A program made the position numbers and the translations under genes. Of a DNA stretch of 64,000 bases, positions 1-64,000 are shown in pieces. Origin of the DNA: Paenibacillus aceti. GTDB taxonomy: Bacteria > Bacillota > Bacilli > Paenibacillales > Paenibacillaceae. The number at the start of each line of letters is the position of its first letter. Positions within the stretch are counted from its first letter, which is position 1. The notes below the pieces were generated by a model. That model ran no database searches and was not told the origin of the DNA. It was given only the letters and a program-made list of their open reading frames with translations. Where the stretch lies: assembly GCF_003614185.1 (NCBI RefSeq), contig NZ_KZ987724.1, positions 5,252,668-5,316,667 on the forward strand, read 5' to 3'.

Positions 1-331
<331 letters not shown>

Positions 332-393
332 AAAAACATCTAAATCTGCAAAATGAGTTTCGTATCCAGTTTTCAAGGATTAACCTTGAACGT

Positions 394-509
394 TTGGTGG
401 CGATGGCGGAGGGGTTCCACACGTACCCATCCCGAACACGACCGTTAAGCCCTCTAGCGCCGATGGTACTTGGACCGAAGGGTCCTGGGAGAGTAGGAAG
501 CCGCCAAGC
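394..509 (+). rRNA. 5S ribosomal RNA
   Basis: This is a 116-base 5S rRNA. The terminal helix is formed by TTGGTGGCGA at the start and CCGCCAAGC at the end. The conserved loop sequence CCGAACACG and the GAGAGTAGGA segment are present. It lies about 60 bases after the 23S rRNA and ends just before a terminator-like hairpin. Confidence 0.96.
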
Positions 510-512
510 GAA

Positions 513-535
513 ACCCCTTAGGGGGATTTTTTTTC
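513..535 (+). terminator. Terminator-like hairpin after 5S rRNA
   Basis: A CCCCTT/AGGGGG hairpin is followed by a run of eight T. It sits 4 bases after 5S rRNA and before the tRNA cluster, so either the tRNAs have their own promoter or transcription reads through partially. I see no clear promoter in the short gap before tRNA-Ile. Confidence 0.75.
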
Positions 536-584
536 GCCGGTGTATTTATACATACTAGTTCGTTGAATCGTGTTCCTTTAATGA

Positions 585-658
<74 letters not shown>

Positions 659-672
659 TTTTATATCAGTAT

Positions 673-748
673 GGGGCCATAGCTCAGCTGGGAGAGCGCC
701 TGCCTTGCAAGCAGGAGGTCAGGAGTTCGATCCTCCTTGGCTCCACCA
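673..748 (+). tRNA. tRNA-Ala (TGC)
   Basis: The acceptor stem is GGGGCCA/TGGCTCC, the anticodon TGC sits in TTGCAAG, the T-loop is GTTCGATCC, and CCA is encoded. Confidence 0.97.
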
Positions 749-752
749 ATAT

Positions 753-825
753 TCCCTGATAGCTCAGTTGGTAGAGCACTCGACTGTTAATCGAGTTGTC
801 ACAGGTTCGAGTCCTGTTCGGGGAG
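753..825 (+). tRNA. tRNA-Asn (GTT)
   Basis: The acceptor stem TCCCTGA pairs with TCGGGGA and is followed by discriminator G. The anticodon GTT sits in CTGTTAA. CCA is not encoded. The 72-base gap to the next tRNA holds only a loose inverted repeat (CCCAGAA / TTCTGGG). Confidence 0.96.
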
Positions 826-897
826 TTGCTTTCCCAGAAGGTGAAGATTTTGCTATTGAAGCTTAATCCATTCGCTTTCTGGGGACCCTAAACACAT

Positions 898-989
898 GGA
901 GAGGTGTCCGAGTTGGCCGAAGGAGCACGATTGGAAATCGTGTAGGCGTCACAAGCGTCTCGAGGGTTCGAATCCCTCTCTCTCCGCCA
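898..989 (+). tRNA. tRNA-Ser (GGA)
   Basis: This is a 92-base class II tRNA with a long variable arm. The anticodon GGA sits in TTGGAAA, the acceptor stem is GGAGAGG/CTCTCC, and CCA is encoded. Confidence 0.97.
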
Positions 990-1019
990 TGATTATCTAG
1001 CATGTTATATTTAATGTAA

Positions 1020-1094
1020 GGCCCGTTGGTCAAGGGGTTAAGACACCTCCCTTTCACGGAGGTAACAGGGGTTCGAATCCCCTACGGGTCACCA
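1020..1094 (+). tRNA. tRNA-Glu (TTC)
   Basis: The acceptor stem is GGCCCGT/ACGGGTC, the anticodon TTC sits in CTTTCAC, the T-loop is GTTCGAATC, and CCA is encoded. Confidence 0.97.
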
Positions 1095-1099
1095 AGTAT

Positions 1100-1175
1100 G
1101 GAGGCTTAGCTCAGCTGGGAGAGCATCTGCCTTACAAGCAGAGGGTCAGCGGTTCGATCCCGTTAGCCTCCACCA
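1100..1175 (+). tRNA. tRNA-Val (TAC)
   Basis: The acceptor stem is GGAGGCT/AGCCTCC, the anticodon TAC sits in CTTACAA, and CCA is encoded. Confidence 0.97.
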
Positions 1176-1189
1176 TATATTCTAATTGA

Positions 1190-1263
<74 letters not shown>

Positions 1264-1302
1264 TTAGCTTCAAGTTTTTTACAACTCAATGAACAACATT
1301 AT

Positions 1303-1379
1303 GGCGGTCGTGGCGAAGGGGTTAACGCACCGGATTGTGGCTCCGGCACTCGTGGGTTCAAGTCCCATCGATCGCCCCA
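1303..1379 (+). tRNA. tRNA-His (GTG)
   Basis: The anticodon GTG sits in TTGTGGC. The acceptor has eight pairs, including the extra 5' G facing the C discriminator that is typical of tRNA-His. CCA is encoded. Confidence 0.96.
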
Positions 1380-1399
1380 TTTAATCTCAAAGTAGTTGT

Positions 1400-1474
1400 T
1401 GGGGATTAGCCAAGCGGTAAGGCAACGGACTTTGACTCCGTCACTCATAGGTTCGAATCCTATATCACCAGCCA
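1400..1474 (+). tRNA. tRNA-Gln (TTG) with an acceptor-stem mismatch
   Basis: The anticodon TTG sits in CTTTGAC and CCA is encoded. The acceptor strands are TGGGGAT and ATCACCA. Six of seven positions pair, but the fourth is G (1403) opposite A (1467). A T at 1403 would restore a perfect stem, so this copy appears to carry a point change. The rest of the molecule looks normal. Confidence 0.93.
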
Positions 1475-1480
1475 TTTTAT

Positions 1481-1556
1481 GAGCCATTAGCTCAGTTGGT
1501 AGAGCACCTGACTTTTAATCAGGGTGTCGAAGGTTCGAGTCCTTCATGGCTCACCA
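1481..1556 (+). tRNA. tRNA-Lys (TTT)
   Basis: The acceptor stem is GAGCCAT/ATGGCTC, the anticodon TTT sits in CTTTTAA, and CCA is encoded. Confidence 0.97.
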
Positions 1557-1586
1557 GTATTCTTCAGGAGAATACATTGTGTATGT

Positions 1587-1670
1587 GCGCGTGTGGCGGA
1601 ATGGCAGACGCACCAGACTTAGGATCTGGCGTTTCACGACGTGGGGGTTCAAGTCCCTTCACGCGCACCA
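1587..1670 (+). tRNA. tRNA-Leu (TAG)
   Basis: This is an 84-base class II tRNA. The acceptor stem is GCGCGTG/CACGCGC, the anticodon TAG sits in CTTAGGA, a variable arm is present, and CCA is encoded. Confidence 0.97.
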
Positions 1671-1676
1671 TACTTT

Positions 1677-1751
1677 GCGGACGTGGCTCAGCGGTAGAGC
1701 ATCGCCTTGCCAAGGCGAGGGTCGCGGGTTCGATTCCCGTCGTCCGCTCCA
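1677..1751 (+). tRNA. tRNA-Gly (GCC)
   Basis: The acceptor stem is GCGGACG/CGTCCGC, the anticodon GCC sits in TTGCCAA, and CCA is encoded. Confidence 0.97.
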
Positions 1752-1754
1752 TTT

Positions 1755-1831
1755 GCGCCCTTAGCTCAGCTGGATAGAGCGTTTGACTACGAATCAAAAG
1801 GTCAGGAGTTCGAATCTCTTAGGGCGCGCCA
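1755..1831 (+). tRNA. tRNA-Arg (ACG)
   Basis: The acceptor stem is GCGCCCT/AGGGCGC, the anticodon ACG sits in CTACGAA, and CCA is encoded. It starts 3 bases after the preceding tRNA. Confidence 0.97.
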
Positions 1832-1857
1832 TTTCAATTCAATAACATCATGTTTAA

Positions 1858-1934
1858 CGGGATGTAGCTCAGCTTGGTAGAGCACCTGGTTTGGGACCAG
1901 GGGGTCGCATGTTCGAATCGTGTCATCCCGACCA
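1858..1934 (+). tRNA. tRNA-Pro (TGG)
   Basis: The acceptor stem is CGGGATG/CATCCCG, the anticodon TGG sits in TTTGGGA, and CCA is encoded. Confidence 0.97.
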
Positions 1935-1941
1935 TCATTTT

Positions 1942-2012
1942 GCGGGTGTAGTTCAATGGTAGAACTCCAGCCTTCCAAGCTGGTAGCGTGGGTTCGATTC
2001 CCATCACCCGCT
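1942..2012 (+). tRNA. tRNA-Gly (TCC)
   Basis: The acceptor stem is GCGGGTG/CACCCGC, the anticodon TCC sits in CTTCCAA, and CCA is not encoded. It is the last tRNA of the cluster and is followed directly by a terminator. Confidence 0.96.
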
Positions 2013-2031
2013 TTGTACCTTTTAAGACTCG

Positions 2032-2057
2032 AAACCCTTATTTCAAGGGTTTTTTGT
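2032..2057 (+). terminator. Terminator of the tRNA cluster
   Basis: The stem AAACCCTT/AAGGGTTT has a short loop and is followed by a T-rich tail. It lies 20 bases after the last tRNA. Confidence 0.88.
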
Positions 2058-2307
2058 TTCCATAAAATTCGATAAAGCCCAAACTACTTTCTCGTAGGGG
2101 GCGTATTGTGGGGCGAATTTCTGGTTTGTTGATCAAAGTTCTCCTCGAGTATCGCTGTACTCTGAAATAAGTTTGGAATCAATAATACGTCATTAGCAAG
2201 CAGATCGGGGATACATTCAATAGATTAGCAGCTAAGCTTCCCCAATCTAATGTTTGATCGAGCCCCTTATCAAGGTGCTTTTTATTTCCCTGCAGGGGGC
2301 GGAAAAA
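2058..2307. other. Gene-free stretch after the tRNA cluster
   Basis: I see no gene here. The only structure is a small imperfect hairpin at 2261-2279 (AGCCCCTT/AAGGTGCT) with a T-rich tail, which could be a further weak terminator on the + strand. Confidence 0.5.
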
Positions 2308-2308
2308 G

Positions 2309-2340
2309 AAGAACACCGACATCATTCGTTCGGTGTTCTT
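2309..2340 (-). terminator. Terminator of the small membrane-peptide gene
   Basis: An 11-bp perfect stem, AAGAACACCGA/TCGGTGTTCTT, lies just downstream of the minus-strand stop codon. The minus strand continues into a short T-rich run (from 2308 down to 2303). Confidence 0.8.
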
Positions 2341-2346
2341 TCGGTT

Positions 2347-2634
2347 TTAGCTAGTTGGAACCCATACGCCATTTTGGCCGGTATGCAAATTTTCGCTATG
2401 GTAATGTGGGAATTCGGGTCCGTAGTAATAGGTACCAGCTGAATCAGAGTATGCACAGTTTGGGGGATTGCATATAACCCCGGGAGCATAATCTGAGGTG
2501 GTATCAGCTTTTGCAGCAGCTCTGGTAGTAGTTGAGGCCAGATAAGGGAAGTACCCACTCTGGAGAATGATGTACAGGAAAATGAATAACACTAATATAA
2601 TCACCGGTGAAGTATCAACTTTGCTCGTACTCAA
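2347..2634 (-). CDS. Small membrane-anchored protein of unknown function (95 aa)
   Basis: I do not recognise this protein. It starts at a TTG 7 bases after a strong AAGGAGGT ribosome binding site, and it is followed closely by a good terminator. That makes it a believable single-gene unit. Residues about 10-30 form one hydrophobic segment (VIILVLFIFLYIILQSGYF). The rest is polar, rich in Tyr, Asn, Pro and Ser, with two Cys close together (ICNPPNCAY). A single-span protein with a short exposed tail is the simplest reading. It has some likeness to small sporulation-associated membrane peptides, but I see no family motif that proves this. Confidence 0.6.
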   Translation of the reverse strand: MSTSKVDTSPVIILVLFIFLYIILQSGYFPYLASTTTRAAAKADTTSDYAPGVICNPPNCAYSDSAGTYYYGPEFPHYHSENLHTGQNGVWVPTS

Positions 2635-2695
2635 TTGTTTACCTCCTTCAGGTAAATAGTTATTGCAAGATATGAGCGGAGTGGGCTTTTTGACC

Positions 2696-2709
2696 TGGTC
2701 ATTTGACCA
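2696..2709. promoter_or_regulatory. Palindrome upstream of the small membrane-peptide gene
   Basis: A perfect inverted repeat, TGGTCA-TT-TGACCA, lies about 62 bases upstream of the minus-strand start codon at 2634. A further half copy (TGACC) adjoins it. It could be an operator; the protein that would bind it is not identifiable here. Confidence 0.35.
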
Positions 2710-2857
2710 TATTGCGGAAAATTAATAAAAAAGAGCTATGATCATGTCAGGAAACGTGGAGCAATAAATACCGTACTCATGTTGATCTTGAGCTTCTGCT
2801 GCTCGGGGCATGGACAGGGAACGGGTAATTGATGAGCAAACTCCTAAACGTTCATAG

Positions 2858-2891
2858 GAAAATCCCAGATCAATGAAGATCGGTGGGATTG
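2858..2891 (-). terminator. Terminator of the zinc-efflux operon
   Basis: On the minus strand the hairpin has outer arms AATCCCA/TGGGATT and an inner GATC/GATC pairing, followed by TTTTCC. It begins 26 bases after the czcD stop codon. Confidence 0.7.
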
Positions 2892-2916
2892 TTGTTTATT
2901 CCATATGGCATTCTTA

Positions 2917-3873
2917 TTAGTGATGATGTTCATGGTGGTGGTGTCCGGAGGCTTCAGCCTTCACGGTACACAGAATCGAATTGTCATGACGATGGGCAGA
3001 AGTCTCTAATTGAATTGTCATATGATGAATGTTCTTATGTTCAAGCTCATGTTCGATTTGACGGAGCAATCGCTCACTGTCAGCAATGGACATTTGATCA
3101 TTTACAACTGCATGGCAGGAAAGAGCATTTAACCCGCTTGTAATCGACCAGACGTGCAGGTCATGAACGCTTTGAATTCCTTTTGCATGTTGGAGCGTTT
3201 GAATCACTTCGTTCATATCTACATTTTGCGGAGTTCCCTCCATCAGGACATGGAGCCCGGACTTCATAACATAATAACCGCTGCGTAATACGAGTGCGGC
3301 AACAATGACACTGGCGAGTGGATCTGCCCAGCCCCAACCGAAGAACATAATCAGCAGCGCGGCAATAATCGCACCCACAGAGCCAAGCATATCACTAATG
3401 ACATGCAGATATGCTCCACGCATATTCAAGTTTTCTTCCACATCCCCACTGCGCATCATAAACCATGCTACAAAAATATTAACCAGCAAACCAATTGAAG
3501 AGATGATCAACATGCCGGTTGAAGCCACTTCAGGCGGGTTTTGAAAACGCTGGATCGCTTCATAGAAAATATAGATTGCAATGAATACGAGCGTCACCCC
3601 GTTAAGAACTGCGGCTAATATTTCAAATCGTTTGTAGCCATATGTTTTATTGTAGTTGGCCACCTTTCCGCCGAGGGTAAAAGCCAATAGTGCCACACCA
3701 AGTGAGATGGAGTCACTTAACATATGGCCTGCATCAGATAATAACGCAAGGCTGTTGGTAATAAATCCTCCAAATGCCTCAATGATCATATATCCTGTAA
3801 TAATAATAAAACTTATCAGTAATGCTTTTTTATTTGCACCATGTGTATGGTCATGTCCATGATCGTGTCCCAT
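2917..3873 (-). CDS. czcD: Cation diffusion facilitator, CzcD-type zinc/cobalt/cadmium exporter
   Basis: This is a 318-residue cytoplasmic-membrane exporter that moves Zn(II) and related ions out of the cell in exchange for protons. It begins with a His-rich tail (MGHDHGHDHTHG) and ends in a His-rich tail (GHHHHEHHH). In between are six predicted membrane spans with the CDF metal site made of two H-x3-D motifs, in span 2 (GHMLSD) and span 5 (LHVISD), then a cytoplasmic C-terminal domain. The ATG at 3873 is chosen because GAGGAGA lies six bases upstream; a start six codons earlier would overlap the preceding gene without a binding site. It follows the CzrA-type repressor gene by 17 bases, so the pair is probably co-transcribed and metal-induced. 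Confidence 0.93.
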   Translation of the reverse strand: MGHDHGHDHTHGANKKALLISFIIITGYMIIEAFGGFITNSLALLSDAGHMLSDSISLGVALLAFTLGGKVANYNKTYGYKRFEILAAVLNGVTLVFIAIYIFYEAIQRFQNPPEVASTGMLIISSIGLLVNIFVAWFMMRSGDVEENLNMRGAYLHVISDMLGSVGAIIAALLIMFFGWGWADPLASVIVAALVLRSGYYVMKSGLHVLMEGTPQNVDMNEVIQTLQHAKGIQSVHDLHVWSITSGLNALSCHAVVNDQMSIADSERLLRQIEHELEHKNIHHMTIQLETSAHRHDNSILCTVKAEASGHHHHEHHH

Positions 3874-3890
3874 TATATGTCTCCTCTGCA

Positions 3891-4226
3891 TTATAGATGT
3901 ACAGCATGCTCAATGGCTTTCCCCAGCAGGTTCATAACGTGATCATCATCTTCTGAATAATACAAGGTAGTGCCTGCTCTTCTAAACTTGACCAATCTTA
4001 AGTTTTTCAAAAAACGCAATTGGTGGGAAACGCTCGATTGGCTTAGATTTAGTATCTCCGCAATTTCATTGACGGAATGCTCCCCTTTACACAATAAATG
4101 CAAAATGCGGATTCTTGTTGGGTCGCTCAACGCTTTGAAGGTTTGTGAAACGACAAATAACGTTTCTTCATCCAGATTCTGCGCTCCGTCATGAAATGCT
4201 TCTTTGTATTCCTGCTCTTCACTCAT
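3891..4226 (-). CDS. czrA: ArsR/SmtB-family metal-responsive repressor, CzrA type
   Basis: This is a 111-residue winged-helix repressor. The recognition helix region reads [22 protein letters not shown] cut at residues about 51-72. The C-terminal helix keeps the alpha-5 zinc site exactly: D94-x-H96, then ten residues, then H107-x2-H110. This is the D-x-H-x10-H-x2-H pattern of CzrA/SmtB Zn/Co sensors. There is no ELCVCDL-type Cys box, so arsenic or cadmium sensing of the alpha-3 type is unlikely. It is the first gene of the operon with czcD. It probably represses its own promoter through the inverted repeat at 4261-4278. Confidence 0.93.
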
Positions 4227-4260
4227 TTATTACACCCCTCTGTAAGGAAAATTAGATGTA

Positions 4261-4278
4261 TATGAACATATACTCATA
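4261..4278. promoter_or_regulatory. CzrA-type operator
   Basis: The inverted repeat TATGA-ACATATAC-TCATA resembles known SmtB/CzrA sites (TGAA...TTCA class). It lies between the czrA start codon and the -10 box on the minus strand, where a bound repressor would block transcription. Confidence 0.65.
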
Positions 4279-4291
4279 TTGTCATACATAG

Positions 4292-4318
4292 ATTATAATA
4301 CTCTGCACGGAATGTCAA
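4292..4318 (-). promoter_or_regulatory. Probable promoter of czrA-czcD
   Basis: On the minus strand a perfect TTGACA (4318-4313) and a perfect TATAAT (4297-4292) are separated by only 15 bases, shorter than the usual 17. The boxes are convincing; the short spacing lowers confidence. Confidence 0.55.
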
Positions 4319-4475
4319 TCCGCAGGTTTCACATTTATTTCAGTCTTGCCGTTTCTCCAAAGGATCAATCATATGATCATGGGCTCCTCGATTCTCGTTA
4401 CACTAATCCATCTCTTACATCCTACTTTTATTCAAATATCTAAAATAAAGAGGGATAAACCTTTAATTTGATAAG

Positions 4476-4504
4476 TTGTTATGTAAACGCTTTATTTCTA
4501 TAAT
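4476..4504 (+). promoter_or_regulatory. Probable xynA promoter with a cre-like site in the spacer
   Basis: TTGTTA and TATAAT are separated by 17 bases. The spacer holds TGTAAACGCTTTAT (4482-4495). This matches the catabolite-responsive element consensus except at the last two bases, so CcpA repression in the presence of glucose is plausible. A long leader of about 120 bases follows before the xylanase start. Confidence 0.6.
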
Positions 4505-4633
4505 TTACAAGTAAGGAGGTGAAAAATAGAATTTTCAGGAAGAAAAAACAGTAAAAGTTACGTACTGCAAGTAAAACCGACAGAAGGATGTAGGGTAGGG
4601 CGTAGTTGCAATAATATATTAAGGAGGTATTCT

Positions 4634-5269
4634 ATGTTCAAATTTAATAGGAAAATAATGACGGCATTACTCGTAGCAGCGATGAGTTTTAGTATGTTTG
4701 CAGTGACCTCCAGTGCAGCAACAGACTATTGGCAAAATTGGACCGATGGTGGCGGAACCGTTAATGCGGTTAATGGATCTGGCGGCAATTATAGTGTGAC
4801 ATGGTCAAACTCCGGCAACTTTGTTGTGGGCAAAGGCTGGGGTACGGGATCACCATCCAGAACCATCAACTACAACGCTGGCGTCTGGGCACCAAATGGC
4901 AACGGATATTTGACGCTTTATGGTTGGACAAGAAACTCGCTTATCGAATATTACGTTGTAGATAGCTGGGGAACTTACCGCCCTACTGGAACGTATAAAG
5001 GCACTGTATCAAGTGACGGGGGAACGTATGACGTTTATACAAGCATGCGGTACAATGCTCCTTCCATTGACGGTACACAAACTTTCCAACAGTTCTGGAG
5101 TGTTCGTCAGTCGAAGAGAGCGACAGGAAGCAACGTTGCTATTACGTTTAGCAACCACGTTAATGCATGGAAAAATTATGGAATGAATTTGGGCAGCAGC
5201 TGGTCTTATCAAGTGTTGGCTACAGAAGGATATCAAAGTAGCGGCAGTTCTAACGTAACGGTGTGGTAA
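4634..5269 (+). CDS. xynA: Secreted endo-1,4-beta-xylanase, GH11
   Basis: A 211-residue secreted enzyme that cuts the beta-1,4-xylan backbone. Residues 1-28 form a signal peptide with cleavage likely after TSSA. The mature protein starts near ATDYWQNW, as in Bacillus XynA. The GH11 beta-jelly-roll is complete, with the nucleophile E105 in [10 protein letters not shown] and the acid/base E198 in [10 protein letters not shown]. It has no binding module and is of normal size for the single-domain, basic GH11 xylanases. The start is fixed by AAGGAGGT seven bases upstream. It stands alone between its own promoter and terminator, and no xylan-related genes adjoin it. Confidence 0.97.
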
Positions 5270-5356
5270 CAGGTCGACTGTAACCAGGTCGATGAACAAT
5301 GCCAGGCCGTAGCTTCAAAGTTAAAGTTCTAGAGCTTTCTTAACGCTGAATAGCGC

Positions 5357-5400
5357 CAAAGGCCTGCCGGCCCACAAGCCGGCGGCCTTAATATATTTAT
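5357..5400 (+). terminator. Terminator of xynA
   Basis: A strong GC-rich hairpin, AAGGCC-T-GCCGGC with loop CCACAA and GCCGGC-GGCCTT, is followed by an A/T-rich tail. Confidence 0.8.
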
Positions 5401-5460
5401 TATCTTCTGTAAATGTCCAAGCTTAACCACTTTTTTCATCTATTTAAAGGAGATATATCC

Positions 5461-6312
5461 ATGAGAAAATTATTCACTTTCCTTCTAGTAGCCCTAGTAT
5501 TAGTAGTCAGCGCTTGCTCACAAGAGAGGTCTGGGAAAAATGACGCCAATCCCGGTCTTGTCTTTGTAGAAGGTGGGGCAATGACGAACACGAAGTCCAA
5601 CTACTATGGAAAAAGTGTAACCATATCAAATTTCTACATTGGTAAATATGAGGTCACTCAGAAAGAGTGGGCCGAGGTTATGGGCTACAATCCATCCGGA
5701 TTCCAGGGAGACCATTTGCCGGTTGAAATGGTAACCTGGTATGACGCGATTGAGTACTGCAATCAGCGAAGCGTCAAAGAGGGCCTGGAGCCATACTACA
5801 ATATCGATCAGAACAACCAGGATCCGAACAATATGAGTGAGAACGATAATATGAAATGGATAGTAACGATGAATGAAGGGGCTAACGGTTACCGATTGCC
5901 GACCGAAGCCGAATGGGAATATGCTGCTGGTGGAGGTCAGTTGAGCAAGAGCTACACCTACAGTGGAAGCGATAAGGCTGATGATGTAGCATGGTATTGG
6001 AGAAATGCCGGAAATAAATACTTATCAGGGGACTGGAACTGGCCAATCATAGAAGATAATAAAAATAAAACCCAATCTGTTGGTGCCAAAAAGGCTAACG
6101 AGTTAGGGCTCTACGATATGTCAGGCAATGTAAGGGAATGGTGCTGGAACTGGTATGGGGAAGATCTGGACAGCAGAAGCGGATCTTTTCGGGTGGTGAA
6201 GGGCGGCGGCTGGATCGGTGATGTTAGCAACAATGAGATTGCTTTCCGCGGCAAGTTCGAGGCGAATGGCCTTGGCCCTGACCAAGGGTTTCGAGTGGCT
6301 CGCAGTGAGTAG
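5461..6312 (+). CDS. SUMF1/FGE-fold (formylglycine-generating-enzyme-like) lipoprotein
   Basis: A 283-residue lipoprotein. The start at 5461 follows AAGGAGAT and is followed directly by a lipoprotein signal ending in the lipobox VVSAC, so it is probably anchored outside the membrane. The rest is one SUMF1/DUF323 (C-type-lectin-like) domain. Its signature stretches are YEVTQKEWAEVMGYNPSG, YRLPTEAEWEYAAGGG, LGLYDMSGNVREWCWNW, VVKGGGW and QGFRVARS. True formylglycine-generating enzymes end in GFRC and carry a catalytic Cys pair; here that position is Val, so sulfatase-activating activity is unlikely. A binding or structural role is more probable. A broken copy of the last 27 or so codons lies at 8867-8948. 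Confidence 0.85.
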   Translation: MRKLFTFLLVALVLVVSACSQERSGKNDANPGLVFVEGGAMTNTKSNYYGKSVTISNFYIGKYEVTQKEWAEVMGYNPSGFQGDHLPVEMVTWYDAIEYCNQRSVKEGLEPYYNIDQNNQDPNNMSENDNMKWIVTMNEGANGYRLPTEAEWEYAAGGGQLSKSYTYSGSDKADDVAWYWRNAGNKYLSGDWNWPIIEDNKNKTQSVGAKKANELGLYDMSGNVREWCWNWYGEDLDSRSGSFRVVKGGGWIGDVSNNEIAFRGKFEANGLGPDQGFRVARSE

Positions 6313-6637
6313 AATGGATAGGCCGCCATTTCACGCCAGTGACAAGTTGGTGGGGATGGGGGCTTTATTCAATTACAATTCCTATCTAACAATATCCCTG
6401 TTTGTCCAATTTTTAGGAGCGGCGGTCGTGGGGGCTGTGGAATGGGACTTCAGGTATGGCATATCTTTAAAGCTCCTCCATGGCAGAAAGCGTAACATTT
6501 TTAATTCACACATCAGGTCGATTTGGCTATTGTAAGCAACTTGTTTCTGTTTAAAATTAGGAGTAGATTAAACAATCAATAAAAGGTGAAACCGCCTTTT
6601 CGAAATACGTTAGGAAATAATAAGGGGGATCCATTAA
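6313..6637. other. Gene-free stretch between the SUMF1-like and aldo/keto reductase genes
   Basis: There is no believable gene. I see no clear terminator hairpin with a T-run and no good promoter. The ribosome binding site of the next gene (AAGGGGG) ends the stretch. Confidence 0.4.
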
Positions 6638-7612
6638 ATGGACTATACGAAGCTTGGAAATACTGGATTGGATGTATCTCGGATCTGTCTTGGTTGTATG
6701 GGCTTCGGTGATGCAGATAAGGGGCACCATCGTTGGGTGCTTCGTGAGGAGCAAGCTCGCCCAATAATCAAAAAAGCTTTAGATAGTGGAATCAATTTTT
6801 TTGATACAGCGAATGTATATGCCGACGGGACAAGTGAGGAAATTATTGGAGGGGCTCTAAAGGATTATGCCAATCGAGATGAGATTGTTCTAGCAACCAA
6901 GGTTTATAACCGCATGCATCAAGGGCCAAACGGAGCTGGACTTTCCCGCAAAGCGATCATGAGCGAAATCGATAAGAGTCTTAAGAGATTAAAAACCGAC
7001 TACGTCGATTTGTATCAAATTCATCGTTGGGATTACAATACACCTATTGAAGAGACGATGGAGGCACTGCAGGATGTTGTTAAGGCTGGTAAGGCGAGAT
7101 ACATTGGTGCTTCTGCCATGTACGCCTGGCAGTTCCTGAAGGCGCTGCATGTGGCTGAGAAAAATGGGTGGACACGATTTGTATCCATGCAGAATCATTT
7201 AAACCTCATATACCGTGAAGAGGAACGGGAGATGCTGCCACTTTGCAAGGAAGAAAAAATCGGAGTGATTCCTTACAGCCCGCTCGCGGGAGGAAGACTG
7301 GCGCGCGAGATAACAACATACCGTGCTGAAACTGATCAAATTGCAAAACAAAAATATGATACAACAGCGGATGCGGATCAAATAGTTGTGGATCGGGTTG
7401 TAAGTCTCGCAGAGAAACATGGCGTTCGTCGCGTTCACATCGCACTTGCTTGGCTTCTGCATAAAGAACCGATAACTGCTCCCATCGTTGGGGCAACAAA
7501 AATCTCTCATCTCGAAGATGCGGAAGCGGCTCTAACCATTAAATTAACAGCCGAAGAAATTGCGTTTTTGGAAGAACCTTACGTACCGCACCAAGTCGTT
7601 GGCCATTATTAA
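6638..7612 (+). CDS. Aldo/keto reductase, YajO-like
   Basis: A 324-residue NADPH-dependent oxidoreductase of the AKR superfamily. The catalytic tetrad is visible as D56 and Y61 (FFDTANVYADG), K88 (VLATKV) and H129 (LYQIHRWDY). The C-terminal cofactor segment (PIVGATKISHLEDA) is present. The sequence is very close in style to Escherichia coli YajO (SRICLGCMGFGD; IHRWDYNTPIEETMEAL; SMQNHLNLIYREEEREMLP), a protein linked to xylulose and thiamine-precursor chemistry. The true substrate here is unknown. The start follows AAGGGGG at normal distance. It is a single gene, convergent with the flavodoxin gene. Confidence 0.93.
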   Translation: MDYTKLGNTGLDVSRICLGCMGFGDADKGHHRWVLREEQARPIIKKALDSGINFFDTANVYADGTSEEIIGGALKDYANRDEIVLATKVYNRMHQGPNGAGLSRKAIMSEIDKSLKRLKTDYVDLYQIHRWDYNTPIEETMEALQDVVKAGKARYIGASAMYAWQFLKALHVAEKNGWTRFVSMQNHLNLIYREEEREMLPLCKEEKIGVIPYSPLAGGRLAREITTYRAETDQIAKQKYDTTADADQIVVDRVVSLAEKHGVRRVHIALAWLLHKEPITAPIVGATKISHLEDAEAALTIKLTAEEIAFLEEPYVPHQVVGHY

Positions 7613-7738
7613 TTGAATTATTTGGTACCGCACAGTTTAGCGAATACATATGGAAAACGGGCTTGACGTGTTTTTAAGTCATTGACTGTAGTGAAATAGG
7701 GTTCGTCCAGCGAAGCAAATTATCACATAAGGTTACGT

Positions 7739-7768
7739 AGGAGGTAACAGTTCTGAGCGTTACCTCCT
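7739..7768. terminator. Hairpin between convergent genes
   Basis: A perfect 10-bp stem, AGGAGGTAAC/GTTACCTCCT, with a 10-base loop lies between the convergent aldo/keto reductase and flavodoxin genes. There is no good T-run on either side, so termination is only probable. Confidence 0.5.
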
Positions 7769-7790
7769 GCTTAATTCCTATTTGAGGAAC

Positions 7791-8225
7791 TTACCTTATG
7801 AAATTTTCGGAAAATGCTTTTATTCGATCTACGAAAATTCCTTTCAATTGATCCGTTCCTTCTTTTGGTGCAGCGTGAGCCTTATAACCGCCAAACGATT
7901 CAATGCAGATAGCTGCTTCTTTTAGATCGGCGGGGATATTCCGTTCTATTATTTCTTCAGTCTCCTTTGGCTTCTCGTTACAAATGAAGTAACCCATTCT
8001 TTTTTTCAATAACTCTTGATGATTTTTTTTGATAAAATCACGAATCGGTTTATATATTTTTCCGTCCCGAACTCCCGCTCCTAAAATGATACGATCGAAA
8101 TCCTCGATAGCGGGTTTCTCCATTTGAATATTACAAGTTGCACAGTTTGGAATCTCTTCAGCAAGCACTTTTATGCATTGCGCCGCGGCTCCTGTTTTCG
8201 TAGCATAGATAACTAGTACAGCCAT
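7791..8225 (-). CDS. Flavodoxin-domain protein
   Basis: A 144-residue protein of the flavodoxin fold. The N-terminal phosphate-binding loop for FMN is visible (VIYATKTGAAAQC, with the T-x-T-G pattern), followed by the second flavin-loop region (ILGAGVRDGKIYKPIRDFI). This form resembles HemG-like or menaquinone-linked flavodoxin-domain proteins rather than classic electron-carrier flavodoxins, which tend to be more acidic. It probably carries electrons or reduces a quinone-like partner. It lies 47 bases downstream of a MarR-type gene and reads in the same direction, so it is probably part of that operon and under its control. Confidence 0.8.
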   Translation of the reverse strand: MAVLVIYATKTGAAAQCIKVLAEEIPNCATCNIQMEKPAIEDFDRIILGAGVRDGKIYKPIRDFIKKNHQELLKKRMGYFICNEKPKETEEIIERNIPADLKEAAICIESFGGYKAHAAPKEGTDQLKGIFVDRIKAFSENFIR

Positions 8226-8272
8226 TTAATTCATCCCTTATCCTTGGTTTTTAGGTGTTTTGTAACAAAACA

Positions 8273-8770
8273 TTATCGCGAGGAGGAGCTATTGCGTGCT
8301 TGTAAATGAAGCTGATGAATTTGCTCCTCTAAAACGGCGCTTGCTTTATTCAAGAATTGTGTAATGAGCTCAAGCTCTTCATCTGAATACGATGAAGCCA
8401 GCTTGACCATCGCTGCGTGGAGCAGAAGGTATGTCTTACGAACTTCTTCTTTATCCTCATATAGTGGTACAATAATCACTTTGCGACGGTCATGGGGGTC
8501 AGGTTGTCTTTGCACAAATCCGTTTTTTTCCAGCCGGTCGATTAATGAAGTAACGCTGCCTGTCGTAAGTCCGGTTAGCCTGGACAGTTCTCCGGCAGTG
8601 ATAGGACCTTTTTCATGCAGGATATCAACGGATAGAAAGTCATTATTGTAGAGACCTAAGACAGCAGCTACACTTTGCTGGTAAAGTATCGTTCTGTTTC
8701 CTAATCCGCGCATACTCATCGTCAGGTTTTCTTGCAACTCCGAGGGTTGTTCAGGTATATTGCTTGACAA
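8273..8770 (-). CDS. MarR-family transcriptional regulator
   Basis: A 165-residue winged-helix dimeric regulator. The DNA-binding core is ITAGELSRLTGLTTGSVTSL followed by the wing with DPHDRRKVIIVP, the D-R-R motif conserved in MarR proteins. The start is a TTG 8 bases after AAGGAGG; it gives an ordinary MarR length. There is one central inverted repeat, ATCTTGAT-G-ATCAAGAT, just upstream, so it probably represses itself and the downstream flavodoxin gene. The ligand is unknown. Such pairs often respond to quinones or other electrophiles, which is inference only. Confidence 0.88.
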   Translation of the reverse strand: MSSNIPEQPSELQENLTMSMRGLGNRTILYQQSVAAVLGLYNNDFLSVDILHEKGPITAGELSRLTGLTTGSVTSLIDRLEKNGFVQRQPDPHDRRKVIIVPLYEDKEEVRKTYLLLHAAMVKLASSYSDEELELITQFLNKASAVLEEQIHQLHLQARNSSSSR

Positions 8771-8796
8771 AAATAGCCCTCCTTGAATTTTAATAA

Positions 8797-8813
8797 ATCT
8801 TGATGATCAAGAT
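8797..8813. promoter_or_regulatory. MarR-type operator
   Basis: A perfect 8-bp inverted repeat, ATCTTGAT-G-ATCAAGAT, lies between the promoter and the start codon of the marR gene. Size and symmetry are typical of MarR-family operators. Confidence 0.75.
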
Positions 8814-8824
8814 ACTTAATTATC

Positions 8825-8853
8825 AAAATACTTTAATATGCTTTTGCTGTCAA
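8825..8853 (-). promoter_or_regulatory. Probable promoter of the marR-flavodoxin operon
   Basis: On the minus strand TTGACA (8853-8848) and TATTTT (8830-8825) are separated by 17 bases. The operator at 8797-8813 would lie in the transcribed leader just after the start point. Confidence 0.5.
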
Positions 8854-8866
8854 ATATTTAGCGATA

Positions 8867-8948
8867 ATTGAGATTGCTTTCCACGGCAAGTTAGAGGCGA
8901 ATGGCTTTGGTCCTGACCAAGGGGTTTCGAGTAGCTCGCAGTGAATAG
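8867..8948 (+). pseudogene. Remnant of a second SUMF1-like gene (3' end only)
   Basis: About 82 bases match the 3' end of the gene at 5461-6312 (bases 6232-6312). The shared stretch covers GAGATTGCTTTCC, GGCAAGTT, GAGGCGAATGGC, CTGACCAAGG, TTTCGAGT and GCTCGCAGTGA. It has around ten substitutions and one inserted G in the GGG run, which shifts the frame before the stop. No upstream part of the gene remains; the minus-strand marR promoter begins immediately beside it. It is therefore a decayed relic of a duplication, not an expressed gene. Confidence 0.8.
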
Positions 8949-9040
8949 ATAAGGTATATAGCAAAGCAGTTGCGCTTGGACATATTAGACAAACATTGAT
9001 GTTATAATATTGGGAAGAAAATGATGGAGAGGGACCAGCT

Positions 9041-9433
9041 ATGGACACGAACAAGATAACCTATGAATCAATCGATCATTATATTTCCACGTTTCCACCG
9101 GACATTCAGGAGATTCTGGAGAAGATCCGCCAGGTCATTCGTGAAGCGGCACCTGAAGCTGTGGAGAAGATCAGCTACCAAATGCCGACATTTGCGCAAC
9201 AGGGCAATGTAGTCCATTTTGCAGCGTTCAAGAATCATATTGGCTTCTATCCGGCACCTAGCGGGATTGATGAATTTGAGCAAGAGTTAGCACCTTATAA
9301 AGCGGGTAAAGGAACGATCCAGTTCCCTTTCGGCCAGCCAATCCCCTATGACTTGATCACCAAGATTGTGAAGTTCCAAGTGTACGAGAATATAGCCAAA
9401 GCCGAACGTAAGGCGAAGCAGAAGAAAAAATAA
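9041..9433 (+). CDS. DUF1801 / YdhG-like (frataxin-like fold) protein
   Basis: A 130-residue cytoplasmic protein of the DUF1801 family. The conserved parts are EKIRQVIREAAPEAVEKISYQMPTF split at residues about 27-51, NHIGFYPAPSG, and the FPFGQPIPYDLI segment near residue 105. The family has the frataxin-like fold of Bacillus YdhG/Fra, for which iron delivery has been proposed. That role is family knowledge and is not shown by this sequence. The protein ends in a Lys-rich tail (RKAKQKKK). It is a single gene with a GAGAGGG ribosome binding site and its own terminator. Confidence 0.85.
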   Translation: MDTNKITYESIDHYISTFPPDIQEILEKIRQVIREAAPEAVEKISYQMPTFAQQGNVVHFAAFKNHIGFYPAPSGIDEFEQELAPYKAGKGTIQFPFGQPIPYDLITKIVKFQVYENIAKAERKAKQKKK

Positions 9434-9449
9434 TGTTCTCCGCGGCCGA

Positions 9450-9500
9450 GGCTGCCATTTAACCCTAGCGATAAGCAGGTAAGAATGGCGGTTTTTTTGC
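9450..9500 (+). terminator. Terminator of the DUF1801 gene
   Basis: A GCCATT/AATGGC stem with a long loop is followed by GGTTTTTTT. Confidence 0.7.
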
Positions 9501-9655
9501 GTGGTAAGAGAGGTAGAGCCTTTGGGTACATATTGTAATTAATTAACAATTAAAAACCCTGTTTATTGAGTCCTTCTTATATACGGAGAGGCAGGAATGT
9601 GAGATAATCATAAATGTTTTTTTGCTAAAATAGCCAAGAAGGGAGGAGAACTAGA

Positions 9656-10147
9656 ATGAATGCCATACATCAGCAGGTATTTGATATTTTGAACAGGATG
9701 GGAATTGAATATGGGTTTGTGGAACATCCAGCCGTATATACAATAGAAGAAATGGAGCAACTCCCAATAGACAATAGGGAAGCGATTGCGAAAAATCTGT
9801 TCATCCGGGATGACAAGAAGAAGAGATATTTTATCATCGTGCTGCAAAAGGAGAAGACCGTTAATCTGAAAAGTTTAAGACAAGGATTAAACTGTCGACC
9901 GCTTAGCTTTGCTTCCGAAGAGGATTTGCACAGATACTTGAATCTGAATAAAGGAGCTGTTACCCCCTTAGGGATTTTGAACGATGAGACTCGTAGAGTA
10001 GAGGTTGTAATCGATCAAGATATTTTGCAGTTTAACCAAGTTGGAGTACATCGGAATGATAATACTGCAACCATCTGGCTTCGTCCGCAAGATTTAGAAG
10101 CAGTCATTAAGAGCCGAGGAAATAAGATTTGTTACATAGAAATCTAG
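9656..10147 (+). CDS. ProXp-ala/PrdX-type aminoacyl-tRNA deacylase
   Basis: A 163-residue stand-alone editing domain of the YbaK/ProX family. These enzymes hydrolyse mischarged tRNAs, in the ProXp-ala branch alanyl-tRNA-Pro. Visible family marks are the N-terminal EHPAVYTIEEM segment, the catalytic-Lys stretch AIAKNLFIRD near residue 45, the GAVTPLGILND loop and the late NDNTATIWL segment. Length is normal for the free-standing form. It is a single gene preceded by GGGAGGAG and followed closely by a strong terminator. The exact substrate tRNA cannot be read from the sequence. Confidence 0.88.
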   Translation: MNAIHQQVFDILNRMGIEYGFVEHPAVYTIEEMEQLPIDNREAIAKNLFIRDDKKKRYFIIVLQKEKTVNLKSLRQGLNCRPLSFASEEDLHRYLNLNKGAVTPLGILNDETRRVEVVIDQDILQFNQVGVHRNDNTATIWLRPQDLEAVIKSRGNKICYIEI

Positions 10148-10177
10148 GGCCTGCTAGACTCTAGCGGGTCTTTTTTT
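10148..10177 (+). terminator. Terminator of the tRNA-editing gene
   Basis: A stem centred on GCTAGA/TCTAGC with flanking G-C and G-T pairs is followed by seven T. It begins right at the stop codon. Confidence 0.85.
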
Positions 10178-10213
10178 GACTTTTTAAGGCAGAGGAATAG
10201 AGGAGATTTTTGT

Positions 10214-10242
10214 TTGACAGAAATAATGGTTTCATCCATAAT
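10214..10242 (+). promoter_or_regulatory. Promoter of the peptide-transporter operon
   Basis: TTGACA and CATAAT are separated by exactly 17 bases, 49 bases upstream of the first start codon. I see no operator palindrome. Confidence 0.65.
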
Positions 10243-10290
10243 GTTATTCATACTAATCTTATCTGTTTTATATGAGAAGGGGGAAGAGGC

Positions 10291-11910
10291 ATGAAAAGGT
10301 TCCAATCATCTGTAAGAAAATCAATTTGGGCAGGGACATTGGCAGTTCTATTGTTGGTATTAATTGCGGGATGCGCCGGAAACAAAAATGCTCCTGCTGC
10401 GAATAAAGATGCTCAGCAAAATGCCAATCAGGAAAAGAACCAAAGTGCTAATACAGGCGAGCCTGCGGCGGGAGGTACCTTTGTCTACGGGCGGCCGGCT
10501 TCCGTAAATTCGCTTGATCTGCATAATCAGATTACAGCAAACAATGCTTTTGCCATTGATAAAATATTTGAACCCCTCGTTGCCTTTGATAGCAAAGGCG
10601 AGATTGTCGATTGGCTCGCCAAGTCGCATAACATTAGTGACGACGGGCTGGCCTATACCTTTGTGCTGCGCGATGGCCTGAAATTTTCCAACGGGACGGA
10701 TGTTACTGCGGAGGACGCCGTATTCTCGCTGCAGCGGCATTTGACTGTTGGCGGTCCACTTGCTATAGCGGCCAAGGTTGACACCATCAAAGCGGAGGAT
10801 AATCACACGCTGGTCATTACGCTGAAGGAGTCGTATACCCCGTTCATCTCCGAGTTGTCCAACTTCTCCAACGGTATCCTTCCGAACAATTTCGGTGGGG
10901 TTTCTGAGGAGGAGTTCTTCAAGAAGCCTGTGGGCACAGGGCCCTTCGTTGTAGAGCAATGGGACCCGGCTGGCGATCTGACTTTTGCCAAGAACCCGTA
11001 CTATTGGCAGGAAGGGAAGCCGTATATGGATAAGCTGGTCTACAAGCTGATAGAAGACGACAGTCAGGCGATCAATCAATTGAAGGCGGGAGAGATCGAC
11101 GGCATCGAATCGCTTGCTCTGCAAAATGCCGAAGAGATCAAAAATGGCGCTGACACTACCGTAGTAACAAATGGCAGCTGGGTGACTGAACAGTTGTTCT
11201 TCAATACGTTAGATCCACATTTCTCCGATGTTCATGTTCGCCGGGCTCTAGCCTTGGCCATCGATCGTGAAGGCTTGACCAAGGCGCTAACCTTCGGCTA
11301 TGCGCAAACGGCGAATTCATTGCTGCCAACGGCAATCCCATATCATTCAAATGATACGATCAAAGCGTTGAACTTTGATTTGAATGCTGCCAAGGAGGAG
11401 TTGGCCAAATCAACCTTCCCTGATGGATTCAGCACAAAATTGCTTGTAGCCTCCGGCAATAGTACAAGGGCCCAAGAGGCGCAAATTATCCAGGCAGCCG
11501 GCAAGGAGATCGGGATTAATATCGAGATTGAATCGATTGAATTAGCCACTTTCCGGGAACGATTCTTTGCTTACGATTTCTCGGCTATGCTTAACAGCGG
11601 GCAAGCGGATTCTCCTGATGCGAACTCGATTATCGCCTTCCAGACCGATCCGGAAGGATTCAGTAAATCGTACTGGACGCATTATACGAATGAGGAAGTT
11701 ACCAAGCTCCTGCATGAGGGGCAGAAGACGTCGGATGGGGATGGCCGTGCCAAGGTCTATTCTGATCTGCTGCAAATTGTTGCGGACGAAGTGCCGTACA
11801 TCCCGCTTTATTATCCGGATATTCTGAAAGGCGTTCGTTCTACAGTCGATGGCTTCGTCGTTCTGCCTAACGGTAGTGTTCGCTTCGAAGAAGTTCATAT
11901 TAAACAATGA
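10291..11910 (+). CDS. ABC transporter substrate-binding lipoprotein, peptide/nickel (SBP_bac_5) family
   Basis: A 539-residue extracellular binding lipoprotein. The signal peptide ends in the lipobox LIAGC, and a Lys/Gln/Asn-rich linker follows. The SBP family 5 domain covers the rest. Family marks include IFEPLVAFDSKGEIVDWLAKS, the YTFVLRDGLKFSNGTDVTAEDAVFS block cut into shorter pieces across residues about 115-150, and KPVGTGPFVVEQW. The family binds oligopeptides, nickel chelates, opines or sugars, so the ligand is open. It is the first gene of a seven-gene operon. Its TGA overlaps the ATG of the next gene. Confidence 0.93.
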   Translation: MKRFQSSVRKSIWAGTLAVLLLVLIAGCAGNKNAPAANKDAQQNANQEKNQSANTGEPAAGGTFVYGRPASVNSLDLHNQITANNAFAIDKIFEPLVAFDSKGEIVDWLAKSHNISDDGLAYTFVLRDGLKFSNGTDVTAEDAVFSLQRHLTVGGPLAIAAKVDTIKAEDNHTLVITLKESYTPFISELSNFSNGILPNNFGGVSEEEFFKKPVGTGPFVVEQWDPAGDLTFAKNPYYWQEGKPYMDKLVYKLIEDDSQAINQLKAGEIDGIESLALQNAEEIKNGADTTVVTNGSWVTEQLFFNTLDPHFSDVHVRRALALAIDREGLTKALTFGYAQTANSLLPTAIPYHSNDTIKALNFDLNAAKEELAKSTFPDGFSTKLLVASGNSTRAQEAQIIQAAGKEIGINIEIESIELATFRERFFAYDFSAMLNSGQADSPDANSIIAFQTDPEGFSKSYWTHYTNEEVTKLLHEGQKTSDGDGRAKVYSDLLQIVADEVPYIPLYYPDILKGVRSTVDGFVVLPNGSVRFEEVHIKQ

Positions 11911-12896
11911 TGAGAGTAAGCAAGACGTTAAATAAATCATCGGGAGGCGCTGTATCCGGCAGTTGGCTCATATGGGCTGTTATCCGCGCGTTAGTCGTGA
12001 TCCTTTGTGTGATGACAGCCGTATTTTTCATCATCCGAATTGTTCCGGGGGACCCCGCAAAAATGATTCTGGGAGAATATAGCACGCCTGAGGCTATCCA
12101 GAAGATGCGTCATACGCTGGGGCTGGATCTTCCTCTATGGGAGCAATTCTTCCGCTTCGTAAAGACGCTGTTCACTCAAGGAGATACGGGAAATTCCATT
12201 ATTGCCGGAACCTCAACCAGAGCTTTAATCGTCGAACGGGCTCCCGTTACCCTGCTTCTGATTGGGATGGCTTGTGTTCTGGCAGTGGTGGTTGCGCTTC
12301 TATTAGCTGTGCTCGCTGCTACACACAAGGATCGGCTTGCGGATCACCTAATACGTGTTATCCCTACAATAACGCTGGGCATGCCCGTTTTCTGGGTTGG
12401 CTTGCTATTGATCCTGCTCTTTAGCGTCCGTCTTCACTGGTTTCCTGTTGGCGGAATTGGGGAAGGCTGGACCGGAACTTTATACAGTCTTACACTTCCG
12501 GCGATTACCGTCGCTTTTTCGCAGATCCCTACACTGGTTCGTTCATTAAGAGCGCAGTTGCTTGAGGTGCTGGAGTCCGATTTTGTAGTTACCTTAAAAG
12601 CTGCGGGTATACCGAGCCGGGTAGTTCTGTTTAAGCATGTGCTGCGCAATTCGGCTCTTCCGACACTGATGCTGCTTGGCGTGAATATTTCTTATCTGAT
12701 CGGCGGTACGCTGGTCGTTGAACAGGTATTTGGCATTAAAGGGATTGGTAGCTTGCTGTTCAGCTCCATCGCGAAACGGGATTTCCCGGTTATTCAAGGA
12801 ATAGCGCTATATTGCGCGGTATCTGTTGTGATCATCAGTCTTCTGATTGAAATTATATCCTGGTGGCTTGATCCCAGAACGAGGGGAAAACAATGA
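11907..12896 (+). CDS. ABC transporter permease, DppB/OppB family
   Basis: A 329-residue inner permease with an N-terminal span followed by VPGDPAKMILGEYSTPEAIQ, the periplasmic-side signature of DppB-type permeases. The EAA motif, with the pattern LKAAGIPSRVVLFKHVLRNS, lies near residue 235. The start ATG overlaps the previous stop codon (ATGA), and a second ATG follows one codon later. It forms the membrane channel together with the following DppC-type gene. Confidence 0.93.
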   Translation: MMRVSKTLNKSSGGAVSGSWLIWAVIRALVVILCVMTAVFFIIRIVPGDPAKMILGEYSTPEAIQKMRHTLGLDLPLWEQFFRFVKTLFTQGDTGNSIIAGTSTRALIVERAPVTLLLIGMACVLAVVVALLLAVLAATHKDRLADHLIRVIPTITLGMPVFWVGLLLILLFSVRLHWFPVGGIGEGWTGTLYSLTLPAITVAFSQIPTLVRSLRAQLLEVLESDFVVTLKAAGIPSRVVLFKHVLRNSALPTLMLLGVNISYLIGGTLVVEQVFGIKGIGSLLFSSIAKRDFPVIQGIALYCAVSVVIISLLIEIISWWLDPRTRGKQ

Positions 12897-13759
12897 ATTC
12901 TATCCAAATAGACTCTCCAAGGCCTATGGGCGGAAGGAAGATAAGCGTAGCAAGCCGGGTATGGAACACTCCCTCACTTCTGGTCGGAGGCCTCATGTTT
13001 GCCGTACTTATCGGGCTGGCGGTTTTTATTCCTTTCATTAGTCCTTATCAGCCCTCGGAGCAAAATTTAAGCGCCTTTTTGCAGCATCCGTCTGCCGAAC
13101 ATTGGCTGGGGACGGATCAACTTGGGCGCGACTTGTTTACGAGATTGATCTATGCAGCGCGAACTGATCTAAAAATTATGGTCTTGGCGGAAATCATTCC
13201 ATTCTGCACGGGTGTATTTCTTGGCATGCTGGCAGGTTATTACGGCAAATGGCTTAATACCCTTATTTCGCTGCTGACGGATACGCTGATCGCGTTTCCT
13301 TTTTATTTGATCGTTATTATCGTGGCTTTTGCCAGCGGGGCGGGAGAACGAGGCATTTATATCACTTTTATGCTGGTAGGATGGATCGTATTTGCCCGTG
13401 TGGTCAAGGGTCTCAGCGCTTCGTTCCGTGAACAGGAATGGGTCGCATCCGCACAAACTTTAGGATTGCCTGGAGTGAGAATCATCCTGCGCCATTTGCT
13501 GCCTAATGTGCTGCCGCAAGCGATTGTGGTCCTGATGACAGACATGATCGGCCTACTTGTGGCTATCGTTACGCTCGGTTATCTCGGCATTGGTATTACA
13601 CCACCTACCCCGGATTGGGGGACGATGATTGCGGATGGGCGTTCCTTTATTACGACAGCTTGGTGGCTCTCGGCAGTTCCGGGTCTGGCTGTAGTGTATA
13701 CGGGGATTGCGTTGTCTCTGGTGGGTGACGGCTTGGCAGACTTATGGAGGAAAAAATAA
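12893..13759 (+). CDS. ABC transporter permease, DppC/OppC family
   Basis: A 288-residue permease. It has the N-terminal OppC segment, the HWLGTDQLGRDLFTRLIYAA signature and the EAA motif (AQTLGLPGVRIILRHLLPNV). It ends with GIALSLVGDGLADLWRKK, typical of DppC. The start codon overlaps the preceding stop by 4 bases (ATGA), so translation is coupled. It is the partner of the DppB-type permease upstream. Confidence 0.93.
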   Translation: MNSIQIDSPRPMGGRKISVASRVWNTPSLLVGGLMFAVLIGLAVFIPFISPYQPSEQNLSAFLQHPSAEHWLGTDQLGRDLFTRLIYAARTDLKIMVLAEIIPFCTGVFLGMLAGYYGKWLNTLISLLTDTLIAFPFYLIVIIVAFASGAGERGIYITFMLVGWIVFARVVKGLSASFREQEWVASAQTLGLPGVRIILRHLLPNVLPQAIVVLMTDMIGLLVAIVTLGYLGIGITPPTPDWGTMIADGRSFITTAWWLSAVPGLAVVYTGIALSLVGDGLADLWRKK

Positions 13760-14511
13760 TGGCTGCTAACACGGTGTTACAGGTTGAGGCCTTATCGTTG
13801 GCCGCAAAATCCAAGAAATTAGTCGAAAATGTCAGCTTCTCGTTGGGTAAAGGAGAGAGCCTCGGTCTGGTTGGCGAATCGGGCTCTGGCAAATCACTTA
13901 CGCTGCGTGCGATTCTCGGATTGCTTCCCCGCGGTATTGAGCAGACGGGAGGAGTCATCAAGAGCGACGTGAGCAGCGCTATGGTATTTCAAGACCCGAG
14001 AGGTGCTCTGGACCCGCTCTGCCCGGTTGTGGCCCAGGTGGCGGAGGTCATTTATTATCGGCAAAAAGCAAGCCGGAAGGCTTCTCGCATTCAAGCGCTC
14101 GAATTGCTCGAAATGTTGGGCCTCCCCGATTCCTTGAAGAAATCAGATCGCTATCCGAGTCAGCTCTCGGGCGGTCAATGCCAACGGATCGTCATCGCTA
14201 TGGCCTTGGCATGCAAGCCGGGCATTCTGCTCTGTGATGAGCCGACGACGGCGCTGGACGTGACTGTACAACGGCAAATTATCGAGACAATCACAAGTTT
14301 GCAGCGTGAACTAGGATTTGCCATGGTGTTTGTCACTCATAATCTCGCGATTGCCGCATCCCTATGTCCCAAGCTGTGTGTAATGAAAGAGGGACAGATA
14401 GTGGAGCATGACGATACGCTCCGTCTTTTGCAAAACCCTACTAATCCTTACACGCGGATGCTGCTTGATTCGGTGCTTCCTTTACCGGAGCTTGAAGGGA
14501 GTGAACAGTGA
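13759..14511 (+). CDS. ABC transporter ATP-binding protein, DppD/OppD-like
   Basis: A 250-residue ATPase. Walker A is GESGSGKS, the signature motif is LSGGQCQR, Walker B is ILLCDEPTTALD and the switch His lies in VFVTHN. The start at 13759 is chosen because GGAGG lies 8 bases upstream and the ATG shares its A with the previous stop codon. The signature carries Cys (GGQCQ) where most family members have Arg or Gln, a small but visible oddity. It is somewhat shorter than DppD because the C-terminal oligopeptide-transporter extension with its Cys cluster is reduced. Confidence 0.92.
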   Translation: MAANTVLQVEALSLAAKSKKLVENVSFSLGKGESLGLVGESGSGKSLTLRAILGLLPRGIEQTGGVIKSDVSSAMVFQDPRGALDPLCPVVAQVAEVIYYRQKASRKASRIQALELLEMLGLPDSLKKSDRYPSQLSGGQCQRIVIAMALACKPGILLCDEPTTALDVTVQRQIIETITSLQRELGFAMVFVTHNLAIAASLCPKLCVMKEGQIVEHDDTLRLLQNPTNPYTRMLLDSVLPLPELEGSEQ

Positions 14512-15296
14512 TGGAGCCAGCTTTGCAGTTGAAAAATATAACGGTTCAATATGGCGGGTTTACTGCGCTGGACCATGTTGATCTGAATATCGAGCGGCAT
14601 ACGACCCTTGGCCTAGTCGGAGAATCCGGCTCGGGGAAATCTACCCTGGCCCGTGTCATTGCCGGCTTGATCGCTCCCGATGAGGGGGAGATCGGGCTAG
14701 GATCGCAGCCATTGAAGAAGAAGAGAAGCCGTGAGCAGCACAAAAATGTGCAGATGATCTTTCAGAACCCGGATGCGTCGCTGAATCCGAAGCATTCGAT
14801 CCGGCAGATTTTATCTGAAGCGCTGTTATTTCATAGAATCGTTGAGCGGCGTCAGGTCGAACAGAGGTGTAAAGAGCTCCTGGAGCGTGTTCATATTGAA
14901 GAGGGAGCTTTGGACAGATATCCTTATGAATTTTCCGGGGGCCAGCGGCAGCGGATTGCGATTGCGCGCGCATTAAGCGTGGAGCCAAGCCTGCTGATTG
15001 CCGATGAACCAACGAGCGCGCTGGATGTGTCTGTTCAACGGAGTGTGCTTGAATTGTTTCATACGCTCAAGGAGGAGCTTAATCTCACCATGCTGTTTAT
15101 CTCCCATGATTTGGGGGTTATTCATGCGATCAGCGATAACGTAGCGGTTATGAGGCAGGGGAGAGTGATAGAGGTCAATTCCAAGTCTAAATTCTTTGTC
15201 CGGCCCGAGACGGATTATAGCCGTGAGCTGTTGTCCGCAGTGCCGCGAATACCAACATCAAGCAGATCAGGAGGTTCATATGAGCAGAGAATTTAA
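14511..15296 (+). CDS. ABC transporter ATP-binding protein, DppF/OppF-like
   Basis: A 261-residue ATPase, the second nucleotide-binding subunit of the importer. Walker A is GESGSGKST, the signature is FSGGQRQR, Walker B is LLIADEPTSALD and the switch His lies in LFISHD. The ATG at 14511 overlaps the previous TGA and has GGGAG about 9 bases upstream; a GTG one codon earlier is a weaker option. Its last codons overlap the ribosome binding site and start of the aminotransferase gene, so the transporter and the metabolic genes are translated from one message. Confidence 0.92.
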   Translation: MEPALQLKNITVQYGGFTALDHVDLNIERHTTLGLVGESGSGKSTLARVIAGLIAPDEGEIGLGSQPLKKKRSREQHKNVQMIFQNPDASLNPKHSIRQILSEALLFHRIVERRQVEQRCKELLERVHIEEGALDRYPYEFSGGQRQRIAIARALSVEPSLLIADEPTSALDVSVQRSVLELFHTLKEELNLTMLFISHDLGVIHAISDNVAVMRQGRVIEVNSKSKFFVRPETDYSRELLSAVPRIPTSSRSGGSYEQRI

Positions 15297-16353
15297 AGGC
15301 TATGTACCGCTCTCACAAGTCGAGTTCGATACACTTACCGGGCTGTTCTCCAAACTTTTGCATACGCAGCATCCGCCTGTCATCATTCCCGGGGAAGCGA
15401 TCTTGGGTATTGAGGCGATGGCAGCAGGGATCGCTGCGCCCGGCAGGACGATTTTGAATATAGTAACCGGCCCTTACGGAAGCTTATTTGGAGGTTGGCT
15501 TGAGCGTGGCGGAGCAACCGTTGCCGAGGTGAAGGTTCCTTTTGATGAAGTGGTTACCGTAGAGGCGGTTGCTGCAGCGATTGAGCGGTTTAAGCCATGT
15601 GCGCTTTCTTTTGTCCAAGCAGAAGTGGTTACAGGCGGGGCGAACCCCGCTGAAGAGATATTAAAGCTTGCCCGCGACTACAACCTTATTACGGTGATGG
15701 ATTCCGTCTCAGCGGTCGGGGGAGAGACACTACGGGTGGATGATTGGGGTGTCGACATTGTGGCAGTAGGTGCGCAGAAGGCTTTGGCCGGACCTAACGG
15801 CGTTAGCGCGGTCGGTGTCTCACCACGCGGCTGGGAATTCATAGAGTCCAATGCAAATGCGCCGCGTAATTCGATCTTATCCTTGCTCGATTTGAAGCCA
15901 GTCTTAGATGATGGAGAAGCGCCAGTGCGTGTTCCTGCTAATCTTCCAACATTGGAGGCCAGGGCACTAATCGCAGCTTTGACCCTTGTTGAGGAAGAAG
16001 GCTTGGCACAAGTTATTCGACGTCATCAATTGGCTGCATCCTCTGCCGTTGCCGGCATTAAAGCCTTGGGGCTTGAGCCTTGGCAGAAGGATCGCAGATA
16101 TTATTCCAAGCTGACGACGACGGTGCGAATTGCCGATGAGCAGAGTTTGCTTATCGAGCGTCCTATTGGCATCGTGGCCCCGGGGGATGGTGAATTGTTC
16201 GGCCAGCTTCTGCGGATTAACCATTTCGGGGCTAATGCTAGTCGGCAAAGTGTGGAGGAAGCGATTAAGGGAATCGGTAAGTTAGTAGAAGGGGACGCGG
16301 ATGCCGCGGTTGAGAGGGTCCGGCAGGTTTGGGAGGCAGGACATGATCAATAA
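15280..16353 (+). CDS. Class V PLP-dependent aminotransferase (alanine-glyoxylate/serine-pyruvate type)
   Basis: A 357-residue aminotransferase of fold type I, class V. The cofactor lysine is K167 in VGAQKALAGPNG, the pyridine-contact aspartate is D141 in VMDSVSAVGG, and the glycine-rich loop is NIVTGPYGSLFGGW. The family swaps an amino group between small substrates and glyoxylate or pyruvate; related enzymes act on pyridoxamine or aminoethylphosphonate. The ATG at 15280 follows AGGAGG at ideal distance and overlaps the end of the upstream ATPase gene. It sits between an importer and an amidohydrolase, so it probably helps break down the imported compound. The substrate is not identifiable. 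Confidence 0.88.
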   Translation: MSREFKGYVPLSQVEFDTLTGLFSKLLHTQHPPVIIPGEAILGIEAMAAGIAAPGRTILNIVTGPYGSLFGGWLERGGATVAEVKVPFDEVVTVEAVAAAIERFKPCALSFVQAEVVTGGANPAEEILKLARDYNLITVMDSVSAVGGETLRVDDWGVDIVAVGAQKALAGPNGVSAVGVSPRGWEFIESNANAPRNSILSLLDLKPVLDDGEAPVRVPANLPTLEARALIAALTLVEEEGLAQVIRRHQLAASSAVAGIKALGLEPWQKDRRYYSKLTTTVRIADEQSLLIERPIGIVAPGDGELFGQLLRINHFGANASRQSVEEAIKGIGKLVEGDADAAVERVRQVWEAGHDQ

Positions 16354-17494
16354 GCATCCGCGGGAGCAAACCTTTAATCGCATATTTATAGCAGGGATCG
16401 AGGGAAGACGCTTCAATATTGTGATCGAAGATGGTCGATTCTCCTCTATTGTAGAAACGGAACAGGATCATGATGAGTTGGCTCCGTCGGGACAAGATCT
16501 GTGGATCAGTCCGGGGGTCATTGATCTTCATACCCACCTGGCTTGGACGGACTTTGATCATGATGATCAATTGAAGCGCGATGCCCGGGAGATTGAAGCT
16601 ATGCAAGCTGAAGCCTTTGCGGCTACACTGCGGACCGGTGTAACGACGGCGCGCGATGCGGGCGGGCTCCTTCCAGGCACCGTGGCCCATCTCGTTCAGC
16701 ATTATGGACAGCCCCTAAGGGTGCAGGCCAGCAGTGATATGCTGGGGGCAGCGGATGCCCGCGGGGTGAAGTATTTGGAGCAACGTATGAAGGAGATCTT
16801 CAATACAGGGGCAGGCTGGATTAAGATTATGGCGACAGGCGGTCTTGGTGCACCTGCTGAAAAAGTGCTTGATCCGAATTTTTCGCAGGAAGAGTTCTCT
16901 TTCATCGTCCGCCATGCGCATGCACATCATAAAAAGGTGATGGTTCACACCTGGGGTGGAGTAACGATTGACTGGTCTATCCAGGCCAAGGTGGAATCCA
17001 TCGAGCACGGAATGTACCTGACTGAGGATCAGGCGAACGGGTTAGTTCAATCCGGCGTAGCTTATGTGCCTACTGCTTCAATATATCGCATTGCTGCTGA
17101 TCCGTCAGGCGTGCTGGCATTGCCTCCGGTCATTTGTGATCGCGCCGCTCGCGCTGTGGAAGCCCATCCTAATGCGATTCGCTATGCCAAGGGGGCGGGA
17201 GTCCGCATCGGATTTGGCACGGATTATGCCACGCCCGCGCTTCATGGATACAACCTTCAGGAGCTGGACACGCTGCTGGATTATGGGTTGACCCGGGCTG
17301 AAGCGTGGCAGGCAGCCACGGCGGATGCCGCCGAAATTCTCGGCAGCGGCCACGAGTTGGGACAAATCGCCGAAGGATATGTGGCCGATGCGATTATTTA
17401 TGATGCCGATCCATATCAGGCAGCTGACGCGGCTCAGCTTCGGCAGAGCATGGTCTCCGTCATTACCGGGGCCGCCGAAGCGGATTTGGTATAG
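16343..17494 (+). CDS. Metal-dependent amidohydrolase (imidazolonepropionase/prolidase-like subgroup)
   Basis: A 383-residue amidohydrolase-superfamily enzyme with the two-metal TIM-barrel site. It shows H63-x-H65 in GVIDLHTHLAW, the metal-bridging Lys in AGWIKIMATGG, His in VMVHTWGG, His in ESIEHGMY, and the catalytic Asp in IGFGTDYATP. Members cleave amide bonds in cyclic imides, N-acyl amino acids or Xaa-Pro dipeptides. The ATG at 16343 is preferred because GGGAGG precedes it; it overlaps the aminotransferase by 11 bases. There is no signal peptide, so it acts on imported substrate in the cytoplasm. It is the last gene of the operon; a repeat element, not a classical terminator, follows. 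Confidence 0.88.
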   Translation: MINKHPREQTFNRIFIAGIEGRRFNIVIEDGRFSSIVETEQDHDELAPSGQDLWISPGVIDLHTHLAWTDFDHDDQLKRDAREIEAMQAEAFAATLRTGVTTARDAGGLLPGTVAHLVQHYGQPLRVQASSDMLGAADARGVKYLEQRMKEIFNTGAGWIKIMATGGLGAPAEKVLDPNFSQEEFSFIVRHAHAHHKKVMVHTWGGVTIDWSIQAKVESIEHGMYLTEDQANGLVQSGVAYVPTASIYRIAADPSGVLALPPVICDRAARAVEAHPNAIRYAKGAGVRIGFGTDYATPALHGYNLQELDTLLDYGLTRAEAWQAATADAAEILGSGHELGQIAEGYVADAIIYDADPYQAADAAQLRQSMVSVITGAAEADLV

Positions 17495-17561
17495 GGCGTT
17501 GCTCCGTTAGAGTCTAGCTCGCAGCCTTGGGCGCTGCTACGGTATGCGACCAGAGTGGAAC

Positions 17562-17896
17562 TCTGGTGAAACAAGGCATCGTTATTTTGAGCCCAAAGGG
17601 TCACCTGGGTCTCTACCGAAATGAGGTATCGTTATTTGAGCTAAACGGACACCCTAGAACTCTAGTGAAACGAGGCATCGTCATTTGAGCCCAAAGGGGC
17701 ATCGTGAAACTCTAACGAAACGTGGTATCGCTATTTAGCCCAAAAGGGGCCTCTGAAAAATCTAACGAAACAGGGTATCGTTATTTAACCCAGATAGGCC
17801 CTTAAAGCCTGTTTTTGCTCCAAATAACGATACGTAGTTTCGTTAGATTTTTTTGTCGCTATTTTTGTGGAAATAACGATTTGTAGTTTCGTTAGA
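17562..17896. repeat. Dispersed 50-bp-pitch repeat element, copy 1 (five direct, two inverted units)
   Basis: Units with the core TCTAACGAAAC-NNG-GTATCGTTATTT start at 17562, 17612, 17661, 17711 and 17761, a pitch of 49-50 bases. The same core follows in inverted orientation at 17822-17847 and 17871-17896. Each core is an imperfect hairpin (TAACGAAAC/GTATCGTTA). A second small inverted repeat, GCCC-AAAA-GGGGC, recurs between cores. The first three units are more diverged than the inner ones. It lies between the amidohydrolase operon and the DUF2268 gene and has no coding sense. Related copies lie at 19614, 31318 and, as a variant, 63761. Confidence 0.9.
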
Positions 17897-18143
17897 GAAA
17901 CTCACGGGTGTAGCTTTAGGCTGAGCGGCCAATTGATTCGCATTAGCATTCTCTACAACCAGAAATTAAGGCGGTTTTAGCTGTTGTACCCGTTCATCCA
18001 TCGGTTTATTTCCCACTACTTTTATCACCGAGACTTATTCTAACTCAGCAAAACGCTGATGCAACCCGATCTCGTCACTAAGCGACAGATCGAACCACTG
18101 ATTACTCATCCCTTTTTCTCTCCATTAGTCTCATTTTCTTGTC

Positions 18144-18174
18144 TTGACCTTCACGTAACGTGATCCTTTAAGCT
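18144..18174 (+). promoter_or_regulatory. MerR-type promoter/operator of the DUF2268 gene
   Basis: TTGACC (18144-18149) is followed after 19 bases by TAAGCT (18169-18174). The over-long spacer contains the perfect palindrome TCACGT-A-ACGTGA (18151-18163). A 19-base spacer with a central dyad is the arrangement used by MerR-family activators such as those of the TipA/Mta branch. No MerR-type gene is present in this window. Confidence 0.65.
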
Positions 18175-18248
18175 ATTTTTGAGAGGCCGACCGCTTCAAA
18201 ATGGAAGCCATAAATCCGCCCCTCCATAACTCAAAGAAGGGATCATTT

Positions 18249-19145
18249 ATGAAAATTACTGTTGAAGACACTTTAGAACAATATGAGAAGCTGTATGGCT
18301 TGGAACCTTGTAACAGAGAGGACTTTTTCCGTTATACGATGATGAAACCGTTCGAGGCGATGTGGAAGTTTATCAATGTGCCGCTTTGCGCTAAAGAGCC
18401 GGGCGGTTACGACGTCGTCATGGCAGCGAAAATGCTTGGGTACCTGGACTTAAGCGAGACGGAGACGGGGACTCAAGTTTTACAGAAATTAAAAGAGATC
18501 AGCGCCTTATCTACTGCAAAGGAAACGTTGCAAACGTGCATAGACTTTACGCTCCAATATGGACTGAAAATCCATACTGACGAGCTGAAGCTTGGCCTAT
18601 ACATCGCCGATCCCTACAAACTGGAATTGGTCAACGGATACTCCGGATTTGGAGGAATCCCTGGATTTATCCAGGTTGCTATTCACCCTAACGAGTATAA
18701 TATCCCCAGGATTCCCGCCGTGATCGCGCATGAGTTTCATCATAACATTCGGTTTTCCTATTTTGACTGGGATCAGGGAAACGTGACAGTGGGAGAGTAT
18801 TTAATTATCGAGGGTTTGGCGGAGTCGTTTGCTCGGGAATTGTACGGACAGGATTCATTAGGCCCTTGGGTAACTTCGCTGAATGAAGAGGATGTGCTGT
18901 ATTCCATCCAGGTGCTGAAAAACGCGTTGAATATCAAGGGCTTTGCCGAGGTCAGCAGTTACATGTTTGGCGATATCTATGCAAAAGAACAGGGGTATTC
19001 CCCTGTTGGATTATCTCCATATGCAGGCTACGCGATAGGTTACAAAGCGGTGCAGTCCTTTATGAACCTTAATCATATAGGAATAGCAGAGGCTACGTTG
19101 CTGCAATCGGATGAGATCATTGAGCATTGTGGGCTATTTGATTGA
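18249..19145 (+). CDS. DUF2268 putative zinc metalloprotease, YjaZ-like
   Basis: A 298-residue protein of the DUF2268 family. The zinc-protease motif HEFHH (H161, E162, H165) lies in VIAHEFHHNIRF. A downstream acidic segment, EYLIIEGLAESFARELYG, supplies the likely third ligand Glu, as in other gluzincin-like proteases. There is no signal peptide, so it is presumably cytoplasmic. Start: ATG at 18249 with AGAAGGGA upstream. The family role is not established. The gene is flanked on both sides by copies of the 50-bp-pitch element and is preceded by a MerR-type operator, so it forms an isolated, inducible cassette. Confidence 0.85.
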   Translation: MKITVEDTLEQYEKLYGLEPCNREDFFRYTMMKPFEAMWKFINVPLCAKEPGGYDVVMAAKMLGYLDLSETETGTQVLQKLKEISALSTAKETLQTCIDFTLQYGLKIHTDELKLGLYIADPYKLELVNGYSGFGGIPGFIQVAIHPNEYNIPRIPAVIAHEFHHNIRFSYFDWDQGNVTVGEYLIIEGLAESFARELYGQDSLGPWVTSLNEEDVLYSIQVLKNALNIKGFAEVSSYMFGDIYAKEQGYSPVGLSPYAGYAIGYKAVQSFMNLNHIGIAEATLLQSDEIIEHCGLFD

Positions 19146-19157
19146 ACGGATGATGAA

Positions 19158-19358
19158 GTGTATCATATCAGCGAGCTTCAGTACAAGAAGAAAATGATAG
19201 CTCTTTTGGATCAAATTATAGAACAATGGGACACGGCTTACGCAGTCGGTGTCCCTTTATATTCCTTTCACATGGATGTTCGTATACTTGCTTTCAACCA
19301 GCTTAAAGAAATCGGTTTGATTTTCAGACCTTTGCTAAGCTTGAATATTACTATTTGA
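19158..19358 (+). CDS. Possible small protein or gene relic (66 aa)
   Basis: An open frame starting at GTG reads YHISELQYKKKMIALLDQ and onward, with no recognisable domain and a poor ribosome binding site. It begins 12 bases after the DUF2268 stop codon, so it could be a small translated partner. It could equally be the remains of a larger gene or chance. Confidence 0.25.
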   Translation: MYHISELQYKKKMIALLDQIIEQWDTAYAVGVPLYSFHMDVRILAFNQLKEIGLIFRPLLSLNITI

Positions 19359-19613
19359 TATGAAAATAAATAACACTTTATTGAAGAACATTATCTGTTA
19401 CGACTCGTGTATCAGATTGATACTGAATGTAACTAAGCAACAGTTAATACAGAAGAGGCCAATAAATAGCAATGGGATTACCATCGTGGTTTCAAAGTGC
19501 AAGTGAGCAGAGGTTGGATTAGGTGGCGACCTGGATTGAGCGTCAACTCGAATTGTGTAAATTCGGTGTTGAATACGTGCTGCATTTGATAACCAATATG
19601 AGCCCCAGAAAAC
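19359..19613. other. Gene-free stretch before repeat copy 2
   Basis: There is no open frame of note. One short frame near 19471 (MGLPSWFQSASEQRLD, then a stop, then VATWIERQLELC in the same frame) looks protein-like across the stop and may be a gene relic. No family can be named. Confidence 0.3.
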
Positions 19614-19853
19614 TCTAACGAAACGTGGTATCGCTATTCAGGCCAAAAGGGGCACCTGAAAATTCTAACGAAACAGGGTATCGTTATTTAGCGAAAATAG
19701 TGGACCAAAGCCTGTTTTTAGCCCAAATAGCGATACGTAGTTTCGTTAGAATTTTTTCACCCTGTTTTCTGCCCAAATAACGATATCCAGTTTCGTTAGA
19801 TTTGAACCGCGCGCCCTTTTCTAGCCCAAATCGCAAAATGGAGCTTCGTTAGA
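19614..19853. repeat. Dispersed 50-bp-pitch repeat element, copy 2 (two direct, three inverted units)
   Basis: Direct cores begin at 19614 and 19664. Inverted cores end at 19750, 19800 and 19853. The pitch is 50, 50 and 53 bases. The core matches copy 1 almost base for base (TCTAACGAAACGTGGTATCG and TCTAACGAAACAGGGTATCG occur in both). The last inverted core has decayed (TCGCAAAATGGAGCTTCGTT). The element lies between the DUF2268 region and the 3' end of the minus-strand GH16 gene. Confidence 0.9.
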
Positions 19854-19960
19854 GCGCTCCCCAGGGTGTGCGAAGGGATGCGAATTTGATCCAGCGGTCG
19901 CCTTGTTTTTGCACTCGCTTACCGAATGACTCGCCATATTTATCACTCGAAATGAACGGG

Positions 19961-20704
19961 CTATTGATACACCCAGATGTTGGTGACGGTCATTACCGCT
20001 GGCAGCGCTGTTTCGTCGACCGGGACATTATCATACCAGCCGCCTACAGCCAGGTTAAGCACCAGATAGAACTGCTCATCAAAGGGAGTGATGCCGGGCC
20101 GCAGTTCACATTCGGCGTAGCAGTGACCATCGATCAGCCAGCGGATCGAGTCGGCGTTCCATTCCATCGCGTAATCGTGGAATTCGTTGATAGTTCCCTT
20201 CTCAAGCTGGTAGGAGAACTCATCGGTAACTTTATGATCCCAATCCTTCCCGTAGTGAAGGGTACCGAATATGTGCTGGGGCAGGCGGCCCTTGGCTTCC
20301 AGCATATCGATCTCGCCAGAAGCGGGCCAAGGGCCGTAAGCCTGTTGCTGCGGGAGCAGCCAAACGGCAGGCCATAGTCCATGACCAACGGGAAGCCTGG
20401 CGCGAACAACGAGCTTGCCGTAACAGAAGGAGAAATGATCCTTTGTGTCTATACGAGCCGAAGTATAGGCAAAGCGCTGTCCGTTTGCAAGGGTCTCCTC
20501 ACGGCGCGCGCATAAGTTTAAGCCGGACTGATCTATATACAGATTATGATGATTCCCCGTGTAAAACTGCTGTTCCCCGTTCCCCCAGCCTGGTGCCAGA
20601 ACATGGCCCAGATCATTCAGCAAGTCGTTGCCCAGGCGAATATTCCATTCCTTCAAATCGGTAGGATGATGTACAAAATCCTGCTGCCAGATTAGTTTAT
20701 TCAT
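19961..20704 (-). CDS. GH16 beta-1,3(4)-glucanase without a signal peptide
   Basis: A 247-residue single GH16 domain. The active-site motif is E131-I-D133-M-L-E136 in ASGEIDMLEAKGR, the E-x-D-x-x-E form used by laminarinases, with GHGLWPAVWLLP before it and VLNLAVGGWYDN near the end. The ATG at 20704 follows AAGGAG. The protein begins MNKLIWQQDF with no hydrophobic leader, so it should stay in the cytoplasm, unlike nearly all GH16 enzymes. It is divergent from an LplBC-type importer. The likely task is to cut imported beta-1,3-gluco-oligosaccharides. The pairing with the secreted GH16 enzyme at 27998-30601 supports this. Confidence 0.92.
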   Translation of the reverse strand: MNKLIWQQDFVHHPTDLKEWNIRLGNDLLNDLGHVLAPGWGNGEQQFYTGNHHNLYIDQSGLNLCARREETLANGQRFAYTSARIDTKDHFSFCYGKLVVRARLPVGHGLWPAVWLLPQQQAYGPWPASGEIDMLEAKGRLPQHIFGTLHYGKDWDHKVTDEFSYQLEKGTINEFHDYAMEWNADSIRWLIDGHCYAECELRPGITPFDEQFYLVLNLAVGGWYDNVPVDETALPAVMTVTNIWVYQ

Positions 20705-20851
20705 TACATGCACGCTCCTTCCATTTTTTATAGCATACTTCATCCAGACCAAGGGTCAAACGAATCTAAAAAAATGGGATACAGCCCAAAATGATGGCCT
20801 TTTTTTCCTATGTGTATTTTCATACGATGGAGTGGAAGGGGGCAAGGCACT

Positions 20852-21772
20852 ATGTTCCAACAGAAAACAGAACGAATCAAGACCTTTATGAGACAATGGC
20901 AGCTGCAGAGCATGGTTATTCCGGGGATTGTCTGGATGTTTATCTTTTGCTACATCCCTATGTTTTGGCTAATTATTGCGTTTATGGACTACAACATTGC
21001 CAAGCCTATGTTGGAATCGCCCTTTGTAGGGATGAAGCATTTTCAGGACTTTGTAACGGACGACCGTTTCTGGCGATCGATCCGCAATACGCTGGGGATG
21101 AGCTCGATTCGTCTGGTGCTGGGCTTTCCCATCCCCATTTTATTTGCTTTACTGCTTAACGAGATCCGCAGCATTCGCTTCAAACGCACGGTGCAGACCA
21201 TCTCCTATTTACCGCATTTTATTGCCTGGACGATATTCGGCGGCATAATGCTCAATTGGCTGGGGGAGGGCGGTGTGATCAACCAGTTGATGATGGCTTT
21301 GGGAATCCAGCAGCGTGAAATTCTGTTTAACAGCGACCCTAAATACTTTTGGTGGATCGCCTTTTTCTCCGATACGCTTAAAGAGACCGGATGGAGCGCC
21401 ATTATCTACATCGCTGCCATATCTGGCATAGATCCTGGGCTATATGAAGCGGCGGAACTGGATGGGGCGAATCGCTGGCAGCGAATGTGGTACATTACCA
21501 TCCAGTGCATTCGTCCTACCATTGCCATTTTGTTCATTCTCGCCGTCAGCGGGCTGCTGGGCAGCAACTTTGAACAGATCTTCATGCTGAAGAACAACAT
21601 GAACATGAAAATGGCGGAAAGCATAGATCTCTACATCTATAACATGGGGCTCGTCTCCGGACGATACTCCTTTTCAACGGCCGTCTTGTTTGCCCGCTCT
21701 ATTGTGGCATTAGGGCTGCTGTTCCTGGCTAATTTCACATCGAAAAAGCTGAATGGCGAAGGCATTTTTTAG
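20852..21772 (+). CDS. Carbohydrate ABC transporter permease, LplB-like
   Basis: A 306-residue MalF-type permease with six predicted spans. The EAA motif lies in YEAAELDGANRWQRMWYIT near residue 195. The N-terminal segment PGIVWMFIFCYIPMFWLIIA and the C-terminal FARSIVALGLLFLANFTSKK are typical of LplB permeases, which import oligosaccharides of plant or microbial polymers. The start at 20852 follows GAAGGGGG. It forms the channel with the next gene and serves the binding protein at 22779-24446. Confidence 0.92.
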   Translation: MFQQKTERIKTFMRQWQLQSMVIPGIVWMFIFCYIPMFWLIIAFMDYNIAKPMLESPFVGMKHFQDFVTDDRFWRSIRNTLGMSSIRLVLGFPIPILFALLLNEIRSIRFKRTVQTISYLPHFIAWTIFGGIMLNWLGEGGVINQLMMALGIQQREILFNSDPKYFWWIAFFSDTLKETGWSAIIYIAAISGIDPGLYEAAELDGANRWQRMWYITIQCIRPTIAILFILAVSGLLGSNFEQIFMLKNNMNMKMAESIDLYIYNMGLVSGRYSFSTAVLFARSIVALGLLFLANFTSKKLNGEGIF

Positions 21773-21791
21773 GAAAGGGGGGGATGGAGCC

Positions 21792-22676
21792 ATGGGAAAA
21801 CGCAGAAAACTTCGCGGCATCAGCCTGTTTGGTGTCTGTAATACCCTATTGATGCTGGCAGTTTGCTTTATTACACTGTATCCGATGTATTTCGTATTCA
21901 TCAACGCGCTTAATGCGCCGGAACAGGCTTTGCTTGGCACCGTGAACTGGTTCCCGAAAGCGATCTCATTGGACAGCTACCGCGTCGTATTTAATGATGA
22001 GCACTTGATGAACGGATTTCTGGTCACCACCTTGCGTACCGTAATTGGAACCGTAGTTCACGTCTTGTTTACTGCTATTGTGGCCTACGGCATGAGTAAA
22101 TCCAATCTGATCGGCCGTAAGATATACATGAAAATTGCTTTGATTACGATGTTGTTCTCCGGCGGCTTAATTCCTACATTTATACTCATGACCAAGCTGG
22201 GGCTCTATGATAATTTCCTGGTTTTCATCATACCGGCGATGTATACCTTTTTTGATATGGTTATTTTCATCAGCTTCTATCGTACAATCCCTGACAGTCT
22301 GGAAGAGTCCGCAAAGGTAGACGGAGCTTCCGATTATGGGGTACTGTTCAGAATTGTGTTGCCCAACAGCATGGCCGTCATTGCGACCATCTCGCTATTT
22401 GCAGCCGTATACCATTGGAACGACTACTATCAGGGGGTTCTGTACATCCGTTCGCAGGACAAATTACCGCTGCAGACGATGCTATACAAAATTATCGCCG
22501 AAAACTCCATGTCGTTCATGCAGCAGCAAGCCATGGCACAATTCGGAGCGAAGCTGCCCGGTAACTCTATCAAGTTTGCTTCCATGATGGTGGCGACTCT
22601 ACCGATTCTTGCGTTCTATCCCTTTATCCAGCGCTATCTGGTCAAAGGCGTGATGATCGGCGCTATTAAAGGGTAA
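21792..22676 (+). CDS. Carbohydrate ABC transporter permease, LplC/YtcP-like
   Basis: A 294-residue MalG-type permease. The EAA motif is EESAKVDGASDYGVLFRIVL near residue 180, and the protein ends in FIQRYLVKGVMIGAIKG, the standard end of this family. It starts 19 bases after the LplB-type stop codon at an ATG behind a GGGGG-rich binding site. No ATPase gene is present in the cluster; LplABC-type systems normally share a general ATPase such as MsmX encoded elsewhere. Confidence 0.92.
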   Translation: MGKRRKLRGISLFGVCNTLLMLAVCFITLYPMYFVFINALNAPEQALLGTVNWFPKAISLDSYRVVFNDEHLMNGFLVTTLRTVIGTVVHVLFTAIVAYGMSKSNLIGRKIYMKIALITMLFSGGLIPTFILMTKLGLYDNFLVFIIPAMYTFFDMVIFISFYRTIPDSLEESAKVDGASDYGVLFRIVLPNSMAVIATISLFAAVYHWNDYYQGVLYIRSQDKLPLQTMLYKIIAENSMSFMQQQAMAQFGAKLPGNSIKFASMMVATLPILAFYPFIQRYLVKGVMIGAIKG

Positions 22677-22778
22677 GCGTCATTTGTCCAAATAACCGCA
22701 ACCGAAGCAACCTAAGATTTGCTAGGACAGATGATTTATATACAACCATTATCGTTAGCAAGAAAGGATGATCATGTA

Positions 22779-24446
22779 ATGAGACACAAGCACATGAAGC
22801 GAAGCATGGCCTTAATCATGGCTGTTGTTCTGATGCTGAGCCTGGCTGCATGTACGGGAAGCAAGAATAGCTCCAATAAGCCGAATTCCCCGCCTGCAGA
22901 CAATAAGCCCGAGAACACGCAAAATGAGGTCAAGCTGAATCCGGATGAGCCCGGCTGGAAATTGGATACGAGCCCAGTAGAGTTGTCGTGGTTTGTAGGC
23001 GCTTCCTGGTATGGCCGTTCCTGGGGGGAGAGCCTGAATTCCAAGTACATTACTGAAAAAACAGGCGTAAAAGTGAACATCGAAGTTCCCTCCGGTGAAG
23101 CTAATGAGCATATTACCCTGATGATGACCTCCGGTAAGCTTCCGGACCTGATTACTATGGGCTCTTGGGAAACCGCTGTCAAAAAGCTGTGGGAAGGCGA
23201 TCATGTGTATGCCTTGAACGAGCTGGCAGACCAGTATGACCCCTACTTCTTTAAAGTAGCCGGGGACGGTACGCTGAAGTGGTATAAGCAAGAAAACGGC
23301 AACACCTATGGCATTCCTAATGATTCATACAGCCCGAATCTGATGCATGAAACCGGGATGACTGCAGCCAACCAGACCTTCCTGGTTCGGAAAGACCTGT
23401 ATGAGGATATGGGCAGTCCGGACTTATCTACTCCGGAAGGCTTCCTGAATGCCCTGCAACTGCTCAAGGATCAGTATTCCGAGTACAAAGGCCAGCCGAT
23501 TAGCCCCTTCTTTGCCCAGGGGAATGTGCCTTACGGGATGACAGAGTATTTGCAAAATTTGTTGGCTGTCCCGCATGAAAAAGACGGCAAAGTCTACGAC
23601 CGTATCACCGACCCGGATTACCTGACTTGGCTGAAGACATTCCGTACCGCCTATGAGCGTGGACTGATTAATGTAGATTTTCTGGTAGATTCCGATACCC
23701 AGGTCGAGGAAAAAACGAATAATGCCCGTTATTTCATGATGGTTCGCGAGTGGACCGGAATGACGGCGGTGAACCCGATGCTGGCGGCAAGCAGCAATCC
23801 GGACTCTTACTACATTGCCGTTGATGGGCCGAAGAACAGCAAAGGTGACAGCGCCAAGCTATTCCCAGGGAATATGGATGGTTGGATGGTCACGATGATT
23901 AGCAAATCCTGCGAGAATCCGGAGCGTGCTATTCGCTTTCTAACCTACTTGGCTAGCGAGGAAGGGCAAAAGGATTTATTCCTCGGTCAGGAAGGCGAGA
24001 CATGGGAAATGGTTGACGGCAAGCCGCAGCTAAAGGCGGATATGGCCCAATTGCTGGATTCCGATATCGAGAAGCTGGAGAAGGAATACGGCATTATGGA
24101 TACCTACTGGATGATGCGCAACCCTGTAATCGTCGATCAGTGGAGACCGGAGAAAGCCTCAGTCATCAAGCAAATGGCCGATTTCGCCAATGCCCAGGCT
24201 GATATTGATGGCGGCATTTACAAAGGATTGGATCCTCTTGGCGATTCCGATGTAGCAGTAAACTGGGCGCGTATCTCTCAAAATTGGGAAGAGGTTATGC
24301 CAGAACTGATTACCGCCAAGGATGAGGCTGCCTTTGATAAGATCTTCGAAAGCTTCCTGGCCCGCCGCACAAGCTACGGTTATGACCAGGTGATGGAATA
24401 CCGTCAGACCGAGCTGGATGCACGAAAGGCTAAAATGGCGGAGTAA
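22779..24446 (+). CDS. Carbohydrate ABC transporter substrate-binding lipoprotein, LplA-like
   Basis: A 555-residue lipoprotein. The signal peptide ends in the lipobox SLAAC and is followed by a Ser/Asn/Pro-rich linker. The type 2 solute-binding domain (SBP family 1, LplA branch) fills the rest, with DLITMGSW near residue 125 and a long C-terminal lobe. The ATG at 22779 follows AAAGGATG. Position in the locus suggests that it captures beta-1,3-glucan fragments made by the secreted GH16 enzyme. Ligand specificity is inference from the neighbourhood. Confidence 0.9.
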   Translation: MRHKHMKRSMALIMAVVLMLSLAACTGSKNSSNKPNSPPADNKPENTQNEVKLNPDEPGWKLDTSPVELSWFVGASWYGRSWGESLNSKYITEKTGVKVNIEVPSGEANEHITLMMTSGKLPDLITMGSWETAVKKLWEGDHVYALNELADQYDPYFFKVAGDGTLKWYKQENGNTYGIPNDSYSPNLMHETGMTAANQTFLVRKDLYEDMGSPDLSTPEGFLNALQLLKDQYSEYKGQPISPFFAQGNVPYGMTEYLQNLLAVPHEKDGKVYDRITDPDYLTWLKTFRTAYERGLINVDFLVDSDTQVEEKTNNARYFMMVREWTGMTAVNPMLAASSNPDSYYIAVDGPKNSKGDSAKLFPGNMDGWMVTMISKSCENPERAIRFLTYLASEEGQKDLFLGQEGETWEMVDGKPQLKADMAQLLDSDIEKLEKEYGIMDTYWMMRNPVIVDQWRPEKASVIKQMADFANAQADIDGGIYKGLDPLGDSDVAVNWARISQNWEEVMPELITAKDEAAFDKIFESFLARRTSYGYDQVMEYRQTELDARKAKMAE

Positions 24447-24592
24447 TCCGGTCTCGTTATGTTGGAATGGATGCCGGCTACATAATGGTGGCTGGCACCC
24501 CCACTCCTACCTTCTCTACAAAATGAAGTCAGATGACTTTACGGGCGGGATGTAATATATGGTATATTACAGGGAAGTGGGGGGCACCTAAA

Positions 24593-26431
24593 ATGATGGA
24601 ATTATTAACAAAAGTCAGAAAAATATACCGTAACTCTCGCATATCTCAAAAGTTGTTCTTAACCTTTAGCATGCTGATAGCTATACCTGCCATTGCAGTA
24701 TCCTTTTTATTTATACGTATTCAGGAAGCCCAGCTATATAAAGATGCAATGTCTAATGGAAGCAGCCATATCTCACGGATTGATGAGAAGCTGCGCAGTA
24801 AAATGGACATAATTGAAAACGCTTCCTCTACGGCATTGACGCAAAAATCCTTTGTAGATTTTATCCATTCCAATATGCGCAGCGATGGTCTGCGGCTGGT
24901 AAAATTCAGGCAAAATCAATTTGAGCAGATGCACAACATTATTCAGAGCAATGAGATGATTAGCGAACTCAGCTTCTATGTTGATAATCCTGACCTGTAT
25001 GAAATCTGGCCGGAAATCTACCATTATGACAAGTTCACGCCGCAAGATTATTGGCAGACACTCCGGGATGAGGGAGGAGCAGCTTACCGCATATTTGCGT
25101 TTCAGGATGGGGAGCACACGCTCTCTTACTATCGACTCGTACGTCTTCAGGGTCAGCAGCAGAAGCGTCCCAGCATTATGGAAATTCGCACGCCGCATAA
25201 TCTGTTTTTCAACGATCTTCTGGAAGAGACAGGAGGAGATTTCTTCTCTGTCGTGATGGAAGGAGGCGATGCATCCCGTTATATCTATAATCCTCAGCAT
25301 TCATTCTCGCAAGCAGCTGGAGAAGAGCTGGAGCAAATTCTAACCAGCATCCATCGGCAGCTGGATACGCTAGAGCAGAATAGCCCTCTGAAGGTTCAGG
25401 TAGGAGGTCAAACCTATTACGCTGTATACCGCTATCTTGTTCCGCTGGATGCCTATGTGGTAGATATTGCTTCACATCAGGCACTGATGAAGGGCCCGCG
25501 CAGCTGGTATGCGCTTGTAGTTGTCATTACCCTCTGCGTGCTGTTGCTATTGATGCTCATGGTATCACACACCACGCGGCGCCTTTTTCGCCGGTTGGAC
25601 AGCGTGCTCTCTTCTATGCGTAAAGTTCGAAAAGGGCAGCTGGATGAGAAAATTGATACAGGGCTGGAAGAAGACGAAACCGGTGACGAGATTGATGAGG
25701 TCGCCATTACCTACAATAAAATGCTGGATGAGATTAAACATTTGATGACCCAGGTCGTTGATAAACAATTGATCGCCAAAAACGCACAGCTGCATTCGCT
25801 CCATTCGCAAATCAATTCGCATTTTCTCTATAACGCGCTGGAAGCGATTCGGATGCAGGCGGAGGTCCAGCAGCAGCCGGTGATTGCCGAGGCGCTGGTA
25901 TCGCTAGGTTCATTGCTCCGCTACAGCATGAAATGGAACGGAGATACCGTATCCCTTGGAGAAGAGCTTGCCAACATCCAGAGTTATATCAAATTCATTA
26001 ACTTTATGGAGGGAGAAGGCTTCGTATTAACGGAGATACTCCCCCAGGAAGTGCTTCTCTACGCGATTCCGAAAATGTGCATGCAGCCCATCGTTGAAAA
26101 CGCCGTTCATCATGCGGCGCCCAAAGGCGGCGGTGTGCATATCCAGATCACCGTCCGGGTGGAGAATGACAACCTGTTGCTGATCGAAATCGCCGATGAC
26201 GGCGTGGGCGTCGATCCTCAGACATTGGCCGGCTTGCAAGCTGTATTGCTGGGGGAATCGGATACGCCAATCGTTGCCGGCAAGAACGGATTGGGCTTGG
26301 GGAACGTGCATAAACGCTTGCAGTTGAACTATGGCAAAGGCTATGGACTTTGGATAGACAGTGTGCAGGGCGCCTATACTCGCGTAACGATAAGGCTGCC
26401 ATGGGAAAATGGGAATCTGGGGGGATGGTAG
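24593..26431 (+). CDS. Two-component sensor histidine kinase, YesM-like
   Basis: A 612-residue membrane sensor. One span near residues 20-40 and one near 300-320 enclose an extracellular sensing domain of about 260 residues. A HAMP linker follows, then the His_kinase domain with the phospho-acceptor H410 in SQINSHFLYNALE, and an HATPase with ADDGVG and GKNGLGLGNVHKRL. The ATG at 24593 follows GTGGGGGG. It is the sensor for the response regulator that starts 2 bases after its stop. YesM-type sensors usually detect extracellular saccharides directly or through the binding protein. Confidence 0.93.
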   Translation: MMELLTKVRKIYRNSRISQKLFLTFSMLIAIPAIAVSFLFIRIQEAQLYKDAMSNGSSHISRIDEKLRSKMDIIENASSTALTQKSFVDFIHSNMRSDGLRLVKFRQNQFEQMHNIIQSNEMISELSFYVDNPDLYEIWPEIYHYDKFTPQDYWQTLRDEGGAAYRIFAFQDGEHTLSYYRLVRLQGQQQKRPSIMEIRTPHNLFFNDLLEETGGDFFSVVMEGGDASRYIYNPQHSFSQAAGEELEQILTSIHRQLDTLEQNSPLKVQVGGQTYYAVYRYLVPLDAYVVDIASHQALMKGPRSWYALVVVITLCVLLLLMLMVSHTTRRLFRRLDSVLSSMRKVRKGQLDEKIDTGLEEDETGDEIDEVAITYNKMLDEIKHLMTQVVDKQLIAKNAQLHSLHSQINSHFLYNALEAIRMQAEVQQQPVIAEALVSLGSLLRYSMKWNGDTVSLGEELANIQSYIKFINFMEGEGFVLTEILPQEVLLYAIPKMCMQPIVENAVHHAAPKGGGVHIQITVRVENDNLLLIEIADDGVGVDPQTLAGLQAVLLGESDTPIVAGKNGLGLGNVHKRLQLNYGKGYGLWIDSVQGAYTRVTIRLPWENGNLGGW

Positions 26432-26433
26432 GG

Positions 26434-28011
26434 ATGATTAACATTTTGATTGCCGATGATCAGAAGCATATTCGCGATGGATTGCAGGCTATGCTGCAGC
26501 AGTTTCCCCTGGAGCTAGGTTCTATTTACTGCGCTGCCAATGGGGTGGAAGCCCTGCAATTGCTGCGTCAACAAAACATCCAGCTGGTGATTACCGATAT
26601 CCGGATGCCGGATATGGATGGGCTTGAGTTAATGGCCCGCACCAAAGAGGAGCGTATTAAGGTGGATTATCTGATTATCAGCGGTTATAGTGATTTCGCC
26701 TATGCCCAAAGAGCCATTGCCCTCGGAGCGAAGGCCTACCTGCTCAAGCCTGTGAAGCGGGAGGATCTGCAAGCCTCGATCGAGCATGTCATGCAGGAGG
26801 TAAGAGCCAGGCAGGCGCTGTCACGCAATATGAAGCATTTGTCTCGCCTGGCTAAGGAGACAGATCGGAAAGAGCTGAGCATGTATATGCAAGGCGCGGC
26901 TAACGAAGAGGCATGGATTCTTCAGACTCAGCAGCAAAACCCGCAGCTGTGGAAGAACTATCGCTTGTGCCTGCTGCGTGAGAAGCTGTGGATTAACCAA
27001 CCGGGAGCAAGCAGTTCCCACAGCATGGAATCAATAGCCTACCGTGTATATGGCAAGCAGGGCTGCATCTGTCTGCAGCATAGTCCACAGCTGATCCTTG
27101 CTGTAGACGCATCTGTGGATACGGATGCTTTGCCAGCTGCTCTCAAAGCCGAGCAGATTCGCGCTATTTCAGTGATGACGAGTCCGCAGCAAGGATTAAA
27201 AGAGCTGCCGGCCAGCTATGTTCAAGTGATGGAGCTTTACCGCAACAGTTACCTGTTCCCCGAGCAGGACTGTATTTTGCCGGCTCATACGGAGGGACTG
27301 GCGCAGCAGTGGCAGCTTCCCTATGAGGAGATTTACGCGCTGTTCCAGCTCATAGGCACCAGAAACAATGTAAAAATCACCGAAGGGATATCCAAGCTGT
27401 TCCATAAGGATGTGCTGCAGCGTTATCACATTCGTTATACCCAGGACCTGGGCCGCGTGATGATTCAGATGCTGAGGGAATATGAGCGAGTGATCCGGCC
27501 CTACATGGGAGAAGAAGCGTTAGATATAAAATGCTTGCAGAATCTTTTCGATTATCCGGGCATTCGCGACTATATACAGGCGCTGCAGCAGCAGTTGCTT
27601 AGGCTGAATCAATTTTATTATGAATTCAAGTGCCATTATCGCAATTCGCAGGACTTAAACGAAGCGATCCGTTTTATCCATGAAAATTACTATAAACCTC
27701 TGGATTTAGCCATGGTATCCAACCATGTGTCGCTGAATTATGCGTATTTTTCAAACCTGTTCAAGAAGAATATCGGCAAAGGCTTTGCGGAATACCTGCG
27801 CGATGTGCGTATGGGAAAAGCCCGGAAGCTGTTGGCCAAGACCGAACATAAAGTTGTCGAGATCGCTGCTATGGTGGGGTACGAGAGCTACAAGAGCTTT
27901 ACGCGGGCATTTCGCGATGTGATGAACATGCAGCCCACGGAATATCGCCAACTGATACGGCGCAAGCCTGAGCAATCATTTTTAGAGGAGGATGAATATG
28001 AAACGGTGTAG
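26434..28011 (+). CDS. Response regulator with AraC-type DNA-binding domain, YesN-like
   Basis: A 525-residue regulator. The N-terminal receiver has the phosphorylation site D55 in LVITDIRMPDMDG, acidic D8/D9 in IADDQ and the conserved Lys in YLLKPVKRED. A long middle segment of about 270 residues has no clear motif. The C-terminal AraC/XylS domain (residues about 420-520) carries two helix-turn-helix units; the second reads VVEIAAMVGYESYKSFTRAF. It follows its kinase by 2 bases. Its last 14 bases overlap the start of the secreted glucanase gene, so regulator and enzyme are translationally linked. Confidence 0.93.
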   Translation: MINILIADDQKHIRDGLQAMLQQFPLELGSIYCAANGVEALQLLRQQNIQLVITDIRMPDMDGLELMARTKEERIKVDYLIISGYSDFAYAQRAIALGAKAYLLKPVKREDLQASIEHVMQEVRARQALSRNMKHLSRLAKETDRKELSMYMQGAANEEAWILQTQQQNPQLWKNYRLCLLREKLWINQPGASSSHSMESIAYRVYGKQGCICLQHSPQLILAVDASVDTDALPAALKAEQIRAISVMTSPQQGLKELPASYVQVMELYRNSYLFPEQDCILPAHTEGLAQQWQLPYEEIYALFQLIGTRNNVKITEGISKLFHKDVLQRYHIRYTQDLGRVMIQMLREYERVIRPYMGEEALDIKCLQNLFDYPGIRDYIQALQQQLLRLNQFYYEFKCHYRNSQDLNEAIRFIHENYYKPLDLAMVSNHVSLNYAYFSNLFKKNIGKGFAEYLRDVRMGKARKLLAKTEHKVVEIAAMVGYESYKSFTRAFRDVMNMQPTEYRQLIRRKPEQSFLEEDEYETV

Positions 28012-30601
28012 GGAAAAGGTGTTTTCCTTGGTTCTGGCAACAATTCTGATCGTGAGTATGGGATTATTGCCGGCCCCAAAAGTCCAGGCAGATGGAGCGG
28101 GGACGACAGTTAGCTCTATGTCTTATTTCTCGCCAGCAGACGGACCTGTGATCTCAAAATCGGGAGTCGGGCAAGCCAGCTATGGGTTTGTTATGCCAAT
28201 ATTTAATGGAGGCTCTGCAACCTGGAATGAGGTGTCCGCTGACATTGGTGTAAACGTGAAAGTGGGCAGCAATTGGGTCGACATTGACAGTGCCGGCGGC
28301 TTTATTTACAACCAGAATTGGGGGCATTGGAGCGATGGCGGCTTGTACGGCTATTGGTTCACTCTCTCGGCAACCACGGAGATTCAGCTGTACTCCAAGG
28401 CTAACGGGGTTACACTGGACTATACACTCGTATTTCAAAATATCAACAAAACAACGATCACTGCCATGTCACCGACACAAGGACCAGACATTACAGCTGG
28501 ATTTACGGGCGGTGCGGGCTTTACTTATCCTATTTTCAATAATGACTCAGCCATAATCTATGAAGCCGTGGCCGATGATTTGAAGGTGTATGTGAAGCCT
28601 CTAAACAGCAGCACCTGGGTTGATATTGACAATAATGCAGCCAGCGGCTGGATTTACGACAGCAACTTTGGACAATTCACCGAGGGTGGCGGCGGCTATT
28701 GGTTTACCGTTACGGAGTCTATTCAGGTGAAATTAGCGTCCAAGACCTCCTCGGCCAACCTGGTGTATACGATCTATTTTAATGAACCTGTGAGGAATTC
28801 CTATACGATTACCCCTTATGATGGAACGACATACACAGCGGATGAAAAAGGGGTTATTGGCATACCGCTGCCTAAAATCGACGGGGGAGCGCCGATTGGC
28901 ACCGAGCTCGGAAACTTCGTATATCAGATCAATGTCAACGGACAATGGGTAGATATGTCGAACTCGGCTCAGAGCGGATTTGTATATGCGGGTAACGGCT
29001 ACAATAACATGTCGGATGCCAATCAGTGGGGATATTGGGCCGATTATATCTATGGGCTGTGGTTCCAGCCGGTACAGGAGGATATACAGCTGCGTATCGG
29101 TTATCCGCTAAATGGGCAATTGGGCGGAAGTATCGGCAGCAACTATGTCTACTATACTTTCATCGGCAATCCGAATGCTCCGCGTCCTGACGTAACCGAT
29201 CATGAGGATATCGCCATCGGTACTTCAAACGATCCGTCGATTGCGGGCATGACGCTCATTTGGCAGGATGAATTCAATGGAACTCAGTTGGATGCCAGCA
29301 AGTGGAATTATGAACTAGGCTATTATATTGGTGATGATCCTAATAGCTGGGGTTGGGGAAATGCGGAGCTGGAGCACTATACGAATAGTGAGCAAAATGT
29401 ATTCGTACAGGATGGAAAGCTGAATATCAGAGCCTTGAACGATCCAAAGTCTTTCCCGCAAGACCCGAATCGTTATGCGCAGTACTCTTCAGGCAAGATT
29501 AATACCAAAGGCCATCTCTCGCTGCAGTATGGCAGAGTTGACTTTAGTGCCAAATTGCCTACAGGCAATGGAATCTGGCCGGCCTTGTGGATGCTTCCGG
29601 AAGATGAAGCCTATGGTGCATGGGCTGCTTCCGGGGAAATCGATGTGATGGAAGCGAAGGGACGGTTGCCTGGAACGACCAGCGGTGCGGTGCATTTTGG
29701 CGGCCAATGGCCGGTGAATAAATATATTGCCGGCGAATATCACTTCCCTGACGGGCAAACCTTCGCCAATGATTTTCACGTATATACCTTGATCTGGGAA
29801 GAGGATAACTTCAAATGGTATGTGGACGGCAAATTCTTTTTTAAAGTTACCAGAGATCAATGGTATTCGGTAGCTGCGCCTAACAATCCGAACGCGCCAT
29901 TTGATCAGCCTTTTTACATTATTATGAATCTGGCGGTTGGCGGTCATTTTGACGGCGGGCTGGCTCCGAGTCCTGGCGACATCCCGGCAACAATGCAGGT
30001 GGATTATGTGCGCGTCTATAAGCCAGGCGGCGGCGAGAATCCCGGGAACATTCCGGTGAGCGGCATCGCTTTGAATCAGACCGATGCCCAGGTGGAAGTA
30101 GACCAGCAGGTACAGTTACATGCCAATGTGACGCCAGCGAATGCAACGAATAAGCAAGTCTCATGGACTGTATCCAATGCCAGCGTTGCCTCCGTAAATC
30201 AGAACGGCGTGGTGACTGGGCTGGCTCCGGGGACGGCTACAGTAACCGCTGCAACGGTCGATGGCAATAAAACAGCCGTCTGCACCATTACGGTTCTCCC
30301 GAAGGCGCCTGCGGTTGTTATCATTGGTGACGAAGTGCGCGGACTGAAGAAGACAGGCGATAACTTGCTGTTTTATGTGAACGGGGCAACCTTTGCCGAT
30401 TTGCATTACAAGCTGAATAACGGGGGCCAGTTAAACGTAGCCATGATGCCAACGGGGGACGGCAATTATACCTATCCTATCAATAATTTGCAATACGGGG
30501 ACACGATTGAGTACTTCTTCACCTATAATCCGGGACAAGGGGCGCTGGATACTCCATGGATGACATATGTTCATGCGGTGACTCAAGGAACAGTGGAGTA
30601 A
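27998..30601 (+). CDS. Secreted multidomain GH16 beta-1,3-glucanase (laminarinase) with CBM
   Basis: An 867-residue secreted enzyme. Residues 1-31 are a signal peptide (cut near VQA). Three related modules of about 110 residues follow (about 35-395), each with a W-V-D-I/M and G-x-W-F pattern; they look like carbohydrate-binding or surface modules, and no family is named with certainty. The GH16 domain (about 415-675) has E547-x-D549-x-x-E552 in ASGEIDVMEAKGR. A Big_2 immunoglobulin-like domain (about 685-770) and a C-terminal module like CBM56 (LHYKLNNGGQLNV, GDTIEYFFTYNPG) complete it. The ATG at 27998 is six bases after AGAGGAGG. It overlaps the response regulator gene and would release oligosaccharides for the importer upstream. 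Confidence 0.93.
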   Translation: MKRCREKVFSLVLATILIVSMGLLPAPKVQADGAGTTVSSMSYFSPADGPVISKSGVGQASYGFVMPIFNGGSATWNEVSADIGVNVKVGSNWVDIDSAGGFIYNQNWGHWSDGGLYGYWFTLSATTEIQLYSKANGVTLDYTLVFQNINKTTITAMSPTQGPDITAGFTGGAGFTYPIFNNDSAIIYEAVADDLKVYVKPLNSSTWVDIDNNAASGWIYDSNFGQFTEGGGGYWFTVTESIQVKLASKTSSANLVYTIYFNEPVRNSYTITPYDGTTYTADEKGVIGIPLPKIDGGAPIGTELGNFVYQINVNGQWVDMSNSAQSGFVYAGNGYNNMSDANQWGYWADYIYGLWFQPVQEDIQLRIGYPLNGQLGGSIGSNYVYYTFIGNPNAPRPDVTDHEDIAIGTSNDPSIAGMTLIWQDEFNGTQLDASKWNYELGYYIGDDPNSWGWGNAELEHYTNSEQNVFVQDGKLNIRALNDPKSFPQDPNRYAQYSSGKINTKGHLSLQYGRVDFSAKLPTGNGIWPALWMLPEDEAYGAWAASGEIDVMEAKGRLPGTTSGAVHFGGQWPVNKYIAGEYHFPDGQTFANDFHVYTLIWEEDNFKWYVDGKFFFKVTRDQWYSVAAPNNPNAPFDQPFYIIMNLAVGGHFDGGLAPSPGDIPATMQVDYVRVYKPGGGENPGNIPVSGIALNQTDAQVEVDQQVQLHANVTPANATNKQVSWTVSNASVASVNQNGVVTGLAPGTATVTAATVDGNKTAVCTITVLPKAPAVVIIGDEVRGLKKTGDNLLFYVNGATFADLHYKLNNGGQLNVAMMPTGDGNYTYPINNLQYGDTIEYFFTYNPGQGALDTPWMTYVHAVTQGTVE

Positions 30602-30755
30602 ATTGAGGAATGGGGGCTGGAGCAAGGTTAAATCAAGCTAAACCAGTCTAGTCTAGTCTGGCCATGGCTAAGCGTGGCTCAACTAGGTAAAACGTAACCA
30701 GACCAAGATAAACCTGAACGAGATCAAGTGAGAAAAAGCCAGAACAGAACGGGAA

Positions 30756-31075
30756 CTAGACTTCGCTAAGGTGGCTGAACCAAGGAAAGTCATAGCTAGA
30801 CTTCGCTAAGCCGGTTAAACCAAGGTAAATCATAGCTAGATTTCGCTAAGGTGGCTGAACCAAGGAAAGTCATAACTAGACTTCGCTAAGGTGGCTGAAC
30901 CAAGGAAAGTTATAGCTAGACTTCGCTAAGCCGGTTGAACCAAGGTAAATCATAGCTAGATTTCGCTAAGCCGGTTAAACCAAGCCAAACCATAACTGGA
31001 ACTAGCTAAGCCTGTTAAATCAAGCTGAATCATAGCTAGATCAGGCTAAGTTTGGCTAAACTAATCAAGCTAGTC
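30756..31075 (+). repeat. Tandem array of about eight 40-bp units in the 3' flank of the glucanase gene
   Basis: Units beginning CTAGACTTCGCTAAG start at 30756, 30796, 30836, 30876, 30916 and 30956, exactly 40 bases apart. Degenerate units follow at 30996 and 31036. Two alternating unit types occur: one has GGTGGCTGAACCAAGGAAAG after the common start, the other CCGGTTAAACCAAGGTAAAT. The flanks 30620-30755 and 31076-31120 show the same CTAAG/AACCAAG vocabulary in worn form. Forty is not a multiple of three and no frame is open through it. It lies between the glucanase stop codon and a strong terminator, so it is probably transcribed as a long 3' untranslated region. Confidence 0.92.
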
Positions 31076-31156
31076 AAAACCCAACAAGACCAGACTAAAA
31101 CCAGAACTAAGCCCTGCTTGTACGCATTAACCCAAACCGGTTTTTGAATTGCAGAA

Positions 31157-31199
31157 AGGGCGTCTCCAAGCCGAAAGACCTTGGGGACGCTCTTTTTTT
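31157..31199 (+). terminator. Strong terminator of the beta-glucan operon
   Basis: A 14-bp stem (AGGGCGTCTCCAAG with CTTGGGGACGCTCT, three G-T pairs) is followed by seven T. It lies 555 bases after the glucanase stop codon, beyond the 40-bp array. Confidence 0.92.
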
Positions 31200-31317
31200 G
31201 CATAAAGGTTGGAAACAGCTTGTTCGCCAGGGATTCTAATGTGCCAAGTTGATTTGTATAATGAAATTATTGGTAACCAGAGTTGTGGATTAGGCAGGGA
31301 ATATGTGGCAGCAAGAT

Positions 31318-31504
31318 TCTAACGAAACAGGGTATCGTTATTCAAGCCCAAAAGGGCAGCTAAAAATTGTAACGAAACGTGGTATCGCTATTTTGCTAAA
31401 ATAGGGGCTTAAGGCGAGAATTTACCCCAAATAGCGATACACCGTTTCGTTAGATGTGAAAACCTTCTTATTTCGTGGCAATAGCGATATGTAGTTTCGT
31501 TAGC
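31318..31504. repeat. Dispersed 50-bp-pitch repeat element, copy 3 (two direct, two inverted units)
   Basis: Direct cores begin at 31318 and 31368. Inverted cores end at 31454 and 31504. Both pitches are exactly 50 bases. The core sequences TCTAACGAAACAGGGTATCG and AACGAAACGTGGTATCGCTA match copies 1 and 2. The downstream edge touches the region just before kptA; the inverted core ends 50 bases before its likely start codon, so the promoter of kptA must lie within or very near the element. Confidence 0.9.
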
Positions 31505-31554
31505 GTGAAGTGGAGCAGAAAGAAATAAGTGGACAGAAAAGTGAAGTGATAAAG

Positions 31555-32105
31555 ATGTTAAGTCAAACCCGGGAAAAAGACTTGAGTAAAATGATGAGCA
31601 AGATCCTTCGGCACACGCCTGAGGACTTTGGCGTTGTCCTGGATCCGGAGGATGGCACGTGTTCGATAAGCACCTTACTGGCCGCCATTCAGGCCCAGTC
31701 CAGGTGGTTGTGGGTGAAGCAGGAGGATATAGAGCAGGTGGTTCGCAATTCGGACAAACAGCGTTTTGAAATTAAAGCCGACCGTATCAAGGCAAGGTAT
31801 GGGCATAGTCATGATAAAATACAATATGCCCCGGGAAACCCTCCGGCTATTTTATACCACGGTACGAACATGAGGCATTGCCATTCATTTTGAAGGAAGG
31901 ACTACGCCCGATGGGCCGGCAGTATGTTCATTTGTCGGAAGGCACCCATTTTGCAGCGTTGGCAGGAAGCCGAAGGGGAGAACTGGTCATGCTTCAGGTT
32001 GATACGTCAGCTGCACAGCAGCAGGGGATCATTTTCTATGACGCGGGTAATCAAGTTTGGTTGTCAGATCAAGTGCCGCCGGTCTGTCTTTCGGTTACAA
32101 AGTAA
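31555..32105 (+). pseudogene. kptA: RNA 2'-phosphotransferase (KptA/Tpt1 family), disrupted by a frameshift
   Basis: The first part (31555-31893) reads LSKMMSKILRHTPEDFGV, with the catalytic R-H pair, through to ILYHGTN. The second part, in another frame up to 32105, reads EALPFILKEGLRPMGRQYVH, then LSEGTH and ends LSVTK. A single missing base near 31875, between AACAT and GAGGCA, separates them; restoring it gives a normal KptA of about 183 residues with all conserved Arg/His positions. KptA removes a 2'-phosphate from RNA using NAD. The start is uncertain: ATG 31555 fits the family, and a GTG at 31510 is also possible. A real mutation and a sequencing error cannot be told apart here. Confidence 0.82.
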
Positions 32106-32529
32106 AAAACGCACTGTCATGGATACAAACAAACAAATGGGCTCCTGCTGCACAGGGGCCCATTTTGCGTTTATGATCCCTGATGCTCAAGAGGCGTGCC
32201 GTGTTGTTCCGTGTTGAATCAGATCAAGTGCCGCCGGTCTGTCTTTCGGTTACAAAATAAAAAACGCACTGTCATGGATATAAACAAACAAATGGGCTCC
32301 TGCTGCATAGGGGCCCATTTTGCGTGTATGATCCCTGATGCTCAAGAGGGGTGCCGTGTTGTTCCGTGTGGAATCAGATCAAGTGCCGCCGGTCTGTCTT
32401 TCGGTTACAAAGTAAAAAACGCACTGTCATGGATACAAACAAACAAATGGGCTCCTGCTGCACAGGGGCCCATTTTGCGTTCATGATCCCTGATGCTCAA
32501 GAGGTGTGCCGTGTTGTTCCGCGTTGAAT
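32065..32529. repeat. Three tandem copies of a 155-bp unit between kptA and lacI
   Basis: Copies span 32065-32219, 32220-32374 and 32375-32529 and differ at only a few bases. Each copy holds the last codons of kptA (DQVPPVCLSVTK and stop), a terminator hairpin and the last codons of the convergent LacI-type gene (IQRGTTRHTS and stop). Thus the whole convergent junction was triplicated. The kptA ending in copy 1 and the lacI ending in copy 3 are the ones in use; the others are spare. Confidence 0.95.
32135..32165. terminator. Bidirectional terminator hairpin, present three times
   Basis: A 13-bp stem, AAATGGGCTCCTG with CAGGGGCCCATTT (one G-T pair), has T-rich tails on both strands. It recurs at 32290-32320 and 32445-32475 inside the 155-bp copies and separates the convergent kptA and LacI-type genes. 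Confidence 0.85.
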
Positions 32530-33483
32530 CAGTTCATTATCCATCTGGTGATTCATTTCTTCCAGCGGCTGCTGCTCAATCTTCTTGATCAGGATGCGGG
32601 CAGCCAGCATGCCCATTTCATAAATCGGCTGAGCTACCGTAGATAATTCCGGGTAGACCATTTCTCCAAGCGGAATGCCGTCATATCCAATGATTTGTAC
32701 CTGATCCGGTACACGAATCCCGCGTTTTTGCATCACGCGAAGCGCGCCTATCGCCATTAAGTCATTGCCGGCAAAGATGCCATCAATATCAGGGTGTGTC
32801 TCAAAGATTTTATTTACTGCTTCTGAAGCCTCTTTTAACTGAAAATTTCCGTTAACAATAAGCTTAGGGGTGAACCAATCTAAATCTTCAACCAGATCGA
32901 GATACCCCTGGCAGCGTTCCTCTGCAATCCATAATCCTTTTGGCCCCCGAATGTGCATGATCTTGGTACAGCCTTGCTGCAGCAAGGCTTGTACGGCCAA
33001 ACGCGCACCCTCGCGATTTTTCGAAGAAATAGTGGGTACCGTCTGGAAATTGAAGCGATCCAGGGCAACCAACGGAACCTGTAACTGGTCTATCTCATTC
33101 GAGGACAAGGTATTTGTAGCCATAATAAATCCGTCAATGTATTTTTGTTTTAATGTTTGAATGTATTGTCTTTCCACGGCTGGGGAATCATTGGTATTGC
33201 AAAGTATCGTAGTGTATCCGTACATTTGCGTTACCTTCTCCACGGCAAGCGCAAGTTCATTAAAGAACGGATTCGTAATATCAGGTACGATGAGAGCGAT
33301 CGTTTTGGAGGATTTCTTGGATAAACTACGAGCAATATCATTGGGTGTGTATTGTAACATTTCGATAGCTTCATGAACTTTCTGGACCGTATCTTTATGA
33401 ACATACCCCTTCTGATTAAGGACGCGAGAAACGGTCGCCACGGAAACCCCTGCTAATTTTGAAACATCTCGAATCGTTGGGAT
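32497..33483 (-). CDS. LacI-family regulator of the ribonucleoside operon, apparent ATC start
   Basis: A LacI/RbsR-type repressor. The helix-turn-helix begins PTIRDVSKLAGVSVATVSRV, so the family alignment puts the start codon at 33483-33481. That codon reads ATC, 8 bases after AAAGGAG. An in-frame stop lies seven codons further up. The only common start downstream is GTG at 33441, which would delete half of the DNA-binding motif. The effector domain (about residues 60-320) is a complete periplasmic-binding type I fold, ending in the C-terminal tail coded by the third 155-bp copy. It is divergent from the nucleoside hydrolase operon and likely represses it through the nearby ACCGGTTA sites. 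Confidence 0.85.
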   Translation of the reverse strand: MPTIRDVSKLAGVSVATVSRVLNQKGYVHKDTVQKVHEAIEMLQYTPNDIARSLSKKSSKTIALIVPDITNPFFNELALAVEKVTQMYGYTTILCNTNDSPAVERQYIQTLKQKYIDGFIMATNTLSSNEIDQLQVPLVALDRFNFQTVPTISSKNREGARLAVQALLQQGCTKIMHIRGPKGLWIAEERCQGYLDLVEDLDWFTPKLIVNGNFQLKEASEAVNKIFETHPDIDGIFAGNDLMAIGALRVMQKRGIRVPDQVQIIGYDGIPLGEMVYPELSTVAQPIYEMGMLAARILIKKIEQQPLEEMNHQMDNELIQRGTTRHTS

Positions 33484-33570
33484 TGTTCTCAGCTCCTTTT
33501 GTTACTACTTTCTATACTACTATACTTAATAAATATCAGGTATTCAACTGCATCAAACTCCAAAATTAGG

Positions 33571-33614
33571 ATACCGGTTACACAATATTTTATGAAACAT
33601 GTTACCGGTTCCAC
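33571..33614. promoter_or_regulatory. Two LacI-type operator sites
   Basis: ATACCGGTTACACA (33571-33584) and TGTTACCGGTTCCACA (33600-33615) share the core TACCGGTT, an inverted repeat with a central CG, which is the usual LacI-family pattern. They lie in the divergent region between the regulator and the nucleoside operon. Confidence 0.65.
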
Positions 33615-33655
33615 ATTATTCACATCAATTCTAATAATTTCAAGGAATATACGTA

Positions 33656-33709
33656 TTGACAGCGTTTTAAGATACGTATATTATGATACTCAAATGAGTA
33701 ACCGATTAC
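33656..33709 (+). promoter_or_regulatory. Promoter and operator of the ribonucleoside operon
   Basis: TTGACA (33656-33661) and TATTAT (33679-33684) are separated by 17 bases. The operator GTAACCGATTAC (33698-33709) lies just after the expected start point and matches the two upstream sites. The -35 region is part of ATTGACAGCGTTTT, a cre-like sequence also present in the promoter at 61126. Confidence 0.75.
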
Positions 33710-33782
33710 ACATTTAATAATACGTCGGAAATTGAGAGTCTGGAAATACTCTATTACACCAATTGAGAGGATGTTGAACCGT

Positions 33783-34706
33783 ATGACTGATAAGAAAATC
33801 CCTATTATCATTGATACCGATCCAGGGATTGATGATGCCGTTGCTATCGGAGTAGCGTTATTCCATAAGAAGTTGGATGTCAAGCTTCTGTCAACCATTG
33901 CCGGGAATGTCTCTGTTGAAAAAACGACGAATAATGCACTCAAACTGGTTGAATTTTTTGATAAGGACATTCCGGTTGCCAAGGGTGCCAATAAACCACT
34001 ATGTATTCCTTATGAGGACAGCAGCCATATTCATGGAGAATCGGGGATGGGCGGATATGAATTTCCTGAACCGAAGAAGGCGATTCATCCGGAGCATGCC
34101 GTTAATGCAATCAGAGAGATGATCATGAATAGCGAAGACAAAGTAACCCTTGTTCCGATTGGCCCTTTGACGAACATCGCTTTATTCCTGACCTTATATC
34201 CGGAATGCAAATCACGGATTGAACGGATTGTGCTGATGGGCGGTTCAGCATCTGCGGGCAATCATACGCCAACGGCAGAATACAACATCTTCGCCGATCC
34301 GGAAGCTGCCAAGATCGTATTTGCTTCAGGGCTTGATATTACGATGGTAGGACTGGATGTCACAAGCAAGGCCACCTTGAGCCCGGACAATGTAGAGACG
34401 ATTCGCGATTTGAATGAAACGGGCAGAATGATGTATTCGATGTTCCAGCATTATCGCGGTGGCAGCTTGAGGACTGGGCTGAAAATGCATGATTTATGCG
34501 CAATCGCCTATATTGTTAATCCCGAATTATTCAAAACTCAAGTTTGCTTCGTAGATGTCGAGACGTCAGGCACATATACCGCAGGGACTACGATTGTAGA
34601 TCTGAAAAATCGATATCATAGAGAGCCAAATGCAACGGTGTGCTTGGATATTGATGTAGACGCTTTCAGAGCGTGGGCAGTAGAGCAGTTAGCTAATACC
34701 CGATAA
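33783..34706 (+). CDS. Ribonucleoside hydrolase (inosine-uridine preferring family)
   Basis: A 307-residue Ca-dependent nucleosidase that splits ribonucleosides into base and ribose. The calcium site is D11-T-D13-P-G-I-D17-D18 in IIIDTDPGIDDAVAIG. The second conserved His-Asp lies in KMHDLCAIAYIVNP. The catalytic-site segment LMGGSASAGNHTPTAEYNIF is present. Length is normal for RihA/RihB-type enzymes. The ATG at 33783 is preferred; ATG 33771 lies too close to the AGAGG binding site. It is the first gene of an operon that also holds a carrier, ribokinase and a nucleoside transporter, a complete route from outside nucleoside to ribose 5-phosphate. Confidence 0.92.
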   Translation: MTDKKIPIIIDTDPGIDDAVAIGVALFHKKLDVKLLSTIAGNVSVEKTTNNALKLVEFFDKDIPVAKGANKPLCIPYEDSSHIHGESGMGGYEFPEPKKAIHPEHAVNAIREMIMNSEDKVTLVPIGPLTNIALFLTLYPECKSRIERIVLMGGSASAGNHTPTAEYNIFADPEAAKIVFASGLDITMVGLDVTSKATLSPDNVETIRDLNETGRMMYSMFQHYRGGSLRTGLKMHDLCAIAYIVNPELFKTQVCFVDVETSGTYTAGTTIVDLKNRYHREPNATVCLDIDVDAFRAWAVEQLANTR

Positions 34707-34734
34707 AAGGCAGCATTTAGAGAGGAGAATCACT

Positions 34735-36093
34735 TTGGTAGAACTCATATTCGGTTTAGTTGTAATCGTGCTGGCGGGCTGGATGATTTATAAGAAGGTC
34801 AATGCTACGGTTGCATTATTCATTGCGGGTATCCTGCTTCTGTTTGGAGCAGCTATTATGGGGCACCCTGTGTTGCCTGAAGAAGCGACGACTGGCTCTA
34901 TATGGCTGGATCCGATCAAATCGATTACGCAAAGTTTCGTCAACAACCTGGGAAATATCGGGATGACGATCATGGTTCTGTTTGGCTTTTCGTCGTATAT
35001 GACTCAGATTGGCGCGAACGAAGTTACAGTCCGCACCTTGATGAAGCCATTATCCGGCATTAAATCAGTTTATGTGTTAGTTCCGGTTATTTTTATCGTA
35101 GGGAACCTGTTGTCTCTCGTCGTTCCAAGTGCATCAAGTCTGGCCGTACTTCTGATGGCAACATTGTATCCGGTTCTGAAACGTATCGGAATGTCCGCGC
35201 TTACAGCAGGTGCTGTAATTGCGACAACAGCGACGATTATCCCGACTCCTCTAGGTGCGGATAATGTCATTGCGGCTGAGACCTTCGGTATCAATCTGAT
35301 GGATTATGTATTGAAATATCACGCTGCCATTTCGATTCCTACGTTGATACTCATGACGATTGCACATTACTTCTGGCAGAAATATTTGGACAAGAAGAAT
35401 CCGGAAACCGATGATATCGATGAATCCAAGCTGACTGCATTACGTGAGGATTTGCCTCCGGCGTTCTATGGGATTCTGCCGATTCTTCCGCTGATTCTGA
35501 TCACAGTATTTGGTATATTTATTAAATCGATTAACATTGGTCTGGTTGAGATCACGTTTATTTCTCTGATCGTTACAGTTATTATTGAAATTATTCGCAA
35601 ACGTAAAATCCAGCAAGTGTTCGATGAGCTGATGGTGTTCTTCAAAGGTATGGGGAACGGGCTTGCCATGGTCGTAGCGCTGCTTGTTGCGGCAAGCTTG
35701 ATGGTTGATGGTCTGAAGGCGCTGGGCATTATTGATATGCTGACCAATTCGGTAAAAGACGTCAATGGGGCAGGAATGATCCTGATGTTCGCTTTCTCAG
35801 GGATCACAGCGCTTATTGGTCTGATCAGCGGCGGCGGTCTTGCCGTATTCTACGCTTCGATCGGTTTGCTGCCGGATATCGCACACAATGTGGGTATCAA
35901 TGGAGTTATGTTGGCCATTCCTATGCAATTGATTGCTAACCTGGTTCGCTCGGTGTCACCGGTAGCTGCAGTTATCATTGTTGTCTGCAGTATTATTGGC
36001 AAGAGTCCGATGGCGATTGTGAAACGGACCTCGGTGCCAATTATCGTTGGTATTATAAGTACGTTAGTATTGTCTTATGTGATGTTCTCGTAA
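34735..36093 (+). CDS. DcuC-family transporter
   Basis: A 452-residue membrane carrier with about 11-12 spans. It has the DcuC-like layout, with the first helical pair, the segment SLVVPSASSLAVLLMATLYP, the ATTATIIPTPLGADNVIAAE loop and the late ALIGLISGGGLAVFYASIG loop. Family members usually carry C4-dicarboxylates, but the gene sits in a ribonucleoside operon between the hydrolase and ribokinase, so a ribose, nucleobase or anion counter-transport role is possible. The start is TTG 34735 behind GAGAGGAGA. It is not NupC-like, and a NupC-type transporter is encoded separately at the end of the operon. Confidence 0.85.
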   Translation: MVELIFGLVVIVLAGWMIYKKVNATVALFIAGILLLFGAAIMGHPVLPEEATTGSIWLDPIKSITQSFVNNLGNIGMTIMVLFGFSSYMTQIGANEVTVRTLMKPLSGIKSVYVLVPVIFIVGNLLSLVVPSASSLAVLLMATLYPVLKRIGMSALTAGAVIATTATIIPTPLGADNVIAAETFGINLMDYVLKYHAAISIPTLILMTIAHYFWQKYLDKKNPETDDIDESKLTALREDLPPAFYGILPILPLILITVFGIFIKSINIGLVEITFISLIVTVIIEIIRKRKIQQVFDELMVFFKGMGNGLAMVVALLVAASLMVDGLKALGIIDMLTNSVKDVNGAGMILMFAFSGITALIGLISGGGLAVFYASIGLLPDIAHNVGINGVMLAIPMQLIANLVRSVSPVAAVIIVVCSIIGKSPMAIVKRTSVPIIVGIISTLVLSYVMFS

Positions 36094-36161
36094 AACTGCC
36101 CTGAATTCCTGAAATAGATAAACAGAGAGAATATTGTGATTTGGATAGGAGCGAAGCACAA

Positions 36162-37082
36162 ATGAAGAAGATATGCATACTTGGGAGCATCAATATGGAT
36201 TCCAGCTTATTGCTGGAGTCCCTCCCTGTTGAGGGTGAGACTATATTTGCAACGGACAAAATGGTTGGGCCAGGGGGCAAGGGCTTCAATCAGGCCGTAT
36301 CGGCTGCAAGGCTAGGAGCGACGGTGCAATTTATCGGTAAAATCGGGCAGGATGAGAATGGCAAGCAGCTTATGGCCACAATGCAACAGGAGGGCATTCT
36401 TACAGACCATGTTTATACCGATCCGCATTTGCCTACAGGAGAAGCCCTGATTTTGTTTGCCAACAACGGCAGCAATATGATTGTGGTCAGCGCCGGGTCC
36501 AATATGGGGCTGACAACACAGGAAGTTGACCTGTCCAGAGAGAATATCGGGTCATCCGACGTTATTGTCGCCCAGTTTGAAGTTCCGATTCCTGTCATAG
36601 AGCATGCTTTTGCATTAGCTAAAGATGCGGGGAAAATCACTGTGCTTAATCCTGCGCCTGCAAAAGAAATTCCGGCCGGATTGCTCAGCGTTACGGATAT
36701 TCTTATCCCGAACGAAAGCGAGATGCATATCCTGACAGGATGCAATACCACCAGTGAAGATGAGATTGTACAAGGCGCGCATAAGTTAATGGAGCAAGGC
36801 GTCGGTTGTGTCATTGTTACGCTGGGTGAACGCGGCAGTCTGATTTGCCATCCGGAGGGCTCTATCGCTGTTCCGGCTGAAAAAGTACAAGCTATCGATA
36901 CTACGGCGGCGGGCGATAGCTTTATCGGAGCGCTTTGCACCAGATTACAAGGGAATCATCTCAAATCATTGGACAACATTATAGAAGCCGTTAAATTCGC
37001 AAGTAAATTTTCATCGATCGTAGTTCAACGTAAAGGGGCATTCCAGTCGATACCTTATGCTCATGAACTTACGAATGGATAG
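36162..37082 (+). CDS. rbsK: Ribokinase
   Basis: A 306-residue PfkB-family sugar kinase that phosphorylates ribose to ribose 5-phosphate. Signature 1 is GPGGKGFNQAVSAARLGA and signature 2 is DTTAAGDSFIGAL with the catalytic Asp. The N-terminal GSINMDSSLLLESLPVEGET is typical of RbsK. The ATG at 36162 follows GATAGGAG at normal spacing. It acts on the ribose freed by the nucleoside hydrolase two genes upstream. Confidence 0.93.
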   Translation: MKKICILGSINMDSSLLLESLPVEGETIFATDKMVGPGGKGFNQAVSAARLGATVQFIGKIGQDENGKQLMATMQQEGILTDHVYTDPHLPTGEALILFANNGSNMIVVSAGSNMGLTTQEVDLSRENIGSSDVIVAQFEVPIPVIEHAFALAKDAGKITVLNPAPAKEIPAGLLSVTDILIPNESEMHILTGCNTTSEDEIVQGAHKLMEQGVGCVIVTLGERGSLICHPEGSIAVPAEKVQAIDTTAAGDSFIGALCTRLQGNHLKSLDNIIEAVKFASKFSSIVVQRKGAFQSIPYAHELTNG

Positions 37083-37097
37083 AAATGAGTGGATAGA

Positions 37098-38321
37098 ATG
37101 AATATTTTATGGGGACTGCTGGGCTGTTTCGTTGTTTTCGTGATCGCCTATTTGATGTCAGACCATAAGAAAAATATCAATTATCGCACCATTTGTATAG
37201 GTTTTCTTATTCAATTATTGTTTGGCTTTATCGTGCTGAAATGGGATCTCGGCAAGCAGGTGATCAGAGCGATATCAGGGGTTATTACGAACTTGTTCCA
37301 CTACGGGTATGAAGGTCTGGGCTTTGTATTCGGCAGCCTGGCCGACAAGACGATGCCCACAGGCAATATCTTTGCGATTCGCGTGGCCATGCTGGCCGTC
37401 TTTATTACTCCTTTGATCGGTATTTTATATCATTTTGGGATCGTCCAGATTTTTATGCGTGTCATTGGCGGGGGACTTGGCAGATTGCTGAAGACAAGCC
37501 GGTCTGAATCTTTAGCGGCAGCGGGGAATATTTTTCTGGGACTGCAGGAAATTCCGATTATGATCAAGCCTTATATGAAATACCTGACGCGATCGGAAAT
37601 GTTCGCGGTTATGGTTGGCGGACTAGCCTCTGTTGCCGGCGGGATCATGGTCGCTTATGCTGCGCTCGGGATACCTATGGAATATTTATTATCCGCGAGC
37701 ATTATGTCGGCTCCTGCGGGGCTTATTATAGCAAAGATTATAATTCCGGAACGGGAAGTACCCGTCAAGGTTGATATACATGAGCTTGAAGAGAACAAGT
37801 CGGGGAAAAAGGAAAGCATCGTTAACATTATTTCAAAAGGCGCTTCTTCCGGTATGAAAATGGCGCTGCAAATTGTGGCTATGCTGATCGCTTTTATATC
37901 GATGGTGGCTTTGCTCAACGGGCTGCTTGGGTGGATCGGCGGATGGTTTGGTTTTGGCGAACTGTCACTGCAATTAATTCTGGGCTGGATCTTCTCGCCT
38001 ATTGCCTTTGCGATTGGTGTTCCTTGGTCAGAGGCTACTATGGCAGGAAGCTTCCTGGGACAGAAGCTTGTGATGAATGAAATGATAGCCTTTGGTTCTT
38101 TTGCTGAACAGATGGGACATTTGTCAGACAAGACGGTTGCTATCGTTAGCTTTGCCCTCTGCGGATTTGCCAATATCGGCTCCATGGGGATCATGCTGGG
38201 TTCATTTACTTCATTATCCCCTGAGAGAAGCAGTGAGGTAGGTGGGCTTGCATTTAAGGCGGTCATTGCAGGCTCGTTGGCTAATTTGCTGAGCGGGGCA
38301 ATTGCAGGCATGTTCTTTTAA
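37098..38321 (+). CDS. nupC: Concentrative nucleoside transporter, NupC family
   Basis: A 407-residue H+ or Na+ coupled nucleoside importer of the CNT family. The Nuc_N, Gate and Nuc_C parts are present in order. Key stretches are LFHYGYEGLGFVFGSLADKT, GNIFLGLQEIPIMIKPYMK (contact residues for nucleoside), VAGGIMVAYAALG and the C-terminal FALCGFANIGSMGIMLGSF. It starts at ATG 37098, 15 bases after the ribokinase stop. It would bring in the nucleosides that the first gene product hydrolyses, and it is the last gene before the terminator at 38435. Confidence 0.94.
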   Translation: MNILWGLLGCFVVFVIAYLMSDHKKNINYRTICIGFLIQLLFGFIVLKWDLGKQVIRAISGVITNLFHYGYEGLGFVFGSLADKTMPTGNIFAIRVAMLAVFITPLIGILYHFGIVQIFMRVIGGGLGRLLKTSRSESLAAAGNIFLGLQEIPIMIKPYMKYLTRSEMFAVMVGGLASVAGGIMVAYAALGIPMEYLLSASIMSAPAGLIIAKIIIPEREVPVKVDIHELEENKSGKKESIVNIISKGASSGMKMALQIVAMLIAFISMVALLNGLLGWIGGWFGFGELSLQLILGWIFSPIAFAIGVPWSEATMAGSFLGQKLVMNEMIAFGSFAEQMGHLSDKTVAIVSFALCGFANIGSMGIMLGSFTSLSPERSSEVGGLAFKAVIAGSLANLLSGAIAGMFF

Positions 38322-38434
38322 GCGAAATCAACGCAATGCATCCAATAATCGCTTTAGTCGATTGAAATAATCCTACACGGACTCTGGCGACTGGCAAGCT
38401 TGAATAGTTATTGCAAAATGATAGGCTGCAAACG

Positions 38435-38482
38435 AAATCGGGAATCAGGTTTCCTCTGAAACAGAGCTGTTCCCGATTTTTT
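38435..38482 (+). terminator. Terminator of the ribonucleoside operon
   Basis: A 10-bp stem, AAATCGGGAA/TTCCCGATTT, with an internal partly paired loop is followed by a T-run. Confidence 0.88.
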
Positions 38483-38536
38483 GCGGCCTTTTTTGGTCAT
38501 CCGGGCTGGCCCACGCAAGTCCCTCCCTTTAACCAA

Positions 38537-39226
38537 CTATACGTTCAGCACCATCTCTACCTTCGTGAGATGCTCTTCCATCCGCTGGGAGGCAAGGGGT
38601 TCGTCTTGAACGGAAATAGCTTCATAAATCAGCTGATGCTCATTCCATAGCTGCAGTGCAGAGGCGCGTTCGCCGAACAGCCACATGCGCCGGGTGCTGC
38701 CTATATGCTTGGCACATTCCTGATGGAACAGGGCAAGCATCGGGACCAGAATCGGATTGTGGCTGGCTTCAGCCAGATAGACATGGAATTGTAAATCCTC
38801 CTGCTGACTTCTCTCTTCATCGTCCAGATATTTTTCCATCAGCTTCAGACAAGTGGACATTCGTGTGAGATCCTGTTCCGTTCTTCTTCGCGCCGCGAGT
38901 GCGGCTGAGCCGATCTCAACCAGCTTGCGAGCCTCGATCAAGGAGCGGAGCGAATCCATATCGGTGAGGGAGCTGAGCAATTGCTCGGCCGGATTGTGCT
39001 CCGGCCTGCGTGCGAAGGTACCTCCACCGTGACGAATATCGAGCCAGCCCATCGCTTTCAGAGCGCTTTGGGCCTCGCGGATCGTGGACCGCCCCACTTG
39101 GTATTGCTTGGCCAGCGCCTCCACCGAGGGAAGACGCTGCCCTTCGGCATAGCTGCCGTCTTTTAATAGCTGGAGCAGATGCTCTGTAACGAGTTCGGCC
39201 CCTTTTTTCATTTGGATAGGGTACAT
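38537..39226 (-). CDS. GntR-family (FadR/FCD subfamily) regulator of glycolate oxidation
   Basis: A 229-residue regulator. The N-terminal GntR winged helix reads ALAKQYQVGRSTIREAQSAL, and the all-helical FCD ligand domain follows from residue about 90. The D-x3-H and later His residues of the metal site are visible in DLQFHVYLAEASHN and NEHQLIYEAI. FCD regulators of this type bind hydroxy-acids such as lactate or glycolate. The ATG at 39226 follows GGGAG. It is divergent from glcDF, and the inverted repeat at 39347 is its likely target. Confidence 0.9.
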   Translation of the reverse strand: MYPIQMKKGAELVTEHLLQLLKDGSYAEGQRLPSVEALAKQYQVGRSTIREAQSALKAMGWLDIRHGGGTFARRPEHNPAEQLLSSLTDMDSLRSLIEARKLVEIGSAALAARRRTEQDLTRMSTCLKLMEKYLDDEERSQQEDLQFHVYLAEASHNPILVPMLALFHQECAKHIGSTRRMWLFGERASALQLWNEHQLIYEAISVQDEPLASQRMEEHLTKVEMVLNV

Positions 39227-39307
39227 GATGGATTTCTCCCTGCTTGTTGATGTGAATAAGCTGTATAATCCTCAAATTCTATATTCCTTCAAATTTTAAA
39301 TTAAGTC

Positions 39308-39359
39308 TATACATACGCTTTCATTATAAGGTATAATATCCCAAAAGTCATCAGATGAC
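39308..39359 (+). promoter_or_regulatory. Promoter and FCD-regulator operator of glcDF
   Basis: A weak -35 (TATACA, 39308-39313) and a perfect TATAAT (39332-39337) are separated by 18 bases. A perfect inverted repeat, GTCATC-A-GATGAC (39347-39359), covers the expected start point, where a GntR/FCD repressor would block transcription. Confidence 0.65.
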
Positions 39360-39497
39360 CTGAACAGTTATCCGAATCTAAGCTGCTTCTGTCCAGAATA
39401 ATTGCTATTGGTTACCGATCAATTCATGGCAATCATCGATTTGTGTGGATTCGACTTCATCTACGATGAAGACAGGAAGAGGAGAGGTGTAAATGAT

Positions 39498-40913
39498 ATG
39501 CTGGATTCTGAGGTAAGACAGTCATTGCTTCAATGGCTTGGCCAGGAACGGTTCCGAGAGGATCAGGAAACTTTGGTCACCCATTCTTATGATGCTACCC
39601 CTATGCTGCAATCGCTGCCTGATGCGGTGGTCTATCCGGAGACGACGGCTGAGGTGCAATCTATATTAAGGCTTGCCAATGAACATCACATCCCAATCGT
39701 TCCGCGAGGCGCTGCGAGCAATCTATGCGGCGGCACTGTCCCTGTGCAGGGAGGCATCGTCGTAGCCATATCGCGGATGAATAAGCTGCTGGAGCTGGAT
39801 ACGGACAACCTGACGGCTACCGTACAGCCTGGCTTGAATACGAGGAAGTTCCATCAGGAAGTGGAGCGGCGGGGACTGTTCTATCCGCCAGATCCGAGCA
39901 GCATGGTCATCTCTACATTAGGCGGCAACATTATGGAGGGCGCAGGGGGCTTGCGAGGTCTTAAGTATGGCACAACCAAGGATTATGTGATCGGTCTTGA
40001 AGCGGTGCTTCCCTCCGGGGAAATAATCCGTACAGGCGGCAAGCTGTACAAGGATGTAGCCGGTTATGACCTGACGAAGCTGTTAGTGGGTTCCGAGGGA
40101 ACTCTGGCGTTAATTACGGAGGCGACTTTAAAGCTTCTGCCTGCTCCAGGAGTACGTCAGACGATGCTGGTTGCCTTTGCAGATATTTATGGGGCGGCTC
40201 GCTCGGTCTCGCGGATTGTTGGCGCGCGGATTATTCCGGCCACGCTGGAAATTATGGACCAGGCCACGATATGTGTGGTAGAGGATTATAATCATATCGG
40301 TCTGCCCACGGATGTGCAGGCTATATTGCTGATTGAGCAGGACGGTCAGGAACCGGAGCAGGTGAAGAGGGAGATGACTGATATCAAAAATATCTGTGCG
40401 TCGGAAGGGGCCACAGAAATTCGTATGGCACAGGACGAGGCTGAAGCGGAGCAGTTGATGATGGCTCGTCGAAGCGCATTATCTACGCTTGCCCGCATCT
40501 CGCCGACGACGATCCTGGAAGATGCGACCGTTCCGCGATCTGCCATCGCCGATATGATCCTGGCAATTAACCGGATTGCTGAGAAGTACCGTGTCAACAT
40601 ATGCACCTTCGGGCATGCCGGGGACGGCAATTTGCATCCTACTTGTACGACAGATGCTCGTAATGAAGAGGAAATACACCGCGTTGAGGAAGCTTTTGCG
40701 GAGATCTTCGAGGAGGCGATCTCGATGGGCGGGACGATTACGGGCGAGCATGGGGTCGGAACGGTAAAGGCTCCTTATCTGGAATGGAAGGTAGGGACTG
40801 CGGGGATCAGCGTGATGAAGGGCATCAAGCAGGTTTTCGATCCGAACGGCATTATGAACCCGGGCAAGATCTTCGCCAAGCCGTCCCGTAAAAGGCTGGT
40901 GATCTCAAAATGA
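39498..40913 (+). CDS. glcD: Glycolate oxidase, FAD-binding subunit GlcD
   Basis: A 471-residue flavoprotein that oxidises glycolate (or D-lactate) to the keto acid. The FAD-binding type 4 domain shows PRGAASNLCGGTVP and STLGGNIMEGAGGLRGLKYG. The C-terminal FAD-oxidase domain has HAGDGNLHP and TGEHGVGTVK. The ATG at 39498 lies ten bases after GAGGAGAGG and gives the normal length of the Bacillus homologue; the upstream extension has no family match. Its last 4 bases overlap glcF. It works with GlcF, which passes electrons on to the quinone pool. Confidence 0.93.
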   Translation: MLDSEVRQSLLQWLGQERFREDQETLVTHSYDATPMLQSLPDAVVYPETTAEVQSILRLANEHHIPIVPRGAASNLCGGTVPVQGGIVVAISRMNKLLELDTDNLTATVQPGLNTRKFHQEVERRGLFYPPDPSSMVISTLGGNIMEGAGGLRGLKYGTTKDYVIGLEAVLPSGEIIRTGGKLYKDVAGYDLTKLLVGSEGTLALITEATLKLLPAPGVRQTMLVAFADIYGAARSVSRIVGARIIPATLEIMDQATICVVEDYNHIGLPTDVQAILLIEQDGQEPEQVKREMTDIKNICASEGATEIRMAQDEAEAEQLMMARRSALSTLARISPTTILEDATVPRSAIADMILAINRIAEKYRVNICTFGHAGDGNLHPTCTTDARNEEEIHRVEEAFAEIFEEAISMGGTITGEHGVGTVKAPYLEWKVGTAGISVMKGIKQVFDPNGIMNPGKIFAKPSRKRLVISK

Positions 40914-42388
40914 GCAGCCCTAATCCCAAAAAAGAGCGAGATTCATCCTTATTAATGCTACAGCAGGAGCTTACGAAGCAGCTGGATTATAATGAGCTAA
41001 TGAATTGCATGCGCTGCGGCTTCTGCCAGCCTTCCTGTCCGACCTATCAAGAGACCGGCATCGAAGCTGCGTCGCCGCGGGGGAGAATTGCGCTTATGAA
41101 GGCGGTAGCTGACGGTGTAATGGAGCCGAATGAGTCGTTCCGCCAGCAGATCAATCTATGCTTGGGCTGCCGGGCCTGTGAGCCCGTATGCCCATCCGAT
41201 GTGAAGTACGGTCAGCTGCTGGAACAGACCAAGTCGGTGCTGTTCGAACAGCCGTTTCACTCTGCCAAGACCAAGAAGATGAGTGGGCAGAGGGAAACTG
41301 CACCCGGGCCCGGTTATAGCTCTAAATCGGATCGGCCTCCGAACATGAAACGGCTGCATAAGCTGGTTAAGCCTGCCTTCAAGAGCCATCATCGCATGTT
41401 GTCTCTTAGCGCTCTGCTAGAGAAATATCAGCGCTCCGGATTACAGCGTTATGCGGCGAAGAAGAAGCTGCTTCGATTTTTGCCAGAGCATTTCCAGACC
41501 TTGGAGCGTATCCTGCCGCAGGCTGACAGTCAAGGCGTAGTAAAACGGGTGAAGGCCAGCTTGCTGCCAGCCAAGGGAGAGCGGATCGGAACTGTGGGCA
41601 TGTTCCGCGGCTGTATCATGGATGTGCTCTTCACCGAAACGAATGTGAATACGGTGAACCTGCTGAGAGAATCCGGGTATGATGTGGTCATTCCTGAAGC
41701 GCAGGGCTGCTGCGGAGCATTGTTCTCTCACAGCGGCGATCTGAAGACCGCTCGGCAGTTCGCCAGGAGGAATATCCAGGCCTTTGCCGAGGCCAAGGTC
41801 GATTATATTGCCTCTAACGCTGGAGGTTGTGGAGCCATGCTGATTGAATATGATCATCTGCTGAAGGATGATGCGCTGTGGAAACCGCAAGCGGAGCATT
41901 TCTCACAGCAGATCAAGGATATAAGCGAGCTGCTGCTCCGTTCAGAGCGATGGAACTCATTAAAATCTGTAGGTGCAGGGCCTGACGATCAAGAATTCAT
42001 TTCCCAAGAACGTCCCGATCACACACCTCAAGATACAGTTACTTATCAAGACTCCTGCCACCTGAGGAATGTCATGAAGGCAGGCCGGGGACCAAGGCAG
42101 CTGCTTCACCTTCTGCCCGATTTGAATTATGTAGAGCTTGAAGGTGCGGAAGGCTGCTGCGGTTCAGCCGGGATTTATAATCTGATGCAGCCGAAGATGG
42201 CGAATGATATTTTGGATCACAAAATGGATAAAGTGAATGAGACAGGGGCATCGATCATTCTGACCAGCAATCCCGGCTGTCTGCTGCAGATGAAGATTGG
42301 CGTTGAGCGGGAGCAGGCACAGGATCGTCTGAGGGTGATGCATGTGGTTGATTATTTTGCGGAGAAAGTCGAGAAAGTAATGAAATAA
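40910..42388 (+). CDS. glcF: Glycolate oxidase, iron-sulfur subunit GlcF
   Basis: A 492-residue electron-transfer subunit. Two 4Fe-4S motifs are visible, CMRCGFCQPSCP and CLGCRACEPVCP, followed by two CCG domains (GCCGALFSHSGD and EGCCGSAGIYN). It is about 50 residues longer than usual; the surplus lies in a polar, low-complexity segment near residues 120-150 and in the stretch near 360. It starts with an ATGA overlap of glcD, so the two subunits are translated together. The operon ends with a terminator 13 bases later. Confidence 0.92.
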   Translation: MSSPNPKKERDSSLLMLQQELTKQLDYNELMNCMRCGFCQPSCPTYQETGIEAASPRGRIALMKAVADGVMEPNESFRQQINLCLGCRACEPVCPSDVKYGQLLEQTKSVLFEQPFHSAKTKKMSGQRETAPGPGYSSKSDRPPNMKRLHKLVKPAFKSHHRMLSLSALLEKYQRSGLQRYAAKKKLLRFLPEHFQTLERILPQADSQGVVKRVKASLLPAKGERIGTVGMFRGCIMDVLFTETNVNTVNLLRESGYDVVIPEAQGCCGALFSHSGDLKTARQFARRNIQAFAEAKVDYIASNAGGCGAMLIEYDHLLKDDALWKPQAEHFSQQIKDISELLLRSERWNSLKSVGAGPDDQEFISQERPDHTPQDTVTYQDSCHLRNVMKAGRGPRQLLHLLPDLNYVELEGAEGCCGSAGIYNLMQPKMANDILDHKMDKVNETGASIILTSNPGCLLQMKIGVEREQAQDRLRVMHVVDYFAEKVEKVMK

Positions 42389-42400
42389 GAGTTCATCTCG

Positions 42401-42421
42401 CGCCCTTAGGGGCGTTTTTTT
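42401..42421 (+). terminator. Terminator of glcDF
   Basis: The hairpin CGCCC-TTA-GGGGCG is followed by seven T. Confidence 0.88.
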
Positions 42422-42444
42422 ATATTCATATAGCTGCTTGCTCG

Positions 42445-42500
42445 TTGACAACGACACTACTCTGCGTTATTATGTAGCGGTACTCAGTAATATTAAGTAC
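42445..42500 (+). promoter_or_regulatory. Promoter and likely PadR operator
   Basis: TTGACA (42445-42450) and TATTAT (42468-42473) are separated by 17 bases. An inverted repeat with outer arms GTACT/AGTAC (42480-42500) lies just after the start point, as expected for PadR self-repression. Confidence 0.7.
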
Positions 42501-42540
42501 CTCAACACATGTCAATATTGTTCTTGTGAGGTGTATGTGT

Positions 42541-42876
42541 TTGGATAATCTAAGTGAAATGCTCAAAGGAGTGTTGGAGGGAATGGTGCTGGAAATCATC
42601 GGACGGGATGAGATTTACGGTTATGAGATTGTAAAGCGGCTCAATGCTCTTGGTTTTGAAGGGATTGCCGAAGGCACCGTTTATGCTTTGTTAGTACGAC
42701 TGGAAAAAAACAAGCTGGTTCATATCGTGAAAAAGCCGTCCGGAATTGGTCCGCCAAGGAAGTTCTACACTCTCAATGAGCGAGGGCGGGATGAATTGAT
42801 GTCATTTTGGGCACGATGGGATTTCTTAAACGAACGTATCCAAATTTTAAGAAATAAAGGAGGCAATGAAGGATGA
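42541..42876 (+). CDS. PadR-family transcriptional regulator
   Basis: A 111-residue winged-helix regulator. It shows EMVLEIIGRDEIYGYEIVKR-like PadR start features (MVLEIIGRDEIYGYEIVK), the recognition stretch IAEGTVYALLVRLEKNKLV and the wing GPPRKFYTLNERGRDEL. The TTG at 42541 is preferred because AGGTG lies 8 bases upstream; an ATG at 42535 is the alternative. It is the first gene of a three-gene unit with a membrane protein (4-base overlap) and a methyltransferase, and likely represses its own promoter. Confidence 0.88.
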   Translation: MDNLSEMLKGVLEGMVLEIIGRDEIYGYEIVKRLNALGFEGIAEGTVYALLVRLEKNKLVHIVKKPSGIGPPRKFYTLNERGRDELMSFWARWDFLNERIQILRNKGGNEG

Positions 42877-43433
42877 GCTTCAGCAATGAAACACTTCGAA
42901 AGATAGATCAGTTTGCCAAGGAACAGGCGCAGCATTATCTGGAGGAGGCGGAGATGACCTATCTGGAAAAGCTGCGGGCCAAAACCAATCAGACCAAACA
43001 TAAAATCGGCAGGAAATTAACCAGATTTAAGAGCAGCTCGGATCAGGCGCATGAGGCGCGTAATGATATGATCCTCTACATGAGCGATCTGATATCTCAG
43101 GGCTTATCGGAAGAGGAAGCTTTTGAAAAGGCAAGGGATAAGCTCGCGGCTTCAGGTGATTCTGATTTCCAAGCCGATCTTCATGAGCGTTTCCGCCAGT
43201 ATTATGAAAATCGTGATCCTGCAGACTATGAGGCTGTCGGATTATTCTATGGCGGGTTCCTGTTTTTAGGTGTTGCTATCGGTTCCCTGATCGGGTTTCT
43301 CACTAGTGGAGGCGTTCCTGCCTTTATGCAAAATGGATGGATCTATACGCTGATCGGTACCGGGGTTGGAGCGATTATTGGCATAGGGCTGGGAGAAATA
43401 AGCCATGCGCTTATATCTATGAAGAGAAAGTAG
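42873..43433 (+). CDS. Membrane protein associated with PadR (DUF1700-like layout), unknown function
   Basis: A 186-residue protein that I cannot assign to a named family with certainty. Residues 1-115 are charged and helical (coiled-coil-like, with RAKTNQTKHKIGRKLTRFKS), followed by two membrane spans at about 120-142 and 155-178 (GLFYGGFLFLGVAIGSLIGF and LIGTGVGAIIGIGLGE). The arrangement of a helical domain followed by spans, coupled to a PadR gene by an ATGA overlap, is seen in PadR-linked membrane proteins. Those often belong to stress or export systems. Confidence 0.7.
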   Translation: MSFSNETLRKIDQFAKEQAQHYLEEAEMTYLEKLRAKTNQTKHKIGRKLTRFKSSSDQAHEARNDMILYMSDLISQGLSEEEAFEKARDKLAASGDSDFQADLHERFRQYYENRDPADYEAVGLFYGGFLFLGVAIGSLIGFLTSGGVPAFMQNGWIYTLIGTGVGAIIGIGLGEISHALISMKRK

Positions 43434-43442
43434 GTGCTGTTT

Positions 43443-44141
43443 ATGTCCTATATGAAAACGGCTCGCCGCAAGAAAGATTTGGGCATCACCGGCTGGATGG
43501 CGAAATGGTATGACAATAACACCCGTAAGTCGCGTCTTTCGGAGATGCGGGAATATGCTGATATCGTAAGCGGATATGTTGAAAATGGAGCGGAGTTGCT
43601 GGAAGTCGCTCCTGGCCCCGGCTATCTGGCCATCGAGCTAGCGAAGCAAGGCTACTCGGTAACCGGCTTGGAAATCAGCGCGGATTTCGTGGAGATTGAG
43701 AAGCGTAACGCCAGAGAAGCTGGCGTAAATGTAGACTTTCGGCAGGGAAATGCCTCTGCAATGCCCTTGGCCGATGGCGTTTATGATTTCATAATTTGCT
43801 CCGCTGCGTTCAAAAATTTCAGCGAACCACTGAAGGCTTTGCAGGAAATGTATCGTGTTATCAAGCCCGGCGGTGCGGCGCTTATTCTGGACATGAACCA
43901 CGAAGCCACGAGTGAGGATATCGAGAACGAAATTCAAAAATCCGGTATGAAAGGCTTTGATCGCTGGTTTGTCAAACTGTCGTTCCAAACTTTTTTGAAG
44001 AACGGCGCCTATACCCGCGAAGGGTTCGAGGATCTGATAGCGCAGACAGACTTCCCGAAACATAAGATCGAAAAACACGGAATCGGCTTTCAAGTCTGGC
44101 TGTATAAACCAGAGCAGGACAGCCCCAAAAGTATGATTTAA
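43443..44141 (+). CDS. Class I SAM-dependent methyltransferase
   Basis: A 232-residue methyltransferase. Motif I is LLEVAPGPGYLAIELA, with LEISADFVEIEKRN as the acidic end of strand 2, QGNASAMPL as motif II and a late VIKPGGAALIL as motif III. The substrate is not visible. The ATG at 43443 follows AGGTG. It is the last gene of the PadR unit. Its 3' end forms part of a hairpin with bases 44120-44160. Confidence 0.87.
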   Translation: MSYMKTARRKKDLGITGWMAKWYDNNTRKSRLSEMREYADIVSGYVENGAELLEVAPGPGYLAIELAKQGYSVTGLEISADFVEIEKRNAREAGVNVDFRQGNASAMPLADGVYDFIICSAAFKNFSEPLKALQEMYRVIKPGGAALILDMNHEATSEDIENEIQKSGMKGFDRWFVKLSFQTFLKNGAYTREGFEDLIAQTDFPKHKIEKHGIGFQVWLYKPEQDSPKSMI

Positions 44142-44160
44142 CATACCTCCTGTGGGGCTG
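44120..44160. terminator. Hairpin between convergent methyltransferase and purine permease genes
   Basis: Outer arms CAGCCCC/GGGGCTG and inner GTATG/CATAC pair across the methyltransferase stop codon. No clear T-run follows on either strand, so its termination role is uncertain. Confidence 0.45.
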
Positions 44161-44180
44161 CCCTCATTTAAAAATATCTG

Positions 44181-45548
44181 TTATTTTTCGCTTAGCGTCT
44201 CCTTGCGGCCAGGCAAGAACTTATTCAGCAAGATAGCCGCCAGGGAAGCGGCCAGGATTGGCGAACCCAGCAAATATTGCACGAAGGTAGGCAAGGAATA
44301 CAAGTAATCCTTCGGAATAAGCACTAATGCCAAGGTTAGAATCATCGGAATGGCGACGATGTACATCTCTTTCTCGCCGATCCGCTCGTTCTTCATGACC
44401 TGTATGCCGTTAATGGCGATAATGCCGCAGACAATGCAGAATACGCCGCCGATGACAGCCGTCGGGATCGATGCAATTAGAGCAGCCAGCTTACCGGAAC
44501 AGCCAAAGATAACGAACCAGCCACCAACGGCAAGGAAGACTCGGCGGCTGGCAATCCCGGTAATGGAAATAATGCCGGCATTGGTGGAATAGCCTGTAAC
44601 CGGAGTAGAGCCGAGCAGAGAGGCGATCAGACAGCTAATGCCTTCGCCGATGACCCCTCGGTTAATATTTTGATCGGTTAACGGTTGATCGATGACATTG
44701 CTGACAGCGAACCAGGTCCCCGTTGTTTCAGCGAGCAGCACCAGATAAATAATGACCATCGTGATAATAGCCGAGAAATTGAAGGAGAAGCCGAAGTCGG
44801 CAAAGGGGATCTGCGGCATGCTGAACCAGTTGGCTTGGCTAACTGCCGAGAAGTCCAGTACTCCCATAAAATTAGCAGCGATACATCCGCCGATTAATGC
44901 GAACAGGACGGACATAATCCGGAATAATGATCCTTTGGTCCCTAGCAGGGAACCGAGGATTACAAAGATCAGCAGCACTGCGCCTGAGATTAGGGCCAGC
45001 ATCACGTTCTGATTGATCGTCGCATCAGCGGCTTCATAAATATTGTCCCTGATCCCCACTGGCAATAAAGACAGACCCACAATAAAAATGATCGTGCCGC
45101 CCACAATCGGCGGAATGAAGGATTTGACGATCTTATTGAACACGCCGCTCATCCCCAAAATAATAACGAGAACCGCACCGACAAGGCTGGCGCCCAGCAC
45201 GGAATTCCAGCCTAGCTGCCCGCCTCCGCTGGCGGCATAGATGCTGACAATTGCGCCAAGCGGAACATACGAAGGACCTTGAGCGATCGGCAGCTTCATG
45301 CAGAAGTAGCTCTGCACAATCGTGGCTAACCCCGCAGCGATAAAGGTAGATTGGATCAGTGCGCTGGACTGGTTGGATTGCAAGCCAATCAGCATGGCGA
45401 TCAGGAAAGGAACCACATAGACGTCCATTGCTAATACATGCTGCAAGCCCAGAAGGGCGGACTTGCCAAATGATACCTTCTGATCGGGCAGAACTGTTAG
45501 CTGCGATGAATGGGTTTGAGCTTGCCCCTGGTTGACTGCTTCTGTTTT
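44181..45548 (-). CDS. Xanthine/uric acid permease, NCS2 family (PbuX/PucJ-like)
   Basis: A 455-residue nucleobase:cation symporter with about 12-14 spans. NCS2 signatures are GPSYVPLGAIVSIYA in the first gate region and ETTGTWFAVSNVI and SLLGSTPVTGYSTNAGIISI, with the purine-contact Gln/Asn region, later in the sequence. The GTG at 45548 follows GAGGTG; longer readings into the guanine deaminase stop have no binding site. It is the second gene of a purine operon behind guaD, so it probably imports guanine, xanthine or uric acid. Confidence 0.9.
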   Translation of the reverse strand, partial: KTEAVNQGQAQTHSSQLTVLPDQKVSFGKSALLGLQHVLAMDVYVVPFLIAMLIGLQSNQSSALIQSTFIAAGLATIVQSYFCMKLPIAQGPSYVPLGAIVSIYAASGGGQLGWNSVLGASLVGAVLVIILGMSGVFNKIVKSFIPPIVGGTIIFIVGLSLLPVGIRDNIYEAADATINQNVMLALISGAVLLIFVILGSLLGTKGSLFRIMSVLFALIGGCIAANFMGVLDFSAVSQANWFSMPQIPFADFGFSFNFSAIITMVIIYLVLLAETTGTWFAVSNVIDQPLTDQNINRGVIGEGISCLIASLLGSTPVTGYSTNAGIISITGIASRRVFLAVGGWFVIFGCSGKLAALIASIPTAVIGGVFCIVCGIIAINGIQVMKNERIGEKEMYIVAIPMILTLALVLIPKDYLYSLPTFVQYLLGSPILAASLAAILLNKFLPGRKETLSEK

Positions 45549-45589
45549 CACTGGGATGTACACCTCGAATATTATAGTTTTTTTGTATT

Positions 45590-46953
45590 TTAACGAGAAT
45601 GAACCTTCATACCCTGTACCCATACTTCACGGATGTTTTCAGGTCTGGCCAGATAGATGATCTTCTCAAAAATCCCATGCCAGTCTTCATTCTCATCAAA
45701 GATCGGCAGCTTGGCAGAAGGCATTTTCGTATCGATGATCTGTACATCCCACGCATAATTCTGTTCAAGGCGACCGATCGGCAGGCTTAGACTCTCACCG
45801 CCTCCGGCTGTCGCCAGGTAGAACGCTTCATCGACCGTAATCCGCGACTCCGGAACACCGCGCTTATGTGCGGGGAGGGAAGGTCAACACCATCCTCCAG
45901 CATTCTCGAAGAGATGACGGCTTGTCTTATATTATCGAACAGACTCGGCGAGAAACCGCCGGATATGTCCGTGCCCAGCCCGATATCAATGCCTTTGCCA
46001 TGGAAATGGGCAACCGGAATAACGCTATTGGCAAAATAGGCATTCGAGATCGGGCAGTGTGCAATCGCGGTTCCAGTCTCTGCGAATAAATCCGCATCAG
46101 GCTCGTCCAGGAAATTGCAATGCGCCATAACCGACTTCTCCCGTAGCAGGCCGAAATCGCGCAATGCAAAGGCATCATTTTTATCCAATCGATCCCGAAC
46201 ATAACCATGCGCCCAATCGCTTTCACTGCAGTGTGACTGGACATAGGCGTCATATTTGTCAGCAAGCTTGCCCAGGCCTCGCAAAGCTTCATCCGTACAG
46301 CTGGGAATGAAGCGTGGTGTTACTACGGGATAGACGCCCTGCTTTGCGGTTTTGGCTAGTTCCCGAACGGCGAGAATAAAATCCTCCGTATCCGCCAGTG
46401 CTGAATGGGTATCTGCATCACGGTAATATTCCGGGTTTTGCGCCGGATCATCCATCACCACCTTGCCGACGAGTCCGCGTTGTCCTTTCTTCACACAGAG
46501 CTCAGCCAGCAATAGACTGGCCTCTTTATGCACGGTAGCAAAATACAGTACGGTCGTTGTCCCGTTCGCGAGCAAAGTGCTGACCAGATCCTCATAGACT
46601 TTCTCGGCGAAATCAAGATCCGCAAATTTGGATTCCAGCGGGAAAGTGTACGTATTCAGCCAGTCATAGAGCGGAATGTCCAGGGCTGTCCCGGATTGCG
46701 CCCATTGCGGTGCGTGCACATGCAGATCGATGAACCCGGGCAGCAAATACTGGCCCTCAGCCAAACGACGGAAGTTGCTCTTGCCTTGATAGGCCTCCAG
46801 CAAAGGCTGGTATTCCGCATCCTCCGGAGCGATGACCTTCTTGATCACGCCCTCTGCATTGATCGCAAACAGATAGTCTTTTAATATTTGAACTTCTTTG
46901 GCAGATGTACTGGAAAAAGCAGTTCCTTGAAATAATTGCATATATTGTTCCAT
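45590..46953 (-). pseudogene. guaD: Guanine deaminase, frameshifted near the C-terminus
   Basis: A guanine deaminase of the amidohydrolase superfamily that converts guanine to xanthine. The zinc ligands are intact: HVHAPQW (H-x-H), QSHCSESDWAHG, VMAHCNFLDEPDAD and GLGTDISGG. The frame then breaks near 45881. After VISSRMLEDGVD the reading frame shifts by one base (a C is missing in a CCC/TTCC run), and the correct continuation (SLPAHKRGVPESRITVDEAF, ATAGGGESLSLPIG) runs on to the stop at 45590. Restored length is about 455 residues, normal for GuaD; as it stands the protein is cut at 388. ATG 46953 follows GGCGG. It is co-transcribed with the purine permease. Confidence 0.87.
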
Positions 46954-46994
46954 AGTTACCGCCTTAATGTTCGTATTTTCATATGATAAAAGCT

Positions 46995-47023
46995 ATTATA
47001 ATCCGTTAAAACAGATTAGTCCA
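46995..47023 (-). promoter_or_regulatory. Promoter of the guaD-permease operon
   Basis: On the minus strand TGGACT (47023-47018) and TATAAT (47000-46995) are separated by 17 bases. The leader carries an ACGAACATT sequence, which slightly resembles a PurR box. No purine riboswitch fold is visible. Confidence 0.55.
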
Positions 47024-47107
47024 TAACAAAAGACGAATATAGATAACGACTTGTTTAATTGTTGTAGGGAATTCGTTCATTATCTGTAAAATAGAGAGTA
47101 AATAATA

Positions 47108-47152
47108 AAGACGTATCGCTTTATTCTGCATGCAGGTTAAGCGATACGTCTT
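47108..47152 (-). terminator. Strong hairpin terminator after the alcohol dehydrogenase gene
   Basis: A perfect 14-bp stem, AAGACGTATCGCTT/AAGCGATACGTCTT, is followed on the minus strand by TTTATTATTT. It separates the mannoside operon from the guaD promoter. Confidence 0.85.
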
Positions 47153-47195
47153 ATTGTTCTGCTCAGGACTAAGGATCAGCTTTCTAACTTTCTAA

Positions 47196-48206
47196 TTAAG
47201 AAGGCATTATGATGGCTTTTGTTACATTTAGCTTAGGATAGGAAGTCATAAATTCCGGCAGTTCCTCAAGGTCAATACGATGGCTGATAAGCGGCTCAAT
47301 TTGCACAATATTCTGCGCAATGAGTGTAATTGCTTCCTCATGGGTGTACGGGTTGATAAAAGAGCCCATAATTCGCAGCTCTTTGCTAAAGACATCGAAG
47401 GGCGAGAAGGATGCTTGCGCATCTGGCGAGGCAACTCCGAAGATCAACACCTGTCCTCCTTTACGCGCTGCTTTAATGGCTAACTCGACTGATTCAGTTC
47501 GCCCGACACATTCGATGACGAGATCTGCCGAGCTCAGCAGTCCCGCAGCCTCAGTTGGATCAAATGGTGACACGACATTGTCAGCGCCAAGCTTCAGCAG
47601 TGCCTCCCGCTTGTTCGGGTTTGGCTCGCTCACGGTGATGTGCGCAACGCCTGCTGCCTTGACAAGCTGGAGGAACAACTGTCCAATGAAGCCGCCGCCT
47701 GCGATCAACACATGATGATTCGCCCGCAGCTCCAATTTCTTGTAGCCGTGCAGCACACAGCCAAGCGGCTCGACCATTGCTCCTTCAAGCATACTTAAAT
47801 GATTCGGTAGCTTGTAGCAGTTGGAAGCGGGAACGATGCATCGCTCAGCCATTCCGCCGTCCCGTGTCACACCAACGGCATTTAGCTTGTCGCACAGGTG
47901 AGCCCGCCCATTACGGCAATACTCGCATGCCCCGCAATAGATATTCGGATCAACGGATACCCGGTCTCCCTGCTGTAGAGTAAATACAGCTTCGCCTACG
48001 GCCAAGACGACTCCCGAGAGTTCATGGCCCAGCACAATCGGGGGATTTACCTCAGCTGAGCCTGGGTGACCGTGATAAATATGCTGGTCTGTACCGCATA
48101 TGCCGCAGCAAGCAATTTGAAGCAGAACTTCATGTTTGCCGAGTGCTGGTTCACTCCACTCTTCAACTTTCATATTTAATGCTCCGTGAAGAACTGCAGC
48201 CTTCAT
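47196..48206 (-). CDS. Zinc-dependent alcohol/polyol dehydrogenase (MDR superfamily)
   Basis: A 336-residue NAD(P)-dependent medium-chain dehydrogenase. The catalytic zinc ligands lie in CCGICGTDQH and GHELSG. The structural zinc site has four Cys (CGACEYCRNGRAHLC). The Rossmann loop is AGGGFIGQLFLQL. Likely substrates are sugar alcohols or sugars. The start at 48206 (MKAAVLHG) fits the family; earlier ATG 48215 is possible. It lies 26 bases after the beta-mannosidase gene on the same strand, so it probably serves in mannose-derived sugar use. Confidence 0.88.
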   Translation of the reverse strand: MKAAVLHGALNMKVEEWSEPALGKHEVLLQIACCGICGTDQHIYHGHPGSAEVNPPIVLGHELSGVVLAVGEAVFTLQQGDRVSVDPNIYCGACEYCRNGRAHLCDKLNAVGVTRDGGMAERCIVPASNCYKLPNHLSMLEGAMVEPLGCVLHGYKKLELRANHHVLIAGGGFIGQLFLQLVKAAGVAHITVSEPNPNKREALLKLGADNVVSPFDPTEAAGLLSSADLVIECVGRTESVELAIKAARKGGQVLIFGVASPDAQASFSPFDVFSKELRIMGSFINPYTHEEAITLIAQNIVQIEPLISHRIDLEELPEFMTSYPKLNVTKAIIMPS

Positions 48207-48232
48207 GCTCCTCATCTCATTTCTCAATAATA

Positions 48233-50803
48233 TTAAAACCGTGTGATGCTATCCCCATTAGTATTTAAGGCGGACACGCGAAGTGTCTCCCAAGGGATCG
48301 TCTTGCCATTGACCTGCTTAACTTGAATCTCTTTGATCTGGCCTGGAAGCAGGTCGAAGAAGTTGTCATTCATGACGAACCATTCTTCGTCGAGTTCAAG
48401 CTTGACCATACGAGCTGCCTGATCTGTCGATATCCGGACAAGATCGGCTGACTTGTCAACGCTTACCCGCAGCTGCGCTGGATTGAATCGCATGTCCTTA
48501 TAATCGCGCAAGTAGATGAAGTTATCCTCGGTAATAGAGCTTGCAGAACTGGCTACACATACAACATCTGCGGCATTGGCTTCGGCTGTCAATTCCATTT
48601 CCGTTAGCGCAGCAATCTGAAGCTTGCTATTTGCAGGTACCGATACGTCGAATTCGTGGATGGACAACACCGATCCATCCATGCGATACACCGTTAGCCG
48701 TACTGTATCTTTGTAGTCATCCAGCCTGTCGTTAATTACCCACAATATCAGGTCTTTCCCCGCATCATGATCCGCAGTGATCAGCACAGGGGCAAAAAAC
48801 TTGCGCGCATAGTGATACGCCGCCTTCGCGAGTCCATAATAGTCGATAACAGACCAGCTTGTTCCCGGCCAGCAATCGTTCAATTGCCAGAACAGAGCCC
48901 CGCTTGTCTCCGGTTTGTTGCGGCGGTAGTGTTCGATGCCGTATTTTAATCCTTCCGCTTGGGTTAGCATAGAGTAGTCCAGATACTCTTCTATATTCCC
49001 CGGAGCACCTGTAAATCCTTCCATGAGCAGAATTCCCTTCGCATGATGGATATCCTTATTGCGGTACTTCATCTCATCGCTGCCCCAGAAGAATTGATTC
49101 TCGGGGATGTTGCGCTGCAAAGTGTAGCGATTGGATGATGCATGCATGCCGAATTCGCTTGCGAATCGGGTCGTGTCGCCTTTGAACTTCTTGAAGGATA
49201 AACCGTCCATGCTATAGTCCTGCAACTGCGGCTGACCGAACTCCCGTGGTTCAATATTGCCATGCCACACTTGCCAGTTATGAGTGTCGCCTTCCTCACG
49301 CGAGTTGTGGTCATTCCCCCCGTAAGGAGAACTTGGCCAGAAAGTCCGTGTTGGATCTAGCGTCTCCAGCAGAGCTGGCATCAGCTCGTGGTAAATCTTC
49401 TCGCCATAAAATGGATGAGGGATCTCTCCGCTTGAACGAAGCGCCTCGTACAGCCAATCGTTCTCGTTATTCCCGCACCATAAAGCCAGGCAAGTTCGAC
49501 TACGCAGTCGTTTTACGACTTGCTCGATCTCCCGCCGCACATTATTCATGAAGTTGCGATTATAGTCCGGATATAAGGCACAGGCAAACATGAAGTCCTG
49601 CCATACCAGTAAACCAAGCCGATCACATTCATCGTAGAAAATATCGCGTTCATAGATGCCGCCTCCCCAGACACGCAGCATGTTCATATTGGCGTCTTTT
49701 GACATATGAATGAGATGTTGGTATCGAGAATCTGGCACAGCAGCCATGAAGCTGTCGATAGGAATCCAGTTGGCTCCTTTGGCAAACAGCTTTACACCAT
49801 TTAATACGAAGGTAAAGGTCTGCTGTCCATGTTCATCCCGCTGCATAAGTTCAACCGTACGGATGCCAAATGGCTGCTCATGTACGTCAACAGACTTTTC
49901 GTTATATAGAAGCGTTACTTTCAAATGGTATAAATACGGTACACCTAGGTCGTGCGTCCACCATAAGGATGGGTTTGAAATGTTTAGATATGCTTCGCTA
50001 CTTAAGCTATATGCACAAATTGCACCGTCTTGGACCAGTCCATTACAACGATCGAATGGGATTATTTCTGAGGCGACCCGGTTGTTTTCGGTATCGATCA
50101 ATTCCACATAAGCCGAGCAAGGCTTGTCTTTGTTGAATGACAATACGTCTACTGTTACTTCAACAGCTGCTGCCTTGTCCGTTATTGTTGATGTGCGGGC
50201 GAATACGCTATCTATATAAGCGTTGCGGCGCTTGAGGAGATGTACCCCCTTCCAAATACCTGCACATACAAGCCGTGGACCCCAGTCCCATCCATAGTGG
50301 TATTGAGCCTTGCGTGTCCAAATTCGCTTCTTGCTGAAACCGGACCAATAATATTGCATTTTGGCTTGAGCATGCAGATGTACGGGATCAATTTTGACGG
50401 CAAGGACATTCTTGCCTTTCTTCAATTCACGTGTAACTTCAAATGAATGGGCAATAAACATATTGTCAGTGGAGCCAAGCTCCACCCCGTTCAGGTACAC
50501 AGTTGCATAAGTATCCAACCCATCGAAGACCAATTCAATGCGTTCCTGGTCATCCTGTTCGCCAAACCACTCAAAGGTGTTGCGATACCACCATACCTTG
50601 TCCTCGACCCAGCGCGACTGTTGATCGTTATGTCCATAGAAAGGATCTGCAATAATCCCCCGCTCGATCAACGTGCTGTGCACATCGCCAGGTACTTTGG
50701 CAGTCATCCAGAAATAGTCAATATACTCGGGAGAGGCAACCTCCAAATCGCGAGCTTCACCTACATCGAAATCCCGCAGCTTCCAGTTCTCTTGTAGTTC
50801 CAT
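48233..50803 (-). CDS. Beta-mannosidase, GH2
   Basis: An 856-residue cytoplasmic glycosidase that removes terminal beta-linked mannose. The N-terminal sugar-binding domain starts near LQENWKLRDFDVGEA. The immunoglobulin-like domain and the TIM barrel follow. The acid/base is E447 in LWCGNNENDW and the nucleophile is E550 in FASEFGMHAS. The barrel shows RVWGGGIYERD and LLVWQDFMFACALYPD, both typical of beta-mannosidases. The ATG at 50803 is chosen because GGAG lies 6 bases upstream; nearby upstream ATGs have poor sites. It has no signal peptide. It is divergent from a LacI-type regulator and faces the sugar ABC importer. Confidence 0.93.
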   Translation of the reverse strand: MELQENWKLRDFDVGEARDLEVASPEYIDYFWMTAKVPGDVHSTLIERGIIADPFYGHNDQQSRWVEDKVWWYRNTFEWFGEQDDQERIELVFDGLDTYATVYLNGVELGSTDNMFIAHSFEVTRELKKGKNVLAVKIDPVHLHAQAKMQYYWSGFSKKRIWTRKAQYHYGWDWGPRLVCAGIWKGVHLLKRRNAYIDSVFARTSTITDKAAAVEVTVDVLSFNKDKPCSAYVELIDTENNRVASEIIPFDRCNGLVQDGAICAYSLSSEAYLNISNPSLWWTHDLGVPYLYHLKVTLLYNEKSVDVHEQPFGIRTVELMQRDEHGQQTFTFVLNGVKLFAKGANWIPIDSFMAAVPDSRYQHLIHMSKDANMNMLRVWGGGIYERDIFYDECDRLGLLVWQDFMFACALYPDYNRNFMNNVRREIEQVVKRLRSRTCLALWCGNNENDWLYEALRSSGEIPHPFYGEKIYHELMPALLETLDPTRTFWPSSPYGGNDHNSREEGDTHNWQVWHGNIEPREFGQPQLQDYSMDGLSFKKFKGDTTRFASEFGMHASSNRYTLQRNIPENQFFWGSDEMKYRNKDIHHAKGILLMEGFTGAPGNIEEYLDYSMLTQAEGLKYGIEHYRRNKPETSGALFWQLNDCWPGTSWSVIDYYGLAKAAYHYARKFFAPVLITADHDAGKDLILWVINDRLDDYKDTVRLTVYRMDGSVLSIHEFDVSVPANSKLQIAALTEMELTAEANAADVVCVASSASSITEDNFIYLRDYKDMRFNPAQLRVSVDKSADLVRISTDQAARMVKLELDEEWFVMNDNFFDLLPGQIKEIQVKQVNGKTIPWETLRVSALNTNGDSITRF

Positions 50804-51027
50804 ATAATTCTCCATTCCGAAGCAAGCCAAAAACCTGAGGCTATACTTATAGTTCCATGATTGAAACTGTCATAATAACATTACAAAAAAATGATAATGT
50901 GAATGAATTTAAATTACAAATGATTAGTAATCTCATTACTAAAACATTATTGATTAGCCTTAATTTAATGTCAAATAAATTGCTGTCAAAGGGAGTATAG
51001 TTTTTAACAGTACCATTAATACTAATA

Positions 51028-51056
51028 TTGACCGCTTTTTTTTGTAACGTTATAAT
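51028..51056 (+). promoter_or_regulatory. Promoter of the LacI-type gene with overlapping operator
   Basis: TTGACC (51028-51033) and TATAAT (51051-51056) are separated by 17 bases. The sequence TTTGTAACGTTATAA (51041-51055) fills the end of the spacer and the -10 box, and TTTGTAATGTTTAA follows at 51059. Both are likely sites for the gene's own product. Confidence 0.7.
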
Positions 51057-51101
51057 TATTTGTAATGTTTAAATTTGAATTTGGAAAGGAGGGACTCTCT
51101 G

Positions 51102-52130
51102 ATGAAATCTAAAGTAACAATGCAAGATATTGCTGATCAGCTCAATCTCTCCAAAAATTCTGTATCACAGGCTATATCCGGCAAGGATGGAGTAAGCGAA
51201 GAGACGAGAAAGCTAATTCTTGATACAGCGGAACAAATGGGTTATATCTACCAGGCGGGACGCAAGAAGAGCCAGACGGATCAGTCTGGATATATTGCTT
51301 TAATTGCATCCGACTTTGCTTTTGCCCAAAAGGGCTTTTTTGGTGAAATCTACTTAAGCGTGGAGCAAGAGACGAGACAGCGTGGTAAACAATTGCTAAT
51401 TCAATCCATTAGCCAAGAATCCGAAGAAGCGCTGATCCTGCCACCCATATTAGAGAATCAAGGTGTAGAAGGTATACTTATCCTCTCTCATCTAAGTACA
51501 CCTTATATGAATAAGGTGATTTCCAAAGGGCTCCCAACCGTACTGATCGACCATCATTATCCGGCTGTAAAGGCAGATTGCATATTGACGAACAATCGCT
51601 TCGCAGCCTATGAAGCCATTCATTATCTGACTGAGCTGGGTCATCGGAATATCGGTTTTGTGGGCGACATCAATTTTTCTCCAAGTTATTATGAACGATA
51701 TGAGGGATTCCGACTCGCGATGCGGGAAGCTGGGCTTGAAATGCGCAAGGAATGGCTCTTGCTGGATGCAACGGAACAAACTGAATATATGATGAATGCC
51801 ATCAAATCAATTGCTGATCAACCCACGGCTTGGTTTTGCGTTAACGATGGTCTTGGCTTCATTCTAAATTCGACGTTACAGCAACAGGGCTTTCAAATTC
51901 CGCAGCAGGTATCGATTTGCAGTTTCGATAACGGGCAATTGTCCCAATTATCTACACCACTAACTACGACGATGGGAATTGATTTGAAGACATTTGGACG
52001 CAAGGCTGTGGAGCAATTATTCTGGAGAATGGATCATAAGCACGAGCCATTTGTGGAAATATTGCTGCCAACTATGCTGATTGCTAGAGAATCGACAACG
52101 AGACCAAGAGAGTCAAATGTTTTGATATAA
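51102..52130 (+). CDS. LacI-family regulator of the mannoside locus
   Basis: A 342-residue repressor. The helix-turn-helix reads MQDIADQLNLSKNSVSQAIS followed by the hinge region GYIYQAGRKKS. The ligand domain has the periplasmic-binding type I fold with LPTVLIDHHYPAV and GHRNIGFVGD. The ATG at 51102 follows AAAGGAGGG. Sites with the pattern TTTGTAAYGTT occur in its own promoter region, upstream of the binding-protein gene and near the divergent beta-mannosidase gene, so it most likely controls the whole locus. Confidence 0.92.
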   Translation: MKSKVTMQDIADQLNLSKNSVSQAISGKDGVSEETRKLILDTAEQMGYIYQAGRKKSQTDQSGYIALIASDFAFAQKGFFGEIYLSVEQETRQRGKQLLIQSISQESEEALILPPILENQGVEGILILSHLSTPYMNKVISKGLPTVLIDHHYPAVKADCILTNNRFAAYEAIHYLTELGHRNIGFVGDINFSPSYYERYEGFRLAMREAGLEMRKEWLLLDATEQTEYMMNAIKSIADQPTAWFCVNDGLGFILNSTLQQQGFQIPQQVSICSFDNGQLSQLSTPLTTTMGIDLKTFGRKAVEQLFWRMDHKHEPFVEILLPTMLIARESTTRPRESNVLI

Positions 52131-52141
52131 TGCTTTGGAAC

Positions 52142-52177
52142 AGACTGCATGGAATTTATTCCTGCGGTCTTTTTTTG
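52142..52177 (+). terminator. Terminator of the LacI-type gene
   Basis: A stem AGAC-T-GC...GC-G-GTCT with a GGAATTTATTCC apex is followed by seven T. Confidence 0.85.
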
Positions 52178-52655
52178 TGCTCTTTTACTGTAATTATTAA
52201 TAATCCTTTGTAATGTTTAAGGTTATCTTTGGGCTATTACTAAGGAAAATTTATAGAAATATAGCTATAATAAGCCCTGCTAACTTTAAAATGTCACCTT
52301 AAAATAATGACAGAGAACATTACAAATGTGATTATAGTAACTTGATTTATTTTGATGATAATGTACAATTAATGTTACAATGAGGATTTGGATCATAATC
52401 TAATAGATGGATAATCTAAATTTTTTTAATGAAAAAGGATAAGAAGGTGGTCTAAACTAACTAAAATATTTTGTTGGAGAAGCATTAATGGTGGTAATTT
52501 ACGTTTGACAAGCGGAATTTTATGTTTAATAATGTTTTTAACCGCTTACAATAATTTATAGTAATTAATTTTGTAACGTTACTATATCTTGTTTGTAATA
52601 CAGGGATAAAAGGAATGAAGTGAGAGCATTTTATTAATGAGGAGGCTATACTATC
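52178..52655 (+). promoter_or_regulatory. Regulatory region of the mannoside importer operon (gene-free)
   Basis: There is no gene. A promoter with TTGACA (52505-52510), 17 bases and AATAAT (52528-52533) lies about 120 bases before the binding-protein gene. The perfect palindrome GTAACGTTAC (52573-52582) lies downstream of it. Related half sites TTTGTAATGTTTAA (52211), AACATTACAAAT (52313) and TTAATGTTACAA (52370) are spread over the stretch. Several LacI-type sites, perhaps looped, are likely. Confidence 0.6.
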
Positions 52656-53972
52656 ATGAAAAGGAAACTTTTGCTAATTCTTGCTCTAACTGCGATGGTT
52701 GCTAGTGTACTTGGAGGATGTTCGAAAGGCGGAGGTGCTGAAAGTGCAGATGGAGTAATCTCCATCGATTTCTGGGCAGCGCCAAATCCACCCCAACAAG
52801 TATTCTGGAAGGAAATGGCTGATAAATATGCTGCCGTTAACCCTAAGGTGAAAGTTAATGTAAGTGCCATCAAAGAATCTCCAAGTTCCGAAGCAAGTAT
52901 TCAGGCGGCAATTGCAGGCGGCAATGCGCCTACGATTTCCGAAAATATCAACCGTGGCTTCGCCGCTCAGCTGTCTAACAGTAAAGCGCTTGTCGCACTT
53001 GAAGAACTGCCACAATTCAAGGAAATCATTGAAAAACGCAACATGGCAGAAACGATTAAGCCTTGGGAATTTGCTGATGGTCATCAATACGTGCTTCCGA
53101 TCTACTCCAATCCGATGCTGATCGGCTGGCGTACAGATATTCTTAAGGAAATCGGCTATAATGAGCCGCCAAAAACATATAGTGAAGTACTTGATGCAGC
53201 AAAGAAGCTAAAAGCAAAATACCCTGATAAATTCATGTGGGGGAAAGGTGCTGACTTGGCTGATCCTACGGCCTGGAAGCGTTGGTTTGATTTCTTCATC
53301 ATGTATAACGCTGCTTCCGATGGCAACAAATTTATCGAAGGCTCCAATTTTGTAGGTGATGAGAAGGCCGGTATAGAGATGCTTACGTTTGTAAGTGATC
53401 TTGTGAAGGAGAAAGCGGTCCTTACCAAGCAGGCAACAGACCCATTTGAAACAGGCTTGGGTGTGTTCACCGATATCGGTCCATGGACGTTTGATATGTG
53501 GAAAGAAAAATATCCTGAATTGAAATACAAAGAAAACTATGATCTTACGTTGCCTCCGGTACCAGACAATATGGATCCGGCTGATTCCAAGACTTATGCC
53601 GATGCGAAGGGGCTTGTGATCTTTGCAAGCGCTCCGAAAGATAAACAAGAGGCTGCTGCAGAATTCCTCAAATGGGTATATTCCGATAGTGCCAATGATG
53701 TTGCTTGGTTCCAAAAAACAAACTTGCCTCCTGCGCGTGACGACTTGATGGAGCTTGAAGAGTTCAAAAATGTCATAGCAGAGAAGCCAGAGCTTGGACC
53801 TTTTGCAGAAGCTGTATCCAAGGCAGTTCCTTCTATTGATAATCCACGCTTTAATGAACTGCAAACGTTGATTGGTTCAGAAGCTTTTAACAAAATTGTT
53901 CGTGGCGAAATTGATCCGCAGACGGCTTGGAATAATATGAAGAAAGCCATTGAAGGGGAACTTCAGCAATGA
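52656..53972 (+). CDS. Sugar ABC transporter substrate-binding lipoprotein (MalE/UgpB-like)
   Basis: A 438-residue lipoprotein. The signal peptide ends in the lipobox VLGGC. The type 2 binding domain (SBP family 1) follows, with FWAAPNPPQQVFWKEMADKY, the IAGGNAPTISENIN stretch and a Trp-rich ligand cleft (WFDFFIMYN and DIGPWTFDMW). It probably binds beta-mannosyl or mixed oligosaccharides. The start is fixed by GAGGAGG. Its last 4 bases overlap the first permease gene. ATPase is not encoded here; a shared ATPase elsewhere is expected. Confidence 0.92.
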   Translation: MKRKLLLILALTAMVASVLGGCSKGGGAESADGVISIDFWAAPNPPQQVFWKEMADKYAAVNPKVKVNVSAIKESPSSEASIQAAIAGGNAPTISENINRGFAAQLSNSKALVALEELPQFKEIIEKRNMAETIKPWEFADGHQYVLPIYSNPMLIGWRTDILKEIGYNEPPKTYSEVLDAAKKLKAKYPDKFMWGKGADLADPTAWKRWFDFFIMYNAASDGNKFIEGSNFVGDEKAGIEMLTFVSDLVKEKAVLTKQATDPFETGLGVFTDIGPWTFDMWKEKYPELKYKENYDLTLPPVPDNMDPADSKTYADAKGLVIFASAPKDKQEAAAEFLKWVYSDSANDVAWFQKTNLPPARDDLMELEEFKNVIAEKPELGPFAEAVSKAVPSIDNPRFNELQTLIGSEAFNKIVRGEIDPQTAWNNMKKAIEGELQQ

Positions 53973-54850
53973 TCAATAAACAAAATAATCGGTTGGGCTG
54001 GCTCTTTGCCAGTCCCTACCTTATTTTTGGACTTATATTTTTCCTGGGCCCGCTCGTCTGGTCGTTCTATCTTGCCTTTACAAATTGGGACTTGATAGCA
54101 CCGACGTATGATTTTGTGGGGTTCAAAAACTTTGCGAAGGCATTGGCATCACCGGGTGTACAATCTTCGTTCTGGGTTACGTATAAGTTCATGCTGCTAT
54201 TTGTGCCACTTGTTACTGTGATGTCTTTGGCAGTAGCTGTATTGGTACAGGGGTTGCCAAAGTTAAAGAGCTTGTATCTGATTGGCTTCTTCTTGCCATA
54301 TCTATCTTCAGGGGTTGTATCTTCTCTGATTGCCAAAGGCTTTTTGTCTTATAACAGCCCTGTAAATCAATTTTTGCGCAATACCTTTGGTTGGGATATT
54401 GACTGGCTTGGATCACCTATCTCAGCCCTTGCTATTGTAGGAATTATTCTGGCCTGGAAATTTACCGGTTATTATGCGCTCATACTAACCTCAGGTCTTG
54501 AGAGTATTGATCGTGAAGTGTATGAAGCTGCCGCGATTGATGGTGTTACGGATCGTCAGCGGTTCTGGAAAATTACGTTGCCGCTGTTATACCCAGCTCT
54601 CTATACAACCTTAATATTATCCTTTGGGGTCACTTTCGGAATATTTACAGAGGTGTACCAGTTAACAGGCGGTGGGCCAAACTATGCAACGAATACATGG
54701 CAGATGGAGATCTACAATCAGGCCTTTACGAATCTGCAAGCAGGATATGCATCCGCAATTGCTATCCTGGCGTCTGTAGTGACCTTTATCTCCATTTTCG
54801 TGATTAGAAAACTTCTGGAAAGTTGGGGTAAGCGAAATGGTTGGGTCTAA
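53969..54850 (+). CDS. Sugar ABC transporter permease (MalF/UgpA-like)
   Basis: A 293-residue permease with six predicted spans. The EAA motif is YEAAAIDGVTDRQRFWKITL near residue 190, and the following stretch has TGGGPNYATNTWQMEIY. The start overlaps the binding-protein stop (ATGA). It pairs with the next permease gene, with which it overlaps by 14 bases. Confidence 0.92.
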   Translation: MINKQNNRLGWLFASPYLIFGLIFFLGPLVWSFYLAFTNWDLIAPTYDFVGFKNFAKALASPGVQSSFWVTYKFMLLFVPLVTVMSLAVAVLVQGLPKLKSLYLIGFFLPYLSSGVVSSLIAKGFLSYNSPVNQFLRNTFGWDIDWLGSPISALAIVGIILAWKFTGYYALILTSGLESIDREVYEAAAIDGVTDRQRFWKITLPLLYPALYTTLILSFGVTFGIFTEVYQLTGGGPNYATNTWQMEIYNQAFTNLQAGYASAIAILASVVTFISIFVIRKLLESWGKRNGWV

Positions 54851-55676
54851 AAGAAAAAGCAAACTTCGTCTTTCAATCCGATATATTGTTGCGACAGCGC
54901 TGTTGCTTGTAATGGTCTACCCTTACCTGTATATGGTGCTTAACTCCTTTGCAGATTGGACACAGATTGATAAGCAGCTTGTACCCTCGAAATTTACGTT
55001 GAAATCATATGGATGGTTGTTCACGGGTGGAGAAGTTGGTATTGCCAGACCATGGGTGAACTCATTTTTTAACAGTATTCTTGTGTCCTTGGCATCTACG
55101 GCTCTTATGATGTTGTTTGGTGTCATGGTAGCATATGCGCTGTCCAAGCTGAATTTCAGAGGACGCGATACGGTGAATAACTTTGTATTGTTCCACATGT
55201 TCTTTCCGGCGATTATACTGCTCATCCCTCAGTTTCTCGTGATTCAAAAGGTGGGGCTGTATGATACGTACTGGGCTATGATCATTCCAAAGGCTGTCAG
55301 CTTATGGGCGATCTTTATGTACACCAACTTCTTCAAGGCAATTCCTACTGTATTCATTGAAGCGGCAAAGCTTGATGGGGCCTCTGATTTCAAGATTCTG
55401 TATCGAATTATGATGCCGATGTCGAGGTCTATCACAGCTGTCATCTTCTTATTCTTGCTGATGGAACGTTGGACAGAACTCCTATGGGATATGCTTGTTG
55501 TGCGCAGTGATAATATGCTGACCCTGAACGTACTCTTATCCCAAATGTTCGGACCTTATGGAAGCTATCCGGGTCCTTTGTATGCAGCATCCGTAATTCT
55601 TACGGTTCCGATTATCATCATGTTTGCGATCTTTGGTAAGAAGTTCAAGGAAGGCATGCAGTTTAGTCTTAAATAA
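54837..55676 (+). CDS. Sugar ABC transporter permease (MalG/AraQ-like)
   Basis: A 279-residue permease. The EAA motif is FIEAAKLDGASDFKILYRIM near residue 165. It ends in the usual KKFKEGMQFSLK tail instead of GAVKG-type. The ATG at 54837 lies inside the previous gene, with GGGG upstream, so translation is coupled. It completes the importer of the locus. Confidence 0.92.
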   Translation: MVGSKRKSKLRLSIRYIVATALLLVMVYPYLYMVLNSFADWTQIDKQLVPSKFTLKSYGWLFTGGEVGIARPWVNSFFNSILVSLASTALMMLFGVMVAYALSKLNFRGRDTVNNFVLFHMFFPAIILLIPQFLVIQKVGLYDTYWAMIIPKAVSLWAIFMYTNFFKAIPTVFIEAAKLDGASDFKILYRIMMPMSRSITAVIFLFLLMERWTELLWDMLVVRSDNMLTLNVLLSQMFGPYGSYPGPLYAASVILTVPIIIMFAIFGKKFKEGMQFSLK

Positions 55677-55725
55677 TAGGGTGCCATTATTTTTCATCCT
55701 GATGAGCATAGCATGAGGTGGTATT

Positions 55726-57384
55726 GTGGGAGCAGCGGAGATAGATTCCAAGGTTTTGTGGTGGCGCCGTACTGTTTTCTATGAGATTTACATGCCAAGC
55801 TTTTGCGATGGCAACGGAGACGGCGTGGGTGATTTTGTGGGGATAACTTCGAAGCTGGATGATCTAAAGACATTAGGGACCGACGGCATATGGCTAACCC
55901 CGTTCTACAAGTCGCCAAAAGTGGATAACGGCTACGATATTGCGGATTATTACAACATGGATCCTGACTATGGAACGATGAAGGACTTTGATGCTTTTAT
56001 AGAAGCCGCTCATCAGCGTAATATCCGCGTCATCGTGGATCTTGTATTGAACCATACTTCTTCCTCACACCCGTGGTTCCAAGCGTCCAAATCTTCTAAG
56101 GACCATCCCAAGCGTGATTGGTATATCTGGAAAGACCCTGTAGATGAAGGCATGCCGAACAACTGGGAGTCTTTCTTTGGGGGTCCGGCCTGGGACTATG
56201 ACGAAGCAAGCGGACAGTATTACTATCATGCGTTCGCAAAGGAACAAGTCGATTTGAACTGGGCAAATCCAGAAGTCAGAGAAGCCATGAAGGAAGTGAT
56301 GGGCTTCTGGTTGGATAAGGGCGTAGATGGATTCCGCCTTGATGTCATTAACTTTTTGAAAGTGTCCGCTCAATTCCCAGACAATCCGTATCAGGACAAT
56401 GGAGAGCAGGATCATCGATATGACAAGGATCAGGACGGAATTCTGGATACGATTCGAGAAATTTGCGAATTCGTTCATCAGCGTGAAGGGGTCTTTATGG
56501 TTGGTGAAGTAGGTTCTGAGGATATGTCGCTCCTGAAGCGGTATAGTGGGAATGGTCTTCTTGATGTTGTGTTTAACTTCAACCTGGGTAGTCAGGAGCA
56601 CTATCAGCCGAACCAGCTGATGGATCAAATTCTTCTGATGGAACAGGTACATCGCCCAGATCAGGTTCCGACCTTGTTTTTCAGCAGTCACGATATGGCA
56701 AGGCATATTAGCCGTTTTGGCGAAGGGAATCCTGAACTTGAAGTGCTTCGCGCAAAGCTGATGGCAACCTTTATGCTTACAGGTAAGGGTGTCCCTTTCC
56801 TTTATTACGGAGAAGAGGTCGGGATGAGGGATTATTACTGCCCTTGTATTGAGGATATGAGGGATATTCAAGGGCTAACGCATTATCAGTTGGCAAAAGC
56901 AGAAGGGTTGTCGGAAGAAGAAGCGCTTCGACGCGCGAATGAGAAGAGCCGTGACAAATCGCGTACCCCGATGCAGTGGGACGGAAGCGAATATGGAGGC
57001 TTCTCTAATGTGAAGCCGTGGATCGCGATGGGACCGGGCCATAATCAGATTAATATAGAGGCTGAGCGGACAAAATTGGATTCGATCTATATTTATTATC
57101 AGCAACTGCTAATGCTTCGTAAAGATCATCCCTCGCTTGCTGAAGGGGGCTACTCCAATATCGAGTGTAGAGGTAATACGTTGATTTATACGAAAAATAT
57201 ATCAGAAGACGTATCATTTGTTGCGCTCAATTTTGGAGCAGAGTCTGTGGAAATAAGCCTGGCCGAAGTGGAGAACCTTTCGCTTCAATTTGCAATTGCC
57301 TCACAGCCTCTGGAGGATGACCAAACAGATAGCAAGATCATATTGCAGGGTCATACTGGCGCAGTATGGATCAGCCGTAAATAA
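55726..57384 (+). CDS. Alpha-glucosidase, GH13 (oligo-1,6-glucosidase type)
   Basis: A 552-residue intracellular alpha-glycosidase. The catalytic residues are D206 in GFRLDVINF, E261 in MVGEVGSED and D323 in FSSHDMAR. Region I is VIVDLVLNHTSSSHPWF, and Asn-containing NHTS marks the GH13_31-type enzymes. The usual NHD triad reads SHD here, which is less common. The start is GTG 55726 behind GAGGTGG. It lies in an operon otherwise made of beta-mannoside genes, so its alpha-glucoside role is an oddity of the locus. It may remove an alpha-glucosyl part of a mixed glycoside. Confidence 0.92.
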   Translation: MGAAEIDSKVLWWRRTVFYEIYMPSFCDGNGDGVGDFVGITSKLDDLKTLGTDGIWLTPFYKSPKVDNGYDIADYYNMDPDYGTMKDFDAFIEAAHQRNIRVIVDLVLNHTSSSHPWFQASKSSKDHPKRDWYIWKDPVDEGMPNNWESFFGGPAWDYDEASGQYYYHAFAKEQVDLNWANPEVREAMKEVMGFWLDKGVDGFRLDVINFLKVSAQFPDNPYQDNGEQDHRYDKDQDGILDTIREICEFVHQREGVFMVGEVGSEDMSLLKRYSGNGLLDVVFNFNLGSQEHYQPNQLMDQILLMEQVHRPDQVPTLFFSSHDMARHISRFGEGNPELEVLRAKLMATFMLTGKGVPFLYYGEEVGMRDYYCPCIEDMRDIQGLTHYQLAKAEGLSEEEALRRANEKSRDKSRTPMQWDGSEYGGFSNVKPWIAMGPGHNQINIEAERTKLDSIYIYYQQLLMLRKDHPSLAEGGYSNIECRGNTLIYTKNISEDVSFVALNFGAESVEISLAEVENLSLQFAIASQPLEDDQTDSKIILQGHTGAVWISRK

Positions 57385-57473
57385 GTTTTTATATTGATCT
57401 TATTTTAGTTATTTCATTGATATAGCAAGGGTAAAGAGCAACGAAAACAGGATAGGAAAGGGAGAAATCCACC

Positions 57474-58421
57474 ATGGCATTGTATAAATCCGATGTGAAA
57501 ACATGTGAAACGTTATTGAAGGAGTACCAGGCGAAGGATTCACTGGCCAAAGACCCAGTAAAACTGAGCTTTACTGGTGTAGGTAACAAGGATGTATATA
57601 ACATTACGGCTCCTTTTGAAGACCAGGGCGAACTGGTTATTGCAGGCCGTGTGGAATCCAGGGACAGCGAACATTCTGAAATTCATTTCTTTGTTGAAAA
57701 GGGTGGGGATTGGGTGCCCCGCGAAGGTGCGCCTGTATTTACCCTTCAGGATCCATTTTTCACTTTTATTCATGGTGAGCTTGTTCTAGGCGGTGTTCAG
57801 ATATTTCCGCATCCTACACAAAAAAATGCGTTGATGTGGCGGACGGTGTTCTACAAAGGGAGAAGCATTCAGCAATTGACCCCATTTTTTGTTGGTCCGG
57901 ATGCCATGAAGGATCTTCGTCTAGTGGAGCTTTCCAATGGAGAAATCGGCGTATTTACTCGCCCTCAAGGAGAGAAAGGTGGACGCGGGAAGATTGGCTT
58001 CACAACAGCCAGGAGCCTCCAAGAGCTGTCGATCGCACTGGTGAATGACGCCCCGCTGCTTCAAGATCAATTTGTTGATGAGGAATGGGGCGGAGCCAAT
58101 GAACTTCATATCTTGAAAAATGGACTTGTTGGCGTTCTTGGTCATTTTGCCTCGTTTGATGATGAAGGAAATCGTTATTATTATCCGATGATATTTGCGC
58201 TCGATCCTGCAACAGGAGAGTATTCTGACATTGAACTGATAGCGACTCGTAACAAGTTCCTTCCAGGTGCAACGAAGCGTCCGGATTTGGTCGAGGTTGT
58301 ATTCAGTGGTGGATTGGTGCGAAAAGCGGATGGAACAGCTGATTTGTATGCGGGTATCAGTGATGCTGAAGCGCATCGCTTGACAATTGCTGATCCATTT
58401 TTGAAATTTGAGCAAAATTAA
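57474..58421 (+). CDS. DUF1861-family protein (five-bladed beta-propeller type)
   Basis: A 315-residue protein of the DUF1861 family, recognised by VYNITAPFEDQGELVIAGRVESR cut at residues about 42-64, the DLRLVELSNGEIGVFTRPQG stretch and the late FLPGATKRPDLVEVVFSGG segment. The family is thought to share the propeller fold of GH43/GH130-like enzymes, and it is regularly found beside GH130 genes. Its activity is not established by this sequence. The start at ATG 57474 follows GGAAAGGGAG. The following GH130 gene starts 25 bases after its stop. Confidence 0.85.
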   Translation: MALYKSDVKTCETLLKEYQAKDSLAKDPVKLSFTGVGNKDVYNITAPFEDQGELVIAGRVESRDSEHSEIHFFVEKGGDWVPREGAPVFTLQDPFFTFIHGELVLGGVQIFPHPTQKNALMWRTVFYKGRSIQQLTPFFVGPDAMKDLRLVELSNGEIGVFTRPQGEKGGRGKIGFTTARSLQELSIALVNDAPLLQDQFVDEEWGGANELHILKNGLVGVLGHFASFDDEGNRYYYPMIFALDPATGEYSDIELIATRNKFLPGATKRPDLVEVVFSGGLVRKADGTADLYAGISDAEAHRLTIADPFLKFEQN

Positions 58422-58446
58422 GCTTAGGATTGGAGTACGAGACACC

Positions 58447-59508
58447 ATGAATATCTATAGATACGAAGAGAACCCACTGATAACACCTGCCGATGTTAGG
58501 CCGCATCGGGATGATTTTGAGGTCATTGGCGCATTCAATGCAGGCGTTGCCGAATACAATGGAGAGATTTTATTGTTGCTTCGTGTGGCAGAACGTCCTA
58601 TCAGCAAGGATTCGATGATTGTGAAAGCTCCTGTATATAATGTGGAAACGAAGCAGCTTGATATTATCGAATTGCGTAAGGATGACAAGCGATATGACTT
58701 CTCCGATCCACGCGTTATTCGCAATGTATCGAAGAGCGCGACGTTCGATTATTTGACCAGCTTATCATATATCCGTATTGCTCGCAGCAAGGACGGGCAT
58801 CGCTTTACAATTGACGACGAACCGTTGGTATATCCATCCCAGTCCCTTGAGACGTTTGGGATCGAGGACCCGCGTGTGACCCAAATCGGGGATACGTATT
58901 ACATTTACTTCTCCGCTGTATCTCCGGTTGGTGTTGGCGAATCGATGGTATCGACGAAGGATTTCATAAACTTGACTCACCATGGCATGATTTTTGGACC
59001 TGACAACAAGGATGTATTGATCTTCCCGGAGAAGATTAACGGTAAATTCTATGCGCTGCATCGTCCCACGACGAGGAGTACTGGCAATCCGGAGATGTGG
59101 ATCGCTGAATCTGACAATTTGCTGTATTGGGGCAACCACAAGCACCTGGCAGGTCTTCGTGAAGGCATGTGGGATAGCGGCCGAATGGGCGGAGGCGCAG
59201 TTCCATTTAAGACGGAGAAGGGCTGGCTGGAACTTTATCATGGCGCAACACTGGATCATCGCTATTGCATGGGTGCGCTCCTATTGGATCTGAACGATCC
59301 ATCCAAGGTGCTTGCCCGCTCTGAGCAGCCGATTATGATGCCAGAAGCTGATTATGAAAAGAAGGGCTTCTTCGGCGATGTTGTCTTTTCCTGCGGAGCT
59401 GCTGTTCATGGCGATGTTGTGAGAATGTATTACGGTGTATCTGATACATCGATGGCATGTGCCGAACTTAGCGTACAAGAAATTCTCGACAGCTTAAAAT
59501 TTGAATAA
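58447..59508 (+). CDS. GH130 beta-mannoside phosphorylase/glycosidase
   Basis: A 353-residue five-bladed propeller enzyme. The catalytic Asp is D141 in GIEDPRVTQIGDTY. Other family marks are NAGVAEYNGEILLLLRVAER, FSDPRVI, ALHRPTTRSTGNPEMWIAES, and late GAAVHGDVVRMYYGVSD. GH130 enzymes split beta-1,4- or beta-1,2-mannosidic bonds, mostly by phosphorolysis to mannose 1-phosphate. Sequence alone does not settle which linkage is cut. The ATG at 58447 is preferred. With the GH2 beta-mannosidase it marks the locus as one for mannose-containing oligosaccharides. A terminator follows at 59550. Confidence 0.9.
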   Translation: MNIYRYEENPLITPADVRPHRDDFEVIGAFNAGVAEYNGEILLLLRVAERPISKDSMIVKAPVYNVETKQLDIIELRKDDKRYDFSDPRVIRNVSKSATFDYLTSLSYIRIARSKDGHRFTIDDEPLVYPSQSLETFGIEDPRVTQIGDTYYIYFSAVSPVGVGESMVSTKDFINLTHHGMIFGPDNKDVLIFPEKINGKFYALHRPTTRSTGNPEMWIAESDNLLYWGNHKHLAGLREGMWDSGRMGGGAVPFKTEKGWLELYHGATLDHRYCMGALLLDLNDPSKVLARSEQPIMMPEADYEKKGFFGDVVFSCGAAVHGDVVRMYYGVSDTSMACAELSVQEILDSLKFE

Positions 59509-59549
59509 AATATACGGCGCTGATCAATAAGGGACGCCGGCTTAGAACA

Positions 59550-59577
59550 AACCCCACCATATCTCTGGTGGGGTTTT
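59550..59577 (+). terminator. Terminator of the mannoside operon
   Basis: A perfect 10-bp stem, AACCCCACCA/TGGTGGGGTT, is followed by TTAGGTTTAAA. It may serve both strands, since the next gene converges. Confidence 0.85.
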
Positions 59578-59613
59578 AGGTTTAAACGGATAGCAACCTG
59601 TACTTTTATAATC

Positions 59614-60963
59614 TTAAGAGAACACATCCAGCCCTTCCATCCTGGACAGGTAGAGCTTGATACGCTGGCGGATGTCTCCAAGCTCTGAATAAGTGACGTT
59701 TAGCGCAGTGTGGTAGCAGAAGCTGGGGAAAATCTCGCGATAGACGAAATAACGTGATGGCAGCTTAACCTTTCCATGTCCATTCCATTCCGCCGCGCTT
59801 TTGAGGCTAGGGATACTTAATGTATTTTGCCGAATGGTCAGCTGGGTGTTGTCAGACATCATGAAGTTAATAAAGGCTTGAGCTGCCTGCTTATTCCTGG
59901 AGTTCCTGTGAATCGCCAGGCCGATGGCAATGACCAGAGTCCGGGGCGTGCCCAGATAGGGCAGCGGCGATATATCATAGGAGAAATCGACGTCCTTGAT
60001 CTTGTTCAGGCAGAAGTAAGACGTCAGGATCATCGACACCTTCTGCTGGCAAAATAGCATCTCAGCATCGTCATCATTCTCCGATCTGAACGGCGGAAAA
60101 ACCTGATCGAGCAGTTCCTTAGATATCTGCAAACTCTCGGTAAGCGCGGCTTCATCAAGGTTCAGCTGCTTGTCCTCACCGTTGCTGCGATGAAAGCGGA
60201 CGTTATTCTGCAGCAGGAAGATAGGCCAGCGATTATCGGATAAATAGTGGAAGAAGAACCCGTGGCGAACTGTACCTTCGGCGAGTAACTTCGCGGTTTT
60301 TTTGACGGTATCCCATGTCCAGCTGCTGTCTGGTTCCGCTAGTCCCTTCTCAGAGAAATGCTGTTTATTGTAGCAAAGAATGATCGGCGAGAATAAGAAG
60401 GGCTGTACATATAAGTTCCCATCACGCATAAAAGGTTCCGTCAAGACCGGATAGACCCCTTCTATCGGCTGCAGCGGCTCTAATAGCTCAGGTGGGCTGT
60501 CAGACTCTGCAAACAGCTCAAAATTCTGATTGTTAATCGCCATTACATCAATGTCATCGGTCTCCATAAAATCTCGCATCGTTGGTTTCGCGTGGCTTGA
60601 GGGCATCGGGATCATAGTGACGCGGATCAGCGGATGCTGCTTATGAAATTCGTCCACCAATGCCTTGAGATCAGCTTCCTCGAAAAGCGAGGGATAATAT
60701 CCGAATTTAATGGATACCCCGGCAGGTGCTTGCCGAATACGATTTCCTACGCGCGGTATTTTCTCAATGAACCCTTCAGATACCAGTAGATCCAATCCCT
60801 TGCGTACGGAGTTCTTGCTTAATTGAAACCGCTCGGCTATATCGTTCTCGGAGGGGAGAAAGCTTCCTTCTGCCCAAATTCCGGTTATGATTTCGTTCCT
60901 TAATGAAGCCAGCATTTCCTCATAACGTCTTCTAAAGGTAGAGCGCTTGGGACCTTCCGTCAT
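59614..60963 (-). CDS. GntR helix-turn-helix fused to a MalE-like solute-binding domain
   Basis: A 449-residue regulator of rare layout. Residues about 8-78 form a GntR winged helix (SLRNEIITGIWAEGSFLPSE, NDIAERFQLSKNSVRKGLDL). Residues about 85-445 form a type 2 periplasmic-binding domain of SBP family 1, seen in KFGYYPSLFEEADLKALVDE, GNLYVQPFLFSPIILCYNKQ and AAQAFINFMMSDNTQLTIRQ. There is no signal peptide or lipobox, so the binding domain acts in the cytoplasm as the ligand sensor. The ATG at 60963 follows GAGGTG. It is divergent from the 2-hydroxyacid dehydrogenase gene, whose promoter carries a long inverted repeat. Confidence 0.9.
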   Translation of the reverse strand: MTEGPKRSTFRRRYEEMLASLRNEIITGIWAEGSFLPSENDIAERFQLSKNSVRKGLDLLVSEGFIEKIPRVGNRIRQAPAGVSIKFGYYPSLFEEADLKALVDEFHKQHPLIRVTMIPMPSSHAKPTMRDFMETDDIDVMAINNQNFELFAESDSPPELLEPLQPIEGVYPVLTEPFMRDGNLYVQPFLFSPIILCYNKQHFSEKGLAEPDSSWTWDTVKKTAKLLAEGTVRHGFFFHYLSDNRWPIFLLQNNVRFHRSNGEDKQLNLDEAALTESLQISKELLDQVFPPFRSENDDDAEMLFCQQKVSMILTSYFCLNKIKDVDFSYDISPLPYLGTPRTLVIAIGLAIHRNSRNKQAAQAFINFMMSDNTQLTIRQNTLSIPSLKSAAEWNGHGKVKLPSRYFVYREIFPSFCYHTALNVTYSELGDIRQRIKLYLSRMEGLDVFS

Positions 60964-61125
60964 TTCTATACACCTCTATTCCAATAAATACCTTATTATC
61001 AAATGATTAATTATATCATTTCTAAAGAAAGGTCAAAAAGTCCACTTTTGATACGAATAGCGATCGAGGCAAATTCAAGGCTGAGCGTCCGCGACACTAA
61101 TATGGTTCTTGTGTTCAAATTACAA

Positions 61126-61155
61126 TTGACAGCGTTTTCTAACTTAGATTATAAT
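61126..61155 (+). promoter_or_regulatory. Promoter of the dehydrogenase-acetyltransferase operon
   Basis: TTGACA (61126-61131) and TATAAT (61150-61155) are separated by 18 bases. The cre-like TGACAGCGTTTTCT (61127-61140) overlaps the -35 box and matches the CcpA consensus at 12 of 14 positions, so catabolite control is plausible. Confidence 0.7.
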
Positions 61156-61160
61156 CTGTT

Positions 61161-61290
61161 GTGAACCAGATAAGCAACATAATTATGTGATTGAAATTAA
61201 TGATATATTTTATTCTTATAATGACAAAGGAGGGTTATAGCCTGTTTAATGCAGGTTTCTGGAATTATTATGTTATACATCTGGTTCATA
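61161..61290 (+). promoter_or_regulatory. Long imperfect inverted repeat in the leader of the dehydrogenase operon
   Basis: The left arm (61161-61187) starts GTGAACCAGATAAGCAACAT and the right arm (61264-61290) is its imperfect complement (about 22 of 27 pairs), with 76 bases between. The left arm sits at the expected transcription start. They may be paired operator sites for the divergent GntR-type fusion regulator, or form an RNA hairpin. Between them lies an AAAGGAGGG sequence followed by a possible 23-codon frame starting at 61249. Confidence 0.6.
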
Positions 61291-61358
61291 GTGGCGGATG
61301 TGTTCTCACCTCAAGTGTGAATATTCGTGGATGAATCATAGAAAGGCGGCGTTCCAAT

Positions 61359-62363
61359 ATGGAAGCATTGAAAATTCTTGTCACGATGCCGAAGGGCGAA
61401 ATCTTTGATACCTTCTTCAATGAAGATTTAAAATCGAAGCTGGAAGAGATCGGCGAGGTCATCTGGAATGATAGCACAGCACAATATACCAAATTCCAAA
61501 TATGTGAGAAAATCAAGGATGTCGATATCTGCGTTACAGGCTGGGGGACGGTGACTTTTGACGAAGAAGTATTAAATCACGCCAATAAGCTTCGTCTAAT
61601 TGCACATACAGGCGGTTCCGTTAGACCCTATGTTACGGATGCGGCATATGATCGCGGGATTCGTGTGGTAAGCGGCAATGAAGTGTTCGCCGAGTCGGTA
61701 GCAGAGAGTGTAATTGCTTATGCATTGGCATCTTTGAGGGATATTCCGCGTTATTCCGGCGATTTGAAGCGGGGAATCTGGCCATCAGGCTTCTATAATA
61801 AAGGGCTGTTAGATAAGACGGTAGGCTTGGTAGGCTATGGCATGATCGCGAAGATGGTTGTTGAGATGCTGAAGCCGTTCCACGTCAAGATCAAGGTGTT
61901 CTCTCGTCATATTTCTCAGGAGGAATTGACGAAGCATCATATGGAGAAGGCGGAGCTCCCTGAAATATTCTCGACCTGCGATATCGTCTCTATTCATAGC
62001 GGCATGACACAGGAAAATTATCATCTGATTACAGAAGAACTGCTTAATATGATGCCTGAAGGTGCTCTTCTTATTAACACGGCACGCGGAGCTGTCATCG
62101 ATGAAGAAGCTTTGTGCAGAGTGCTTGTGAAGGAGAAGATTCATGCGGTACTTGACGTATACGAAGTTGAGCCGCTGCCGGCTGATCATAAGCTGTTAGA
62201 AATGAGGAATGCTATTTTAATGCCGCATATGGGTGGGCCAACGATTGACCGACGTTTGATCGTAACTCGCTCAGTAATTGGAGATATTAAGCTCTTTTTG
62301 CTAAACAAGCCTATGAAGTGCGAAATCGATCGCGCCTATGCGGCCAAGATGTCGACCCATTAG
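61359..62363 (+). CDS. D-isomer-specific 2-hydroxyacid dehydrogenase
   Basis: A 334-residue NAD-dependent dehydrogenase of the SerA/D-lactate family. The Rossmann motif is VGLVGYGMIAKMVVEMLKP. The catalytic residues lie in NTARGAVIDEEAL (Arg), YEVEPLPADH (Glu) and LMPHMGGPT (His). The actual substrate is open; the N-terminal domain lacks a SerA-type regulatory tail. The ATG at 61359 has only a modest binding site (GAAAGGCGG). It forms an operon with the acetyltransferase downstream and is divergent from the GntR fusion regulator. Confidence 0.88.
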   Translation: MEALKILVTMPKGEIFDTFFNEDLKSKLEEIGEVIWNDSTAQYTKFQICEKIKDVDICVTGWGTVTFDEEVLNHANKLRLIAHTGGSVRPYVTDAAYDRGIRVVSGNEVFAESVAESVIAYALASLRDIPRYSGDLKRGIWPSGFYNKGLLDKTVGLVGYGMIAKMVVEMLKPFHVKIKVFSRHISQEELTKHHMEKAELPEIFSTCDIVSIHSGMTQENYHLITEELLNMMPEGALLINTARGAVIDEEALCRVLVKEKIHAVLDVYEVEPLPADHKLLEMRNAILMPHMGGPTIDRRLIVTRSVIGDIKLFLLNKPMKCEIDRAYAAKMSTH

Positions 62364-62391
62364 AGATTAGAGATAAATAGGAGGGATAAGG

Positions 62392-63564
62392 ATGGAGGTA
62401 TTCGTCAAGGGTGCGCCGGAGGATGCTCAGGATATTATAGACTTTGCGGATATGGTTTTTAGTAAAAATTCGGGACCACATGATTTTGCTCAATTGGTTC
62501 CAAAACTCTATAGTGATGGAGCCGATACGCAGAAGTATCACTATCTGGTCAAAGAGAATGGGAAGATCAAGGCGATGGTCTGCGTACTGCCGGTTACCTG
62601 CAATGTAGCAGGCATACCATTGAAGGTTGGATGCATCGGTTCCGTATCCGTGCATCCGCGTTCGCGTGGCAAAGGCTATATGCAGAAGCTGATGAACATG
62701 GCAGTGGAAGACATGAAGGCGCAGGGTTATTCCATGAGTGTTCTTGGTGGTCAACGCCAGCGGTATGAGTTTTTTGGCTATGAGCCGGCAGGGATCAAGC
62801 TTGAATTTACGTTAACCTCAGATAATATTCGCCATAAATACAAAGGGCTGGATTCAAGCGGAATTCGCTTTGAACCTTTGTTTGATGATAGTTCGCAGCT
62901 TGATGATGCTTATCAGTTGTATCAGCAAGGGGTCGTCAACGGGGCTCGAACCAAGGGGCAGTTTGTCACTATTTTGAGAACATGGAAAGCAGAGCCGCTG
63001 CTTATTTTAGAGAATAGCAAGTTTATTGGATATGTGGTCTTGTCTAAAGAGGGTAACGGCGTACATGAGCTTGAAATGATTGACCCTACTCTGCTGCCGG
63101 TAGTTAGCAAAGCGCTGAGTGCAGAGAGAGGGCTTGACGAGCTTCATTTTACGGTTCCTCCCTATGATCTTGGGAAGATCGCCTTATTAGGCGATGTATG
63201 CGACTGGTATAGAACTAGCTTTGAATATAATTATCATATTATGGATTATCCCTCGGTGATCGAGGCGTTCTTGAGATGCAAAGCGCAGAGCAGGATGCTG
63301 CAGGACGGCCGTATTGTACTTGGAATTGAAGGCTCTGACATTGTAGAAATCGTTGTGCAAAATAATCAGGTCGTCGTGAACAAATATGATCCTGACCCTA
63401 CAGACATCCAGGCGCAAATGACCCTGACGAAACGGGAGGCCACTGCTCTGTTTTTCTCTCCGTTAAGCGAATATACGAACGGGAAGCAGACAACACGGCC
63501 ATTGAACCTTCCTTCGGGCTGGTTGCCACTGCCTTTGTATATCCCGTCATTGGATATCTGCTGA
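62392..63564 (+). CDS. Eis-like GNAT N-acetyltransferase
   Basis: A 390-residue enzyme of the Eis/YitI-like branch. The N-terminal GNAT domain has the acetyl-CoA loop VSVHPRSRGKGYMQKLM (residues about 85-101) and VLGGQRQRYEFFGYEPAG. A second GNAT-like half follows and a C-terminal sterol-carrier-like domain ends the protein (RIVLGIEGSDIVEIVV; MTLTKREATALFF). Family members acetylate amines, including aminoglycosides. The substrate here is unknown. The ATG at 62392 follows GGAGGG. It is co-transcribed with the dehydrogenase 28 bases upstream. Confidence 0.87.
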   Translation: MEVFVKGAPEDAQDIIDFADMVFSKNSGPHDFAQLVPKLYSDGADTQKYHYLVKENGKIKAMVCVLPVTCNVAGIPLKVGCIGSVSVHPRSRGKGYMQKLMNMAVEDMKAQGYSMSVLGGQRQRYEFFGYEPAGIKLEFTLTSDNIRHKYKGLDSSGIRFEPLFDDSSQLDDAYQLYQQGVVNGARTKGQFVTILRTWKAEPLLILENSKFIGYVVLSKEGNGVHELEMIDPTLLPVVSKALSAERGLDELHFTVPPYDLGKIALLGDVCDWYRTSFEYNYHIMDYPSVIEAFLRCKAQSRMLQDGRIVLGIEGSDIVEIVVQNNQVVVNKYDPDPTDIQAQMTLTKREATALFFSPLSEYTNGKQTTRPLNLPSGWLPLPLYIPSLDIC

Positions 63565-63595
63565 CTTGGAAGCCATAAAATGATCTGGAAAGCAT

Positions 63596-63708
63596 AAAAA
63601 CAACTTTGAGGTTGAGCTTTCAACTTTTCGCACCGCGCGCAGCTCCCAGCGCGCGGTGCATTGCTGTATGACGGCGGTCGGCCAAACCACATTAAGAAGT
63701 TGTTTTTT
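63596..63708 (+). terminator. Terminator with an internal GC-rich hairpin
   Basis: The outer arms AAAACAACTTT (63597) and AAGTTGTTTTTT (63696) enclose an 11-bp perfect hairpin, GCACCGCGCGC/GCGCGCGGTGC (63630-63659). A T-run closes the element after the acetyltransferase gene. Confidence 0.65.
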
Positions 63709-63760
63709 GCCCCAATTGTTGGATAGAGATCGCTTAAACAGTTCGCCGTCGTTTCGTACA

Positions 63761-63946
63761 TCTAACGGAACTCCAAGCCCTTATTTGCGGGAAAAAAGGG
63801 TGATTAATTTTCTAACGGAAATGTGAGGCGTTATTTGCTTCAATCGAGCTGAAAAAGGGCGAGAAACACAAAATAAGGTACTCTATTTCCGTTAGATATT
63901 GCCAGGCCGTGATTTTGGCGAAATAGCGGCATGTATTTCCGTTAGG
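63761..63946. repeat. Variant of the 50-bp-pitch repeat element (two direct, two inverted units)
   Basis: Direct cores TCTAACGGAA start at 63761 and 63811 and run to TTATTTGC. Inverted cores end with TTTCCGTTAG at 63896 (TTAGA) and 63946 (TTAGG). Both pitches are exactly 50 bases. The layout, pitch and ends match the other three elements, but the core reads TAACGGAA with GCGTTATTTGC where they have TAACGAAAC with TATCGTTATTT. It is thus a second sequence class of the same architecture. Confidence 0.85.
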
Positions 63947-64000
63947 GAGAGGAGGAATCAGGAGGAAGCCGTAACTTTTGATGATACGCCGAGCCCCAGG

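Follow-up and report, generated by a model that had tools for sequence, protein, structure and literature searches.

The Paenibacillus aceti genome carries a dispersed family of intergenic DNA elements in which four palindromic cores, two direct and two inverted, are set in a fixed frame. Distances between these sites are nearly constant, while the site sequences differ among families of elements. We propose that the elements are DNA docking sites for a protein family with a DUF559-like domain and a winged helix, REP/RAYT-like in logic, and put the probability of this reading at somewhat under three in five. The geometry, together with the genes for probable DNA-binding proteins that adjoin arrays of the palindromes, suggests a system not described before that organises DNA or copies itself.

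Element architecture and placement in P. aceti

The window, i.e., the whole 64-kb stretch of DNA analyzed, holds a seven-unit element of the first family (fam1) and its sister elements (Table 1). The first-pass annotation had placed all seven units at 49–50 bp intervals, five direct and then two inverted. The orientations stood, and the spacings are 50, 49, 50, 50, 61 and 49 bp in order, i.e., the step from direct to inverted units is 61 bp and not 49–50 bp. This copy is a canonical ++-- block with three extra direct units ahead, two of them weak. Further elements of the same build had been announced at 19614, 31318 and 63761; all three are present, the last as a weaker TAACGGAA subtype. In total, the window gave 23 core-pattern matches (at most three mismatches, both strands counted), compared with a mean of 0.05 and a maximum of 2 in 100 dinucleotide shuffles. 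Of the two nested inverted repeats described for each unit, the core TAACGA...TCGTTA is real, and GCCC-AAAA-GGGGC is limited to some copies. Conservation between the cores concerns an AT/GC phase, not the latter sequence. An Rfam scan of the window matched rRNA and tRNA only and nothing at the elements.

Table 1. Positions of fam1 elements and units in the 64-kb window.
Feature	Position	Strand
Seven-unit fam1 element, +++++--	17562..17896	
Unit 1, core degenerate	17562..17587	+
Unit 2	17612..17637	+
Unit 3, core degenerate	17661..17686	+
Unit 4, first in canonical ++-- block	17711..17736	+
Unit 5, second in ++-- block	17761..17786	+
Unit 6, third in ++-- block	17822..17847	-
Unit 7, fourth in ++-- block	17871..17896	-
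fam1 element ++---; units 19614, 19664, 19725, 19775, weak 19828	19614..19853	
fam1 element ++--; units 31318, 31368, 31429, 31479	31318..31504	
Degenerate TAACGGAA-subtype element ++--; units 63761, 63811, 63871, 63921	63761..63946	

The basic element is 188 bp long and has its four cores at 50/61/50 bp. A genome-wide search (at most three mismatches, both strands) bore out a dispersed family with 433 + 423 = 856 core matches, in which one site may count twice as the core is near-palindromic; a reversed control gave 2 + 3 = 5. For closer analysis we read 80 stretches of 20 kb spread along the chromosome plus the window, about a third of the genome. Here, a weight matrix found 206 cores, compared with one in shuffled sequence. 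They formed 74 groups, 35 of them exactly ++-- and 26 single units. The pitch was fixed: 83 of 87 direct steps measured exactly 50 bp and 42 of 45 centre steps 60–61 bp. In an alignment of 31 elements the edges were sharp at 188 bp, with next to no conservation outside. Mean identity between dispersed copies was 70% (best pair 87%, cores 83%, spacers 55%), and this low mean suggests that the copies are old.

The elements had been described as lying only between transcription units. This holds for 51 of 54 multi-unit groups, which overlap no ORF in gene calls by our own ORF heuristic, and fails for the other three. By setting, 33 groups were tandem, 15 convergent and 6 divergent, i.e., 0.22, 0.40 and 0.10 elements per kb of the respective intergenic sequence. 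Between 2.1 and 3.2 Mb of the chromosome (contig C1), fam1 density is about half that of the rest or less. A Noc-like depletion around the terminus, suspected from this sparse zone, was ruled out: by GC skew, the replication origin lies near 4.24 Mb and the terminus near 1.34 Mb, and the zone coincides with neither. All four fam1 units have CC in the core centre on one strand, and this polarity suggested single-strand recognition. We rejected the idea, as polarity followed neither the transcription nor the replication strand (9 C/9 G on one skew-defined arm, 10/8 on the other) and is absent from the second family. Two single units at 4284891 and 4359233 have near-identical flanks and perhaps belong to a long duplicated region. 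A search for phage and plasmid carriage found no match; seven viral contigs contain the core pattern.

Geometry, helical phase and conservation

Two physical forms had been suggested for the repeats, a long rod of paired RNA hairpins and DNA sites at a fixed helical phase. The RNA rod was not borne out. Arm complementarity was 58.3% within an element and 59.4% between elements (permutation p 0.99, n = 31), and variable core positions showed no pair covariation. Of the three outcomes named beforehand as refuting (no copies in relatives, no conserved pitch, no covariation), this last alone was seen, copies and pitch both being kept across the order. Predicted RNA folding energies were low on both strands, with mean z of −6.8 and −5.2 in P. 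aceti (n = 36) and −6.4/−6.4 in elements of other species (n = 26), as is expected from DNA palindromes alone. A terminator role also found no support: in 60 gene-end readings a strict search located no terminator inside an element and six between gene and element. A looser scan near the window elements gave 4 and 2 sites compared with 2.9 and 1.6 expected; one site falls inside the 19614 element.

The helical phase, by contrast with the rod, was supported. Spacer AT/GC tracts keep a phase of ~10 bp while the bases themselves are not kept, with AT-rich tracts at about 24, 34, 44, 54, 74, 84 and 94 and GC in between. Among 18 genomes, agreement in AT/GC class was 0.616 compared with 0.502 for shuffled positions, and positions that agreed in class shared the base at 0.59 and 0.55 only. 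Eighteen elements of other species gave an AT/GC spectrum with its peak at 10.2 bp; that of P. aceti had two equal peaks, at 10.0 and 11.9. As the null used for the spectrum removes all positional conservation, it is the period that is informative, not the count of 0/500.

Copies were sought in relatives with a pattern consisting of a 9-mer and the pitch only, and were present in the genus, in the family and in three more families of the order. Any match was found in 145 of 395 family genomes, many of these with one or two matches, which is the control level; 250 had none. Counts reached 134 + 133 in P. aceti (G000), 169 + 164 in Paenibacillus sp. GM2 (G003), 74 + 84 in G186 and 50 + 51 in G319. 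The positive genomes of the three further families, among 119 genomes, were G039, G046, G425 and G442. Core subtypes differ among relatives (TAACGAAAC...TATCGYTA; TAACGGAAC...; TAACGAAGC...) and the spacers become unrecognisable.

The pitch is retained across the order. Eleven of 13 other-species loci had cores at 0, 50, 124 and 174, each within 1; of the other two, one had three of the four positions and G001 was unrecognised by that motif. That the pitch is conserved more strictly than the sequence, as had been stated for the window, was confirmed with the gap left free (35–65 allowed; 581 places in 15 genomes). In the 150 places listed, from 7 genomes, 148 pitches were 49–52 bp (109 at 50, 35 at 51, 3 at 49, 1 at 52) and two were other. 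A scan of the centre that allowed total lengths of 70–100 gave 477 places in 36 genomes. Among the 75 listed, from 12 genomes, 69 centres measured 82–85 (57 at 83, 9 at 82, 2 at 84, 1 at 85), four 93 and two 72. In G425, four of five centres are 93, i.e., exactly +10 bp or one helical turn, and the fifth is 84. Both 72 centres lie in G074 and apparently belong to another palindrome. Several G425 contigs also have numerous units at 50-bp pitch that differ in form, AATAACGGAACC..GTCCGC, and may represent a further core family.

The same geometry recurs with other cores. In the flanks of fam1 we found a second repeat, fam2 (CCTGCA-N4-TGCAGG), with 26 four-unit elements spaced mostly at 51/61/51 or 51/61/50; none lies in the window. 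The two families shared nine intergenic regions compared with 2.9 expected by random placement (1 in 2000 simulations), a count confined to the fam2 groups inside called intergenic regions, outside which 12 of 31 fall. No other pair of families was associated; each shared at most one region, no more than expected. A sequence-free geometry scan gave 31 candidates beyond the fam1 and fam2 labels and none in shuffled sequence; control geometries gave 7 and 14 outside these families. By eye, the 31 comprised 11 fam3, 16 fam4, three degenerate fam1 and one with none. Core scans confirmed both new families. The fam3 core is TAACGGACA-N4-TGTCCGTTA; among its 12 groups with at least three units, 9 have 50/60/50. 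The fam4 core is AATAGTTGYA-N4-TRCAACTATT, at 50–51/61–62/50–51. At L087:11178-11533, steps of 50 and 61 bp take turns along a fam3 array (period 111, 3.2 near-identical copies); the frame can thus grow while staying in phase.

The AT/GC phase is common to fam1, fam2 and fam4 (r 0.63–0.75; 0.66–0.75 for the centre), and positions agreeing in class share the base at 0.40–0.65. It fits fam3 less well (r 0.26–0.56; fam3–fam4 p 0.07). Since TAACGGA occurs both in fam3 and in the fam1 G subtype, fam3 is not fully unrelated to fam1, and the core families may have diverged from one another instead of having separate origins. Among genomes, the families are distributed independently. fam2 counts were 156 in G016, 77 in P. 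aceti and 66 in G029; fam3 counts were 148 in P. aceti, 59 in G008, 28 in G031 and 21 in G003, with 0–5, the control level, in others. G003 has no fam2 match despite 92–100% identity to P. aceti in matched window-region segments.

We compared P. aceti with G008, to which it is 79–92% identical in aligned stretches. Four intact orthologous elements differed at 30 of 416 core and 70 of 332 spacer positions, with one gap. Two more pairs, one shortened and one partly alignable, were kept apart from this sum; they differed at 7/78 and 14/102 core and 12/44 and 16/79 spacer positions. AT/GC-conserving substitutions made up 21 of the 70 spacer changes, not a clear excess. Flanks of orthologous sites were often unalignable, and other sites were empty, shortened or occupied by another core subtype. 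At one orthologous intergenic place, P. aceti has a TAACGAAA-type element (5201458) and G008 a TAACGGAA-type element (987808). Unit number varies as well: G003 has six direct units at the locus of the seven-unit element, four tandem ++-- copies at the place orthologous to 31318 and three weak matches in the part corresponding to 63761.

The suggestion of a mobile element found support as far as spreading goes; copy number is patchy. The 188-bp ends are inverted, and none of 36 + 26 elements had a target duplication there. Where a genome has near-identical copies, these form part of longer repeats whose ends are not those of the element. The G457 carrier has inverted ends TACCTTGACC with CTAG on both sides, that of G101 has inverted ends GGAGTCAAYTTCATCAT (read by eye), and enclosing repeats were also found in G014 and G442. 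In G001 the element lies near what we take to be IS200/605-like ends. As these carriers have varied ends, the module behaves as cargo of several of them. One locus (L047) with ++ and -- units 3.7 kb apart was considered as an autonomous transposon and rejected. It rather looks like an insertion in unit 2 of a fam1 element (L047:906-4776, ACC on both sides), which from its proteins we assume to be an IS3-type element with an IS66-type element inside. At this locus, a fam1 element closely follows short repeats ending GGATTGAAA (L047:125-541 and about 800-900) and a repetitive ORF, which appear CRISPR-like by eye.

A candidate reader beside arrays of its own core

A fam3 array of eight units (L087:11178-11583) and a 218-residue ORF overlap at the 3′ end of the latter. 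This protein was made the query owing to its array; L087 is therefore no test, and its linkage is not independent evidence. An iterated ORF profile search, run on the loci other than the 30 small ones L001-L030, gave five matches at four loci, L087, L155 (G014), L176 (G063) and L164 (G005). The L164 copy is broken and accounts for two of the five; all five adjoin an element. Evenly read, 1.86 Mb of P. aceti contained one copy of the gene only.

A protein-only search of named plasmid records hit one record, Paenibacillus cellulosilyticus NZ_CP054613.1, which encodes two paralogues about 30% identical. Each (L228, L229) has arrays of its own core, at 51-bp pitch, on both sides. In all, a palindrome adjoins the gene at six of six loci. 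L155, L164 and L176 had been fetched for their element and are biased; L228 and L229 alone are unbiased among the six, and the linkage was found at both. Upstream of the first paralogue (L228), 14 units GTAGGTGCA-N4-TGCACCTAC at 51 bp end about 640 bp before the gene. Downstream there are 11, the first about 20 bp past the stop, with 0.01 matches expected by chance. The second paralogue (L229) is likewise flanked by 51-bp arrays, here of another unit, an imperfect palindrome of TAGGAGCGAAAAATCGCCTCTAAC type; one array ends about 240 bp before the gene and the other starts at the stop codon. In its downstream array, a strict palindrome scan links two units only. Just past this second palindrome array lies a perfect 17-copy array of the octamer CCCCTAAA (L229:6434-6571), telomere-like in appearance.

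The pattern of the first downstream array occurs at at least 37 places in NZ_CP054613.1, arrays included, and at 7 in another record of the same strain; one match in this second record consists of some six copies in a 51-bp array. A CRISPR reading of the arrays was not borne out, as their spacers repeat with the units. Matches between spacers were 86–94% in three arrays; the fourth had 59% at period 51 and 88% at period 153.

Domain assignment was based on similarity searches. The C-terminal winged helix matched TrmB at E 1e-4, just below the cut-off, along with several weaker winged-helix rows. The N-terminal part of one paralogue resembles a protein annotated as DUF559 (33% identity, 45% of the query covered, E 2e-4). 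It has a conserved D...E-I-x-[GD]...H motif, which in our view resembles that of Vsr/PD-(D/E)XK nucleases. Pfam, NCBIfam and PADLOC gave no model at cut-off or with a convincing score, the Pfam search had no DUF559 (PF04480) row, and rows from PHROGs and the PDB were weak. The gene beside the arrays matched no Y1 (HUH) transposase family, and no viral relatives of the protein were found. For fam1, fam2 and fam4, no paralogue was seen in the third or so of the P. aceti genome that was read.

The docking model predicts binding, wrapping, nuclease activity and mobility, with the protein spreading or maintaining the elements. Four palindromes of ~22–26 bp would lie on one helix face, at 50–51/60–61/50–51 bp or about 5, 6 and 5 turns, and spacer AT/GC tracts alternating every ~10 bp would let the DNA bend easily round protein. 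The reader would be an unnamed family with a DUF559-like N-terminal domain, presumably of Vsr/PD-(D/E)XK-type nuclease fold, and a C-terminal winged helix, with one paralogue per core family. One dimer might occupy each palindrome, four dimers forming one wrapped complex. The gene would stay beside arrays of its own core, and the dispersed 2+2 elements would be non-autonomous derivatives. Either the nuclease-like domain may spread the elements, as proposed for RAYT and REPINs, or the complex may have a host role such as the handling of supercoils at gene ends, which the phased GC of gyrase sites (PMC6379681) would suggest. With a candidate protein that has its own sites alongside, binding, wrapping and mobility become testable together.

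Competing readings and known systems

The elements could instead be host chromosome-architecture sites, i.e., bendable docking for gyrase or a nucleoid protein at transcription-unit ends, with the adjacent gene incidental. Their density, highest in convergent and lowest in divergent regions, agrees with this, as do the cores conserved between orthologues. The excerpted text of PMC6379681 describes a 130-bp E. coli gyrase motif whose GC variation is phased at ~10.75 bp, and gyrase cleavage sites enriched downstream of highly transcribed operons. Here, the period is about 10.0–10.2, the cores are highly specific and unlike between families, there is no origin–terminus pattern, and 250 of 395 family genomes lack a match, unlike sites of a universal enzyme. 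We consider this explanation, which also leaves the gene linkage unexplained, unlikely. More doubtful still is that the elements are plain MITE-like passengers, relics of a conventional transposon whose four sites were transposase sites as in IR/DR elements, e.g., Sleeping Beauty. Sharp 188-bp ends and patchy copy number suit such relics, as do recent copies in repeats with their own ends (G457, G101, G014, G442) and the putative IS200/605-like ends in G001. The missing target duplication speaks against them, as do carriers with unlike ends at unequal distances from the module and the same geometry with different cores. Moreover, the sole long copy examined looks like an IS3-type element inserted in a unit and not like an autonomous transposon.

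A structured RNA or bidirectional terminator in the transcript appears very improbable. Low folding energies in both P. aceti and other species and the enrichment at 3′ ends would fit it; yet these energies are low on both strands, the arms do not covary, strict terminators inside elements and Rfam matches at them were not found, and both the +10-bp centre in G425 and the AT/GC phase follow the helical period. Returning to docking sites for the DUF559-like family, a point against them is that recent copies in G457 and G101 are carried by MITEs whose ends are different, and their spread could therefore be independent of this protein. We favor a REP/RAYT-like origin with later retention.

In its full form, our proposal is a two-part system, which we hold to be just on the probable side. 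DUF559-winged-helix proteins would read the core and measure the 50/61/50-bp frame, one paralogue per core, with own arrays and dispersed four-site elements. This would be a Gram-positive REP/RAYT counterpart with a nuclease-like fold, and its conserved trait would be geometry rather than sequence. Among titles and abstract openings, in coverage that leaves most subscription journals outside, we recognised no description of the elements. Dispersed intergenic palindromes are a known kind; the novelty lies in a class that geometry and helical phase define rather than sequence, with a candidate protein family of its own. Distances and helical phase that stay fixed while sequence changes would be a rare direct readout, in DNA, of the shape of a protein assembly.

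Several known systems resemble parts of this. BIME-2 and strong gyrase sites are likewise intergenic palindromes near gene ends with phased ~10-bp GC; the elements here differ in specific cores, strict pitch, patchy presence and a period of 10.0–10.2 rather than 10.75 bp. bcr, STAR and BOX/RUP are also small interspersed intergenic repeats of Firmicutes, whose brief descriptions give no geometry common to unlike sequences. MITEs have inverted ends in common with the elements, which lack target duplication at their own ends. DUF559/Vsr-like endonucleases share the N-terminal similarity of one paralogue to a DUF559-annotated protein, not the winged-helix fusion or the tie to palindrome arrays.

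Close, too, are REP/REPIN sequences with RAYT in Pseudomonas and enterobacteria: high-copy, dispersed extragenic palindromes in sequence families, with an adjoining gene and tandem clusters. REP palindromes carry tags at their foot, GGAG being one. Others, GTAG and CGTC, are named in the title of PMC3733652. Excerpts of PMC3116915 describe hundreds of extragenic palindromes in several families per genome, a REPIN cluster beside each RAYT, REPINs also as tandem clusters and non-autonomous units, and RAYT as their proposed spreader. However, a REPIN unit is an inverted doublet, whereas the elements here have 2+2 palindromes at 50/61/50, and RAYT is a Y1 (HUH) transposase, whereas the present protein is DUF559-like with a winged helix and no Y1 match. 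A helical AT/GC phase and distances conserved across families of the order further set the elements apart from REP/REPIN. If the proposal is true, bacteria would have a second way, unrelated to REP/RAYT, in which a population of palindromes persists in the genome.
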